Shown one piece after another: positions 1-64,000 of a stretch of 64,000 bases of DNA (positions are counted from its first letter, which is position 1; every line of letters begins with the position of its first letter). The translations under genes were made by a program, and so were the position numbers. The DNA comes from Runella sp. (GTDB lineage Bacteria > Bacteroidota > Bacteroidia > Cytophagales > Spirosomataceae), in contig JALQYJ010000030.1 of the NCBI GenBank assembly GCA_023254175.1, positions 1 to 64,000 of the forward strand. Direction: 5' to 3'. The notes beneath the pieces are model-generated. The model was not told the DNA's origin, searched no databases, and saw nothing but the letters and a program-made list of their open reading frames with translations.

Positions 1-1143
1 ATTGCGGTCGAGGTTCAGCACCAAAGCTTCTACCTCCTCGCCTACTTTCAGATATTCCGAAGGATTGCGCAGGTGGCTGCTCCAGCTCATTTCACTTACG
101 TGAACCAAACCTTCAACACCTGGCTTGATTTCGATGAATGCACCGTAATCAGCAACAGAAACAACCTTACCGCTTACTTTGGTACCTTCCAAAATATCTG
201 CGGTCAAGTTATCCCATGGGTGAGAAGTCAGTTGCTTCAAGCCCAAAGAAATACGCTTCTTAGTATCATCGTAATCCAAGATTACAACCTGGATGCGATC
301 ATCCAACTTCAACACCTCTTCAGGGTGGTTGATACGACCCCACGAAATATCAGTGATGTGCAACAAACCATCGATACCGCCCAAATCAACGAACACACCG
401 AAAGAAGTCATGTTTTTCACAACACCTTCCAATACCTGTCCTTTTTCCAATTTAGACAAAATCACAGACTTCTGTGCTTCGATATCGTCTTCAATCAACG
501 CTTTGTGTGATACAACCACGTTCTTGTAGATTTCATTGATTTTAACAATTTTGAAATCCATGTTCTTACCTACGTACTGATCGTAGTCACGAACGGGCTT
601 GGTATCAATTTGAGATCCTGGCAAGAACGTATCAAAACTAAACACGTCAACCACCAATCCACCTTTGGTTCTTGAACGCACATAACCAGTAACGATTGCA
701 TCGTTGTTGTGTGCTTCAACAATTTTCTCCCAAGCAGTTTCTTGCAAAGCTTTCTTTCTGCTCAAGATCAATTGACCCATTTTGTCTTCAGCGATGTCTA
801 CGAATACTTCAACTTCATCGCCCAAAGCCAAGTTTGGCACATCACGGAATTCTGTACGTGGCACAAGACCATCACTCTTGAAACCGATGTTTACAACAAC
901 ATCTTTTTCGTTCATACCTACTACGGTACCCTTAACAACTTGTTTTTCAACAACAGGTTGGAAAGTAGAGTTGTAAGCATCTTCAAGACGCTTGCGCTCG
1001 TCGTTAGAATAAGACTCGAAGCCAGCTTCATCAGCGCCCCAGTCAAAATCGTCATGTGCTGCTGCTGCAGCTGTTTTGGTGTTTTTTGCCTTAGAAACTT
1101 CTACGGTTTCTTCAATGGCTTGTTCGTTTTTTTCGTTTGTCAA
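1..1143 (-). CDS. rpsA: 30S ribosomal protein S1 (partial, C-terminus off window), probable TTG start
   Basis: Open minus frame running off the left edge (absent from the ORF track because no stop is in the window). Reads (L)TNEKNEQAIEETVEVSKAKNTKTAAAAAHDDFDWGADEAGF...GTVVGMNEKDVVVNIGFKSDGLVPRTEFRD...GLLHITDISWGRINHPEEV...; repeated S1 domains. Confidence 0.95.
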   Translation of the reverse strand, partial: MTNEKNEQAIEETVEVSKAKNTKTAAAAAHDDFDWGADEAGFESYSNDERKRLEDAYNSTFQPVVEKQVVKGTVVGMNEKDVVVNIGFKSDGLVPRTEFRDVPNLALGDEVEVFVDIAEDKMGQLILSRKKALQETAWEKIVEAHNNDAIVTGYVRSRTKGGLVVDVFSFDTFLPGSQIDTKPVRDYDQYVGKNMDFKIVKINEIYKNVVVSHKALIEDDIEAQKSVILSKLEKGQVLEGVVKNMTSFGVFVDLGGIDGLLHITDISWGRINHPEEVLKLDDRIQVVILDYDDTKKRISLGLKQLTSHPWDNLTADILEGTKVSGKVVSVADYGAFIEIKPGVEGLVHVSEMSWSSHLRNPSEYLKVGEEVEALVLNLDRN

Positions 1144-1206
1144 GAAATAGTTCCTCCTTTGATCGAGCGGCAAAATTAATGAAATAATGTTGATTATTCC
1201 GATAAA

Positions 1207-4128
1207 ATGGCATATTTTGTAATATTCGCAAATACTAATTGCATTCCTACCCCATTTTTTCACAATTCGCAAACATTCAATTCGAAAATTCTTGTAGGTT
1301 TGCCAATAGGTATGGCAAAATCAGTTTCAAACGCGCATCAAACAGCTTCACCGGCAACGCCGAGCGCAGCAACCCTTCTCTCATTTGAAGCATTCCAACA
1401 ATCGTTTTCAACCCTTGTGGCCCATCGCACTGAGGCGCAATCACCTGCCCCTTGCTATCTAATATACACAGGCAATCAATCGCCCAAACCCTCCGAATAC
1501 CAATCCCATGAGTCATTCGTGGCCAATAGCTCAGCAGGCGCTTATGTCGTTGGGAAACCCAAACCCGCCAAAAGTGCTATCCAAGAAGCCCTAACCGGAT
1601 TTAACGAATCAGACATACAATGTAAGTGGATTCTTCTAAACACAAGCGCCATTGCCAAACTCCAGAGCGACAAAGCCCAGTTCAATACCCTATTTGAATT
1701 GGCCTACTCCTTGGAAAAAAGCAACCTTCCTACCCAACTGGCCGAACTCAACGTAAATAGCACGCCTACTTCACTGAGCGCATTGCTGAAAATCCGTTGG
1801 ACCGCCGCCATCAACTACTACATCAAAGCAAACAAAAACATTCATCGATGGGCATTCATGCTGCTATCTGTTTTTGCCGTGATTTTCATGACCCAAATGA
1901 GCAAAACCGCTTCCATCTCTGGCGATGAATTCACCCAATATACTTACTCTAAACTCATTGCAAACTACTACCTCGATCCGGTGGGCATGGCCATCCCCAT
2001 AGACACCAACGAACTCAAAGGTCAGCGTATGCCTACACTCGCCAAAGCACTGCCTGAAATGGGCTCTGACTTGGCAACGATCAAAGACCCAGATCGTATC
2101 ATGCACGTGTATGGTTCTAGCTTCGATACCTTCACCACAATCCTCGGCCATTGGATGGGTACCGAAGACCCCATGGGATTCAGGCACTGGTGGAATGCAA
2201 TTTTTGGATTCTTGGCGATTTTTTACACCGCCCTTGTCGTCAAATTCCTCACCAAAGGCAGTTGGCTGTACGCTTGGGTATCACTCATTGTGATGCTCTT
2301 TATGCCTCGCTTCTTCGGCGAAGCCATGAATAACCCCAAAGACGTACCCTTTGCCCTCGGTTACATCATGAGCTTGTATTATGCCCTTAAATTATTCAAA
2401 AGCGGTAGCAAACCCGCTTGGAACAACATCGTTGGATTGGTATTCGGCACAGCATTGGGCATAAGTGTCAGAATTGGTGGATTGCTTAGCGTTGCGATTT
2501 TCATCATGTACGCCGGCTTGAAATACATTGAGAAAATTGGACTACCCGCATTTTTGTCATTCAAATGGAAAGGATTTTCTTCTACAGCGATTTTCTTGGT
2601 TGCGCTGGGATTAGCCGCCTACATTTTGGGTATTGTTGTTTGGCCATACGGTTGGACAGACCCCATCAACAACCCATTAGAATCGTTGAAAGAGTTCACG
2701 AATTACTCGGTTTCCTTGCGACAGTTGTTTGAAGGCAAATTGTATGATTCAGATCTTTTGCCACTGTATTACCTGAGGAAATACTTGATCATCACCACCC
2801 CATTGGCTGTGATGTTTGGGATCGGTTTATTTGCCATGTTGTTGTACCCCAACCGCAAACAATTCAACAATGAAATCTTCTTGATTCTCTTCGCTGCCAT
2901 TTTCCCTGTGGTGTACATTTACATTCAAAAATCTCAAGTTTATGGCGGAATCCGTCAGATCCTGTTCACACTGCCTTGCTTTGTGGGCATTGCATTTGTT
3001 GGCTACCACTGGCTTGATGCCTACCTATCAAAAATCAATGTAAAACTCAAAGGCGCAATTCTGGGTTTGGTTTTGTTGGGCACCGCCTTACCCGCAAAAT
3101 TCGTATTGGCCAATCATCCCGTGAGCTATTCGTACTTTAACGAACTTCAAGGTGGCACCAAAGCGGCTTATGGAGAATACGAAATGGACTATTACTTGGC
3201 CAGTTTGCGTCCCGCCACCGAATGGTTCCTGAAAAACGTTGCAGAAAAGAATCCCAACAAGCAATACGAAGTCCTTTCGTACGGTATGGATCATGTAAAA
3301 TACTATTGTCGCAACCAAAAGAATGTTCACGTTGGCTACACGCGCTTCGATGACCGCAGTGCTAAAAAATGGGATTACTGCATTTTCTACAATGCCTATT
3401 TTGATAAATCCCGACTCAATTCGGGAGAATTCCCTCCCAAAGGCACCGTGTATCAACAAATGGTGGATGGCGTACCCGCTGGCATTGTCATCGAACGTCC
3501 GATATCATCGCCCGATGGCAGTTTGGATGATTACGAAGGCATCAAAGCCATTGAAAAAGATACCGCCTTTGCTCGTGGCATTGACTTGTTGAAGCGCTAC
3601 GCACAGGCCGACCCAAATCGCTCGGAAATACATTTTTACTTGTCTACTGCCTATGCCAATTTGGGACAGCTTGACGATGCCATTCGTTCTGCAGAAACCG
3701 CAAGAAAATACTATCCAGAGCACTCTAGAAGTTGCTTCGCCCTGCACCAATATTACGTTTCCAAAAAGGAATACGACAAAGCCATTCAGGTTATGTCGGA
3801 ATTCATCGTATCACGTCCTCGCGATGGCGAAGGATATGTAATGAAAGCCCAGGCGCAATTGATGAAGGGCGATGCTGTATCAGGGTTAAACACACTCCAA
3901 GAAGCGGTTGCGGTGAATCCGATGGACTATCGCGTCTACGGTTTGGGTGCTCAGGCCTATCAAATGCGAAAAGATGTAACAAATTACAACCTTTGGGTGC
4001 AAGCAGCACAAATTGGCACAGCGAAAACGCAGATTGATTTCCAGATGGGTGTAGAAGCGATCATGACGATTTTCGAATCCATCACAGGAACTCCATTAGA
4101 CACGAAGAAATACGGACTAGAAAATTAA
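1207..4128 (+). CDS. multi-pass membrane glycosyltransferase (ArnT/PMT-like family 39) with C-terminal TPR region
   Basis: Many hydrophobic segments after residue ~210; periplasmic-loop motif RIMHVYGSSFDTF; C-terminal TPR-like repeats (AQADPNRSEIHFYLSTAYANLGQLDDAIRSAETARKYYPEH). Confidence 0.7.
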   Translation: MAYFVIFANTNCIPTPFFHNSQTFNSKILVGLPIGMAKSVSNAHQTASPATPSAATLLSFEAFQQSFSTLVAHRTEAQSPAPCYLIYTGNQSPKPSEYQSHESFVANSSAGAYVVGKPKPAKSAIQEALTGFNESDIQCKWILLNTSAIAKLQSDKAQFNTLFELAYSLEKSNLPTQLAELNVNSTPTSLSALLKIRWTAAINYYIKANKNIHRWAFMLLSVFAVIFMTQMSKTASISGDEFTQYTYSKLIANYYLDPVGMAIPIDTNELKGQRMPTLAKALPEMGSDLATIKDPDRIMHVYGSSFDTFTTILGHWMGTEDPMGFRHWWNAIFGFLAIFYTALVVKFLTKGSWLYAWVSLIVMLFMPRFFGEAMNNPKDVPFALGYIMSLYYALKLFKSGSKPAWNNIVGLVFGTALGISVRIGGLLSVAIFIMYAGLKYIEKIGLPAFLSFKWKGFSSTAIFLVALGLAAYILGIVVWPYGWTDPINNPLESLKEFTNYSVSLRQLFEGKLYDSDLLPLYYLRKYLIITTPLAVMFGIGLFAMLLYPNRKQFNNEIFLILFAAIFPVVYIYIQKSQVYGGIRQILFTLPCFVGIAFVGYHWLDAYLSKINVKLKGAILGLVLLGTALPAKFVLANHPVSYSYFNELQGGTKAAYGEYEMDYYLASLRPATEWFLKNVAEKNPNKQYEVLSYGMDHVKYYCRNQKNVHVGYTRFDDRSAKKWDYCIFYNAYFDKSRLNSGEFPPKGTVYQQMVDGVPAGIVIERPISSPDGSLDDYEGIKAIEKDTAFARGIDLLKRYAQADPNRSEIHFYLSTAYANLGQLDDAIRSAETARKYYPEHSRSCFALHQYYVSKKEYDKAIQVMSEFIVSRPRDGEGYVMKAQAQLMKGDAVSGLNTLQEAVAVNPMDYRVYGLGAQAYQMRKDVTNYNLWVQAAQIGTAKTQIDFQMGVEAIMTIFESITGTPLDTKKYGLEN

Positions 4129-5036
4129 GCGGGGCGCTTGTGTTTCCAGCGGCGATGACTCCACAACCAAATGTGGGGTTGTTGCTGAATTTCTCGCTCG
4201 GTATGCTCAGCAATTAAGCGGGTAATTTCTCCATCGGGCATACTTGAGGGATCCAAACACAAGGGTACCGTTTTGGCTTCGTAATAGCCGCGCTTTACTT
4301 TGGTGCTAGACAAATAGTACAATGGCATATTGAGTTTCTTGGCGATCTTTTCCGGCCCCATCATAAACGGGGTATCTTGATGCAAGAAATTTGTCCAATA
4401 GGCCCCTTTGCCTGAACTCGGATTTTGATCCCCAATAAATGCATTCACTGTTACCACAGCTTTGTTGGCGTCTAACACCCTGAGCGTTTGTTCCATTGGA
4501 ATTGGATTTGCGCCAAATTTGCTGCGAATGGCATACATCCAGCGATCAAAACCACTGTTTGATAACGATTTATAGATACACTGAACGCGTTGTTGACAAA
4601 CGATTTGCGACATCAAACAAATCCATTCCCAGTTACCGCAATGGCTCATAACGATGATGGCACTTTGGTTGTTCTGGTACAAGTCATCGTAGTGATGTTG
4701 GTCTATGTTCAGCATTCTGCGTTTCATGGCTGATTCTGAGATCGACATGCCTTTGATGGTTTCAACAAACAGATCACCCAAATGCTTGTAGAAGTCGCGC
4801 TCAATTTCCAACCTTTCGCCAAGTGATTTTTCAGGAAACGACCGTGCGATGTTATCGCGAACTACTTTTACGCGATATCCAATCAACCTGTAAAGTATAA
4901 ATCGAAGTCCGTCTGAAATCAAATACAACAACCAAAAGGGCAACATACTAACCAATTTCAACCAGGGCCAAACCAAGATTGAAAAGATTCGACTCCCTTT
5001 GGGCATGGGTGTCCGTTTCATGGTTAGCAACTGCAT
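4125..5036 (-). CDS. lysophospholipid / lipid A biosynthesis acyltransferase family
   Basis: LpxL-like features: VRDNIARSFPEKS, MSHCGNWEW (HX4D/E-type motif); ~300 aa. Confidence 0.8.
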   Translation of the reverse strand: MQLLTMKRTPMPKGSRIFSILVWPWLKLVSMLPFWLLYLISDGLRFILYRLIGYRVKVVRDNIARSFPEKSLGERLEIERDFYKHLGDLFVETIKGMSISESAMKRRMLNIDQHHYDDLYQNNQSAIIVMSHCGNWEWICLMSQIVCQQRVQCIYKSLSNSGFDRWMYAIRSKFGANPIPMEQTLRVLDANKAVVTVNAFIGDQNPSSGKGAYWTNFLHQDTPFMMGPEKIAKKLNMPLYYLSSTKVKRGYYEAKTVPLCLDPSSMPDGEITRLIAEHTEREIQQQPHIWLWSHRRWKHKRPA

Positions 5037-6121
5037 CAGATATAATTGAAGGTTTGTCCTGCCTGCAGCTTCTTCACGGTATGATACATCAATTGGATGC
5101 AGCTGTTCACATCATCCATATGCACTGTTTCAACGGTGGTATGCATATACTTCAAGGGTAGCGATATGAGTGCTGAGGCCACGCCCATACCAGAATAAGC
5201 GAAAGAATCGGTATCGGTACCTGTACTGCGACTCACGGCATTGCGTTGAATGGCAATTTCCTGGGCCTTGGCAACGCCAATAATCGTTTGAAGTAAGTTG
5301 TTCTGTACGGCAGGTCCGTAGGTTACCACGGCCCCTTTACCACATTTGCAATCGCCCTGTTGTTTTTTATTGTACAACGGTGAGCAAGTATCATGGGTAA
5401 CATCGGTAACAATGGCCACATCGGGCTGTAAGCGTCGTGAAATCATCTCTGCGCCACGGAGTCCAATTTCTTCTTGAACACTGTTCACCAAATACACCGT
5501 AAATGGCAATGAATCCTTGTTTTCGTTGAGTTGACGGGCCACTTCTGCAATCATGAATCCACCCATGCGGTTATCAAGGGCACGACCTACCAGGTGGGTT
5601 TCATTCAACCAAAAGCAATCGGCTTCAAAGACGGCTACGGCACCCACATGAACACCCAGGGCTTCCACTTCTGCTTTGTTGCTACAGCCGAGGTCGATGA
5701 AAATATTCTCTTGTTTGGTTTCAGGATTTTTATCGGCGCGGACGTGAATCGCGGGCCAGCCAAAGACCCCTTTCACGACATTGCCATTTTCACAATGGAT
5801 GTTGCAACGCATAGACGGTGCGATTTGAAAATCGGAGCCCCCGTTTCTGATGACGTAGATATAGCCGTCTTCGGAGATATAGTTCACAAACCAAGAAATC
5901 TCATCCGCATGGGCTTCCAACACTACTTTGTAAGGCATGCCTGGATTGATGACGCCCACGGCAGTTCCGTAGGTATCCACAAAGGTTTCTTGCACGTATG
6001 GCTTGATGTAATCCAACCAAATGGACTGTCCGGAATGTTCAAATCCAGTGGGACTTACGTTATTCAAATAGGTTTCAAGAAAGGCTTTTGATTCAGGTCT
6101 CATGGTTGCGAAGTTATTCAA
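5036..6121 (-). CDS. M42 family metallopeptidase (glutamyl aminopeptidase-like)
   Basis: VVLEAHADEISWFV, LVGRALDNRMGGFM, SVQEEIGLRGAE motifs; TGA/ATG overlap with the downstream acyltransferase gene. Confidence 0.85.
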   Translation of the reverse strand: MNNFATMRPESKAFLETYLNNVSPTGFEHSGQSIWLDYIKPYVQETFVDTYGTAVGVINPGMPYKVVLEAHADEISWFVNYISEDGYIYVIRNGGSDFQIAPSMRCNIHCENGNVVKGVFGWPAIHVRADKNPETKQENIFIDLGCSNKAEVEALGVHVGAVAVFEADCFWLNETHLVGRALDNRMGGFMIAEVARQLNENKDSLPFTVYLVNSVQEEIGLRGAEMISRRLQPDVAIVTDVTHDTCSPLYNKKQQGDCKCGKGAVVTYGPAVQNNLLQTIIGVAKAQEIAIQRNAVSRSTGTDTDSFAYSGMGVASALISLPLKYMHTTVETVHMDDVNSCIQLMYHTVKKLQAGQTFNYI

Positions 6122-6265
6122 AGTTCACAAATAGCATCGCACAAGTAATCGACAAAATTATTCGCAAGAGAATCTAGAATCTAAAGTTATAGGAAGCAAA
6201 AATCTACCATTTGACACTATTCAATTGTAAGGCAACACAATTTTATAGTTCATGGTCTAACCCAT

Positions 6266-7882
6266 ATGGGGTTGGTAAAAAAGTTCATCGGGGGATTCGT
6301 TGCTGTATTATTGGGTTTGTTATCAAACTCCAATGCTCAATCGCTTCAAATTGAATACGATGACACGTTGAATTGCTCTTTAGACTCCAACCATTTCTAT
6401 AGCCATGAAATTGCCAAAAGTCATTATTGGCATCCCGTAGAAACATGGACACAGGATTCCAATTTTCTAAAGAATCCAATTCCGAAATTTGATTACATCG
6501 AATATGATGGCGGTTCCGAACAATTTGCCGTAGCAGAGGACTCCGGTGACATTTTTATTTTTCTATCTTACCCATGTCATGGGTTATTTCGATACAAATA
6601 CAACAAGAGTTTCAATTCAAAGCCACAAATAACATATCTGGGATATTTAGATAGGAAGTTGTTGGGATGCGTTAGCAGTGTTCACGTATTCAAAGAAAAC
6701 AACGAGTGGTTTGGTTTGGCATTCATTGCTGGAACCAATTTTAGATCGAGAATTGTGCGGTTGGAATTTGGAAAATCTTTAAACAATACGCCCATAGCCG
6801 ATGAAATCATGATTTACAATGGAGGCCAATTGTCTAATCAGATTTATTTCAATCGAATTAATGGCACCCTATTCGGATATGCAGTGGATCGATTCACCAA
6901 TGGTTTTACTCAAATTAATTTTGGAAATTCAATACGGAATACGCCAACATTTAACATCATCAAAGTTCCATATAAACGATCTCAATTCCGGGCATTCACG
7001 ATGGGTATGGATGCATCAGGAAATCATTGGATCCTGGCTCCTACCATTAATTCTGGTAATTTCATTTTGGTTAAATTTGGTCAAGATCCATTAAATACAA
7101 ACCCAATCATTGATTCCATTGGTATGTTTGGCATTGGCGGGGGCGATTACTTAGGAATCACTTCGTATACAGTTAACGGCAAAACCTTCGTTTGGTTAAA
7201 CAACGCAAACAACCGACAGAACTTCTTTTATTTCGGCAATGGCATCTACAAACCACCTACAGTGGTGAAACCCCTCGGCAACCCCTACAATCCCATCATC
7301 TGGGAATATGGATATATGTCGCCCTGCTTTAGATTCAATGATTCACTCTACTCTCTCTTTATTTCTAATTATGAAGGTCTTATTTTGATGAAATATTCCA
7401 CAAATACCGAGGAATATCATCAATCATTGAATGCTAATTTTCATGATAGAAACAGCACGCAGTTATCGCTTAAATACCAAAAAAACATCCCAAATATGGA
7501 GCAAAAGGTATTGCGGTATGTGATCAACGAAGGACAATCAGATCAACGAGACACCCTAATTTCTGTAACCATTAAACCCTGCCCTGAAAATCCAAATTGT
7601 GAATTTTGGGTGCCCGACGCTTTCAGTCCAGACAACAATGGCAGGAATGATGTTTTTCAATTCAAAAGCGACTGCTTGATCAATCATGTTGTGTTGTCAA
7701 TTTATGACCGATGGGGACAGCGAATTCATCAATCTCAAGGTGAAAACCCGACCTGGGATGGCAAGATTGCCGGCGTTGACTGTCCGGAAGGCATATATGC
7801 CTACAGCTTTGATTTTGATTACAATTATGCTTCAGACAAAGAACAAAAGAGCGGCTCCTTGCTATTGATTCGGAAATATTAA
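6266..7882 (+). CDS. secreted protein with T9SS type B / CHU_C (gliding motility-associated) C-terminal domain
   Basis: C-terminus FWVPDAFSPDNNGRNDVFQFKSDCLINHVVLSIYDRWGQRIHQSQGENPTWDGKIAG...PEGIYAYSFDF is a typical CHU_C sorting domain; N-terminal signal peptide. Confidence 0.85.
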   Translation: MGLVKKFIGGFVAVLLGLLSNSNAQSLQIEYDDTLNCSLDSNHFYSHEIAKSHYWHPVETWTQDSNFLKNPIPKFDYIEYDGGSEQFAVAEDSGDIFIFLSYPCHGLFRYKYNKSFNSKPQITYLGYLDRKLLGCVSSVHVFKENNEWFGLAFIAGTNFRSRIVRLEFGKSLNNTPIADEIMIYNGGQLSNQIYFNRINGTLFGYAVDRFTNGFTQINFGNSIRNTPTFNIIKVPYKRSQFRAFTMGMDASGNHWILAPTINSGNFILVKFGQDPLNTNPIIDSIGMFGIGGGDYLGITSYTVNGKTFVWLNNANNRQNFFYFGNGIYKPPTVVKPLGNPYNPIIWEYGYMSPCFRFNDSLYSLFISNYEGLILMKYSTNTEEYHQSLNANFHDRNSTQLSLKYQKNIPNMEQKVLRYVINEGQSDQRDTLISVTIKPCPENPNCEFWVPDAFSPDNNGRNDVFQFKSDCLINHVVLSIYDRWGQRIHQSQGENPTWDGKIAGVDCPEGIYAYSFDFDYNYASDKEQKSGSLLLIRKY

Positions 7883-7993
7883 ATTCACAACCCAAATCAT
7901 CAAAAGACCTTTTGACAATTTAAGGTTTGAGATAATCTACAATCACGCCAATCATCATCGAACAGTCGAGTAAACACTGACTTTTGAGCATAA

Positions 7994-8022
7994 AAAAAGC
8001 CCCGAATTTCTTCGAGGCTTTT
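7994..8022 (-). terminator. terminator downstream of tRNA-Val
   Basis: AAAAGCCCCGAA-TTTC-TTCGAGGCTTTT hairpin (one mismatch) followed on the minus strand by a T-run. Confidence 0.7.
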
Positions 8023-8099
8023 GGTGGGAGTTGAGGGATTCGAACCCCCGACCCTCTGCTTGTAAGGCAGATGCTCTGAACCAGCTGAGCTAAACTCCC
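8022..8099 (-). tRNA. tRNA-Val (anticodon TAC), CCA encoded
   Basis: RC reads GGGAGTT TA GCTC AGCTGGTTCAG AGC ... TCTGC CTTACAA GCAGA ... TTCGAAT ... AACTCCC A CCA; all four stems pair. Confidence 0.95.
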
Positions 8100-8170
8100 G
8101 ATGCCGTTTTTTAGCTAATTCGGGCTGCAAATATGTGCGATTTAATTTCTTTGGTCAAGCTTTTTTTTAA

Positions 8171-8923
8171 TTATTTTCTAAAAATTATTGTGGGCGCTGA
8201 CTGTGAAGAGGCATAAATCGTTAAGTCTGCGATAGTTACGCGTGCGGGTGCATTTACAGCATAAACGATTGCATCTGCAATATCTTGGGCTAAAAGTGGG
8301 TCAAAACCTTCGTATACTTTTGATGCCCTGGCTTCGTCACCTTTAAATCGCACCAATGAAAATTCAGTTTCTACGGCACCAGGAGCAATGTTCGTTACTT
8401 TAATACCGTATTGAGTCAAATCGAGACGCATTCCTTCACTGATAGCTTCAACCGCTTTTTTGGACGCACAATACACCGCCCCGTTGGCGTAGGTTTGCTT
8501 ACCTGCGACAGAACTCAAATTCACAATATGGCCTTTTCCACGCTCAATCATTCCTTCTATAACAGCTTTTGAGACATACAATAACCCTTGTACATTTCCG
8601 TCAATCATAGCATCCCAGTCAGCTATATCTCCCTCATGAATAGGTGATAACCCATGGGCATTTCCTGCATTATTTACCAGTATATCAATACTTTTCCATT
8701 CTGGCGACAATGAATTAATAGCCTCGATTACTTCTTGGTAATTGCGGACGTCAAAAATCAATACCGTTATTTGCACCAACTTACCAAGGCTTTGTGCTAG
8801 TTCTTCTAAACGTTCTTGGCGGCGGCCACACAAAATGAGGTCGATTCCAATAGCTGCAAACGCCTCTGCGGTGGCTTTCCCAATCCCAGATGAGGCGCCC
8901 GTAATTAAGGCAATACGAGACAT
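8171..8923 (-). CDS. SDR family NAD(P)-dependent oxidoreductase (YdfG-like)
   Basis: TGASSGIGKATAE, NNAGNAHG, NLSSVAGKQTYANGAVYCASKKA (YxxxK). Confidence 0.9.
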   Translation of the reverse strand: MSRIALITGASSGIGKATAEAFAAIGIDLILCGRRQERLEELAQSLGKLVQITVLIFDVRNYQEVIEAINSLSPEWKSIDILVNNAGNAHGLSPIHEGDIADWDAMIDGNVQGLLYVSKAVIEGMIERGKGHIVNLSSVAGKQTYANGAVYCASKKAVEAISEGMRLDLTQYGIKVTNIAPGAVETEFSLVRFKGDEARASKVYEGFDPLLAQDIADAIVYAVNAPARVTIADLTIYASSQSAPTIIFRK

Positions 8924-8976
8924 AAATAGTTGATTTAAGTGTTAACTAATTAACTTTAAATATATCACTCGATAAG

Positions 8977-9447
8977 CTAATCGCACATTCTAATGAATTT
9001 TCGAGCGTTTTTTTCCCCTTCTTTTCCCACTACTACTTCCACAATCATTTCGCGGGTTGTGAGCTGTAAAATAATCATCTTTTTGTACCAAGGTACGCCT
9101 CCGACAATTTGTTCGTCTAAAAAAATTTCATTTCCATTTACTTTGTAGTTTGTAACCAATTGAGCCACTACACTTGTCGTTAATCCATTAGAGGTAAAAT
9201 CCGTAACTTTTAACTTTCCATCATTTGTCATTTCAAGCAAATACGAATCACTTGCCACTTTTTTCCACGACGAATCCGCAATAACTGGACAGCATCCGCC
9301 ATAATAGCGAAACTCAGTGAGGGTCCATTTTCCTTCAACCGTTGGTTTTTCGGAAGCACAACCTGAGGGTATCATAGCTACCTCTGATGTTGATTTACAC
9401 CTTAATCCAACTAAAACCAAAAGGGCTATTAAAATAATTTTTCTCAT
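8977..9447 (-). CDS. small lipoprotein, lipocalin-like/META-like (uncertain)
   Basis: MRKIILIALLVLVGLRC lipobox-like signal; GKWTLTEFRYYGG start of a beta-rich domain. Confidence 0.5.
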   Translation of the reverse strand: MRKIILIALLVLVGLRCKSTSEVAMIPSGCASEKPTVEGKWTLTEFRYYGGCCPVIADSSWKKVASDSYLLEMTNDGKLKVTDFTSNGLTTSVVAQLVTNYKVNGNEIFLDEQIVGGVPWYKKMIILQLTTREMIVEVVVGKEGEKNARKFIRMCD

Positions 9448-9531
9448 GGTTTTACTTATTATCTACTCCTTCATCTAACTAGGTGTGATTCTAAAACCAT
9501 GACGTGTATTTCGGAAAAAGGGTTGGAAGTT

Positions 9532-10800
9532 TTATTCAACAATCCATCTATTTTGTGAATTATACTTTCCCTCAATGACTATTTTGTACAACTTCGAAGG
9601 GAGTTTTGAGACATCAAAAGTGGCCTCTTCATTTGTCACCGAAACCTCATCCATCAACAAATATAAATCGTGTCCTCCTTCTTCAAAATGATTGGTAGTA
9701 GTGAGCCATATTTTCACTTTTCCTTCTTTCTCAATAGCTTTCCAAGAAAGTTGAATTTTCGTTCCTTGTTTTCTTACATTCGCATCAATCACCGATAATT
9801 TTCCCGTAAGTGGAATGCCATCTACTTCAAATGCTTGCTCTTTGGGGATAGTGATGTGTAAGTGTCGAGCAATGGTAGGCATAATATCCACCACCGCAGG
9901 AATGACCCCTCGCTGGGCTTTATCACCAAAGTAATCATTTAAACCCTTAGCATTTGTAACTATCCACGTACTCCGCTCACGCTCCGATTGCCCCCCGTGG
10001 TTTCGGCCACTCGTTACGTCTCGACCGTGATCGGTCGTGATAAAAAGTTGCCAATCTTCCTTATAATTCGCTTCTCTAAATTGAATTGCTTTCCACAATC
10101 TACCTATTTGGTTATCCATCATTCTAACGGCTTTGGCAAATTGCTCGCTGTCCCCGTACTTATGGCCCATATCATCAGTATATTCAAGATAGACCCACGT
10201 CAAATCAGGACTTTCCTCTTGGATATACCGAGCCGCTTCGTCCACGACTCGTTCATCTATTTTATGAATGTATTCTTTTTCAGCATCGTGAGGGTAATGC
10301 AGGGTATCCAGCTCAAAACCATCAAAAAAATAATCTACTCTCAGCTTATTAGTTTGGGGTAAACCTGTTCCTACCAACTTGGTTCTATTATCTAACCAAG
10401 TCGAAAATATTGCGGTTTTCTTGTGAGGGTATTGCTCTTCAAAAAATCGAAAAATAGTCCAATAATGGTAATTAGGGTCTTTGATATTATTGTCCCAAAC
10501 GTTGTGTTTATTGACCCACGTTCCTGTCAACAAGCTATTATAACCCACCGCCGAAATCGTTGGAGTTTGAGAATACGAATTCTTTTTCCCCCCAACATAT
10601 GCCTTTGAATATCCATTGTTGCGAGAAATAGCCTTTAAATTGGTCAAATCAAGCTTTTCTACGACATCCGACGAAATTCCATCTACAATTACAAAAAGTG
10701 ACTTAGGCAGCCGATTTTGAGCTTCTACGCCCATTGTTATTCCCAAGCCGAGAAAACCTACTTGGGAAAATATCCGAAAATATGTTTGCAGTGCTTTCAT
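9532..10800 (-). CDS. alkaline phosphatase family protein (nucleotide pyrophosphatase/phosphodiesterase-like)
   Basis: [60 protein letters not shown] metal-binding motifs; N-terminal signal. Confidence 0.85.
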
Positions 10801-10803
10801 GAT

Positions 10804-13110
10804 TTATTCATCGTTAGCCTCCAAGGCGCTTGTGGGTTCAACAGCTTCTTCAGTTTGTTTCAATACAGCCGTATCTTCCTCTACAAACAAACGGGTAGTC
10901 ATCACTTCCTCTAAGTTGACATGAAAAAATCGTTCATGGATATTGAATGACCCACTTGCTCCTTCACTGCACTTGGTATAATTGCCACCTTCTTGCATTT
11001 CGTACGCATTGACATTATCTCGCAAGTTATAGTCTAAAATATGAATCGCTTGCTGCTTGACCCGTGGATTCACAAATTCAAACATGGACTCAATACGGCG
11101 GTCGAACGAGCGCACCATCACGTCGGCACTACCGCCATACACTTTGGGCTGACCATCATTGTGGAAATAAAATACACGAGTGTGTTCTAAGAAATCCCCG
11201 ACAATTGACCGTACGGTAATATTTTCACTTAACCCTGCTCGTCCTGGACGTAAGCAGCATATCCCTCTAACAATGAGACGAATAGGAACTCCTGCCTGCG
11301 AAGCTTTGTACAACTCTTCGATGGTCGATTTATCTTCTAATGAATTTATTTTAAAACAAATACCACTTGGAAGTCCCTTCATGGCATTTTCAGCTTCGCG
11401 CCGAATGAGCTTAACAAGCTGCTTCCGCATATCACGCGGAGCTGTTAGTAAATACTGGTAATCGTTTGGCAATGAATGCCCAGTAATAACGTTGAAGAAC
11501 TCAGTAATGTCCCGGTTATATACTTCGTCGCAAGTCAGTAAACCAATATCGGTGTACAGTTTTGCCGTTTCCTCGTTGTAATTACCACTTGCTAAGTGAG
11601 AATAACTCACAACTCCTTGCTCTTCCGCCCTTACGATTTGTAGAAGCTTAGTATGGGTTTTAAAACGAGTAATTCCATAAATAACAAAACAACCTGCTTT
11701 TTGTAGCTTTTCGGCTTCTCGCATGTTATTTTCTTCATCAAATCGGGCTTTTACTTCAAATAAGACAGATATATGTTTCCCGTTTTCAGCAGCTTTTAAT
11801 AAAGCGGCTGTAATACGAGATTTTTTAGCTAAGCGGTAGATTGTCAGTTTAATTGCCAACACTTGCGGATCTTCAGCCGCATCTTCCAACAACTTCAAGA
11901 CTGGTTCAAAGTTGTTGTAAGGGTGATGCAGCATAATATCACCCTCTTTGATAGTGTCGAAAATATCGTCCAAAATTTGACCAGGTTCAAGCCCTAGTGG
12001 TGGAACTGCCGAAGGCGGTGGAGGTGTAAGCTCAACAAACTCAGGGTGCTTAATAATTTGCCATAAACACGTAAAATCGAGCAAGTGGTTACACGTAAAA
12101 ACGTTATAGTCATCAAACTCCCATCGCTTTTTGAGCAAATTCAACAACCAATCCGTCATTCCTTTTTCTACTTCCATTCGAACCACACGGCCCAAACGAC
12201 GGGTTTTGAGTTTTTGTTTTACTTCGTCCAAAAAATCACTTTCGTCGTCGTCATTTTCTTCAATAGAAAAATCACCATTACGTATGATTCTGAACAAGTG
12301 CATGTCCGTAATCTCCACATTTCGGTATAATTTATGTAACTCGTGGCGAATAATCTCTTCGATTGGAATAAACAAAAATTCGCCGTCTACGCGCTCAATT
12401 GTATAAAAACGACGGAGATTTACTGGAATCTGAACAAACGAAATACGGCGATTTTCTTCCTCGGCTTTACCTTTCTCATGCGAATTGGTAATCACGGCAA
12501 AAATCAGCGTTTTTGCCAACAATACTGGAAATGTATGCGTATAATCGAAAAGCATAGGAGTGAGCATGGGATAAATCGTCCGGTCAAAATATTTACCCAC
12601 TTCGACCTTTTCTTTTTCATCCAAATCCCCACACCCCCCAATACGAAGTTTGTGTTCGGCAAAGAGCGGCATTAGCTCCTTTTCATACACTTCGTCTTGG
12701 GCTTCCGTAAATTTATGAATAGCTGATAACAACGCTTTCCGAAACGGAATTTCCCGCAATCCTGAGTAATCGACCCGTTCTTTTCCATAATCCAAATAAT
12801 TGTACAAACTTCCTACTCGAATCGTAAAAAACTCATCGAGGTTGGAATCTGAAATGGCCAAAAACTTCATTCGTTCAAACAGCGTTCGGCGGCGGCTACG
12901 GGCTTGGTCAAGCACTCGAAAGTTGAACTGAAGCCAACTTAAATCGCGGCTGATAAAATTACTTTGCTCAATGGTTTGATTTACGCGTTCGACCGAGCGA
13001 GCAAAACGGTCGTGGTCTTCTTGAGCTTGTCCTCCAATTTTTGGTTCACGGCGGTCACGTCCAAAAGAAAACATAGACGCAATATTTTTAAGATTATCGG
13101 ATGCAGGCAT
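10804..13110 (-). CDS. ppk1: polyphosphate kinase 1
   Basis: FISRDLSWLQFNFRVLDQA, SDSNLDEFFTIRVG, ILLHHPYNNFEPVLKLLEDAA-type motif (IMLHHPYNNFEPV), GIFGLT-type, SLEDKSTIEELYKASQAGVPIRLIVRGICCLRPG. Confidence 0.97.
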   Translation of the reverse strand: MPASDNLKNIASMFSFGRDRREPKIGGQAQEDHDRFARSVERVNQTIEQSNFISRDLSWLQFNFRVLDQARSRRRTLFERMKFLAISDSNLDEFFTIRVGSLYNYLDYGKERVDYSGLREIPFRKALLSAIHKFTEAQDEVYEKELMPLFAEHKLRIGGCGDLDEKEKVEVGKYFDRTIYPMLTPMLFDYTHTFPVLLAKTLIFAVITNSHEKGKAEEENRRISFVQIPVNLRRFYTIERVDGEFLFIPIEEIIRHELHKLYRNVEITDMHLFRIIRNGDFSIEENDDDESDFLDEVKQKLKTRRLGRVVRMEVEKGMTDWLLNLLKKRWEFDDYNVFTCNHLLDFTCLWQIIKHPEFVELTPPPPSAVPPLGLEPGQILDDIFDTIKEGDIMLHHPYNNFEPVLKLLEDAAEDPQVLAIKLTIYRLAKKSRITAALLKAAENGKHISVLFEVKARFDEENNMREAEKLQKAGCFVIYGITRFKTHTKLLQIVRAEEQGVVSYSHLASGNYNEETAKLYTDIGLLTCDEVYNRDITEFFNVITGHSLPNDYQYLLTAPRDMRKQLVKLIRREAENAMKGLPSGICFKINSLEDKSTIEELYKASQAGVPIRLIVRGICCLRPGRAGLSENITVRSIVGDFLEHTRVFYFHNDGQPKVYGGSADVMVRSFDRRIESMFEFVNPRVKQQAIHILDYNLRDNVNAYEMQEGGNYTKCSEGASGSFNIHERFFHVNLEEVMTTRLFVEEDTAVLKQTEEAVEPTSALEANDE

Positions 13111-13198
13111 GTTTGATTTGGCGATTACTTCGATTAACGATTAATTCGACGAGTTGATATACGAATTTTATTTTTCAAAAATAGGCGGTAACTAACAA

Positions 13199-13230
13199 AA
13201 AGCCATTCGTCTTATCTGACGAATGGCTTT
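13199..13230 (-). terminator. terminator downstream of gyrB
   Basis: Perfect 13-bp stem AAAGCCATTCGTC-TTATCT-GACGAATGGCTTT. Confidence 0.85.
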
Positions 13231-13299
13231 AATTAACGTTTTCTTAACACTCGTTATTTCAACATAGCCTTCGCCACGTACTACAATTTCAAGTGAATT

Positions 13300-15318
<2,019 letters not shown>

Positions 15319-15560
15319 TTAATTAACGCGTAAAACTACAAATTTTTACGCAAAAATCCTAAAAACTGCCCCTCTGAAACCTAGTATATATCCGTACGTA
15401 TTGATGAAGTTTCGAGAACACTAAAGAGCCTCTAACAGACTAGAGATAATCCCTGTATGGCAGAAAAAAAGTGGCTAAAATGATGTACACAAATCAACAT
15501 ATTTAGTTCTGTATGATTTGCCTGAGACTAACCCACAAATTTTGCATAGAGCCACAAATT

Positions 15561-16183
15561 TTAGAAATTTCGAATGTCATAAAAACCGCCGTTTTCAAAC
15601 TGAGGATTTCCAACGGCTTGGTATAAAAACATCGCAACGCTCGCGGGAGAGCGAAGTTGTCCTTCGGTAAAAAGGCGCTGAAAACGCCTGACTTGAGAAA
15701 ATTGAGCACTGTCTAAAGTACGAAGAGTTGTCTGCATTTCGGTATCCACCACGCCAGGTGCAAATCCCCAGACTTTGGCTAAGAGCTGATGAAGCGATAT
15801 CTCCGTACTAAGCACTTGGGTGGCCATCAACTTTGTAAAATCATCGGCGCTGTTTGGTTGACAAAAATAGTTTGAGCGATGTCGTACGGAGAGGCTTGAA
15901 AAGAGGGTACAACTTCCCCCAAACGACCCGCATTGTTGAAAAGAATTACCTGCTCAAACACATCATGTTTGAGCAATTGTCCAAGCATCAAAAGTACTGA
16001 TTCACAACCTTCAATACTACTCAAATCAGCTCCCACATCTACGTAGCGCGGCGACAATTGCTCCACGTACGACCGCGAAATCCCTACTACCGTATCCTGA
16101 CTTCCGTCCATGAGAAACGTGTCAACGAGTGCTTTTCCGAGGCCACGGTTACTTCCTGTAATGATGACAAGTCGTTTGTTCAT
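15561..16183 (-). pseudogene. SDR (sepiapterin reductase-like), frameshifted and lacking the catalytic segment
   Basis: N-terminal half 15827..16183 (VIITGSNRGLGKALVDTF...NNAGRLGEVVPSF...NQTAPMILQS*) and C-terminal half 15561..15830 (MATQVLSTE...WGFAPGVVDTEMQTTLRT...NGGFYDIRNF*) lie in different frames; no Ser/YxxxK segment between them. Confidence 0.8.
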
Positions 16184-16194
16184 TGATTCCTATC

Positions 16195-19170
16195 TTACTG
16201 AAATAGCTTTAACAGCTCAAGCTCATAAGCTGACAAGTTTTGGGTTAATTTAGTAATGTCTGCGGGTTGTGGTTCTTTTTTAGTTAACTTTTGTGTCATC
16301 CACTTTTTGAGGTACCACGTCAAGCGATTATCGGGATTGTAAGGCTCGCCCGAACCAAGATTTTCGGGCCATTTTTCGGCCTGTTCTAACACTGTAACCG
16401 CTTCACGGTATTTCTTTTGCTCGTTGAGCGTTGCAGCATACCGAATATTAAGTTCGCGGTACAATTTATGCGCTCCCGAAGCGCCTTCGTTGGGCAAAAT
16501 AGTCAGCGAATTTAGGACATCAAGGGCTTCTCTGTAGCGCCCTACCTGCTTCAATAGTTCTGCCCGCTGTTGCCCCAAAATATAAATTTCGTGTTCGGGC
16601 AAGCCCGAAGTTTCTACTTTTTTGGTTTTTAGGTACTTGGTCAATTTTTCTTCGTTGATGCGAATGGCCTTATTCAACTCTCCGTTGGCCGCATAAAACT
16701 CAGCCAGACGCTTCACAACGCGCCAATTTTTCGGGTCGATTTCGTAGGCTTTTTCGAGACTCGCTTTTGCTATACCTTTTTCTTTTTTTAAAACCTCCGC
16801 TTTATAAAGGTAATACGTAACAAAATCAGATTGAAGTTTTGGGGCATCTATCACTCCAAACTCAACCTCAATAAACTCTTCTGGGCGATAAGATACCGAA
16901 GTCAAATACTGATAATAATGCAATTTCCAGTGTTGTTTTTGTTTTCTAGCCCATGTTAAAACAGAAGCGGTTTCATTCCGAAACGGAAACACTCCCTCAC
17001 AAGGCATGGCAATCACTTCATTCAAAAAAGCCTCAGACTCGCTTTTCATGTTAATTTTATCATATAAATACGATTTCCACAAACTAACAATGGGATTTTG
17101 AGGTGCGTCACTTAACACTTCCAAACTTGCTTTGAACAAACCCAAATCTGAATAATTGATAGCAATTTCAAGGTATGTTTCAGCAGGTAATTCACACTTA
17201 ATCATCTCTACAAACCCCTTTTTATCAGCATCATTTTTGGTAATTTGAGCAATTTCAAAACGTGCAAGATGATTCAGTGGGTCTTTATTTAACACTTCTT
17301 TTGCTTTCAATAAGGCCCGTCCATTTAAGTTGAGCATTCGCAAAATAATGATTTCTAACTGCTTGGCATTCCAATTTTCGTTTTGGTTTTCCAATGATTG
17401 CTCCACCAATGTCAGAGCTTGCAAATAGTTCTTTTCTTTTACCGCAATCTTAGCCAAGTGATACAAAGCCGCCGAACGATAAACAGGGTCAAGTGAAGCC
17501 GTTGCCAACCGGTCTTTAGCGACTGCCATGCTGCCAAAATGTGCATTTGAAATACCTGCTATAAAATTGGCTTTTGCATCGTATGTATTATTCTGTAAGG
17601 CAAACTCAGAAAACAATTGCGACGTATCTTCAATCCCCATAAAATAAGCTAACTCCGCAGACAACGTCCAAGCAGGAGTATAGCTTGGATTCTTCTTCAA
17701 AAGTTTTTGAAGGATGGTATCAGCTTCTGTGTACTTTCGTTGATTCATACAATCTTTAGCTTTCAGGAATAAACCATACTCCGAATTCCAATCAAATTCT
17801 TTTGGGGCTGCTAAAGGTCTTCGAGTAGCGGTTGGCTGTCCGTCTGCTATGAGTTCATCGCCTATCCTTATCGCCAATTTCTCCACTTCGCCCGACCAGC
17901 GGATAGAATCCCGAACCGTTTCTAATGGCTTTAAATCCAACCTTTTTAAAAGAAGCCTCTGATTATCAAGCGAAATAGAGAGTGTATCTTGAACCAGTGA
18001 AACAGCACAGTAATCCATTTTAAGCCAACCGTCCTTCACTCGTAGATTCATAGCCCCCTGCGGAGTAGCATGGGTAAGGCCACGGGTATGTTTCACTGGA
18101 AACCAGTATTCCGTCCAACTATCGTGGGTATAGGGTATGAAAGACACGTGTTTAAAAGGACTGTACATACTGCCCTCAGCCGCTTGATTAAATAACCTTC
18201 CCGACTGTAATTCAACATATTGACCATCGTTGTCTGTCAATAATTTTTCCCAAATCATCCCCTCTCGCGATAACCCCCAAATCCAGATTTTTTTACCAAG
18301 TTTCTCGTGATAAGGTGAATAACGGGCAAAACCCATGTTGTCGTCGTGCCAAAAACCTCCGTAAAAGTCTGTTTTTTTACCCAAAACGTGGTAAGACTTG
18401 TACGTACCGAAGTTGTTTTGTTCGTAAAAATTCAGGTTTCTTCCCAGCGAATCTTTTGGCCATGGGCCAACTTCACCGTCGTGACCGATGTAATTTGTCC
18501 CTGGAAATACAAATTCTAAGTTTCCTGCCGCTTTAAAACCCGCGTTCATCCAATGATAATAACTCGTTTCAAAAGGGGTAGCGTTGTACCAATGCGACTT
18601 AGTGGTAAAATAGGCTTTATCTTTGGGCAAGTTCACCTCTACCATCCAGCGCGTTCGTGCCGACCAATCCCATGCCCCCAAAAAACAACTCACACTTCCG
18701 TCGGCATTGGTTCGCGTAAAGTAATCAACGGGAGCGGAGACTGTAGGCGCATGGCCAATGTCACCAAAGTTGATTTCAATGCCACCCGACGTCCACGCGC
18801 CCCGCATAGCCACGTCGCGAAACTTAACGACGTGGTTAAAGTACACAAAGGGAAAATTGGTGGATTTTTCGTACGCCCCCCAAATTTTCCCACCGATTTC
18901 GGGCGTGATATAAACTTTAATGTAATCGTTTTCAAGTTCAATAAACTTCCAATCCTTCATTACAGGCTTGTCGGTGTAGCCATCGTAGCGAAAATAAGGA
19001 TAAATACGTCCAGGTTTAGGTACAGGCTCGGGGTCCGAAAACGGGTAGGTGATGAGGTTTTGAGTAGTTTCACGGACAACTGCATTTTGAGCCGTTGCAG
19101 CTTGGAACATTACCAACATTAGGCCGATAAACAACCATTGTTTGGGGGCTAAAAAAGAGAGCGGGCTCAT
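16195..19170 (-). CDS. DUF5107-type domain protein with TPR repeats, secreted
   Basis: Signal peptide (MSPLSFLAPKQWLFIGLMLVMFQAATAQ); YITPEIGGKIWGAYEKSTNFPFVYFNHVVKFRDVAMRGAWTSGGIEINFGDIGHAPTVSAPVDY is characteristic of DUF5107; TPR-rich C-terminus. Confidence 0.8.
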   Translation of the reverse strand: MSPLSFLAPKQWLFIGLMLVMFQAATAQNAVVRETTQNLITYPFSDPEPVPKPGRIYPYFRYDGYTDKPVMKDWKFIELENDYIKVYITPEIGGKIWGAYEKSTNFPFVYFNHVVKFRDVAMRGAWTSGGIEINFGDIGHAPTVSAPVDYFTRTNADGSVSCFLGAWDWSARTRWMVEVNLPKDKAYFTTKSHWYNATPFETSYYHWMNAGFKAAGNLEFVFPGTNYIGHDGEVGPWPKDSLGRNLNFYEQNNFGTYKSYHVLGKKTDFYGGFWHDDNMGFARYSPYHEKLGKKIWIWGLSREGMIWEKLLTDNDGQYVELQSGRLFNQAAEGSMYSPFKHVSFIPYTHDSWTEYWFPVKHTRGLTHATPQGAMNLRVKDGWLKMDYCAVSLVQDTLSISLDNQRLLLKRLDLKPLETVRDSIRWSGEVEKLAIRIGDELIADGQPTATRRPLAAPKEFDWNSEYGLFLKAKDCMNQRKYTEADTILQKLLKKNPSYTPAWTLSAELAYFMGIEDTSQLFSEFALQNNTYDAKANFIAGISNAHFGSMAVAKDRLATASLDPVYRSAALYHLAKIAVKEKNYLQALTLVEQSLENQNENWNAKQLEIIILRMLNLNGRALLKAKEVLNKDPLNHLARFEIAQITKNDADKKGFVEMIKCELPAETYLEIAINYSDLGLFKASLEVLSDAPQNPIVSLWKSYLYDKINMKSESEAFLNEVIAMPCEGVFPFRNETASVLTWARKQKQHWKLHYYQYLTSVSYRPEEFIEVEFGVIDAPKLQSDFVTYYLYKAEVLKKEKGIAKASLEKAYEIDPKNWRVVKRLAEFYAANGELNKAIRINEEKLTKYLKTKKVETSGLPEHEIYILGQQRAELLKQVGRYREALDVLNSLTILPNEGASGAHKLYRELNIRYAATLNEQKKYREAVTVLEQAEKWPENLGSGEPYNPDNRLTWYLKKWMTQKLTKKEPQPADITKLTQNLSAYELELLKLFQ

Positions 19171-19429
19171 GGGTTTGGGTGAAGTTATTAGATAATGCAA
19201 GATAAAATTTTGGCGTGGTTTATGTCGCTTTTTTGAGTAAAATTGTCAAAAAAAGAACACGCCATGGGTGTCATTGCCACCAAACGACATCCCAAAATTT
19301 GGTCTTTATTATCAATTAGTTTGTCAATAATAATATCAATCGAAAAAAATATATTGTTGCCTCCAATGAGTCAGGCTTGCACGTAAGTTCAGGCAGTAAT
19401 TTAGCCAACATTGACCGATAAATACTTTG

Positions 19430-19700
19430 ATGTAGCGCCCAAAATCGTGATTGAAGTGACATTGGAGTAGCTCTCGAAGAAACTGGGCTGACGAGCAACT
19501 TAGAGTATGTGTTGAACAAATCGCAAAAAATACTTGATTTTGGGGTAGAAAAAGTCATTTGGATTACTACCCAAACCAAGAAAATCTTTGTCATTACCCC
19601 TGGTATCTGGTTAATTACGAGGAAAACATTCACTTAATGGAAGATTGCACCCTGAATCTTGCCCAACTACTCCGAGACGAAGAAATAATTGATTATTAAC
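19430..19700 (+). pseudogene. remnant of a Uma2 family (DUF820-like) endonuclease
   Basis: Plus-strand fragments in shifting frames: YFDVAPKIVIEV ... TSNLEYVLNKSQKILDFGVEKVIWITTQTKKIFVIT / WYLVNYEENIHLMEDCTLNLAQLLRDEEIIDY*. Confidence 0.75.
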
Positions 19701-19737
19701 TCAAAAACTGGCGACTTCTTGCCAGTTTTTGAGTTAA
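19696..19737. terminator. bidirectional terminator
   Basis: Perfect 17-bp inverted repeat TTAACTCAAAAACTGGC-GACTTCTT-GCCAGTTTTTGAGTTAA with T-runs on both strands. Confidence 0.85.
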
Positions 19738-19765
19738 TGGCACGGTGGTATTGGCTATTCATTTT

Positions 19766-22700
19766 TTACTTCCTACCTAAAATCAACGCCTCGCTGTCAT
19801 TTACGCCCACAATTATCCGTTTGGTTTTGCCTGAATTAATCGTTTGCAAACTTCTAATATTGCCTCTAAGATTCAATCCTGATTGGGCTTGGGGCACATA
19901 GTTAAAATTGTTTTTCCCATCCCCTAAAAGCAATACACCGTGATTGGCGAAGTAGCGTCCAAATTTGATGCGTGTCCAAGTATTTCCACCCGCCAAGAGC
20001 AAATCTTTTTTACCATCATTGTCAAAATCATCGGCTATGATCCCCGTTACAGGTGCATATTGGGCTTCCATCGGTAATGTATGGGCTTTAAATCCTTTGG
20101 TTCCTTGATTTTCGAGATAAAGGGTTTGCATGATTTCCGATTTCAAAACTTTAGCATTTTCCAATTCTTTTGAGCTAAAAACATCAGTTATCGTAGCCGT
20201 TGAATAGGATTTATAATCGGTAAATTTTTTCTTGATAAATGGCATTGGATCGGCCAAGTCATCGCGAGAGGCCATCGGGTACGATACCCCACCAATGTAA
20301 TAACTCAGGACAGGTACAATTGAACCGTTATCCATAAAATCTTTGTAATGGACGGTCATCGGTTCTTTCTCATTGACTTTAAATTGAGTGTTTAACCCAC
20401 AATTCCCAATTGTTAAATCCAAGTCGCCATCGCCATCCATATCCGTAGCATTGAGTTTACTCCACCAACCAGTACTTGCGAAATGGATGTATTCCTCCGA
20501 TTTATCGGTTAATTTTCCTTTTGAATTGATAAAAATTTTAATGGGCATCCATTCGCCTACTACAATCAAGTCTAGCTGTTTGTCATTGTTTACATCCATC
20601 CAAGCAGCATCGGTTACCATTCCGATTTGACTTAATTCAGCACACGTTTTAGATGTATTTTCAGAGAATCGTGGCACCGAACCGTTCCCTTTTCCATCAT
20701 TGATTAAAATATATGAATTGGGAGTAACAGGATACCTTCGCGGTACGATTCGTCCACCAACAAAAAGGTCTAAATCACCATCAGAGTCAATATCAGCCGC
20801 TTTTACGCAGCCTTTGCTTGATACTAATTTTGGAAGAGCACTTTCGCTTATGCTATAGTTCCCTTTTCCATCATTTAGGTACAATCTATCTTGTAGCAAT
20901 GGGTCATTTGCTTCAAATTCATACCCCCCCGCCGCTACATACAGGTCTTTATCGCCGTCATTATCTGCATCGAAAAACGTCCCTGCGACATCTTCACTCC
21001 CCGCATTTTGTGCAAAAACTGACGTATTTATTTTACTAAATGTATTGTTTTTATTTTGGATAAATAGTTGCGAAACTTCGCCTTTTGCTCCCCCCATAAA
21101 AAAATCATCCAAGCCATCATTATTGATATCTGCTACCTCAATGGATGGCCCTTGTCGACTGAAATAATTTGGCAAAAGCGACTGTACGGTAAAGTCATTA
21201 AATCCATTTTCTTTATGAATCACATTTGTCAGATTACTTTGGGTAAAAATCGGAGTTGATTTTTGATTCTGATACACCCATTTGTTTTGGGCATCCGCTA
21301 TTTTTACTTCTAATACTTGATTTGTTTTAACGGAAGTGAGCTTTTGATAGGAATCATTTGTCCAAATGACTATCAACGAATCAATGGTGGTATTTTCACC
21401 CACGCCAAAATTTAAAACGGGGTCATTAGATGATTGAAAGCCCCTAACAGGTGATTGTTCTTGGTACATAAGTTGCCCTTTGACGTACAATTTTACTTTT
21501 GCACCAATGCCAAAACGGTTGGTAGCACCACCATCCAATTTGACAGATAAATAATTGTTTTTCGTTAACTTTTCAGCATTATTTTTATAAATACTCGCCA
21601 ACGCGTTGGTGTTATTAACGATTAAATCGAGGTCTCCGTCGTTGTCTAAATCCGCATAAGCAGCACCCGCAGAAACGCCTTTTGTAGTGAAACCCCATTC
21701 GTTAGACATTTTTTGAAAGGTACCATCTCCTTTGTTTTTGAAAGCATAATTTTGGGTTTCATTTTTAGGCATTTTTCGTAAATATTCAGGAATGGGATCC
21801 ACATTTGCGGAGTCCTTGGCCATTGATTTAATAACTCTATCCACCGAATATTTCAAAAAATCCATTTCAGTGTAGTCTTTTACGTAGCCATTGGTGATAA
21901 AGAGGTCTTTGAATCCATCTTTATCAAAATCGCTGAATAGGCCCGCCCAACTCCAGTCGGTATTTGAAACGCCAGCCAATTGCCCCACTTCGCTAAATGT
22001 GCCATTACCATTGTTGCGTTGAAGCATATTTCGGCTAAATTGGTAATAAAACCCTTGCTTAAATAGAAACTGAAACTTATCGAAATTCTCAGGTCCACTG
22101 TGCATTTTGATGGTTTTATTGTCCTCAGGCATCATATCAAGCGTCAGTAAATCAACATTTCCATCGTTGTCATAATCGGCGGCATCCGTTCCCATCGAAT
22201 AGAGGGAAATGTTATCCATTTTTTGAACAAGTTTTTCCGTAAATCGTGGAGATGAACCTGAAACCTTACCATTATTTTCAAAGAAATAATCGGGCTCATT
22301 GAAGTCATTAGATACCGAAATATCGGGCCAACCGTCATTATTAAAATCTGACACGGCAACCCCCAAACCAAAAGTTAAAACATTTGAGAATATGCCTTCT
22401 TGGTCTGAGACATTGGTAAAGCCCCCCTTATTCCCCCCAATAGGGGGAATTAAATCGTTACGATAAAGCTTACTGGCATAATCAGGATTCCGTTCGTTTC
22501 TTAATGCGGGGTTATCTTGTACACCTGCTGTATATTTTTGTATTGAGTGATTGATAATAAAACAGTCTAAATCACCATCTTTGTCATAATCTAAAAACGA
22601 AGCCATCGTCGAATAACCGTTGTCGGCTAAACCATATTCTTCGGCTTTTTCGGTAAAACTTAAATCGCCATTATTGATAAAAAGAAGATTTTTTCGACGG

Positions 22701-23107
22701 TCTGGATTAATATCGGCACTTCTACAAATATAAATATCTAATTTCCCATCATTGTTTACATCGCTCATCGTTGCTCCAGTGCACCAACCCTGCATTTGGT
22801 CGACGCCTGCTTTTTTGGTAATATCTTCAAATTGAAAGTTTCCTTTATTCAAAAAAAGCCTATTTCTAACCATATTTCCTGTAAAAAGTATATCCTGTAG
22901 CCCGTCATTATTAATATCACCAACGGCTACGCCTCCACCATTGTAGAAATAGATATAGTTGGCAACATTTAAAGGGCCATCTTCAAACAGCGTATTTCTG
23001 AAATTAATACCCGTTTCAGAATCGGATAATTCAGTAAAAAGGGCATTATTATCTTTACACGAATTCAAAAAAAACAGTGTAAAAAGGGCGAATAATAGTT
23101 TTCGCAT
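19766..23107 (-). CDS. VCBS/FG-GAP repeat lipoprotein with ASPIC/UnbV domain
   Basis: Start refined to MRKLLFALFTLFFLNSC (lipobox); many DxNxDGxxD repeats (VGDINNDGLQDILFTG, MSDVNNDGKLDIYI); UnbV segment GIGAKVKLYVKGQLMYQEQSPVRGFQSSNDPVLNFGVG. Confidence 0.9.
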   Translation of the reverse strand: MRKLLFALFTLFFLNSCKDNNALFTELSDSETGINFRNTLFEDGPLNVANYIYFYNGGGVAVGDINNDGLQDILFTGNMVRNRLFLNKGNFQFEDITKKAGVDQMQGWCTGATMSDVNNDGKLDIYICRSADINPDRRKNLLFINNGDLSFTEKAEEYGLADNGYSTMASFLDYDKDGDLDCFIINHSIQKYTAGVQDNPALRNERNPDYASKLYRNDLIPPIGGNKGGFTNVSDQEGIFSNVLTFGLGVAVSDFNNDGWPDISVSNDFNEPDYFFENNGKVSGSSPRFTEKLVQKMDNISLYSMGTDAADYDNDGNVDLLTLDMMPEDNKTIKMHSGPENFDKFQFLFKQGFYYQFSRNMLQRNNGNGTFSEVGQLAGVSNTDWSWAGLFSDFDKDGFKDLFITNGYVKDYTEMDFLKYSVDRVIKSMAKDSANVDPIPEYLRKMPKNETQNYAFKNKGDGTFQKMSNEWGFTTKGVSAGAAYADLDNDGDLDLIVNNTNALASIYKNNAEKLTKNNYLSVKLDGGATNRFGIGAKVKLYVKGQLMYQEQSPVRGFQSSNDPVLNFGVGENTTIDSLIVIWTNDSYQKLTSVKTNQVLEVKIADAQNKWVYQNQKSTPIFTQSNLTNVIHKENGFNDFTVQSLLPNYFSRQGPSIEVADINNDGLDDFFMGGAKGEVSQLFIQNKNNTFSKINTSVFAQNAGSEDVAGTFFDADNDGDKDLYVAAGGYEFEANDPLLQDRLYLNDGKGNYSISESALPKLVSSKGCVKAADIDSDGDLDLFVGGRIVPRRYPVTPNSYILINDGKGNGSVPRFSENTSKTCAELSQIGMVTDAAWMDVNNDKQLDLIVVGEWMPIKIFINSKGKLTDKSEEYIHFASTGWWSKLNATDMDGDGDLDLTIGNCGLNTQFKVNEKEPMTVHYKDFMDNGSIVPVLSYYIGGVSYPMASRDDLADPMPFIKKKFTDYKSYSTATITDVFSSKELENAKVLKSEIMQTLYLENQGTKGFKAHTLPMEAQYAPVTGIIADDFDNDGKKDLLLAGGNTWTRIKFGRYFANHGVLLLGDGKNNFNYVPQAQSGLNLRGNIRSLQTINSGKTKRIIVGVNDSEALILGRK

Positions 23108-23186
23108 GATTTTGGGTATGAGTGATAAAAAGATTCCACCGAATATTGTTATTTGGTGGAATCTACAAAAAAACTTAATACAAAAT

Positions 23187-24779
23187 CTAATTCTTATCCC
23201 ACCAAAGAGGTGTTGTGACTTTATCGCCACCAGAACCTAACAACGGCACTGCTGCATCAACCGCCGCTTTGTTGTTTTGTTTTTCTGACAACAAAAATGG
23301 TATTCTGCGTATCCATTGTTTAGTTGGGTCTGTAATATCTGGGTTTTCAGAATTTGCCACTGGATATAAAATAAAGTTACGTCCACGACGATAATCTGCC
23401 CAAGCCTCTGTTCCGTCAGGGAAGATAGCCAACCATTTCTGAATCGCAATTTGCTCTCTTTGTGTAGCTATGTCACTTGCCCATTTAATTGGAGCTTTTG
23501 ATACTGCTGGCGATTTCAAGAAATCTTCTGGGGCAACTGGCACATCAGGGCTATTGATATAAGCCGTGATTGCTGCGGCATCGGTTATTCCCCATTGTCT
23601 CATTGATTGTCTAATCCCCTCTTCGTACAAACTCTTAGCTGTACCGTTCATGTTCCAGCCCAACAGTGCTCCTTCGGCACGCAAGAAGAATGCCTCTGCA
23701 ACCGACATGATGTTTTGCGGTGTTTCTAAGTAATTGGCATTTCCACCAAAATCAGGTGATGACCATCTCGCACCTACTTTGGCGTTGGCCGTTGGTGAAT
23801 TCATCGCTTCTGTTAATTGAGTAGAAGTAAGACCATTACGTAAACCATCGTACTTACCAGTTCCATTGGGGTTGGCTTTTGTAGCATTGTTTGGCAACCA
23901 ATAAACCGACATACGAGGGTCTTTGTAGCCTTTCATCACCGACTCCATCGAAGCACTCATACGGAATTCGTTCCAATCTGACATGATTGAAAGGCCGTTA
24001 TTGTCGGCACCTTTTGTACTTTTCTGAAGCAAAGCATCATCACCTGGACTTGACTGAAATACGCCTGCTGCCACGGCTGCTTCCGCTTCGGTTTTTGCTC
24101 TAGCAGGGTCTACTTTTGAAATACGCAATGCTAAACGCAATCTTAGCGTATTGGCAAATCTAAACCATTTACCAGCGTCACCACCGTAAATCAAGTCAAA
24201 GCTTCCATAAGGTTTTTCGTTTTGCTTGTTTTTCAACACATCAGAAGCAGCAGCCAATTTTTTGAAGAAATCATCATAGATTTTATCTTGTGCATCATAC
24301 GCTACCGAACTACCCGCTTTTCCTGCATTGAAATAAGGAATAGGTCCCCAGTAATCCGTCACTCTATGAAAACCAAGCACCCAAACCACGTCAGCAATGG
24401 CCGCTTCGGCAGAACCCGCAGGAGCCGCCGCCTTGATTGACTGCAACTGAGGCACCATTTCGGTATAAATCGGATTGAAAGCTGCTCCTACCCAGTCCAT
24501 ACGAATATTCAAACGGTCAGAGGGGAAATAGGTAGCCGTACAAGCAAAATATTGGGCATATTGGTCAGCAAAAAGGTTTTGCGCTACCTGATAATTCCAA
24601 ATATTAGGCACTGCTGACGCCTCTGCTTTAGCAAAAAGGAATGGTAATTCGGCCGAACCTACGGTAGCAACTGAGTTTCTGTCTGTATTTATTTCGTCAA
24701 ATTTGTCTGTACAAGAACCTAATAGGAGTACAAAAAAACTGAGAACAGACAAGGATTTTAAAAAGCTATCTATTTTCAT
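23187..24779 (-). CDS. SusD/RagB family nutrient-binding outer membrane lipoprotein
   Basis: Lipobox LLLGSCTDKFDEINTDRN; SusD-like C-terminus (EQIAIQKWLAIFPDGTEAWADYRRG). Confidence 0.93.
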   Translation of the reverse strand: MKIDSFLKSLSVLSFFVLLLGSCTDKFDEINTDRNSVATVGSAELPFLFAKAEASAVPNIWNYQVAQNLFADQYAQYFACTATYFPSDRLNIRMDWVGAAFNPIYTEMVPQLQSIKAAAPAGSAEAAIADVVWVLGFHRVTDYWGPIPYFNAGKAGSSVAYDAQDKIYDDFFKKLAAASDVLKNKQNEKPYGSFDLIYGGDAGKWFRFANTLRLRLALRISKVDPARAKTEAEAAVAAGVFQSSPGDDALLQKSTKGADNNGLSIMSDWNEFRMSASMESVMKGYKDPRMSVYWLPNNATKANPNGTGKYDGLRNGLTSTQLTEAMNSPTANAKVGARWSSPDFGGNANYLETPQNIMSVAEAFFLRAEGALLGWNMNGTAKSLYEEGIRQSMRQWGITDAAAITAYINSPDVPVAPEDFLKSPAVSKAPIKWASDIATQREQIAIQKWLAIFPDGTEAWADYRRGRNFILYPVANSENPDITDPTKQWIRRIPFLLSEKQNNKAAVDAAVPLLGSGGDKVTTPLWWDKN

Positions 24780-24810
24780 TTTGTAAATTTTTAATTGAAA
24801 AAATTAAATC

Positions 24811-27800
24811 TTAGAACGTTACTTGCAAATTTACTCCCAATGTCCGAGTTGCAGGCATTGTACCATATTCAACGCCTTGGAAATTACCATTACCCAAACT
24901 CATATCAGGGTCAAACCACATTTTACGTTTTTCCAAACCTGGGATGTCCAATATTGAACTACCTCTGTATAACCACAGCAAGTTACGGGCTACGAGCATC
25001 AATTTAGCTGCCTTTACCGCTTTAATATTTTTTACAGGAAGATTGTATCCAATTGACAGTTCACGTACTCTGAAATTAGTAGCATCATACGCAAAAAACT
25101 CCCCTGCCCCGTATCTTTTACCAGAAGCGATTTGCCAGAAATCCTGAGCTTTGATAGCTTTTGAATTTGCTTCTCCTTTATCATTTACTCCACCCAGATT
25201 CCAGCCACCTTCGCGGTATGCCTCGGTTCCTTCAGTAATACCACTAAAAGCCAAGTTCATTTCAGTTCCTGAAACAACAATGCCTCCCACACGACCATCC
25301 ACCAATAAACGTAAAGAAATACCTTTATAATCAAACGAGTTGGTGAGACCAAGCGTAGCTTTTGGGTTGAAATTACCGATATAGCTTTGTTCTTGTGTTA
25401 AACTAGGCTTTCCATTGGCATCAACTACGTATTGACCAGAGGCATTTTTGTTCCATTTGAACGCCCACAAATCACCGTAAGCCTTACCTTCTTCAACTAC
25501 GGGAGTAGCCGAACGACCGAAGCCACCACCTAAATAGAATATTTTCACTTGGTCGCTCAATGCTACCACGTTGTTACGGTTCGTTGCTGCATTGAACGTG
25601 ATATCCCATTTCAAAGGCGAATCTTGAGGCAGAGGAGTACCTGTGACAACAAGTTCCAAACCTGAGTTTTGGATGTTTCCAGCGTTGATGTATTGTCTGC
25701 TAAATCCAGTGGCAACTGGTAAACTCACGCTCAATAATTGGTTGAACGAATTGCTCTTATAATACGTAGCTGTAACCCCTAATCTATTTTGTAAGAATTT
25801 AGCCTCGATTCCAAATTCTAAATTCCGAACGATTTCAGGTTTTAAGTCAGGAAAAGGAAGCGTAGAATTGATCTGTAAAAAGCCATTTCCAGCACCTTGA
25901 CCATAATTATAGACCGACTTTAATAAACCAAATCTACCGCCATTACCTACTTCGGCATAGTTTAGGCTAGCTTTTAAGAAAGAAATGCTTTCTGGTAATT
26001 TAATCAAATCAGAAAGTATGGTAGAAAGCCCCGCAGAAGGATATAGGAATGAGTGAGGACTTGGAAGTCTTGAATCCCAATCGTTACGCAAACTTAAATC
26101 CAAAAATACTGATTCTTTCAAAGACAAGTTGGCCTGTGCAAATAGAGACTGTGTTTGTACTTGTGTAAAGCTTGATGATACGGATGGGTTTTGTGCAAAA
26201 TTCAAGCTGAATTTGTTGGTTACATTTAAACCACCTGCTGATTGAAAATTACCATCGTATTGGCTATCTTGAAAAATCCCACCCAGGCGGTAATTGATGT
26301 TTAAATTATCAGTGATTTTGTTATTCCCGTCAAGCATCAAGTCAAACCATTTTTCGGTTACATTTATGGTGCTTCTTGAATAATCACCACCTGGTCTTGA
26401 ATACAAAATTGTTCCCTGTTTAATCGAGGTTTCACCGTTGTCGGTCGTTTTATCTAAGTTCGCCTTTCCTGAAAGAGTCAACCAATCCGTAAGTTTGTAC
26501 TTGGCTGTCAAAAACCCAATCACTCTATCTCTCGCTTCATTATTGACGTAGTTATGTATCATCCAGTAGGGGTTTTGGTAAATCGAACTTAGGGTAGATG
26601 GAAAAGGGGTAGGTTCTGGAATACCGACATTGTTTAGTTTCTCATATTGCATCAAGTCGGCGGTCGTCATGTTTCGCGCCACATTATAAATATTAGAAAC
26701 TGGGGCGTTTTCTTCCCCCGACCGTGGGCGGCTATTTATGCGTTGATTCACATACGTGATTTTGGCATCCGTCGAGAAACGCTTCGAGATCTGGTTCGTA
26801 ATACGAAGGTTGATTGTATTTCTGAACAAATCATTTTTGTCAATAATCCCACCAATGCGGTTGTTGGTATAAGATACATACGTTTGCATTTTATCCGTAC
26901 CGCCCGTCACACTAATGGCATTATTTAAGCTCGAACCATTTCTGAAGAAATCCCGAACGTTATTAGGCTGTGCTGAATAGGTTCCAGACTGTCCAAGATA
27001 GTTAGTGATCGATTGACCCGTCATTTTTGCCCCCCAGCTTTCGCCTGATGTCGTGCTTAAAGTACCTCCATTGCCTTGTCCATAAGTATTTTGGAAACGA
27101 GGTAATGCCCAAACATTTTCAGTACTGAACCCTGAATTGATATTTACGGCAATTTTATCTGCTTTACCTTTTTTGGTCGTAATAACCAAAACGCCATTAC
27201 CTGCTTGGCTTCCGTACAACGCTGCTGCTGAGGCACCTCTCAATACCGTCACAGACTCAATATCGTCAGGGTTAATACTCGAAGCACCGTCAGAACCCTG
27301 TACAAAACCGAAGTCGCTTCCGGCTGTGCCATTTGTACCATTGCTCAATGGCACACCATCCACTACAATCAACGCATTGTTTGAACCCTGAATCGAACGA
27401 TTCCCTCTCAATACTATTCGAGCACCAGAACCTGGTCCGCCCGAACCTTGCGTGATAACGGCATTGGCAATTTTCCCTGAGAGTGAATTTATCACGTTAT
27501 TTGGGTCCCTTGCTTCTACCAATTCAGTAGGTTTTACCGTTTGGGTTGCATATACCAGCGTTTTCTTTTCCCGCGAAATACCAAGTGCCGTAACGACTAC
27601 TTCGTTTAGGGTGCTTGCATTTTCAGTAAGCGAAAAGTCCATAGTCGAAACATTAGCTCCCACTAGCTTTTCCATGGTATTGAAGCCAATAATCGATACT
27701 ACCACTGTCACGTCCCCATTCGGCACGCTTAAACTGTAAGTACCATTGGCATCAGTGACCGTTCCTTTGTTTGTGCCCTTAACAATCACCGAAGCACCAG

Positions 27801-27918
27801 GTTGGACTTCATTGGTGGAGGAAGTTACCTTCCCTTTTATGACACGCGTTTGTGCTTGTAAGCCATTTACCATGACAAGTAATATAGCTACAAGCCATAA
27901 AAGTTTGTTTTTTTGCAT
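24811..27918 (-). CDS. SusC/RagA family TonB-linked outer membrane protein
   Basis: Carboxypeptidase-regulatory-like N-terminus (VIKGKVTSSTNEVQPGASVIVKGTNKGTVTDANGTYSL), LNEVVVTALGISREKK, plug motif IVLRGNRSIQGSNNALIVVDGVPL. Confidence 0.96.
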   Translation of the reverse strand: MQKNKLLWLVAILLVMVNGLQAQTRVIKGKVTSSTNEVQPGASVIVKGTNKGTVTDANGTYSLSVPNGDVTVVVSIIGFNTMEKLVGANVSTMDFSLTENASTLNEVVVTALGISREKKTLVYATQTVKPTELVEARDPNNVINSLSGKIANAVITQGSGGPGSGARIVLRGNRSIQGSNNALIVVDGVPLSNGTNGTAGSDFGFVQGSDGASSINPDDIESVTVLRGASAAALYGSQAGNGVLVITTKKGKADKIAVNINSGFSTENVWALPRFQNTYGQGNGGTLSTTSGESWGAKMTGQSITNYLGQSGTYSAQPNNVRDFFRNGSSLNNAISVTGGTDKMQTYVSYTNNRIGGIIDKNDLFRNTINLRITNQISKRFSTDAKITYVNQRINSRPRSGEENAPVSNIYNVARNMTTADLMQYEKLNNVGIPEPTPFPSTLSSIYQNPYWMIHNYVNNEARDRVIGFLTAKYKLTDWLTLSGKANLDKTTDNGETSIKQGTILYSRPGGDYSRSTINVTEKWFDLMLDGNNKITDNLNINYRLGGIFQDSQYDGNFQSAGGLNVTNKFSLNFAQNPSVSSSFTQVQTQSLFAQANLSLKESVFLDLSLRNDWDSRLPSPHSFLYPSAGLSTILSDLIKLPESISFLKASLNYAEVGNGGRFGLLKSVYNYGQGAGNGFLQINSTLPFPDLKPEIVRNLEFGIEAKFLQNRLGVTATYYKSNSFNQLLSVSLPVATGFSRQYINAGNIQNSGLELVVTGTPLPQDSPLKWDITFNAATNRNNVVALSDQVKIFYLGGGFGRSATPVVEEGKAYGDLWAFKWNKNASGQYVVDANGKPSLTQEQSYIGNFNPKATLGLTNSFDYKGISLRLLVDGRVGGIVVSGTEMNLAFSGITEGTEAYREGGWNLGGVNDKGEANSKAIKAQDFWQIASGKRYGAGEFFAYDATNFRVRELSIGYNLPVKNIKAVKAAKLMLVARNLLWLYRGSSILDIPGLEKRKMWFDPDMSLGNGNFQGVEYGTMPATRTLGVNLQVTF

Positions 27919-28667
27919 AGTAGTTTTTAATTATAGATAGGTTCATTCATTATGATATAGTTTATGAAAAGCTAGAACCTGTTGAGCCTTCAAAACCTGT
28001 TTTAAATTAGCAACATTCGAGACTTAAATACATTAGCTAATTTTAATGTATTTTGGATTGGTTTTAATAACGATTCCTAAAGATACTTCAATTTCTTGCC
28101 TCTACTCTTTTTTATCCGAAAGAAAATTCACAAAGTTGGTATCACTTGCATTCAGTAAAAGTCAATATTTACTTGAGAGTGTGCGTGGATAAATACATTA
28201 AATCGGTTTTCTGTCACTAAAAGAAATTAGCCCTAAAAAAGTCACCTCTTTGGCTGAATAATCCACTTAAGAAATTATTTAGGTCTCGAAGTTGAAACCT
28301 AAAGTTTAGAAAAACCTGATTTATTCTATATTGGCTCTGCCGTTGGTGCTATTGGGTAACTCAATATGGCAGATAAAGAATATCTAGGCTCATCTTAGTA
28401 TAATACTAAGCAGCCCTATGGCTGATGCTACCAAATTACCAATTGCAACCTAATAGTACAACTACAGAAGCAAATAAAATTTTACGTATAAATAGTTGAG
28501 GGTTAGTCAAAAATTATCGAATGCAAATTACGCGTAATTTTTAACTTATTATTAGTAAGACAATAACATTTTTTAATTTTTTTTATTATGTCATTTATAC
28601 ACTTAAAATTTTGACTTAGTAATGTACTTTTAATAATTTTTTTTAAAAATCATTAAAAGTGTTTAAA

Positions 28668-29750
28668 TCACTTACTTCCAAGGTTTTCCAGCAATCGCAG
28701 CCAATTTTTATAAAAAATGTTTTCAATGTCGCTTTCGGTGTAACCGCGTTGGCGCAAAAGGTCTTGGTATTTTTGAAGGTCAGCAATGGTATCTAAGTCA
28801 TAGGGCGCTTGTTCTCGACCAAACATTCCGTCCAAATCCGTTCCAAATGCTACATGGAGGCTATTACCCGTCAATTGACAAATGTGGTCCCAGTGGTCTA
28901 CGAGTTTATCCATCGTTACCCCAAACTCTTTGGGGTCTGATTGTCGTTGAACAAACCCTGATGCCATCATCCATGCATCCAACGCCCCGCCAATCACCGC
29001 ACCTCGCTCTACCAAACGCAAAATTTGTTCGTCAGAAAGTTGGCGTTGGTGAGGCACCAACGTGCGGCAATTGTGGTGACTCGCCCAAATCGTCCCTTTA
29101 TATATAGACAACGCCTCGTCAAACCCTTTGTCTGTAAGGTGGGTAGCGTCCAAAATCATCCCAAGCGCGTCCATTTCTCGTAACAAATCTTTACCTGCGG
29201 CAGTCAAACCGTCAGTGGTAGCCGTTCCTGACGCATACCGACCTGGCCCATACCAAGCAGGTCCGAGCGCGCGCAATCCATACCCATAGGCTTTTTCGAG
29301 GTAGGAAAGATTTACCAACGAATCGGCACCTTCCAAAGACAAAATAAAACCAACAGGCTTGGCTTCATCAGCGATAGAGGTATTTTTCCACAACTCAATG
29401 TGTTTTGTAAGACTTTCATAATCCGTAATTTGTACCATTTCACCCAAATCTACCATGGCTTGGTACCAAGCAAGTTGGGCTTGGGTCATGGCCCAAGCTT
29501 GTGCGGGAGAATACCAACCATCAAAAGCACTGCCGCGTTCGGTCACTCTAGCCAGTTGTGTTGCTACCACCAGGCCTATTTTACCTTTTCTTAATTCAGG
29601 CAACGAAACCGTTCCTTTTCCACGATCACGTTTATCGGTTAATTTTTTTTCAATTTCACGTTCACGAAGTTCTTGAACCGAACACGTATAATCGCGGTTC
29701 CATTCCACGGCATTCATGGCCATGTCGAGGTGTGCATCAATGATTAACAT
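28668..29750 (-). CDS. dipeptidase, peptidase family M19 (membrane dipeptidase-like)
   Basis: IIDAHLDMAMN, LEGADSL, DATHLTDKGFDEAL, IWASHHNCRTLVPHQRQLSDEQ, FGTDLDGMFG. Confidence 0.92.
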   Translation of the reverse strand: MLIIDAHLDMAMNAVEWNRDYTCSVQELREREIEKKLTDKRDRGKGTVSLPELRKGKIGLVVATQLARVTERGSAFDGWYSPAQAWAMTQAQLAWYQAMVDLGEMVQITDYESLTKHIELWKNTSIADEAKPVGFILSLEGADSLVNLSYLEKAYGYGLRALGPAWYGPGRYASGTATTDGLTAAGKDLLREMDALGMILDATHLTDKGFDEALSIYKGTIWASHHNCRTLVPHQRQLSDEQILRLVERGAVIGGALDAWMMASGFVQRQSDPKEFGVTMDKLVDHWDHICQLTGNSLHVAFGTDLDGMFGREQAPYDLDTIADLQKYQDLLRQRGYTESDIENIFYKNWLRLLENLGSK

Positions 29751-29941
29751 TCTACGAAGAAATGTAGGTTTAAAATGTGATTGAATAGAAACATATTCGA
29801 GCTAAAACTACTCAAAATCCCCAGAAACACATTTCTAGTCCTACATATTTCCTGAATTTTAGCGTAGATTCTTGGAAATTTTCACTTTTTGTTTAAGTTT
29901 GCCATTGTAATCAAAGTTCCTCATTAAACCTCTTCCTTCCC

Positions 29942-30448
29942 ATGAAAAAATGGATTTTATCCCTTTTTGGATTGACTGCCATTGCGTCTTTATTAGCTTT
30001 AACACCGTCACGTACTACCACTGCACTCTCTGCTGACCCTCGCGAAGACAGCCTAGCTGCTGACCGCGCCAAACACGTCAAAGCCATCAAGGAGGCCATT
30101 GTGGGTAAAGAAAAACTACCCGCTGAGCAAGTATTCAAAAACATCAAAATTTTTAAAGGCCAACCCGCAGAAGCCGTTTTAGGCATCATGGAAAACCGTT
30201 GGAGCAAAACGCTAGGGGTAAGTTGCAGCCACTGCCATAACCTAAACGACTGGGCTTCAGACGAAAAAAATGACCATAAAATTGCAAGCGACATGGTCGC
30301 AATGGTAGGAAAAATCAACGATGAAGTTATTGCAGCTTTGCCTTCATACGCAACCAAAGACCGTAAACCACGTATTGGTTGCTCAACTTGCCACCGTGGC
30401 GAAGCCCACCCTGGCCGCCCTAACGGCACTCGTCCAGCAGGTAGGTAG
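29942..30448 (+). CDS. c-type cytochrome (photosynthetic reaction centre cytochrome c subunit-like family)
   Basis: Signal peptide; two heme motifs CSHCH and CSTCH in the context LGVSCSHCHNLNDWASDEK and IGCSTCHRGEAHPGRP. Confidence 0.88.
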   Translation: MKKWILSLFGLTAIASLLALTPSRTTTALSADPREDSLAADRAKHVKAIKEAIVGKEKLPAEQVFKNIKIFKGQPAEAVLGIMENRWSKTLGVSCSHCHNLNDWASDEKNDHKIASDMVAMVGKINDEVIAALPSYATKDRKPRIGCSTCHRGEAHPGRPNGTRPAGR

Positions 30449-30474
30449 TCCTAGAAACTAGATATCCTTAATGC

Positions 30475-30517
30475 AAAAGGGAGTCGAGATAGATTACTTA
30501 TCTCGGCTCCCTTTTTT
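30475..30517 (+). terminator. terminator of the cytochrome gene
   Basis: AAAAGGGAGTCGAGATA...TATCTCGGCTCCCTTTTTT. Confidence 0.85.
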
Positions 30518-30584
30518 AGTGCTTATGTCAAAATTTTGACTCCCCAGCCTCCCGAAAATTTAAAACTTCGGGAGGTTGATTTAT

Positions 30585-31637
30585 TTACAAACCTAATACT
30601 TTACGGTTAAAGGCTTCGTCGGCACCCGTTCCTGCAAAATCATCAAATGCTTTTTCAGTCACTTGGATGATGTGATCTGCAATAAACGGTGCTCCTTCGG
30701 CAGCTCCTTGAATCGGTGATTTGATGCAGCACTCCCACTCTAACACTGCCCAACCATCGTAGTTGTACTGCGAAAGTTTTGAGAAAATTCCGCTGAAATC
30801 TACCTGACCGTCGCCCAACGAACGGAAACGACCTGCGCGATCAGCCCAACCTTGGAAACCACTATACACCCCTTGCTTGCCCGATGGGTTAAACTCGGCG
30901 TCTTTGACGTGGTAAGCGAAAATGCGCTCGTGATAAAAATCAATAAACTGAAGATAATCAAGCTGTTGCAGTACAAAGTGGCTTGGGTCGTAGTTAATAC
31001 CTGCCCGAGGGTGATTGCCAACAGCTTCCAAGAACATCTCGAACGTAACGCCATCGTGAAGGTCTTCTCCTGGGTGAAGTTCGTAACCTACGTTTACGCC
31101 TGCTTCGTCAAATGCATCCAAGATGGGCTTCCAACGTTTTCCTAATTCTTTAAAACCTGTTTCTACCAAACCTGCTGGACGCTGCGGCCATGGATACAAG
31201 AAAGGCCACAACAATGCACCCGAAAACGTCACATGCGAGGTCAGTCCGAGGTTTTGAGAAGCTTTTGCCGCCCATTTTAATTGTTGAATCGCCCACTCCG
31301 TACGAGCCGCAGGGTTATTACGTACTTCTGGTGACGCAAAACCGTCGAACATAGGATCATAGGCAGGGTGAACCGCTACCAATTGACCTTGTAAGTGCGA
31401 AGACAATTCGGTGATTTCCACGCCGATGTCGGCCAATTTTCCTTTGTACTCATCGCAGTACGTTTTTGACTCAGCAGCGGTTTTGAGGTCGATACAACGC
31501 GAATCCCAAGTCGGAATTTGAATTCCTTTGTAACCCAAATCGGCCATGTACTTTGCTATGGTATCCAACGAGTTGAACGGGGCTTCGTCGCCCATAAATT
31601 GCGCCAAAAATATGGCAGGTCCTTTGATGGTTTTCAT
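30585..31637 (-). CDS. sugar phosphate isomerase/epimerase (xylose isomerase-like TIM barrel)
   Basis: GYKGIQIPTWDSRCIDL, VNVGYELHPGEDLHDG, INYDPSHFVLQQLDYLQFI, YHVKDAEF. Confidence 0.88.
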   Translation of the reverse strand: MKTIKGPAIFLAQFMGDEAPFNSLDTIAKYMADLGYKGIQIPTWDSRCIDLKTAAESKTYCDEYKGKLADIGVEITELSSHLQGQLVAVHPAYDPMFDGFASPEVRNNPAARTEWAIQQLKWAAKASQNLGLTSHVTFSGALLWPFLYPWPQRPAGLVETGFKELGKRWKPILDAFDEAGVNVGYELHPGEDLHDGVTFEMFLEAVGNHPRAGINYDPSHFVLQQLDYLQFIDFYHERIFAYHVKDAEFNPSGKQGVYSGFQGWADRAGRFRSLGDGQVDFSGIFSKLSQYNYDGWAVLEWECCIKSPIQGAAEGAPFIADHIIQVTEKAFDDFAGTGADEAFNRKVLGL

Positions 31638-31639
31638 AA

Positions 31640-31745
31640 TTTAAAGCCCCCCAACCCCCGATGGGGGAGTGTTTGTAAATTGTGTTTTCGTCGGGGACGA
31701 AAAAGATTATTTATTCCCCCATTGGGGATTAGGGGGCTATTTAAA
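31640..31745. repeat. composite C/G-rich palindromic repeat between two co-directional genes
   Basis: Left arm TTTAAAGCCCCCCAACCCCCGATGGGGGA inverted relative to right arm TTCCCCCATTGGGGATTAGGGGGCTATTTAAA; inner hairpin TTTTCGTC-GGG-GACGAAAA. Confidence 0.8.
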
Positions 31746-32882
31746 TTTCACCCACTTACTATTACTCTTACCAGAAGCAATGACAGTTTCCACAAACTGC
31801 ATTCCGCGGATACCATCCTCGATGGTAGGGAAGTCCAAATCAAATTCATTAGGCTCTTCGCCATTCATACGCTTGCGTACCGTACGAGCAAAATTACGGT
31901 AAATGTTGGCAAACGCTTCCAAGTACCCCTCGGGGTGTCCAAATGGAATGCGCGAATGGGCATTGGCTGAATCTGACAATTTACCAACTGATGGCTGATA
32001 AATTTGGTAGCCTTCCGTGCTTTTGTGATGCAAGTATTGCGGAGTTTCTTGATGCCAATGCAAACTACCAAACTCCCCATAAATACGAATATTAAGGCCG
32101 TTCCAATCGCCATTACAGATTTGGCTACAATGTAAAATCCCACGTGCACCATTATCAAAATGCAACAAAACGTTGGCATCGTCGTCCAATACGCGTCCTT
32201 CCACCACACGACTCACGTCGGCACATAATTCCGTAATTTTTAAACCAGTGATATATTCGGCAAGGTTTTCGGCATGAGTTCCAATGTCGCCAACTGCACC
32301 CGCAATTCCTGAGCGTTTAGGATCTGTACGCCATTCTGCTTGTTTTGAACCATCCTTTTCAGCTGCAAACGACAACCACCCTTGTGGGTATTCGACAACT
32401 ACTTTACGGATAGTTCCAATTTTACCTTCTTTGATAAGTTGGCGGGCTTCTTTTACCATTGGGTATCCTGTATAATTGTGTGTCAGGGCAAAAGTCAGGC
32501 CTGTTTTATCTACTAGTTCTTTTAGCTTTTTTGCCTCACTCAACGAAAAGGTCACTGGCTTATCACAAATCACGTGGAAGCCATTTTCAAGGGCCATTTT
32601 AGCGGGCGCAAAGTGCATATGGTTAGGTGTTACAATCGAAACCACATCTATACGGTCTTTACGACGTTTTTCTTTTTGAATCATTTCCTTGAAATCACCG
32701 TAACAACGCGATGGGTCAAGCATGAGGTCTTCGCCCGAAGCTTTCGATTTTTCAGGAGTTGAGCTGAACGCACCACACACTAAATCAATTTCTCCGTCGA
32801 TTGCCGCTGCAATTCGGTGAACTCCTCCAATGAAAGCCCCACGGCCTCCACCTACCATACCCATTCTAATTTTTCGAGCCAT
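31737..32882 (-). CDS. Gfo/Idh/MocA family oxidoreductase
   Basis: RKIRMGMVGGGRGAFIGGVHR, VSIVTPNHMHFAPAKMALENGFHVICDKPVTFSLSEAKKL, GAVGDIGTHAENLAEYITGL. Confidence 0.93.
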   Translation of the reverse strand: MARKIRMGMVGGGRGAFIGGVHRIAAAIDGEIDLVCGAFSSTPEKSKASGEDLMLDPSRCYGDFKEMIQKEKRRKDRIDVVSIVTPNHMHFAPAKMALENGFHVICDKPVTFSLSEAKKLKELVDKTGLTFALTHNYTGYPMVKEARQLIKEGKIGTIRKVVVEYPQGWLSFAAEKDGSKQAEWRTDPKRSGIAGAVGDIGTHAENLAEYITGLKITELCADVSRVVEGRVLDDDANVLLHFDNGARGILHCSQICNGDWNGLNIRIYGEFGSLHWHQETPQYLHHKSTEGYQIYQPSVGKLSDSANAHSRIPFGHPEGYLEAFANIYRNFARTVRKRMNGEEPNEFDLDFPTIEDGIRGMQFVETVIASGKSNSKWVKFK

Positions 32883-33090
32883 ATGATTTAAAATTTTTGA
32901 TTTGGTACTTTAGTTACGAGGTTAGTTTAATTTACCTGTCCAATTTTGGGGATAATCCGAACAGGTACTTTTTATAGCGAAAGTAAAAAAAAGGCTTTTT
33001 CTCACGAATTTTGGGTAAAAAAAAAAAGAAAACTACTTTGGTCAACAGAAAGTACCATGTTTAATACCCTTTAACCAAACCTTTCATACA

Positions 33091-34296
33091 ATGATTAACA
33101 AAGACAGATTATTTTACGGTAGCTGTTTTGCGCTGATTACCACTGCGTTCTCGTTCAGTATTCGTGCGGGTATCCTTGACCAATTAGCTAAACAGTACGG
33201 CTTCACAGGCGAGCAACTGGGAACTATCAACTCCATGTGGTTCTTAGGTTTTCCCATCTCCATGATTGTTGGAGGTTTAATTTACAACTCGGTGGGTGGT
33301 AAAAAAATTATGCAGTTTGCATTTTTGGCACACACTATCGGTATTTTATTGACCATTTTTTCGGGGGGGAACTACATGACCTTGTTGATTTCGACCCTAC
33401 TTATTGGGTTGGGCAATGGCTGTACTGAAGCCGCTTGTAACCCTATGATTGCCGATGCTTACGATGGCAATAAAATGAATGCTATGTTGAACAAATTCCA
33501 CATGTGGTTCCCAGGTGGAATTGTAATTGGTTCGTTGATTTCTAAATTTATGACCGAAGCCAACACAGGTTGGGAAGCACAAATTTGGATTATCCTCGTT
33601 CCTACCATCATTTACGCGTACCTTTTCTGGGGACAAGAGTTTCCAAAACCAAAAACAGAAGCTGCTGCTTCGGTCAGCGAAAACATCAAAGCGATGCTTT
33701 CACCACTCTTCCTTTTCATGTTTGCTTGCATGGCTTTAACAGCCATTTCAGAATTTGGCCCTCAACAGTGGGTAGGATTAATTTTGAGCAAGTCAGGAGC
33801 TGACCCAATGTTACTTCTGGCAATTACGACAGGTACAATGGCCGTAGCACGTTTCTTTGCAGGACCAGTAATTCACAAAATCGACCAAACTGGAGTTCTT
33901 CTTGGTTCGGCAATTTTAGCCACAATTGGCTTGTTCTTGTTAAGCAAAGTAACGGGTGGAACTGCCTATGCAGCAGCATTTGTGTATGCTTGCGGTATTG
34001 CGTATTTCTGGCCTAATATGGTTGGATTTGTCGCCGAAAAAATCCCCGCAAGTGGTGCTCTTGGTATGTCAGTAATTGGAGGAGTAGGTATGTTCTCAAG
34101 CTCTATCTTCCAACCAATCATTGGTAACTGGATTGATAGCGCAAAAACAGAAGCGGCTGCTCAAGGTTTCCAAGGTGACGCCCTCGAATTGGCTGCTGGT
34201 CAAGCGACATTGAGCACAATGGTAACTTTCCCTGCTATTCTTATTGTGGCTTTCATCGGCTTGTACTTTTGGGTTAAAAACCTTAAAAAAGCATAA
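33091..34296 (+). CDS. MFS transporter
   Basis: ~12 hydrophobic segments, FGFTGEQLGTINSMWFLGFPISMIVGGLIYNSVGGKKIM. Confidence 0.9.
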   Translation: MINKDRLFYGSCFALITTAFSFSIRAGILDQLAKQYGFTGEQLGTINSMWFLGFPISMIVGGLIYNSVGGKKIMQFAFLAHTIGILLTIFSGGNYMTLLISTLLIGLGNGCTEAACNPMIADAYDGNKMNAMLNKFHMWFPGGIVIGSLISKFMTEANTGWEAQIWIILVPTIIYAYLFWGQEFPKPKTEAAASVSENIKAMLSPLFLFMFACMALTAISEFGPQQWVGLILSKSGADPMLLLAITTGTMAVARFFAGPVIHKIDQTGVLLGSAILATIGLFLLSKVTGGTAYAAAFVYACGIAYFWPNMVGFVAEKIPASGALGMSVIGGVGMFSSSIFQPIIGNWIDSAKTEAAAQGFQGDALELAAGQATLSTMVTFPAILIVAFIGLYFWVKNLKKA

Positions 34297-34340
34297 AAAC
34301 TTGCACATCGGTTAACTATTTTTGTTTGCCGACCTATATT

Positions 34341-34375
34341 AAAAAGCCTCACCGAACGATTCGGCGAGGCTTTTT
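34341..34375. terminator. bidirectional terminator between convergent genes
   Basis: AAAAAGCCTCACCGAACGATTCGGCGAGGCTTTTT. Confidence 0.88.
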
Positions 34376-34400
34376 AATGCCCTTTGTGAGGTTTTTTCTG

Positions 34401-35111
34401 TCATTTACAATTTTGTACTAATGCTTCTTTCGCAGCAGGGTATCCGAGTTTATCAGCTTGTTGGAGATTAAGACACCCCGCTTCTTTTTGTTTTTCGAGC
34501 AACAACGCCACCCCTAACGCATGAAACGCTTTACTGAATTTCGCATCGTTTTTTACTGCACTTTCAAAATTGGTAATAGCCCCTTTGAAATCGCCTTGCT
34601 GAAAAATAACGTTTCCTCTGTTGTAGAAAGCCAACGCATTTTTTGCGTCAAGACGTATTGCTTTATCAAAGTCAACCATTGCTGCGTTTGTTTGACCCAT
34701 TGCTGCAAGTAATTGCCCGCGGTTCACGTACAACTCGGCGTTTTTATCTTCCAGCCGAATCGCCTCGGCATAATCTTTCAAGGCTCCTTCGGTGTCGTTT
34801 TGTGCTACTTTTAGCATCGCACGGTTGTAATAAGGACGGTAATAATCAGGCTTTGCCTTAATAGCTTGTTCATAATCCAAGAGGGCGTTTTGAAACTGTT
34901 TCAGCTCATAATAGATGACCCCTCGTGCATTGAGGGCTTCAAAATTACTATTATCCCGGTCGATTGCTTTATTTAAAAACGGTAACGCTTCGCTGAATTT
35001 TCCTTCTTTCATTAACTCTTTACCCTTGTTAAGCATATCTGTTGAAGAAAAACTACAGGCTTGAGCAAGACCTACAACTACCCCTAGTGTTATGATGATA
35101 AGGTATTTCAT
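34401..35111 (-). CDS. TPR repeat lipoprotein
   Basis: Start refined to MKYLIIITLGVVVGLAQAC; repeated TPR units (AEAIRLEDKNAELYVNRGQLLAAMGQTNAAMVDFDKAIRLDAKNALAFYNRGNV). Confidence 0.88.
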   Translation of the reverse strand: MKYLIIITLGVVVGLAQACSFSSTDMLNKGKELMKEGKFSEALPFLNKAIDRDNSNFEALNARGVIYYELKQFQNALLDYEQAIKAKPDYYRPYYNRAMLKVAQNDTEGALKDYAEAIRLEDKNAELYVNRGQLLAAMGQTNAAMVDFDKAIRLDAKNALAFYNRGNVIFQQGDFKGAITNFESAVKNDAKFSKAFHALGVALLLEKQKEAGCLNLQQADKLGYPAAKEALVQNCK

Positions 35112-35198
35112 TGATTTTTGGTTGATTTTACACCGCCAAAGATACAGGTGAAATGCCTCGATACCAATTATAAACAATTATGCAAAATTAATTTATGG

Positions 35199-35267
35199 TT
35201 CACGCAGAGTCGCAAAGGCACCGAATCAACCTTGTACACTCTTTACATCACTGCGACTTTGCGTGAA
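35199..35267. repeat. inverted repeat, REP-like (TTCACGCARAGTCGCA)
   Basis: TTCACGCAGAGTCGCA (35199-35214) and TGCGACTTTGCGTGAA (35252-35267), 15/16 complementary. Confidence 0.75.
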
Positions 35268-35301
35268 TGAATTTACTTATTTAAGAAGTAAATATGCTTT
35301 A

Positions 35302-36000
35302 TTACAGCAATAAAAGTCCCGCAATCACCGCCCCAACAATCGGACCTGCTACCGGAATCCATGCGTATTGCCAATCAGAATCACCTTTTCCAACAATTGG
35401 GAGAAGAGCATGAGCAATGCGAGGGCCTAAGTCGCGGGCAGGATTAATGGCGTAGCCTGTAGTTCCACCCAACGAAAGTCCAATCGCCCATACTAAAATA
35501 CCTACTGCAAAAGGTCCCAAACCAGTGGTGACAGCACCAATGCCTTTGATACCAACCAATAATATTATTGTCCCTACTACTTCACTGAAGAAATTGGAAC
35601 CAGAAGCTCTAATTGCAGGGTCGGTACAAAAGGTAGCCCGTTTTGCCCCTTTGTCCTCTGTACGCGCATAGTGAGGCATGTGAAATAACCAAACCAGGGT
35701 TCCACCTAAAAATGCCCCCAGCATTTGTGCCGAAATATAGGGCACTATTTTGCTAAAATCATTTTTTGCAAAGGCCATCCCAATCGTAACAGCGGGGTTC
35801 AAATGGGCATCGTATCCCCCAAAAGCTTGTGAGACAAACACCCCCATCGTCACGGCAAAAGCCCAACCCGCAGTAATGACAATCCAGCCACCATTGTGGC
35901 CTTTAGTATCTTTTAAAACAACGTTGGCAACTACGCCATTGCCAAGCAAAATGAGCACTATTGTGCCTAGTAATTCACCTAAAAAAGGAGAGGGAGTCAT
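35302..36000 (-). CDS. MIP/aquaporin family channel (glycerol facilitator-like)
   Basis: HLNPAVTIG and GYAINPARDLGPR (two NPA motifs). Confidence 0.95.
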   Translation of the reverse strand: MTPSPFLGELLGTIVLILLGNGVVANVVLKDTKGHNGGWIVITAGWAFAVTMGVFVSQAFGGYDAHLNPAVTIGMAFAKNDFSKIVPYISAQMLGAFLGGTLVWLFHMPHYARTEDKGAKRATFCTDPAIRASGSNFFSEVVGTIILLVGIKGIGAVTTGLGPFAVGILVWAIGLSLGGTTGYAINPARDLGPRIAHALLPIVGKGDSDWQYAWIPVAGPIVGAVIAGLLLL

Positions 36001-36072
36001 TAGAAACAAATAAGGTTAGAAGGTTAAAGGATATACTAAGATTAGTTTTTCGCAAATAAATACAAATTTGTC

Positions 36073-38169
36073 TTATGGCAATGCAAAAGCTACGTATTTG
36101 TCACCCGATTTGGTTTTCAACTTTCCTCCTCCGCAGGCAATAACCACATACTGTTTACCATTAATCATATATGTGCTCGGCGAAGCATAACCCGCCGCTG
36201 GCAGTTGGGTCTGCCAAAGTATTTTACCCGTTTTTTTGTCAAATGCCCGTAAGCGTTCGTCGCGGGTTGCCGCAATAAAAAGCAATCCGCTCCCTGTCAC
36301 AAGCGGTCCCCCGTAATTATCCGTACCTGTAGGGGCAATTCCTTTGGCGGTCAGTTCAGGGTATTCCCCCAACGGCACTTGCCAAAGTCGTTCGCCCGTA
36401 TTCAGGTCAGTCGCTGTCAACGTCCCCCAAGGTGGAGCACTAATCGGATACCCATTTCGGTCGTACCAACGGTTATAACCCGTATGTTGGTACGGAATAC
36501 TCCCTTTTTGCGAGCTCACCACCTGTATGTCTTGTTGTTTTTGGAACAAAAAATCAACAATTGCCTTGTTTTCTGCCACCGAGAGATGCACAAACGACGG
36601 CATCATGGCGCGGCCTTTGATAATTAATGTTTTTACCGCTTCTTCCGAAAGTCGCTTTGAAACAGTCAGCAAAGAAGGGTACGAACCGTCGTGGTTACCT
36701 CGGCGGTCTTCGCCGTGGCATGTCGAGCAGTACTGACGATACAGCTGTCTGCCCGTTGTGGTTCTTGCACTGGATTCTTGCTTACGAGATACGAGCGAAG
36801 TGTAAACAGGGATTTCTTTGGAGGGGATATACATCACTCCCTGCGGGTCGGTGGCAGCGCCGCCCCATTGCCCACCGCCATCGGTGCCCGGGAAGAAAAT
36901 GGTCATGTCTTTACCAATCGGTATATAAGCACTCCCCGTACGGGCTTTTTGAATCAAAGCCACCAACGAATCGCGGTCAGCTACGAATGAGTTTAAATTT
37001 TTTTCGGTAAAACCCTGTCGGGCAAAATAGGTCGGTTTAAGAGGTATAGGTTGCGTTTTTGAGGGAAATTCGCCTGCAATAGCATCAAATGTAAACGCGC
37101 GATTTTCGATGGGGAACAACGGTTTTCCACTCACTCGGTCAAACACAAAAATGTAGCCCTGTTTCGTAATCTGCGCCACAGCGTCTATTTTTCTTCCGTT
37201 TTGAACTACTGCCACCAAATTAGGAGGTGCAGGCACGTCGCGGTCCCAAATATCGTGACGCACCAACTGGTAATGCCAAAGTCGCTTTCCACTTCGGGCA
37301 TCTAACGCTAGCAAACTATTAGCAAAAAGATTATCCCCTTTGCGATTTCCACCATAAAAATCGAACGCCGCCGACCCCGTAGGAGCGTACAAAATCCCCC
37401 GTTGACGATCAAGCGCCATCCCCGCCCACGAATTTGCCCCACCGATGTTTTGGCGAGCATTGGCAGGCCAAGTTGTAGCGCCCATTTCACTCGCCTCGGG
37501 GATGGTTCTAAACGTCCAAATTCGTTTACCCGTTCGGACGTCATAGGCGCGAATATCGCCTAACAAAGCAGATTCACTTTCAGACACCCGCGTTCCAACG
37601 ATAATTTTATCCTCAAAAATGACATTAGGCGTATTTGAGACCACGTAATCGTCGGCATTGGGGCGTTCAATGCCCATTTTTAAATTGATTCGCCCTTTTT
37701 CCCCAAACGATTGGCGAAGTTGACCCGTAACTGCATCCACAGCATACAGCCATTTCCCCGCCCCAAAAAAGATTGTTTTTTCAGTCCCTTCTGACCAATA
37801 GCTTACCCCTCGGCTTGTCGTCCCCTCTGTTTCGCTAACGTTTGTTTTCCAAAACTCCTTGCCCGTTGCCGCATCAATCGCAAACGCTTGGGTGTTGGCC
37901 GAAACGCCGTACAAGACCCCATCAATCACGATAGGGTTACACTGTATTTGGGTGCGGTGAAAAACCGTATCAGCCCCTCCCGAGGCGTACGTCCAAGCCA
38001 CTTTAAGTTGACTGACATTTTTTGTCGAAATTTGGCTTGCCTCCGAAAAATGACTTCGAGCTGCGTTTCCGTTATATTCGGGCCAATCTAAGGAAGACTC
38101 AAAAGCCATCCGAAAGGCCCAAAGCAACAAAACTACTCCTATTAAACCAACCAACAAACGATGATTCAT
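36073..38169 (-). CDS. PQQ-dependent (quinoprotein) dehydrogenase with embedded cytochrome c domain
   Basis: [20 protein letters not shown]..., [24 protein letters not shown]-like segment, [21 protein letters not shown] heme c motif, [34 protein letters not shown]. Confidence 0.93.
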   Translation of the reverse strand: [698 protein letters not shown]

Positions 38170-38277
38170 GGATAAAATAGTGTTTAAAAGCTTCTAGAGG
38201 CAAAGTTGCCTTTGTTCAATTATTACTTCAAAAAGCATTTTCGAGCGTTTTCTACCAAATCTTTGATGGGGATGGCT

Positions 38278-38285
38278 TATCTTTG
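38278..38285 (+). promoter_or_regulatory. Bacteroidota -7 promoter element (TAnnTTTG) upstream of purB
   Basis: TATCTTTG located 18 nt before the purB ATG; match to the known Bacteroidetes -7 consensus. Confidence 0.6.
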
Positions 38286-38303
38286 CATTTTAGTAACCAA
38301 GCT

Positions 38304-39647
38304 ATGCAATTAAATACCCTCACAGCTATCTCACCCGTCGATGGACGCTATCGTCGTCAAGTTGAAAAACTCGCCCCCTATTTCTCGGAATTTGGGCTTA
38401 TCCGCTACCGAATCCGCATCGAAGTGGAGTATTTCATCGCCCTTTGCAAACTCCCCCTTCCCCAATTAGAAGGTTTTGATCAATCCATTTACACTGACTT
38501 ACGCGCTTTATACCTCGACTTTACAGAAACCGATGCTTTACGAATCAAAGAAATCGAATCGGTTACGAACCACGACGTAAAAGCCGTAGAGTATTTTATC
38601 AAAGAAAAACTCAAAGACAAGCAGCTTGATTCCTACTTGGAGTTTATTCATTTTGGACTTACATCACAGGACGTCAACAATACATCAATTCCGCTTTCGC
38701 TCAAAGAAGCCATTACGGACGAGATTATCCCAACGTTTGAAGAGGTTATTACCAAACTGAAAGCCTTGGCCGAAGAATGGAAACATATTCCGATGCTAGC
38801 CCGTACGCACGGCCAACCTGCTTCTCCTACTCGTTTGGGGAAAGAATTTGGCGTGTTTATCGAACGTCTTGAGAAACAACTTGCGATGATTCAGGCCATC
38901 CCTTATGCCGCCAAATTTGGTGGAGCAACGGGCAACTTCAACGCGCACCACGTAGCTTATCCTGAGATTGATTGGGTAGCCTTTGGGAATACATTTGTAA
39001 ACGAAACCTTGGGACTATCGCGCAGCCAATTGACGACCCAAATCGAGCATTACGATATGCTTGCGGCATTGATGGATACGTTTAAACGTTTAAATACCAT
39101 TCTCATCGACCTCGACCGTGACGTTTGGACGTACGTTTCGATGGAATATTTTAAGCAAAAAATCAAAGCAGGAGAAGTAGGGTCGTCGGCAATGCCACAC
39201 AAAGTCAACCCCATTGATTTTGAGAACTCGGAAGGAAACCTGGGCATTGCTAACGCCGTTTTTGAGCATTTGTCGGCTAAGCTTCCTATTTCTCGCCTCC
39301 AACGCGACCTAACGGACTCTACCGTTCTTCGTAACCTTGGTGTACCATTGGGCCACACCATCATCGGTTTGAAAGCATTATTGAGAGGATTAGGAAAACT
39401 TGAATTGAACGAAACCGCTTTCTACGCCGACCTCGACAATAACTGGGCGGTAGTTGCCGAAGCGATTCAAACCATTTTACGTCGCGAAGCTTACCCACAA
39501 CCTTACGAGGCCCTGAAAGCCCTCACGCGTAAAAACGAAAAAATCACCTCCAATACCATTGCCGAGTTTATTGATTGCCTTGAGGTATCAGAAGCAATCA
39601 AAGAGGAATTACGTGCGATTTCGCCCTTTAGTTATACGGGGGTGTAA
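38304..39647 (+). CDS. purB: adenylosuccinate lyase
   Basis: MQLNTLTAISPVDGRYRRQVEKLAPYFSE, HFGLTSQDVNNTS, RTHGQPASPT, GSSAMPHKVNPIDFENSEGNLGIAN. Confidence 0.97.
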   Translation: MQLNTLTAISPVDGRYRRQVEKLAPYFSEFGLIRYRIRIEVEYFIALCKLPLPQLEGFDQSIYTDLRALYLDFTETDALRIKEIESVTNHDVKAVEYFIKEKLKDKQLDSYLEFIHFGLTSQDVNNTSIPLSLKEAITDEIIPTFEEVITKLKALAEEWKHIPMLARTHGQPASPTRLGKEFGVFIERLEKQLAMIQAIPYAAKFGGATGNFNAHHVAYPEIDWVAFGNTFVNETLGLSRSQLTTQIEHYDMLAALMDTFKRLNTILIDLDRDVWTYVSMEYFKQKIKAGEVGSSAMPHKVNPIDFENSEGNLGIANAVFEHLSAKLPISRLQRDLTDSTVLRNLGVPLGHTIIGLKALLRGLGKLELNETAFYADLDNNWAVVAEAIQTILRREAYPQPYEALKALTRKNEKITSNTIAEFIDCLEVSEAIKEELRAISPFSYTGV

Positions 39648-39711
39648 CGTTTTTTGTGGTACGGCGTGGTGCAGGTTGTGAGCAACCTGCACCACACCCA
39701 ACCCTCCACGA

Positions 39712-40641
39712 TTATATTTTACAAATGAGTGGTTGCCCCTTCACTTCCAACGAAAAAACGTCGGGACGTGCATAATGCCCAATCACGTCAAAATCCAGTT
39801 TACTTTTGGCCAATACTGAAAAATCGAGTTCGGCCATCAGCAGCCCTTCCTCATTCCAAAGTGGCCCCGCCAAGACTTCACCCAAAGGCGAGATAATGAC
39901 ACTTCCACCTGCGCTCATGATGTCTGGTTCTTCGATTAAGTATTCTTGATAGCGTTCGGGATAATCCGATTTTCGTACAAACTGATTGGCCGCCAATACA
40001 AAACAGCGGCCTTCTAACGCAACATGCAGCATGGTGGATTGCCACGATTCGCGGGCATCAGCAGTGGGAGCTAAATAAAGCTCTATCCCCTGCTGGTACA
40101 TCGACATTCGCGCGAGAGGCATGTAATTTTCCCAACAAATCAACCCTCCTACCCGACCTACATTAGTATCAAATGTCATGAGCGTACTTCCGTCGCTTTC
40201 TGCCCAAATGTAACGCTCAAGCCCTGTGGGTTTTAATTTCCGATGCTTGCCCACCAGCACACCATCTTGGTTAAAGTAAAACAAAGCACAATGCAACGAA
40301 CCACCCACGGGTTCCCGTTCGGTTACGCCCAATGCCACATACATTCTTGCCTTGCGAACAGCTTCGCCAATTTTTAGAACTTCTTCCGAATCGTATTCGA
40401 TGCTATTTTTCCAATAATCGAGCCAATGCTCGCGGCTTTTTTCCGTTCGGCGACCAATGCGCGAATCAAAATTGAGGCCGCGCGGATAACAAGGAATGAA
40501 AGACTCAGGAAACAGCAACAGTTCGCACTTTGCCTGAGCTGCCTTTTCAATCCATTCAATAGCCCTTTCAACGGTTTTGGATTTATCAAAAAGAAAAGGA
40601 GTTGCTTGCACAACCCCCACTTTTACACATTTAAAACTCAT
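39712..40641 (-). CDS. nitrilase / carbon-nitrogen hydrolase family
   Basis: LLLFPESFIPCYPRGL (Glu), HRKLKPTGLER (Lys), GGLICWENYMPLAR (Cys). Confidence 0.92.
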   Translation of the reverse strand: MSFKCVKVGVVQATPFLFDKSKTVERAIEWIEKAAQAKCELLLFPESFIPCYPRGLNFDSRIGRRTEKSREHWLDYWKNSIEYDSEEVLKIGEAVRKARMYVALGVTEREPVGGSLHCALFYFNQDGVLVGKHRKLKPTGLERYIWAESDGSTLMTFDTNVGRVGGLICWENYMPLARMSMYQQGIELYLAPTADARESWQSTMLHVALEGRCFVLAANQFVRKSDYPERYQEYLIEEPDIMSAGGSVIISPLGEVLAGPLWNEEGLLMAELDFSVLAKSKLDFDVIGHYARPDVFSLEVKGQPLICKI

Positions 40642-40654
40642 GATGCTTGCCTAC

Positions 40655-41884
40655 CTAGTTATTTTCAATGACTTTTTCTACTACGTATGCTTGCGTCCCC
40701 AACCATTTGGCTTCTTGCCCAAGTTGAGAAATAACCACATTCAAATTACTTCTAAAGTCAGTTAAACAGTATTTGTTAATGGCCTGCTCGATGGGGTTGG
40801 TAATAAACGCCCCCGCTTTAGCGACAATTCCGTCTACGATGATGATTTCAGGATTAAACAGATGAATTGCAATTGACAAACCTTTTCCCAATTCCATCCC
40901 AATCTCGTGGAGGATATCAATGGCGAAAGAATCGCCCTGCCAAGCTGAATCAATAATGATTTCAGCGTCAATTTTTTCAATATCCATTCCTGACAAGCGT
41001 GAAATACGCCCATCATTTAACCCTTTTTTGATACGGCGTAACAGGGAAGCTGCGGAAGTAATAGTATCCAAACAACCCACTTTTCCGCAGTGACACAGCT
41101 CACCGTTGGGCACTACTTGAATGTGGCCAAGTTCACCTGCAAAACCAGACGCTCCTTGAAAAACCTCCCCATTGAGAATAACCCCTAGCCCTACTCCCCA
41201 ATCTATGTAAATAGCAAGCACATGGTCTTTTCCTTGCGCCAACCCAAAACGGTGTTCGCCAAGGGTAGTTGCTTTCGTATCATTGATGACGTAAACAGGA
41301 AACTTAAAGTGTCTTTCGAGCAATGTTCCAAACGATTGTTCACCTTGATTTAAGCTTCGGTAAGTAAAATTATATCCTTTGCGCGCATCGACCAAGCCAG
41401 CAACTGAAATCCCCATCGCCATAAAATCATCGTGGCGAATATTTGATTCGCTAATGACGTCTTCAGTAGCCAAGATAAGTGCATCTAGAAACTTAGATGA
41501 GTCTTCCAACTTCATATCGAGGTCTCGTCGAAATACTACCTCATTTTTGAGGTTCATAATGAGCACTTTAATATCATGAGTATTTACGTCCAACACCAAA
41601 ACGTAAAAGCGTTCCGTACTAAGGCTAAACAAAACTGGTTTACGTCCTTGTTTAGTAACGCCTGTACCTACAGGCAAGATCCATTTTTCTTCCACCATCT
41701 CCTCTACAATACTCGTCACAGAAGGAACGCTGCTATGAATTACTCGGGCCAGTTCGGCAATAGATGAAGTGCCCGAACGATAAAGTTCGATCAATATACG
41801 TCGGCGGTGTAAGTTCTTTTTATAGTCAACGACCGAGGTTCTAGGTAAGGTATCTAATTCTGACGATGTAGTAGGTTCAAACAT
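40655..41884 (-). CDS. ROK family transcriptional regulator
   Basis: N-terminal winged-helix (RRILIELYRSGTSSIAELARVIHSSVPSVTSIVEEMVEEKWI), ROK motif GELGHIQVVPNGELCHCGKVGCLDTITS. Confidence 0.94.
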   Translation of the reverse strand: MFEPTTSSELDTLPRTSVVDYKKNLHRRRILIELYRSGTSSIAELARVIHSSVPSVTSIVEEMVEEKWILPVGTGVTKQGRKPVLFSLSTERFYVLVLDVNTHDIKVLIMNLKNEVVFRRDLDMKLEDSSKFLDALILATEDVISESNIRHDDFMAMGISVAGLVDARKGYNFTYRSLNQGEQSFGTLLERHFKFPVYVINDTKATTLGEHRFGLAQGKDHVLAIYIDWGVGLGVILNGEVFQGASGFAGELGHIQVVPNGELCHCGKVGCLDTITSAASLLRRIKKGLNDGRISRLSGMDIEKIDAEIIIDSAWQGDSFAIDILHEIGMELGKGLSIAIHLFNPEIIIVDGIVAKAGAFITNPIEQAINKYCLTDFRSNLNVVISQLGQEAKWLGTQAYVVEKVIENN

Positions 41885-42238
41885 GCTATATATAAGATAG
41901 GATAAAGGAGATGCTAAATTAGTTTATTTTATGGATATAAATATAATATTAATTTTTTTTACTTAATACCTACATTTAAAAATATTTTTTTATTAACATC
42001 CGTTTGGATTAATGAAATTATTGTTAACATTGTAAAAAATTTCCTATTTTTAGATTTTATAAACTCTAACCAATTTTATTTTTTATTTTTTTTTATTAAA
42101 GTTCGGCCAATTACTCACAGCGAATGCTTGGTCAGCTCTACGTCCTTAAATCTCTTGCTTTGAGATTTTTACACTCGCAAACAATTTTTACCAAGAATCC
42201 CTTTGTTATTTATTTTTAATTTTAACCTCCATTACCAA

Positions 42239-45200
42239 ATGAAACACAAATTACTTGCACTGATTGTCTTACTGACAATGATAGGCAGCTCTGTTTTCGC
42301 ACAAACGATTACAGGGAAAGTAACTGCTCAGCCTGATGGCCAACCCCTTCCTGGCGTATCTATCGTCGTTAAGGGAACAAGTGCTGGAACTACCACCGAT
42401 GTCAGTGGTAAGTTTAGTATCCAAGCGACATCAAAAAGCACACTTGTCTTCTCATACATTGGCTTCAAACCCCAAGAAGTCGCGGTAGGAAATCGCGCTA
42501 ACATTGAGGTAATTCTCGAAGAAGACGCCTCTCAACTCAATGAAGTCGTCGTGACTGGACTTGGTCTTTCAAAAGAACAACGTGCGACAGGTTATGCTAC
42601 CTCTAGCATTAAGTCTGATAAAATCGTTGTGGCAGCATCCCCCAACTTCGCCAATGCACTTTATGGTAAAGCGGCTGGGGTGCGGATTGCCTCTACCCCT
42701 GGGGGAGCTACCAGTGCCACTAACATCACTATTCGAGGTATTAACTCAATCACGGGTAAAAACCAACCTTTAATTGTATTGGACGGGGTACCTATCCGCG
42801 ATGGAGAAGTAAGAAACAACGATTACTGGAGCGACCAACGTATTCGTGGAAATGGTTTGTTGGACATTAACCCAGAGGACATTGAGCGCCTTGACATCTT
42901 GAAGGGTGCTTCTGCGGCAGCACTCTATGGCTCGGAGGCTGTAAACGGTGTTGTTCTTATTACCACTAAGAGTGGAAAAGGTAAAAAAGGGCTTGGCGTT
43001 ACTTTCAACACGAGCTATAGCGTTGATAGAATCGCATACACGCCTCGCTATCAAAATATCCGTGGTGCGGGTGCTCCTATTCACGTTAGTAATGGTGGAC
43101 AAGATGCTGAAGGTTTCATTTACTATGATACAAACGGTGACGGAAGACCTGATACGCGTGGTATTACCAACTTTAGTATCAACTTTGGTCCAAAGTTTGA
43201 CGGTAAGCCTACGATGAGCTGGGATGGTCAAATTCGTCCTTATGAAGCTCAGCCAGACGCCTACCAAGGTCTTTACCAACAAGGTAGTAACTCAAATATC
43301 AACCTTGCCGTTGCTCAATCAACCGACAACTCGAACATTCGTTTTTCTTTGACTCGTCAAGACAACCGTGGAATTAGCTTAGGTTCGCAAAACGTTAAAA
43401 ACATTGCTAACCTCAATAGTAGCTTCAAAATTGGCAAAAAGTGGACGACGGATGTGATGATTAACTACATCAACCAAAATACCCACAACCGTCCATATTC
43501 AATCGACCGTATGATTAACAACTTCACGGGGATGATTGGCCGTTTTGACAATGCAGATTGGTATTTCAACAAGTATAAAACTAGCCTAGGGTATCGTTTT
43601 GTACAAGGAGTAAATGGTCAAAGCTTAACACCTGGAGAAAACATTATTCGTAATGGATTCAAGGCTGATATCGCTGACTACGTATGGCGTGTCAATGAGC
43701 ACAACTACGATGAGTTTAGCAACCGTGTGATTGCTAGCATGACCAACCACTACCAAATCACAAAAGACCTCAAGCTTCGCCTACGTACATCTACTGACTT
43801 TACGTCTCAACGTGACGAAACTCGTCAATCGACAGAGCGTCCTTTGGCTTTTGGTTATTCTGGTTACTTTGGCCTAGCCAACTCGGTTTCGTCTCTAATG
43901 TACGGTGATGCGTTGTTGACTTACAACAAAAAAATCACCAAAGACTTAGATTTAAACGTGATGGGTGGCTACACAGCGACCAAAGAACAATATACAATGG
44001 TGAGCCGTGGCACAAACGGAGGTTTAAGTACTGAAAATTTGTTTGACATCGCTGCCTCTGTAAACGTAGCTAGCAATGGTTCTTCTCGCTGGTCAATTGT
44101 AAAAGATGCCCTACTCGGAACGGTTAACTTGGATTACAAAGGTTTTGCCTTCTTGGAAGGTACTGTTCGTAGAGACCGCACGTCAACCATGAACCCTAAC
44201 AATAACACGTTTGTTTATCCTTCTGTAAACGCAAGTTTTGTCTTCACTGATGCGTTCCAACTTCCAGCATTCATCAGTTTTGGTAAAATCCGTGGTTCAT
44301 GGGGTATCGTAGGTAACTATCCTGATATCTACAACGCCAATATTGCTTACAACCAATCAACATTAGGTGTTCAGCAAGTAGGTGGCCAACCTGTTCTTTA
44401 TACTAACATTCCTTCCGCTTTCGGAAACGACGGTATCCGTCCAGAACAAAAGCGTGAGTTTGAATTCGGTTTAGAGACAAAATTCTTCGGAAAGCGTTTA
44501 GGGGTAGAAATCAACTACTACAACGGCCAAATCAGAGACCAAATTTTGCCACTTACTATTCCTGCCACTTCTGGGGCTACTTCGGTATTGGCTAACATTG
44601 GTACGCTTCGTAACAAAGGATTAGAAATCTTAGTAACTGCCTCTCCACTTCAAGGACGTAAGCTCAACTGGGAAACTACCTTGACGTTTGCTAAAAACTC
44701 AAACGTTGTTGAAAAATTAGCTAATAATTCTACTGAGTTATTACACGCAGATTTTGACGGGGCTGCGGCTCAATTGCGTTCGGTAGTTGGTCAACCTATG
44801 GGAGATTTCTATACTCCATTGGTAGCTCGTAGCAGCAATGGCCAAATGATTGTACAGCCTAATGGCTTGTACCAATTGGACGGTAGCAAAATGTACAAAG
44901 TAGGTAACGCTATGCCAAAAGCAGTAGGTGGTTTCCTAAATACCTTCTCTTTCAAAGGAATTACGTTGGATGTTAACATTGACTACCGTTATGGTGGCCA
45001 CGTAATGCCGACTGGTCTTTTCTGGATGACCTCACGTGGTTTGACCCAAGAAAGTACCAAGTACATGGACACTGCAAGCGGTGGTCTTAGCTACTACATC
45101 AAAGATGGAAAAGGTATTCAAACCAACGCAAATCAAGGTCCTAACGGTGAAAAAGTATTCAACGATGGTATGTTACTGGACGGGGTACTTGCCAATGGTG

Positions 45201-45553
45201 AGAAAAACACCAACGTTATTTCTCAAGCCTACTACTACTGGCTTACTTACAACTGGGGTGGTCCTCAGTACGGTTCTTCACGTTACGAATTATACGTAGT
45301 TGAGAATAACTATGTGAAGGTACGTGAATTGTCGCTTGGCTACCAAATCCCAAGCAATATCATCAATAAAATTGGTGCTAAACAATTGACCCTTTCTGTA
45401 TTTGCAAGAAACCCATTCTTCATCTACCGTTCTATCAAAGATATGGATCCAGAGCAAACTACGGCTGGTTCACGCTGGTTCCAAACTCTTAACAACGCGG
45501 GTACTAACCCTGCCACTCGTACTATGGGTGTCATGTTGAGAGCAAGTTTCTAA
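42239..45553 (+). CDS. SusC/RagA family TonB-linked outer membrane protein
   Basis: Start refined to MKHKLLALIVLLTMIGSSVFAQ; TITGKVTAQPDGQPLPGVSIVVKGTSAGTTTDVSGKF; ITIRGINSITGKNQPLIVLDGVPI; LDILKGASAAALYGSEAVNGVVLITTKSGK. Confidence 0.97.
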   Translation: MKHKLLALIVLLTMIGSSVFAQTITGKVTAQPDGQPLPGVSIVVKGTSAGTTTDVSGKFSIQATSKSTLVFSYIGFKPQEVAVGNRANIEVILEEDASQLNEVVVTGLGLSKEQRATGYATSSIKSDKIVVAASPNFANALYGKAAGVRIASTPGGATSATNITIRGINSITGKNQPLIVLDGVPIRDGEVRNNDYWSDQRIRGNGLLDINPEDIERLDILKGASAAALYGSEAVNGVVLITTKSGKGKKGLGVTFNTSYSVDRIAYTPRYQNIRGAGAPIHVSNGGQDAEGFIYYDTNGDGRPDTRGITNFSINFGPKFDGKPTMSWDGQIRPYEAQPDAYQGLYQQGSNSNINLAVAQSTDNSNIRFSLTRQDNRGISLGSQNVKNIANLNSSFKIGKKWTTDVMINYINQNTHNRPYSIDRMINNFTGMIGRFDNADWYFNKYKTSLGYRFVQGVNGQSLTPGENIIRNGFKADIADYVWRVNEHNYDEFSNRVIASMTNHYQITKDLKLRLRTSTDFTSQRDETRQSTERPLAFGYSGYFGLANSVSSLMYGDALLTYNKKITKDLDLNVMGGYTATKEQYTMVSRGTNGGLSTENLFDIAASVNVASNGSSRWSIVKDALLGTVNLDYKGFAFLEGTVRRDRTSTMNPNNNTFVYPSVNASFVFTDAFQLPAFISFGKIRGSWGIVGNYPDIYNANIAYNQSTLGVQQVGGQPVLYTNIPSAFGNDGIRPEQKREFEFGLETKFFGKRLGVEINYYNGQIRDQILPLTIPATSGATSVLANIGTLRNKGLEILVTASPLQGRKLNWETTLTFAKNSNVVEKLANNSTELLHADFDGAAAQLRSVVGQPMGDFYTPLVARSSNGQMIVQPNGLYQLDGSKMYKVGNAMPKAVGGFLNTFSFKGITLDVNIDYRYGGHVMPTGLFWMTSRGLTQESTKYMDTASGGLSYYIKDGKGIQTNANQGPNGEKVFNDGMLLDGVLANGEKNTNVISQAYYYWLTYNWGGPQYGSSRYELYVVENNYVKVRELSLGYQIPSNIINKIGAKQLTLSVFARNPFFIYRSIKDMDPEQTTAGSRWFQTLNNAGTNPATRTMGVMLRASF

Positions 45554-45599
45554 AAGGAGCAAACAAATTGTTGAGTCATTCCAAACAAAAGAAAACACA

Positions 45600-47168
45600 A
45601 TGAAAAAAATAGCACTAATCGCTTTAACCACGCTTGCCCTAACTGCCTGCGAAAAGACAGATTTTGAAAAGGCGTATCGCGATCCATCTAAAATTTCGGT
45701 ATCTACCGTCGAAAAACAATTTACGGGATTTTTAAACGCCAACAAATGGTACGTCTTACCTGATTACTGGAACTATTTCGTTGTGCTACGCCCAACCATC
45801 AACCGCTACAACCAAGCGGTGGGCTGGGTCAATGCCGACAATCAGTACATTCCAGGAGGAGGGTTGATTTCTGACCGTTGGAATAACTTTTACTCGACCA
45901 TCGCTCAATACCGCGAAATGGAGAAAATTTATAATGGTTTGAGTGCAGAAGACCAAGCGCTTCGTCGTATTTATAAGATTACTTCAACAGTTTATCTCTA
46001 TGACCACGTTCAGAAAAACGTTGACTTACACGGCGATATGCCTTTTGCCACTGCGGGGCTCTTAAGTACAAAAGGGGGGGATTATAATAACTCATATGCT
46101 ACTTACGATGCTGCCGATGCTATTTATACCAAGATATTGGACGAACTTAAAGGATTTGCAGACGAGCTTAATACCATCAGCATCAACGCGGGTATTTTAA
46201 CAGGTTTCAAAACGCAGGACTTTGTCAATAAAGGCGATATCAATCAGTGGAAAAGATACTGTAATTCGCTGCGTCTTCGCATTCTCACTCGTGTTTCGGA
46301 TGCTTCTGCTTTCTCAGCTAGAGCAAAAACCGAAATTGCAGACATCTTGGCCAACCCAACGAAATATCCAATCGTATCGGCTAACAGCGAGAATATTCAA
46401 ATTACAGTGCATGACATCAGCACTGACATCCACGCCAAAAACTTCCGCTCTGGTTTAGAAGATTGGAACGGCAACGTCGCAGGAAAAGTGATGATTGACC
46501 ACATGAACAAAAATGCAGACCCTCGCCTGCGTGTGATGTTTGAGCCTGGTACCAATGCCGCAGGAAAGTATGCAGGTCTAGACCCACTTTTGACTGCATC
46601 GGCTCAAGAAGCACTTGTTGCGGGCGGTACCTTATCAATCTATAACCGTTCGACACTTAGCCGTAATCAATTCTTCCCTGGAGTTATCATTAATGCTGCC
46701 GAAATTAGTTTCCTTGCTGCTGAGTATTATTTGAAAGCGAACAATGCCGCAGCCGCTAAAGCCGCTTACGAAAAAGGGATTGCTCAGTCGGTTGAATATT
46801 ACTATAATTTCAGAAAGGTAAGTAATGACAATACTGTTGCAGCCCCTGCCGCAGCAACAGCTGATGAAATCCAGAAATATATTGCTAGCGATGATGTAAG
46901 TTGGGATAAAGCATCCAATAAGCTCGCAGCTATTGCCACTCAAAAGTGGATTCACTACAGCGTAGTACAACCGTATGAAAGCTGGTCGGAAATTCGTCGA
47001 TTAGATTTGCCCAAATTTAACTTTTTAGAAGACAAAGCCAACGCGCAGACACAACCTCCAGTACGTTGGTTCTACCCTTCAAGTGAGCAAATTTACAACA
47101 CAACGAACTATAGTGCTGTTAAAGCAAAAGATAACCTAACTACCAAACTATTTTGGGATGTTAAATAG
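45600..47168 (+). CDS. SusD/RagB family (SusD-like_2) lipoprotein
   Basis: MKKIALIALTTLALTACEKTDFEKAY lipobox; SusD-like scaffold downstream of SusC. Confidence 0.93.
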   Translation: MKKIALIALTTLALTACEKTDFEKAYRDPSKISVSTVEKQFTGFLNANKWYVLPDYWNYFVVLRPTINRYNQAVGWVNADNQYIPGGGLISDRWNNFYSTIAQYREMEKIYNGLSAEDQALRRIYKITSTVYLYDHVQKNVDLHGDMPFATAGLLSTKGGDYNNSYATYDAADAIYTKILDELKGFADELNTISINAGILTGFKTQDFVNKGDINQWKRYCNSLRLRILTRVSDASAFSARAKTEIADILANPTKYPIVSANSENIQITVHDISTDIHAKNFRSGLEDWNGNVAGKVMIDHMNKNADPRLRVMFEPGTNAAGKYAGLDPLLTASAQEALVAGGTLSIYNRSTLSRNQFFPGVIINAAEISFLAAEYYLKANNAAAAKAAYEKGIAQSVEYYYNFRKVSNDNTVAAPAAATADEIQKYIASDDVSWDKASNKLAAIATQKWIHYSVVQPYESWSEIRRLDLPKFNFLEDKANAQTQPPVRWFYPSSEQIYNTTNYSAVKAKDNLTTKLFWDVK

Positions 47169-47243
47169 TACTTTCACCAATGTATGCAGTATACATACAT
47201 TAAAAAAACACAACGTTAGAGTTGAACTTTGGTAAGTAGTTAG

Positions 47244-47272
47244 AATTCCGAGATAGTTTTTATCTCGGAATT
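47244..47272 (+). terminator. terminator after SusD
   Basis: AATTCCGAGATA-GTTTT-TATCTCGGAATT followed by T-run. Confidence 0.85.
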
Positions 47273-47303
47273 TTTTTTATTTTTAGATTCAAAATCGCTC
47301 TCT

Positions 47304-48797
47304 ATGATTTCTAAAATTTGGGGATTCTTTATTACGCTCTTCTGGGCAATAAATGGTTTTTCGCAAGGAAAAGAACTTGCTTTAACGTATTGTCAAAGTT
47401 GCCATTTATACCCTGAACCGTCGTTGCTGGACAAAAAAACTTGGGCCAATAGCGTCCTACCCAACATGGGGCTTCGATTGGGTATCAAAGAAGCAGGTAA
47501 AAACCCCTACGAAGACCTCGACCCCAAAGAAGAAGCACTCTTACGTGCATCTGGGACTTATCCCGAAACACCCCAATTATCCCTAGATGTATGGAATCAA
47601 ATCGTTGATTTTTATGTAAAAGCCGCTCCTGATTCTCCCCTACTACAGCCCAAACACGCTCTTAGCCAACCAAAATTATCACAATTTGAAGCCCAAGAAA
47701 TAAAAGTTCACGACAAGCCCATTCCTCAGACCTCGTTAGTAAAATTCAACCCAAACAATGGCATTTTGTACGTGGGTGATGCGCAAAACGAATTGTACGA
47801 AGTCGATTCACTTCTTCAATTAAGAACAACTTGGAACGTCGATAGTCCCCCCTCCGCCATTTTATTTCCCCGGAATGTCCCTCCTCGTTTGCTTACGATT
47901 GGCTCTTTTCGCCCTTCTGAACAAGCACTGGGAAAACTAATTGTTCTTGACACTGCTGTAGCCAATGCCACCCTTTACTTTGACACTATTCAGCGGGGCG
48001 TGGATTTTGCCACTGCTGACCTCAACCAAGACGGTAAAGAAGATGTCGTGATTTGCCATTTTGGAAATAATACCGGCAAATTAGCGTGGTACGAGAGTAT
48101 GTTACCTGAAAAAGAATACGTTTTACTGGCATTGCCAGGTGCGCGAAAAGTGGAAATCAGGGATATGAACAACGATAAAAAGCCTGACATTATCGTACTT
48201 GTGGCACAAGCGCGAGAAAGTATACACATTTTTTATAACCTCGGGAAAGGACAGTTTAGCGAAAAGGTAGTTCTGCAATTTCCCCCTGTGTACGGAGTCA
48301 GCTATTTTGAGTTGGTGGATTTTAATAAAGATGGAGCTATGGATATTTTGTTGACTAACGGCGACAACTGGGATTATTCTGCTATTTCCAAAAATTACCA
48401 CGGTATTCGTATTTTTCTAAACGATGGAAAGGATACATTTAAAGAGGCATGGTTTTACCCACTCTTCGGAACTAGTAAAGCCGTGGCGAGAGATTTTGAT
48501 AACGACGGAGACCTCGACATCGCCGCTATCTCTTTCTACGACGACCTTAATCAGCCTGAGCAAGGTTTTCTGTATTTTTCCAACAAAGGAAATCTTCAAT
48601 TTGATGTCTCGAGTACTCCCGCAGCTGCTACAGGTAAGTGGCTTACTTTAGAAGCCGCTGACATCGACCGCGACGGCGATACCGACCTTGTACTTGGCTC
48701 TTATTTCCACAACATCGGAGAGTTAACAAAGCTTATGTTTAAAGGAATTTTCTCCGTTCCTCAACTTCTTGTTTTAAAAAATAAGCAAAAAAAATAA
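47304..48797 (+). CDS. secreted heme c (CxxCH) + VCBS/FG-GAP repeat protein
   Basis: Signal peptide; GKELALTYCQSCHLYPEPSLLDKKTW; repeats ATADLNQDGKEDVVICHFG, LVDFNKDGAMDILLTNG, ARDFDNDGDLDIAAISF, AADIDRDGDTDLVLGSY. Confidence 0.9.
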   Translation: MISKIWGFFITLFWAINGFSQGKELALTYCQSCHLYPEPSLLDKKTWANSVLPNMGLRLGIKEAGKNPYEDLDPKEEALLRASGTYPETPQLSLDVWNQIVDFYVKAAPDSPLLQPKHALSQPKLSQFEAQEIKVHDKPIPQTSLVKFNPNNGILYVGDAQNELYEVDSLLQLRTTWNVDSPPSAILFPRNVPPRLLTIGSFRPSEQALGKLIVLDTAVANATLYFDTIQRGVDFATADLNQDGKEDVVICHFGNNTGKLAWYESMLPEKEYVLLALPGARKVEIRDMNNDKKPDIIVLVAQARESIHIFYNLGKGQFSEKVVLQFPPVYGVSYFELVDFNKDGAMDILLTNGDNWDYSAISKNYHGIRIFLNDGKDTFKEAWFYPLFGTSKAVARDFDNDGDLDIAAISFYDDLNQPEQGFLYFSNKGNLQFDVSSTPAAATGKWLTLEAADIDRDGDTDLVLGSYFHNIGELTKLMFKGIFSVPQLLVLKNKQKK

Positions 48798-48865
48798 TGG
48801 GGTTGGGTACTGGCAAAACGCCCTACCCAACCCCACACTATTTGCTAACAACTAGCCACCCGTGT

Positions 48866-49705
48866 CTATTTACGACTCGCTTGGCAAACTCCTCTGAAAT
48901 AGCCCACTGACTCGGCTATACCAGCTAATGGGTCTTTCATATCTTTTTCATACTCTAGGCTACAACTTCCGCTGTACTTGATTTTACGGAGCATTGCTAC
49001 AAACGCAGGAACGTCGATGATACCGCGTCCAAGTTCACATGTTTTTCCTTCTTTTGAGGCCGCTGTCACGTTTTTAAGGTGAATATCAAAAATACGATCG
49101 GCATATTTTTTAAGGTCGGCAATTGGGTCATCACCAAAACGAGCATCGTGCCCCATATCAAAACACAATCCCATACGTGGGTCGAGGTTTTTAACGGCAT
49201 TAATAACCGAAGACGCATTGGGCCATAATTTAATATCAGGACCGTGGATGTGAATCGCGTAACGCATGTCGTATTCTTTGACTTTTTTATCAATGTAAGG
49301 CAACAACTCTTCGTTGGGAACCCCTACGATGAGTTTTACACCTACCCTTTTAGCGTACTCGAAACCGTTATCAATCTCTTGAGTCGTTTTCATGTAAATT
49401 GGTCCCACGGCATAACCCGTTACATTAGAAGCTTTGAGGGTAGCATGAAACGCCGCGATTTGCTCATCGGTACTATTGAATGGCAAATGAAAATCTTTGA
49501 TGCATAAATAACGAACGTCTACTTTACGCATCATTTCTAGGGCTTGGTCAAGCTTAAAATGGACGAAACTATAGCCTGCGATTCCAAGCTTGAACAAATC
49601 TTCTTGGACTTTAGGGGCTGCGGCTTGTGTTGAAACAACAGGAGCAACTGCACCCATTGCCAAGGCGGCACTTGCTTGTTTAAGGAATTTTCTACGATTA
49701 TTCAT
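48866..49705 (-). CDS. sugar phosphate isomerase/epimerase, Tat-type signal-like N-terminus
   Basis: MNNRRKFLKQASAALAMGAVAP (NRRKFL Tat-like) followed by TIM-barrel motifs (LCFDMGHDARFGDDP, IFDIHLKNVT, YSGSCSLEYEKD). Confidence 0.88.
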   Translation of the reverse strand: MNNRRKFLKQASAALAMGAVAPVVSTQAAAPKVQEDLFKLGIAGYSFVHFKLDQALEMMRKVDVRYLCIKDFHLPFNSTDEQIAAFHATLKASNVTGYAVGPIYMKTTQEIDNGFEYAKRVGVKLIVGVPNEELLPYIDKKVKEYDMRYAIHIHGPDIKLWPNASSVINAVKNLDPRMGLCFDMGHDARFGDDPIADLKKYADRIFDIHLKNVTAASKEGKTCELGRGIIDVPAFVAMLRKIKYSGSCSLEYEKDMKDPLAGIAESVGYFRGVCQASRK

Positions 49706-49856
49706 CTTTTTCTCTGGTACATTTCTTTATAAAAGGCAAAAAAAGGGTGTAAATACTGTTTTTGGTATCCTTAGTTATTTTGAGATTGCGTTTCTCCAAA
49801 GCAATTGTAGTCCACAAACAGGTTTTGGAAAACCAAATCGTTTGTAAAAATTATGT

Positions 49857-52391
49857 CTACACATCCTGCCTTAGAACTTCCAAAGGAGAACGTGAGAGAA
49901 TACCCCAGCTATTGGCAAGGCCGATGAACACTGTCAAAAAAGTAACCGTTAAAAACACTACGCCAACGGGCCAAAGAATTGGATTAAAGGCCATTTCAAA
50001 ATTAAACGTAGCCAACGCCCAGCTTCCAATCAATGCCAGTAAAATACCTGTAAAAGCCGCCAGTGTTCCTAGAAATAAGTATTCCAACGCAGTAATAATC
50101 AATATTTGTCGGCGACTCGCTCCGAGTGTTCTCAGTAAGATGCTTTCTTGAATACGTTGATACTTAGAAATCAATACCGAGGCAATCAGGACAATCAACC
50201 CTGTCAGGATACTGAAACCTGCCATAAAGCGAATCACAAAGCCTATTTTGGCTGAAATATCGTCTAAAACTGTCAATATCAACCCTAAATCTACCATCGA
50301 CACGTTTGGGAACTGCCGTACCATAGCTTGTTGAAACTGTGCCGAAACCGTCGTATTAGGCACGTGCGTGAGCAAAACGTGAAACTGAGGTGCTTCTTCC
50401 AATACACCTTTAGGAAAAAGTACCAAAAAATTGGTTTGTACCCCCGCCCAGTCCACATCACGCAAACTAGCTACAACGGTAGTAAGCATCATGCCTTGCA
50501 CGTTGAACAACAGCGTATCGCCAATAGCAATAGTATTTCGTTCGGCGTAACCATCCTCTAATGAAATGGGGACAGGTTGACTCACATCTTTTACTTGGCT
50601 TACCCACTTTCCTTTGACCACTTTTTCGGTCGAAATCAACGAATCACGAAACGTCACGCGATACTCTCGACTAAACAACCCTCGCCAACGTTTGTTGGTT
50701 GAGTCTTTCAGCGCTTCGGTAGAAGTTTGTCCGTTGAGTTGTTCCAACCGCATCGTAACAATCGGGACGTCCTGCAAAATCGGTAGCTTTTGGCTTTTCA
50801 CTAACTCCGTCACCGCTTGTTTTTGAGGTGTTTGAATATCAAAAAGTACCATATTAGGCTGATCGCCATCGGTCGATAGCTTGATACGCTCAAGTAACAA
50901 GTTTTGGACAAACAATAGGGTACAAATAAACATCGTACCTAGACCAATCGACACCATCAAAATGGCCGTTTGGTTGTTGGGGCGGTACAAATTGGCCATC
51001 CCTTGCCGACTCAGGTAACTCCAAGAAGCAGGAAAAAATCGACGTACCAACCACATAAGAAGGATGGACATTCCCAACAACAGTAAAAAGGCAAACGTAA
51101 CCCCAACGGTAAATGCCACCGCATCGGTCCAACGCTTCATTTGAAGCCACGTAAATCCAAACACAAACGCTAGAATCAGTGCATAAACCAGCCATTTGAG
51201 CGGGTCTTTACCCAAACCCGATGGCTCGTAGGATGCACGTAATACATTGAGAGACGAAATTTTACGAATAGAAATCAAGGACAAAAGCGCAAACAAATTG
51301 GAGATAATCACCCCAAGCAACACTCCCTGCCCGATGGCCGTAAATGAAAGTGAAGTAGTTAATTCAAAAGGCAAAAAGTCTTTGAGAACAATGGGCAAAA
51401 ATTGCTGAATACCAACTCCTAAAGCTGCCCCAAGCAAAGAACCCAGCAACCCAATGCCCGAGATTTGAAGTAAATAAATCAAAAATGCCTGCGACGCTTT
51501 CACGCCCAGGCAACGAAGAATAGCGATGGAATTAATCTTTTCGCGAATATAAATGTGGATTGCACTTGCTACTCCCACACACCCCAACAACAACGCTATG
51601 AACCCCACCAAACTCAAAAATCGAGTTAAATCGCGAAACGAACGGCCAGTATCTTCTTTTTGGCTTTCAACGGTTCGAAAACTGTAGTTTTCAGTTTCAA
51701 GCTTGGGTTCAATTTTCTTTACTAAGGCTTCAATATTAGTCTTTGGAGCGAATTTATAGTAATAACGATAAACAATTCGACTCCCTTTCTGCGCCAATTT
51801 AGTCTTTTCCAAAAAAGATAACGGAATATACACCGACGGTGCTACGGTGGCCGCTATCCCTGTTTGACCTGGCGCTTTTTTGAGAATCCCCACAATTTCA
51901 AACGTCATTTCACCCACTTTAATAGAATCTCCCACTTGGGCTTGGTATTGCAGCATTAAAGTTTGATCCACCAAGGCAGCTTGTTTTGTACGAAACTCTT
52001 TTGCGGCAGAAATAGGCTCCGTTTCAAGGGTTCCGTAGTAAGGGAAATCACCCTCCAAAGCCCGAATTTGCGCCAAACGGGTTCCACTATTTTTGGGAAA
52101 ATAAATCATCGAAGCAAAGCTCATCTCCTTCGACTTTTGCCCTTTTAGCGAATCCATCAGCGTCGTCATTTTGTCATTTGGAGGTTGATTATCAGACAAT
52201 TCCAAATCCGCCCCCAATAACTCAGCCGCTTGGCTATCAATATTTTCCCGCAAATTATACCCCAAAGAATAAATAGCTACTAATGCTGCAATACCCAACA
52301 CTATCGACGAGACAAACAGCAATAATCTCGAATAGTTTCGACGGCTATCGCGCCAAGCCATTTTTAAAAGCCAACTTAAGTTATTGTTCAT
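49857..52391 (-). CDS. ABC transporter permease, YbbP-like (two FtsX/MacB-like modules)
   Basis: 844 aa, WRDSRRNYSRLLLFVSSIVLGIAALVAI; SIAILRCLGVKASQAFLIYLLQ and SILLRTLGASRRQILIITALEYLFLG FtsX-like motifs. Confidence 0.88.
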   Translation of the reverse strand: MNNNLSWLLKMAWRDSRRNYSRLLLFVSSIVLGIAALVAIYSLGYNLRENIDSQAAELLGADLELSDNQPPNDKMTTLMDSLKGQKSKEMSFASMIYFPKNSGTRLAQIRALEGDFPYYGTLETEPISAAKEFRTKQAALVDQTLMLQYQAQVGDSIKVGEMTFEIVGILKKAPGQTGIAATVAPSVYIPLSFLEKTKLAQKGSRIVYRYYYKFAPKTNIEALVKKIEPKLETENYSFRTVESQKEDTGRSFRDLTRFLSLVGFIALLLGCVGVASAIHIYIREKINSIAILRCLGVKASQAFLIYLLQISGIGLLGSLLGAALGVGIQQFLPIVLKDFLPFELTTSLSFTAIGQGVLLGVIISNLFALLSLISIRKISSLNVLRASYEPSGLGKDPLKWLVYALILAFVFGFTWLQMKRWTDAVAFTVGVTFAFLLLLGMSILLMWLVRRFFPASWSYLSRQGMANLYRPNNQTAILMVSIGLGTMFICTLLFVQNLLLERIKLSTDGDQPNMVLFDIQTPQKQAVTELVKSQKLPILQDVPIVTMRLEQLNGQTSTEALKDSTNKRWRGLFSREYRVTFRDSLISTEKVVKGKWVSQVKDVSQPVPISLEDGYAERNTIAIGDTLLFNVQGMMLTTVVASLRDVDWAGVQTNFLVLFPKGVLEEAPQFHVLLTHVPNTTVSAQFQQAMVRQFPNVSMVDLGLILTVLDDISAKIGFVIRFMAGFSILTGLIVLIASVLISKYQRIQESILLRTLGASRRQILIITALEYLFLGTLAAFTGILLALIGSWALATFNFEMAFNPILWPVGVVFLTVTFLTVFIGLANSWGILSRSPLEVLRQDV

Positions 52392-52402
52392 GCTTTGTCG
52401 AA

Positions 52403-53071
52403 TTAATCAATTACTTTGCCTCCTTTGATTCTGATAATACGCTGCGTTTTTGCGGCTAATTCCAAGTTGTGCGTCACCAGAATCAAGGTTGTACCAGCTT
52501 CTTTGTTGAGGTCAAACAGTAGTTTTTCGACCTTTTCACTTGTTTCAGCGTCAAGATTACCCGTGGGTTCGTCGGCAAACAAAATTTGAGGTTGGTTAGA
52601 AAACGCTCTTGCCAACGAAACACGCTGCTGTTCCCCACCACTTAGTTGTGTAGGATAGTGATGTCCTCGCTCGGCCAAGCCCACTTTATCCAACAAATCC
52701 AGCGCCCGACTTTTAATATTCTTCTCTCCGCGAAGTTCAAGCGGAACCATCACATTTTCGAGGGCAGTGAGGGTGGGTAAAAGCTGAAAGTTTTGAAAAA
52801 TAAAACCAACATAACGATTCCGAACATCTGCAAGTTGGTCTTCATTGAGGTTGTTTAGGCGAATTCCGTTCAGTTCTACACTTCCCGAAGTGGCGCGGTC
52901 GAGGCCCGCACAAAGACCTAATAGCGTTGTTTTTCCGCTTCCCGAAGGCCCAACGATGGAAAGCGTTGCCCCTGCTTCTACCGAAAAGTTAATATCATCA
53001 AGTACCTTAAGTTCACGGTTTCCACTGCGATACACCTTCGCTACGTGTTCCAGTTGCAGTATATTTGCCAT
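52403..53071 (-). CDS. ABC transporter ATP-binding protein (LolD/YbbA-like)
   Basis: Walker A GPSGSGKTTLLG, signature LSGGEQQRVSLARAF, Walker B ILFADEPTGNLD. Confidence 0.96.
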   Translation of the reverse strand: MANILQLEHVAKVYRSGNRELKVLDDINFSVEAGATLSIVGPSGSGKTTLLGLCAGLDRATSGSVELNGIRLNNLNEDQLADVRNRYVGFIFQNFQLLPTLTALENVMVPLELRGEKNIKSRALDLLDKVGLAERGHHYPTQLSGGEQQRVSLARAFSNQPQILFADEPTGNLDAETSEKVEKLLFDLNKEAGTTLILVTHNLELAAKTQRIIRIKGGKVID

Positions 53072-53187
53072 ATTGTTTGGTTTCGCGCAACGCTTTTGGT
53101 CATAGGAGGAGGAATACTTTCTTTCTCAGAAACTTATGCAGCGCTGCGTGGGTTTATGTTTCGATGGTTTCCTAATCAAAATACAAT

Positions 53188-53871
53188 ATGCTTAAAATAG
53201 TTTCGCGTTTATCAATTTATTTTTTTGCCCTGGCACTTCTAGCTTGCAATAACGGCGAAAAACAAACAACTAAACAACCAAAAACAAGCGACACTACAAT
53301 TGTTGCGGCATCCCAAAAGGAAGTAAAAAACATCCTAATTTTTGGAAATAGCCTCACCGCTGGGTATGGACTTGAACCAGACCAAGCTTACCCCTCACTG
53401 TTGCAAAACCGCATAGATTCCTTACAACTCCCCTACAAGGTAGTCAACGCAGGTTTAAGTGGCGAAACTACTTCGGGCGGTAACAGTCGTTTGGACTGGG
53501 TTTTGAGGAATAAAGTAGATATTTTCATTTTAGAATTGGGGGGAAACGATGGTTTGCGTGGTATTCCTGTGACCGAAACGCGTAAAAATCTTCAAGCGAT
53601 GATTGACAAAGTGAAAGCTAAATACCCCGAGGCTAAGATTATTTTGGCGGGAATGCAGGTTCCTCCAAGCATGGGAAAAAAGTACGGCGAAGAGTTTAAA
53701 GTGATTTATTCCGAATTGGCCAAAAAGAACAATGTTGAGCTAATTCCTTTCTTGCTCGAAAACGTGGGGGGCGAAGTAAAACTTAACCAGAAAGATGGCA
53801 TTCACCCCAACGCTGAAGGGGCCAAAATAGTAGCCCAAAATGTGTGGGATGTGCTAAAGCCACTACTGTAA
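53188..53871 (+). CDS. tesA: arylesterase / TesA-like SGNH lipoprotein
   Basis: Lipobox LALLACNNGEK; SGNH blocks ILIFGNSLTAGYG, GLSGETTSGG, ELGGNDGLRG, DGIHPNAEGAKI. Confidence 0.85.
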   Translation: MLKIVSRLSIYFFALALLACNNGEKQTTKQPKTSDTTIVAASQKEVKNILIFGNSLTAGYGLEPDQAYPSLLQNRIDSLQLPYKVVNAGLSGETTSGGNSRLDWVLRNKVDIFILELGGNDGLRGIPVTETRKNLQAMIDKVKAKYPEAKIILAGMQVPPSMGKKYGEEFKVIYSELAKKNNVELIPFLLENVGGEVKLNQKDGIHPNAEGAKIVAQNVWDVLKPLL

Positions 53872-53972
53872 CCCAGTTTAAGTATTCTTTTTCTACGATT
53901 GACAGGCAGGATACCCGTACCACCGAAAGACACTCATTTTATTTTACTATCCTCTAAACCCGATACTAACCT

Positions 53973-55742
53973 ATGCTTTCTACTACTAATTGTTTATTCG
54001 ACATTCTGGATTTTACGGTTCGTCCCCAAAATAAGCCCAATGTTTTTGCCTGCAAAAGACAAGGCGAATGGCTGACGTTTTCGGCAGAAAATATTCTTCA
54101 ACAGATAGACGCCGTCAGTTTGGGATTGATTGGTTTAGGAGTACAAATAGGCGACCGTATTGCGATTGTCTCTGATGGTCGCCCTGAATGGAATATACTG
54201 GACTTTGCTCTCCAACAAATTGGTGCCGTATCGGTTCCCATTTATCCGATGCTCACCCTCGACGATTTTCAATTTATTTTTCATGAAGCAGAAGTAAAAT
54301 TTGTGTTTGTGGGCGATGCGAGTCTTTTCCGCAAACTCATCGACGTCGTCGCTACTGCACCTGCCATCGAGGAAATGTTTACGTTTGATGCCGTAAAAAG
54401 TGCCAAAAATTGGCAATTTGTCCAATCGAGAGCCGACGAAGCCCTCCGTCCCGAACTTGAGGCTCGCAAAGCTAGCATTCAACCTGATGACCTTTTGAGC
54501 ATTATTTATACATCAGGTACGACAGCAACCCCCAAAGGAGTGATGCTTTCACATAATAATCTTATGAGCAACGTAATTGAAGGCTGTAAACTGATTGCAT
54601 TCGGCCCAGAAGCACGAGCACTCAGTTTTCTACCTCTCAATCACGTCTTTGAACGCATGGTTCAGTACGTGTACATGCGAGCCGGAATCTCGATTTATTA
54701 CGCCGAAAATGTAACCACCATTGCCGAAAACCTCAAAGAGGTACGCCCTACAGTGCTTTCGACGGTGCCTCGTTTGCTAGAAAAAGTGTATGATAAAATC
54801 ATCGCCAAAGGCTACGAACAGCCTCGTATTCAGCGAAATATATTCCTTTGGGCACTGGATTTAGGTTTAAAATACGACCCCAACAAATCCATGGGTTTTT
54901 TGTATGACACCCAACTAAAGTTGGCGCGTAAGCTGGTTTTTAGCAAATGGCAAGAAGGGCTAGGAGGGAAATTAGAAATGATTGTAGCAGGGGCAGCTGC
55001 CACACCGCCACGCATTGCACGGGTGTTTTGGGCCGCAGGTATTCCTGTTTGCGAAGGATATGGATTAACTGAAACGTCGCCAGTTATTTCCTTTAATCAG
55101 CTTTTTCCCCAGCCAGAAATACGCATTGGAACCGTTGGGCTCGTTATTGATGGTGTTGAAGTAAAATTGGCTGACGATGGCGAAATCCTGGTCAAAGGGC
55201 CTAATGTAATGAAAGGGTATTACCTAAAACCAGAACTCACGGCTGAGGTAATTGATGCTGAGGGCTGGTTTCATACAGGAGACATTGGCGAATGGATAGA
55301 GGGTCGTTTTTTAAAAATCACCGACCGTAAAAAAGAGATTTTCAAAACTTCGGCGGGGAAATACGTGGCTCCTCAAGCCGTCGAAGCCAAACTCAAAGAG
55401 TCATTTTTTGTAGAACAAGCGGTGGTAATGGGTGATGGACAAAAATACGCCGCCGCGCTGATTGTCCCGTCGTTTGAAGCCATCAAAGAATTTTGTCGGG
55501 TAGAAAACATCACCTATACCAGCGACGAAGAAATCATCAAGAATGAAAAAGTAGTGGCCAAACTTCGCGCGGAAATTGAAAACGAGAATCGGGAATTAGC
55601 TCCATACGAACGCATCAAGAAATACCACCTATTGTCAAGCCCTCTTTCGGTTGAAAATGGAGAACTAACCCCCACCCTCAAACCCAAGCGCCGTATAATT
55701 CAGGAAAAATACAAGGAGCAAATTGCTGGATTATTTGATTAG
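53973..55742 (+). CDS. long-chain fatty acid--CoA ligase (AMP-forming)
   Basis: SIIYTSGTTATPKGVMLSHNNL, YGLTETSPVISFN, GWFHTGDIGEW, ITDRKKEIFKTSAGKYVAPQ. Confidence 0.95.
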   Translation: MLSTTNCLFDILDFTVRPQNKPNVFACKRQGEWLTFSAENILQQIDAVSLGLIGLGVQIGDRIAIVSDGRPEWNILDFALQQIGAVSVPIYPMLTLDDFQFIFHEAEVKFVFVGDASLFRKLIDVVATAPAIEEMFTFDAVKSAKNWQFVQSRADEALRPELEARKASIQPDDLLSIIYTSGTTATPKGVMLSHNNLMSNVIEGCKLIAFGPEARALSFLPLNHVFERMVQYVYMRAGISIYYAENVTTIAENLKEVRPTVLSTVPRLLEKVYDKIIAKGYEQPRIQRNIFLWALDLGLKYDPNKSMGFLYDTQLKLARKLVFSKWQEGLGGKLEMIVAGAAATPPRIARVFWAAGIPVCEGYGLTETSPVISFNQLFPQPEIRIGTVGLVIDGVEVKLADDGEILVKGPNVMKGYYLKPELTAEVIDAEGWFHTGDIGEWIEGRFLKITDRKKEIFKTSAGKYVAPQAVEAKLKESFFVEQAVVMGDGQKYAAALIVPSFEAIKEFCRVENITYTSDEEIIKNEKVVAKLRAEIENENRELAPYERIKKYHLLSSPLSVENGELTPTLKPKRRIIQEKYKEQIAGLFD

Positions 55743-55914
55743 GCTGCCATGGCAAATGAGAGTTTTCCTACGAGACCTGAAATGTCTATTTTCCCTAAAT
55801 CAACACGTTTTGACACATTTAGAATCTCGATGCCCACTAGCGACCCATCTTCAGCGAAATCAAGAATAGCTCCTGTTTTTTCTTCGTCTGTCTAATGTCA
55901 TACTTTAATTTCAT
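55739..55914 (-). pseudogene. decayed DUF2283-like gene (internal deletion/frameshift)
   Basis: RC begins ATGAAATTAAAGTATGAC (MKLKYD) and continues, out of frame, as EKTGAILDFAEDGSLVGIEILNVSKRVDLGKIDISGLVGKLSFAMAA*. Confidence 0.65.
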
Positions 55915-56099
55915 GAGTACTTTTCAAATTTTTGAAGTTTTATAAACTGTTTTAAGTAAGGGTGGCAACTTACCTGTATTAACAAAAACACAAATGAAGT
56001 AACCAACCGTTTCATGAACAATTTTTTTGATAAATAAGGTGTTCTTCAGAATCTAGAAATGTTGAATCAATTAAACGATTATCTGGATAAAGAAGGGGC

Positions 56100-56950
56100 A
56101 AGATAATTTCTTCTTTTTCCGAAAAGCTTCCATGACTTGTTTTACATCCAAAAGCGACAATTCAGGGCTTTGACGTTTCCGTCGAGCGCTTGGGCAAAGC
56201 AACGAACTAAAAAATTATCCAGACGCCGCTCCTCTGAAACATCAGGACTGTAGGCTATCCCTGAGGTGATTGGCCGAAAATTTAAAATTTTTCACATGAA
56301 TAATCAAGCCGAATAACGCCATTTAAAGAACCAAGCCAAACAATATTTTGGGCATCTACAAACATGCCAAATAATATTGAGAGCTTCACCTAGCTTGTTT
56401 TTAGGGGAGTGACTGAAATAATAATGGTATTTTCGTTCTTTGGTGTTATATCTTACAACAACTTTATATCCCACCACCCGGATGTCACCTGCGGGAGTTC
56501 CAGTGGTCTAATCGATATAATCAAAATCATGCGAGATGAATACCTCGGGAATAATACGAGATTTTTGGGGTTTAAAATGATAGGCTAACATCCCTTCCCC
56601 TTCGCGGATATACCAAAGTTCGTCTTAAGCGCCATAAAAGGGGGCATCCTTTTTTTAGCTCCCGCCTGTTTTTTATCCACGATTAAACTAAACCATTCGG
56701 AAGAACGCTCATAACACCTTTTTCTATGCCCAACCAAATATTCCATCTCGGTCTTCGACCAACCGCGCAATGCTGACTCCGTGAACAGAATGGGGATTAT
56801 TAGACCCAGGTTTATAGATTTCAAGCCGTCTTGTGTGCCAAAAACCCACGAAAATCTTTAAGCACATGATAGGGCGACCCTTGCGATAGCCCTTTCTCTA
56901 CCCCAATATGCTCCACTCGGTAGTTTTGAAAAAGCCCCCCTATACACTAA
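56100..56950 (-). pseudogene. decayed two-component-regulator-propeller (hybrid sensor kinase type) gene
   Basis: RC contains VEHIGVEKGLSQGSPYHVLKDFRGFFGTQDGLKSI and further propeller-like fragments (DELWYIREGEGMLAYHFKPQ, AQNIVWLGSLNGVIRLD) broken by stops and frameshifts. Confidence 0.65.
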
Positions 56951-57055
56951 AAATGTAAAAATGAAGAGAAAAAATCTGTACAAAGTGCCCCTGAGTTTAG
57001 GTAATAACTCCCTCGGCACCTAGGCAGAGGTTAGGCAATTTACAGAAAAATATAC

Positions 57056-57964
57056 TTATAAGTCAAAACTAAATCGAGTATTTTCAGGGCCAACCACCAA
57101 AGTAGCTCGGCGGCCTACAATCATTGCTCGGTTATCGGGCGCGTGCCCTACTGGAAAATCAAAGCAGACGGGGTAGTGGTAGTCTTGTATATAGTCATTG
57201 ATAATTTCGAAATGATTTTTACCAAATGAAGATGATTCGTTATCCTTCATGTCAGTAAATTGCCCTACAACCAAACCCGCCAAATAATCCAGTTTTCTAG
57301 CCCGTTTGAGCTGAACCATCATCCGATCAAGGTTGTAGTAATATTCCTCCACATCCTCAATAAACAGGATTTTTCCTTTGGTATCCAAATCAGAACGCGA
57401 GCCTATCAAATGAGCAATTAGGCATAAATTTCCTCCAACAACAACCGCCTCTGTTTTACCTTGACGATTAAATTCGTGAGTAGGCACTATGTATTCCAAC
57501 GACTCCCCCCACAGTGCTTTTCGAAGACTTTCAAGAGCATTTCCTGCGCCTTTGTCACCAAATAATTTTGGCATAGTAGCATGTAAACTCTCACAACCCA
57601 GGCCATGAAGATGGCAGTGAATAGCCGTAATATCGCTAAAGCCAATCAGCCATTTAGGTATTTTTTTAAATTTTTGGAAGCGTAGTTTATCAATAATTTT
57701 GGAACTTCCATAGCCTCCCCTTGCCGAAAATACTGCCTTAATACTGGGGTCATCGAGCATCTGTTGCAGGTCATCACGACGCTCCTCATCGGTTCCTGCA
57801 AATTGGTTATAATTGGCATGAAGTGTTTGTCCTTCAACAACTTCCAACCCCCAATCTTCGCGTAAAATTCGAAGTCCTTCTACCAACGATGGGTATGAAA
57901 CTTTACTAGCCATCGCCACCACTCCCACACGGTCTCCTGCTTTTAAAAATGCTGGTTTTATCAC
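57056..57964 (-). CDS. ldcA: LD-carboxypeptidase (S66 family)
   Basis: FSARGGYGSSKIIDKL (nucleophile Ser region), LLIGFSDITAIHCHLH-like, GGNLCLIAHLIGS, FIEDVEEYYYNLDRMMVQL. Confidence 0.92.
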   Translation of the reverse strand: MIKPAFLKAGDRVGVVAMASKVSYPSLVEGLRILREDWGLEVVEGQTLHANYNQFAGTDEERRDDLQQMLDDPSIKAVFSARGGYGSSKIIDKLRFQKFKKIPKWLIGFSDITAIHCHLHGLGCESLHATMPKLFGDKGAGNALESLRKALWGESLEYIVPTHEFNRQGKTEAVVVGGNLCLIAHLIGSRSDLDTKGKILFIEDVEEYYYNLDRMMVQLKRARKLDYLAGLVVGQFTDMKDNESSSFGKNHFEIINDYIQDYHYPVCFDFPVGHAPDNRAMIVGRRATLVVGPENTRFSFDL

Positions 57965-57997
57965 GTATTTTCTGGCTTTAGTCTACCGTAATATACT

Positions 57998-58540
57998 TTA
58001 GTTACTTTTATCTTTATCCCGACTGACCGCCAAATAAGCCGCGCCAATCAAGGCCATCAGCAACAAAACCCCAACGACCTCAAACGCCCACACGTGGGTT
58101 GTCATGAGATGTAGCCCAAATTGTCGTAAAGTCGTACTTCGGATAGCTGGGTCATAGTTAACTTCTGGACCGTGTAGAATCAAAAAATTGGCATGAACAA
58201 TCAACCAAAGAAGTCCGCCAAATACCGCCAATGCAACAACTGTTCCCCAGAAGCGATTTACATTTTGGGTAATAACGGCATTAGACTGCTGACTATCAGT
58301 ACGTTCAACACGGTGGCTAAGCATGACTCCGAAAATGAGTAGAATGAGCACACCACCTACGTAAATGAGTAATTGAGAAACGGCTAGAAAATCAGCGCCT
58401 GCCAAAACAAAAAGCGCAGCTACCCCCAACAAGGTTATAAAAAGACAAAGGGCGGCATACATCACATTTTTGGTAAATAAAATAGTAAGTGCTGCCCCCA
58501 CTGCAAGTGCAGAAAAACCGTAAAACGCTATTTCTTCCAT
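57998..58540 (-). CDS. nuoJ: NADH-quinone oxidoreductase subunit J
   Basis: MEEIAFYGFSALAVGAALTILFTKNVMYAALCLFITLLGVAALFVLAGADFLAVSQLLIYVGGVLILLIFGVMLSHR. Confidence 0.94.
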   Translation of the reverse strand: MEEIAFYGFSALAVGAALTILFTKNVMYAALCLFITLLGVAALFVLAGADFLAVSQLLIYVGGVLILLIFGVMLSHRVERTDSQQSNAVITQNVNRFWGTVVALAVFGGLLWLIVHANFLILHGPEVNYDPAIRSTTLRQFGLHLMTTHVWAFEVVGVLLLMALIGAAYLAVSRDKDKSN

Positions 58541-58584
58541 GAAAATGGTCATTTAAAATCACACTAGGACAAAGCGCCCAACTG

Positions 58585-59070
58585 CTACTTCCCAAAGGTG
58601 TAAATCAGTCCGAAATTACTTTTTAGTATCCCTGAATCAAACTTTCTATTTACGTAAGGTGCAATTTCTAAAGCAACACCAACTTGTGGAACCGACTTAA
58701 AAGGAGCTACTCTAGTACCTGTATTCAATGAATACCCCTCCACCACATTTTTGGTTTGATTGGCCAATACACCAATAAAATTAAAACGCACTCCTCCACC
58801 TACATAAAACTGTGCCGCTTGAGTTCGTTTAAAGGTAAATAATGGCAATACTTCTGTGCTTAGACTGCCAAAAAGTGTATTGGTTTGAAGGCGTGCGTCC
58901 AACCAAACAACTTTTTTGGGATTAGTACTCACCGTAATCAATCCGTTCCAAGGATAATACCCAACCGACTGTGCGTGAGCTTGAGTAAACCCAAAAAACA
59001 GTCCTAAAAAAATCCCCGTTCGGATGAATATCCGAGCGGGGACACTAGAATGGTTGCGTTGAAGAAACAT
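58585..59070 (-). CDS. hypothetical outer-membrane-beta-barrel-like secreted protein
   Basis: Signal peptide TGIFLGLFFGFTQAHAQS; alternating beta-like strands, C-terminal SNFGLIYTFGK. Confidence 0.6.
   Translation of the reverse strand: MFLQRNHSSVPARIFIRTGIFLGLFFGFTQAHAQSVGYYPWNGLITVSTNPKKVVWLDARLQTNTLFGSLSTEVLPLFTFKRTQAAQFYVGGGVRFNFIGVLANQTKNVVEGYSLNTGTRVAPFKSVPQVGVALEIAPYVNRKFDSGILKSNFGLIYTFGK
59014..59041 (-). terminator. terminator-like hairpin within the 5' coding part of the preceding ORF
   Basis: Minus strand CCCCGCTCGGAT-ATTC-ATCCGAACGGGG followed by A then 7 T. Confidence 0.8.
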
Positions 59071-59080
59071 CTGGAAAGAG

Positions 59081-60394
59081 TTATCTCATTTTAAGTTTAC
59101 CCATTTTTTCCATTGAGTTCATCTTTTTCATCATTTTGCGCATTTCGTCAAACTGCTTCAGAAGATTATTTACTTGTTGGAGAGAAGTTCCACTACCCGT
59201 TGCAATGCGTTTTTTGCGACTGTTATCAATCATATCTGGATTTTCGCGCTCCACAGGTGTCATCGACTGAATGATGGCTTCAATGGGTTTGAACGAATCA
59301 TTGTCGATATCCATATCTTTCACCGCTGCTCCCATGCCAGGAATCATACCCAACAAGTCCTTGACATTCCCCATCTTCTTGATTTGCTGCAATTGCCCCA
59401 AGAAATCGTTGAAATCAAATTTATTTTGACGCATTTTGGCATTCAAACGCTTTGCTTCGTCTTCATCAAACGCTTGTTGAGCGCGTTCTACCAACGAAAG
59501 TACGTCTCCCATGCCCAAAATACGGCTCGCCATACGGTCAGGGTGGAAACTATCAAGCGCTTCCATCTTTTCACCCGTCGAGATAAACTTAATCGGTTTA
59601 TCCACAATTTGGCGAATAGATAAAGCCGCTCCACCTCGCGCATCTCCATCTAATTTGGTAAGAACAACCCCATCAAAATTCAAACGTTCATTAAACGTTT
59701 TGGCTGTATTTACCGCATCTTGTCCCGTCATTGAGTCAACAACGAACAAAATTTCGGACGGTTTGAGAGTTGTTTTAATATTTTCAACCTCACGCATCAT
59801 GACCTCGTCGACGGCCAAACGACCAGCAGTATCGACGATTACAATCTTTTTACCCGATTTTTTAGCGTGAGCAATGGCATTTTGAGCAATTTCGACTGCG
59901 TTTTTATTCTCAGGCTCAGCATAAACATCTACACCAATTTGCTCCCCAAGAACTTTCAACTGGTCAATCGCTGCTGGACGGTAAATGTCACAAGCAGCCA
60001 ACATCACCTGACGGCCTTGACGCTTAAGCATGTTTGCTAGCTTACCCGAAAATGTCGTTTTACCAGAGCCCTGAAGACCTGCGATTAAAATAACGGCAGG
60101 GTCACCTTTTGTATTGATACTTTCGGCTTTGCCACCCATCAACTCTGTCAGCTCTTCATGGACAATTTTCACAAACATTTGCCCAGGCTCAACAGCAATA
60201 AGAATTTTCTGGTCGAGGGCCTTGTCCTTAATTTTGTCAGTGATTTCTTTGGCCACTTTAAAATTAACGTCGGCATCTACCAAAGCACGGCGCACCTCTT
60301 TAATAGTCGCTGCTACGTTAATATCCGTAATTCTGTCTTTCCCCTTAAGGGTTCGAATGGCTTTGTTTAATTTATCCTGTAAGCTTTCAAACAT
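59081..60394 (-). CDS. ffh: signal recognition particle protein Ffh
   Basis: GLQGSGKTTFSGKLANMLK, DTAGRLAVDEVMM, TKLDGDARGGAALS, C-terminal Met-rich M domain. Confidence 0.98.
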   Translation of the reverse strand: MFESLQDKLNKAIRTLKGKDRITDINVAATIKEVRRALVDADVNFKVAKEITDKIKDKALDQKILIAVEPGQMFVKIVHEELTELMGGKAESINTKGDPAVILIAGLQGSGKTTFSGKLANMLKRQGRQVMLAACDIYRPAAIDQLKVLGEQIGVDVYAEPENKNAVEIAQNAIAHAKKSGKKIVIVDTAGRLAVDEVMMREVENIKTTLKPSEILFVVDSMTGQDAVNTAKTFNERLNFDGVVLTKLDGDARGGAALSIRQIVDKPIKFISTGEKMEALDSFHPDRMASRILGMGDVLSLVERAQQAFDEDEAKRLNAKMRQNKFDFNDFLGQLQQIKKMGNVKDLLGMIPGMGAAVKDMDIDNDSFKPIEAIIQSMTPVERENPDMIDNSRKKRIATGSGTSLQQVNNLLKQFDEMRKMMKKMNSMEKMGKLKMR

Positions 60395-60532
60395 AGTAAA
60401 CGCAAATAAAATGAGGGCACAAATTTAGTGAAACAAGTCTGGAAACCATAATATCTTTAAAGAGCAGTGTGAAAAGTAGTACGATAATTTTAAATTTGCG
60501 CCGCAAAAAAACTAAAAATCGAAACGTCCGTC

Positions 60533-62704
60533 ATGAATATGAAGAGCAAAACAACTACTTACTGGCGCTGCATGAGCGTAGCACTTGGAATGTTATTGGC
60601 AGTAGGTACGTTGATGGCCCAAGTCAAAATTACGTTTCCAGTTGAAAGAGCCATCTTTCAGAGAAACAATGCCAACCAAGCTGTCATCTCTATTGGTGGA
60701 TATTATACCCAAGCCGTTGACCGAATAGAAGCTCGACTTGTTCCAGTAATTACAGGCCAAGGGCAAGAAACTGCTTGGTCGACTATCCAATCAAACCCAC
60801 AAGGAGGGTCGTTTTTAGGGACACTAACAGGGCGTGGCGGTTGGTACACACTTGAAGTTAGGGCTTTTTATGGCCCCAATCAAGTAGGTCGCGATGCCAT
60901 TAGCCGCGTGGGTGTGGGTGAAGTGTTTTTAATTGCTGGACAATCAAATGCTCAAGGTTTTTTTGACTTTGGTGGCCCCGCTGCCACCGATGACCGCGTC
61001 AATGCTGTTACTTGGGACAATCAAAACTCTGATAAAACCAACAATCCAACCCTTACGTTTGCACAAGTTACAGCCAACATGGTCATCGGGCCACGCGGGC
61101 GTAGTGCATGGTGCTGGGGGGCGTTGGGAGACTTACTTGTCAGAAAACTAAATGTGCCAGTGATGTTTATGAATGCCTCTTGGTTTGATACATCTACTCA
61201 GAATTGGCTAGATGCCGCCAACGGTAAGCCCGTTGAAAGCCGAGTACCCGGCGTATTCTTACCACCAGGTATGCCCTATTCTAATTTCAAGACATCACTC
61301 CAATACTACGGTTCTATTTTAGGATTAAGGGCTATTTTATGGTTGCAAGGCGAAAACGATGCTGCCGCACGTGTAACGAAAACGGCTTACCAAAACTCAT
61401 TACAAGGCTTAGTAAATGTTGCTCGTATAGAACAAGGGGAAGTGTTATCTTCACTTCCGTGGGTATTATCACGCACTTCTCGTTACGCTTTCAATAACGC
61501 TTCATTTGTATCCCAGGATGTAATTGATGCCCAAACAGCCATTATAAATATTCCATTTAATAAATGCTATGGTGGGCCTTTTACGGATAACATTCAAGTA
61601 CCACGCCCAGCCAAAAATCCCGTCAATGGGCAGGATGACTATGTTCACTTTCAAGGCCAGGGTTTGGTAGACTTGGCTCGTGCATGGGACAACTCGCTTC
61701 CGCCAAGCTTTTTTGCAACTGTAGTGCCAGTTATGGCTCGTCAGCTTCTTCCTATTTCTATCACCTGCAACACACCTGCGGTAAGTTTTAACGCCAAAGC
61801 ACCCAACGGATTTACGTCCTATTTGTGGAGTACTGGTGAAACGACCCAAGCCATTACGGTTAAAGGAACAGGTACATATCAAGTGACCATGAAAGACAAT
61901 GCTGGTAATACCTACCTTACCGCTCCTATTACAGTATCCGAAAACGTAGAACCTCCAGTACCTACTATCACCCCAAGTGGCCAACAAGTGATATGCGCTG
62001 ATTCATCGCTTTTATTATCGGTTAATGTATCTTCCATTAACACCGTGACTTGGAGTAACTCTTTCGAAGGGCGTACTATTTCCGTTAGAAATCCTGGCCA
62101 ATACACGGCAAAAATCACCAACATTTATGGTTGTGTTTCTGCCAATTCAGCGCCAATAACCATCAAAACCATCAATGTAAAGGCACCTACGGTATTTCAA
62201 TCAGGGCCTTACAGCGTGCAAGCTCACCCCGATTCATCAATTTTTGCTTTTGCTGATTCGAAAGTTTCCAACATTTCTTGGGATTGGTCACAAGGTGGTC
62301 GAACATTAGCTAATACACAATCAGCCATTAAGGTCACCGACATTGGTACCTTTAGTGCCCGTTCGAGAGTGACGTTCGTGTCGGCTTCGGGGGGAAGTGC
62401 ACGAACGTGTGTTTCTCCTTATTCAGCCGTAGTATCATTCCGACCAGCAGATAAAGAAGAAGGTTTGATTATTTATCCAAACCCAACTCGCCAAGGGAAA
62501 ATCGCCATTGAAACCTTTGATAATTTGACAAATGTCCAAATAACTGTCGTTAATATTTCCGGGCAAGTGGTTTATCGTGAGAAACTTCCTACTTTAGACA
62601 TTCGTAAGGTGGTCGACTTATCTCATTTACCAGATGGCGAGTATATTTTCAAAATTTCGTCAACGACGCTTAATGACTCACGAAGAATTATTATAGATTA
62701 TTGA
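60533..62704 (+). CDS. sialate O-acetylesterase-like SGNH protein with T9SS type A C-terminal sorting domain
   Basis: VFLIAGQSNAQG, LWLQGENDA; C-terminus LIIYPNPTRQGKIAIETFDNLTNVQITVVNISGQVVYREKL...LPDGEYIFKISS. Confidence 0.88.
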   Translation: MNMKSKTTTYWRCMSVALGMLLAVGTLMAQVKITFPVERAIFQRNNANQAVISIGGYYTQAVDRIEARLVPVITGQGQETAWSTIQSNPQGGSFLGTLTGRGGWYTLEVRAFYGPNQVGRDAISRVGVGEVFLIAGQSNAQGFFDFGGPAATDDRVNAVTWDNQNSDKTNNPTLTFAQVTANMVIGPRGRSAWCWGALGDLLVRKLNVPVMFMNASWFDTSTQNWLDAANGKPVESRVPGVFLPPGMPYSNFKTSLQYYGSILGLRAILWLQGENDAAARVTKTAYQNSLQGLVNVARIEQGEVLSSLPWVLSRTSRYAFNNASFVSQDVIDAQTAIINIPFNKCYGGPFTDNIQVPRPAKNPVNGQDDYVHFQGQGLVDLARAWDNSLPPSFFATVVPVMARQLLPISITCNTPAVSFNAKAPNGFTSYLWSTGETTQAITVKGTGTYQVTMKDNAGNTYLTAPITVSENVEPPVPTITPSGQQVICADSSLLLSVNVSSINTVTWSNSFEGRTISVRNPGQYTAKITNIYGCVSANSAPITIKTINVKAPTVFQSGPYSVQAHPDSSIFAFADSKVSNISWDWSQGGRTLANTQSAIKVTDIGTFSARSRVTFVSASGGSARTCVSPYSAVVSFRPADKEEGLIIYPNPTRQGKIAIETFDNLTNVQITVVNISGQVVYREKLPTLDIRKVVDLSHLPDGEYIFKISSTTLNDSRRIIIDY

Positions 62705-62713
62705 TATTTTCGG

Positions 62714-62736
62714 GGCTTCTGTAGTGTACAGAAGCC
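62714..62736 (+). terminator. terminator after the esterase gene
   Basis: GGCTTCTGTA-GTG-TACAGAAGCC followed by TTTCTT. Confidence 0.8.
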
Positions 62737-62852
62737 TTTCTTATTAATTTTACAGCGCCGTTTAAAAACCAAACCACTTACATTTGGTTTACTTGGTGGA
62801 CATTCCTAATTTTAAGTACTAAGTTAATCTGCATTAACCAATCCCCATACGA

Positions 62853-63221
62853 ATGAATTATTTACCCTCAGACTACCTACCTATCCTCATTCAACTCGGC
62901 TTGGCATTGGCCTTCATCGTGGTGACTATGATAGTAACACACTCTATCGGTCCGAAGCGTAATAGCGAACGTAAAGACGAAGCTTTTGAATGTGGTATCG
63001 AATCAAAAGGAGATGCGCGCACTCCCATTTCTATCAAATATTTTCTAGTAGCCATTCTATTCGTCTTGTTTGACGTTGAGGTTATTTTTATGTACCCTTG
63101 GGCGGTCAACTTCCAAAAATTAGGGTCACAAGGATTTGTAGAAATGATTTTATTTATGGGCTTACTTTTGGCAGGCTTTTACTACATCATCCGTAAAGGT
63201 GTTTTAGACTGGGAAAAATAA
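62853..63221 (+). CDS. nuoA: NADH-quinone oxidoreductase subunit A
   Basis: RKDEAFECGIESKGDARTPISIKYFLVAILFVLFDVEVIFMYPWAV. Confidence 0.96.
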   Translation: MNYLPSDYLPILIQLGLALAFIVVTMIVTHSIGPKRNSERKDEAFECGIESKGDARTPISIKYFLVAILFVLFDVEVIFMYPWAVNFQKLGSQGFVEMILFMGLLLAGFYYIIRKGVLDWEK

Positions 63222-63240
63222 CAACGATTAACCATCAATT

Positions 63241-63786
63241 ATGGCAACTGATATAAAAATAGTAGAAGCTCCTGAAGGATTTGAAGGCTCGGGCTTCTTT
63301 GCTACCTCTTTTGATAAAGTAGTAGGCTTGGCCCGTAGCCACTCATTGTGGCCATTGCCGTTTGCAACCTCTTGCTGTGGAATTGAGTTTATGTCTACCA
63401 TGGCTTCGCGTTATGACTTAGCTCGCTTTGGCTCAGAGCGTCCTAGTTTTTCTCCTCGCCAAGCCGATATGTTGCTAGTTGCAGGCACAATTGCTAAAAA
63501 AATGGCCCCTGTATTGAAACAAGTATACCTTCAAATGGCCGAGCCCCGCTGGGTAATTGCCATTGGTGCTTGTGCCTCAAGCGGTGGGGTTTTTGATACA
63601 TACAGTGTTTTGCAAGGAATCGACCGTGTTATTCCTGTGGATGTATACGTGCCTGGTTGCCCTCCTCGCCCAGAGCAAATTTTGGAAGGCATCATGCAGG
63701 TTCGTGAACTTACCCACAACGAATCCCTCCGCCGTCGCAACGGGGCTGAATACCAAGCTCTGTTGGCATCGTATAATATTCAGTAA
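63241..63786 (+). CDS. nuoB: NADH-quinone oxidoreductase subunit B
   Basis: [66 protein letters not shown]. Confidence 0.98.
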
Positions 63787-63810
63787 TCAACGACTTTACC
63801 ATTGAGATTT

Positions 63811-64000
63811 ATGCTCAGCAACCAAACAGTAGCAGAAGAAATCGTCAAAAAATTTGGGGATGACGTCTATGATTTTGAAGAGCCTTTCGGACTACTTACG
63901 CTCACCACTACCCGTGAACAAATCATTCCGATGCTCGAATACCTCAAAAATCATTCGGATTTTAAAATTAGCTTTTTAACAGATATTACTGGGGTACATT
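63811..64000 (+). CDS. nuoC: NADH-quinone oxidoreductase subunit C (partial, runs off window)
   Basis: MLSNQTVAEEIVKKFGDDVYDFEEPFGLLTLTTTREQIIPMLEYLKNHSDFKISFLTDITGVH; follows nuoB. Confidence 0.9.
   Translation, partial: MLSNQTVAEEIVKKFGDDVYDFEEPFGLLTLTTTREQIIPMLEYLKNHSDFKISFLTDITGVH

Follow-up and report, generated by a model that had tools for sequence, protein, structure and literature searches.

The 64,000-nt stretch of Runella sp. DNA analysed here (the window) carries an intact coding sequence for an FG-GAP/VCBS repeat protein with a UnbV_ASPIC domain at positions 19766-23230 on the minus strand. The encoded protein is 1154 aa long, with a start that probably lies downstream, near 23107, and with Pfam matches to FG-GAP_3 (1.1e-69) and UnbV_ASPIC (1.2e-20). 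Its gene adjoins a SusD-like gene and a gene for a CarboxypepD_reg/Plug protein of the TonB-receptor type. Inside the coding sequence, at 22418-22454 on the plus strand, lies a palindromic element of the form C6-TTATT-C6-AATA-G5. As a first-pass annotation of the window had proposed, it is in frame and encodes LIPPIGGNKGG; it runs antisense to the gene. The core of the element (22422-22447, plus strand) consists of two C-runs, a loop and a G-run, which is predicted to pair with the second C-run when the element folds. As single-stranded DNA, the 37-mer folds better than all of 200 dinucleotide shuffles (z = -3.1). An Rfam scan of the window returned a tRNA as its sole match.

The resemblance to an intergenic repeat elsewhere in the window, also pointed out in that annotation, extends to a pair of copies of this core in inverted orientation. 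The first (AG-C6-AA-C5-GAT-G5) occupies 31645-31667 on the plus strand and the second (AG-C5-TAAT-C4-AAT-G5) occupies 31716-31738 on the minus strand. Together they form a head-to-head, REPIN-like dimer (31638-31748) that folds as a single long hairpin with a folding energy of -30.7 kcal/mol (z = -6.34). By direct reading, the end of the second copy (TAG-CCCCC) supplies the TAG stop codon (31737-31739, minus strand) of a 381-aa coding sequence at 31737-32882 on the same strand. The copy at 22418 is more diverged, with the spacer TTATT and the loop AATA in place of the consensus spacer TAA and loop AAT.

A palindromic repeat family dispersed within and between genes

The family has the consensus AG-C5-(TAA)-C5-AAT-G5-A and a unit of about 25 nt, and units are often paired in inverted dimers that span about 55-75 nt. 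We counted copies across the source genome (4.85 Mb in 199 contigs), whose closest named relatives are Runella defluvii, R. limosa and a Runella MAG, using the loose pattern CCCC-N1-7-CCCC-N2-6-GGGG and the same pattern reversed as a control. The motif is repeated genome-wide, as expected of a mobile repeat in the first-pass annotation: 89 raw matches (56+33) at about 46 distinct places compare with 0+2 in the control, and diverged copies are missed by such counts because they come from pattern searches. Genome G010 contains 134 matches versus none in the control. Raw matches are uneven across Runella genomes, with 166+71, 125+59 and 113+59 in three of them and about 5 in others. When the class was sampled evenly, a stricter motif turned up in 20 of 149 genomes; its loop sequences are specific to each genome, and the controls are near zero. 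The distribution of the family is patchy across both genus and class.

In the source genome, about half the copies lie in frame within long open reading frames. Ten of these host frames were scanned against Pfam, and the proteins identified include NAD-dependent DNA ligase LigA, which carries an inverted pair, a valyl-type tRNA synthetase, glycine dehydrogenase GcvP, an AcrB-family transporter, inositol monophosphatase and a glucose/sorbosone dehydrogenase (GSDH). Hosts that we take to be MetH, IcmF, HisD and LeuRS are named from a reading of the sequence. At one locus of the source genome (C70:16761-19385), six copies occur in 2.7 kb, both within and between genes.

The intragenic share is higher still in G010, where we examined the first 70 distinct places on a 7.43-Mb contig and counted as a gene any open reading frame of at least 100 aa, irrespective of annotation. 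Fifty of these copies are located in genes and 20 outside, a lower intragenic fraction (71%) than the 92% coding content of the sequence sampled (p = 2.7e-7). Two reading frames predominate among the 50: sense frame 0, which yields peptides of the S-P-x-x-P-N-G-G type (17 copies), and antisense frame 1, which yields the P-P-x-G-x-x-G-L type (18 copies). Their combined use (35/50) exceeds that expected if every stop-free frame were used equally (chi-square p = 1.2e-4), a value inflated by dimers, which render the counts non-independent. The source genome alone has no significant frame preference (p = 0.46). The bias in G010 may reflect a filter for Pro/Gly-rich turns. A hub gene recurring beside the G010 copies was sought at 37 loci, and the only recurring neighbours were three paralogues of one 755-aa protein and one pair of related open reading frames.

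Several G010 proteins carry multiple copies. A VCBS/UnbV paralogue (L318:1094-4516, at about 286-290 kb of contig C1) contains four, one of them at an LYRN-x-F blade hairpin like that of the window insert and another two forming an inverted pair. A 280-aa SDR-type protein (L323:4663-5505) likewise contains four, and the adjoining HisD-like gene ends in another copy. This neighbourhood looks the same as that of the six-copy locus in the source genome.

Could the intragenic palindromes be chance or codon-driven Pro/Gly motifs and not a mobile repeat? A few matches would suit this explanation, namely a weak one in a MoxR-like gene (L067), marginal ones in transketolase, L042 and L062, and one set of tandem coding repeats (L039). 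We nevertheless regard it as extremely improbable, given the near-empty controls in both genomes, the occurrence of identical sequence between genes, the use of different reading frames, and the clear presence and absence among orthologs at several loci, which already contradicts it. The tandem repeats at L039:1-463 encode FGLAP-PMGVGAVDFS, match the palindrome pattern at the DNA level by chance and are probably unrelated to the family.

Filled and empty sites in orthologous genes

Comparison with orthologs identifies the window copy as an insertion. The source genome reads KLYRND-LIPPIGGNKGG-FTNV at this site, while R. defluvii (G001) and genomes G003, G007 and G010 read KLYRND-NNH-FTNV, and two more distant Bacteroidota orthologs (69-71% identity) read NGH and NNH. 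The residues are thus missing from orthologs without the repeat, in agreement with the initial proposal. The suggestion that the insertion is private to the source lineage did not hold: R. limosa reads KLYRND-LIPPVGGTKGG-FTNV, the same insert with two substitutions. Because this copy is present in the R. limosa isolate genome, an assembly error is argued against. In the VCBS gene tree the source genome, R. limosa and the pair of G010 and R. defluvii form an unresolved trifurcation, with which a single insertion in a common ancestor of the source genome and R. limosa would be consistent. The net gain at the filled site is 24 nt (8 residues). DNA-level comparison with empty orthologs reveals no visible target-site duplication, and about 10 nt of the empty site also differ, indicating that it was replaced and not simply interrupted. 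Such a duplication, together with the terminal inverted repeats of a parent IS, is a mark of MITEs.

The expectation that the insert would occupy a tolerated surface loop agrees with the predicted structure. In an AlphaFold model of the VCBS protein (35 sequences, mean pLDDT 87.8, pTM 0.87), the insert is placed in a hairpin loop (residues 220-231) between strands 215-219 and 232-234, and residues 223-228 have pLDDT values below 50.

Sites that are empty in relatives are found at several other loci in conserved genes. Relative to both R. defluvii and G003, which lack the element at these positions, the source genome carries inserts of 11 aa in ValRS and 6 aa in an alpha/beta hydrolase, as well as an insert at the C-terminus of the HisD-like protein. 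The 5-aa insert in GSDH is absent from R. defluvii, G003 and G010, and an acyl-CoA dehydrogenase-like protein is 6 aa longer than its single compared ortholog. LigA is about 15 residues longer at the element site than E. coli LigA (2owo). Similarly, compared with R. defluvii, G010 has gained 14 aa in a LeuRS-like protein (from a dimer of the element), 6 aa in a VCBS paralogue, 9 aa in the repeated 755-aa protein and 8 aa in an SDR protein. Not all sites are clean insertions. In the IcmF-like, AcrB and SDR loops, relatives hold other sequence of similar length that is sometimes palindromic or repetitive, and the MoxR-like protein (L067), for which relatives have similar residues, may contain no insertion.

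In R. defluvii, loops at L243, L347, L351 and L352 contain other palindromic or repetitive sequences (e.g. CCTCTCCCTCAGAGGGGAGAGG, ACTCATCACTCATC) and correspond to loops with the C5/G5 element in other Runella. For a second G-rich family, seen in loops of R. defluvii (GGGGAGRGRTTTAGRGAGGGG), the matches numbered only 4 and 3, and the control is useless because the pattern is nearly symmetric; we make no claim for it.

An alternative is that the inserts are selected for a function, for example as hairpins with an effect on translation or mRNA stability, or as adaptive diversification of protein loops. The independent targeting of the same type of blade hairpin (LYRN[D]-x-F) in the G010 VCBS paralogue, the other repeat-like sequence in the IcmF-like, AcrB and SDR loops of other Runella, and the dominance of two Pro/Gly-rich frames in G010 are all in line with a selected function. 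Against this, the copies are spread across unrelated proteins and occur in genes less often than expected by chance, which fits tolerance rather than benefit, and we consider selection for function unlikely.

Origin of the element and its relation to known repeats

Rickettsia is the best-known source of protein-coding palindromes, and scattered examples come from other genomes rich in REPs. The Rickettsia palindromic elements (RPEs) are summarized in PMC1950309 and PMC10969869 (after Ogata et al., 2000, 2002) as having a length of about 150 bp and encoding a conserved peptide; we compared against a range of about 100-150 bp. The likeness to RPEs drawn in the first-pass annotation is apt only as an analogy: the Runella palindromes are dispersed, also between genes, and are inserted in frame in unrelated protein genes, where they are absent from orthologs and tolerated by the proteins. 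Several features differ. The Runella core measures only about 25 nt and its dimers 55-75 nt, it is read in several frames and on both strands to give several peptides, its host belongs to the unrelated Bacteroidota, and its architecture is closer to that of REP and REPIN sequences.

Among REPs, the GTAG- and CGTC-tagged families are mostly intergenic, with some intragenic copies (Di Nocera et al., 2013, PMC3733652). The Runella element shares with them a 20-40 bp hairpin in many copies, head-to-head dimers, intragenic copies in hosts such as DNA ligase and the tRNA synthetases, and the provision of TAG stops by the end of the element. It differs from them in its high intragenic share, exemplified by G010, and in lacking the GTAG/CGTC tag: ahead of the first C-run, conservation is limited to AG, and the outer positions are mixed. 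With REPIN and RAYT-associated REPs (PMC3116915, PMC6006769) it has in common inverted doublets that fold into a single long hairpin and a patchy distribution among related genomes. In contrast to those systems, no examined RAYT is flanked by the Runella element. Since it departs in tag from the GTAG/CGTC REPs, in length from RPEs and, at the loci examined, in RAYT linkage from REPINs, we class the element as one that works like RPEs and intragenic REPs and not as a member of either. Publications already describe RPEs in Rickettsia and intragenic REPs across many phyla (PMC3733652, PMC1950309, PMC10969869); in the open-access literature we found no earlier report of the Runella element or of such insertions in Runella.

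A REP/REPIN family mobilized by a RAYT (Y1 HUH) transposase, as in Pseudomonas and E. coli, is a possible but doubtful origin. Besides the dimers that fold as long hairpins, genuine RAYTs scoring above the NCBIfam cut-off (NF047646) are present in Runella, and one tnpAREP subclass (2.6), dominated by Bacteroidetes, is reported to have atypical flanking structures (PMC6006769). Among 39 relatives, copy number correlates weakly with the number of Y1 genes (Spearman 0.38, p = 0.02); this correlation vanishes within the genus (0.12, p = 0.70). The source genome has no RAYT above the cut-off. We inspected the palindromes around readable Y1_Tnp and NF047646 matches in copy-rich genomes and their relatives. 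None of the examined Y1/RAYT loci is flanked by the element, the nearest copies lying 1-2 kb away (L202 and L337/L399), and several examined RAYTs have different palindromes alongside.

The best overall explanation, to which we assign a probability of about 0.88, is that a REP-like, non-autonomous palindromic repeat left the window 37-mer as an old copy that is now fixed. This copy would have inserted in frame, in an ancestor shared with R. limosa, into a beta-propeller protein at a hairpin loop on the surface. Replication slippage may account for the spread of the family, as may a nuclease or transposase that works in trans on the single-stranded hairpin. Copies would be purged where they disrupt a gene or introduce a stop codon. 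Where a copy instead adds a Pro/Gly/Asn-rich turn (SPLTPNGG, PPLGVRGL) to a flexible loop, it would persist because it is nearly neutral.

More tentatively, the family could be an orphan palindromic element of some Bacteroidota, with no link to RAYTs and residing largely inside genes, that settles time and again in the same flexible core-protein loops across species. If so, short mobile hairpins would be a main source of loop variation in the genus Runella. A free-living genus with heavy insertion in core enzymes and with empty sites in relatives offers a natural experiment on insertion-tolerant protein loops, one that also bears on how repeats move without a linked transposase and on repeats as drivers of loop evolution. 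It also calls for caution: where Runella proteins show residues of this kind in an alignment or a predicted structure, mobile DNA may have left them as scars.

A different REP family accompanies the RAYT genes of three Runella genomes (L324, L330 and L340), each of which is flanked on both sides by palindromes of the form CTTTGGTTT-TGAG-AAACCAAAG.
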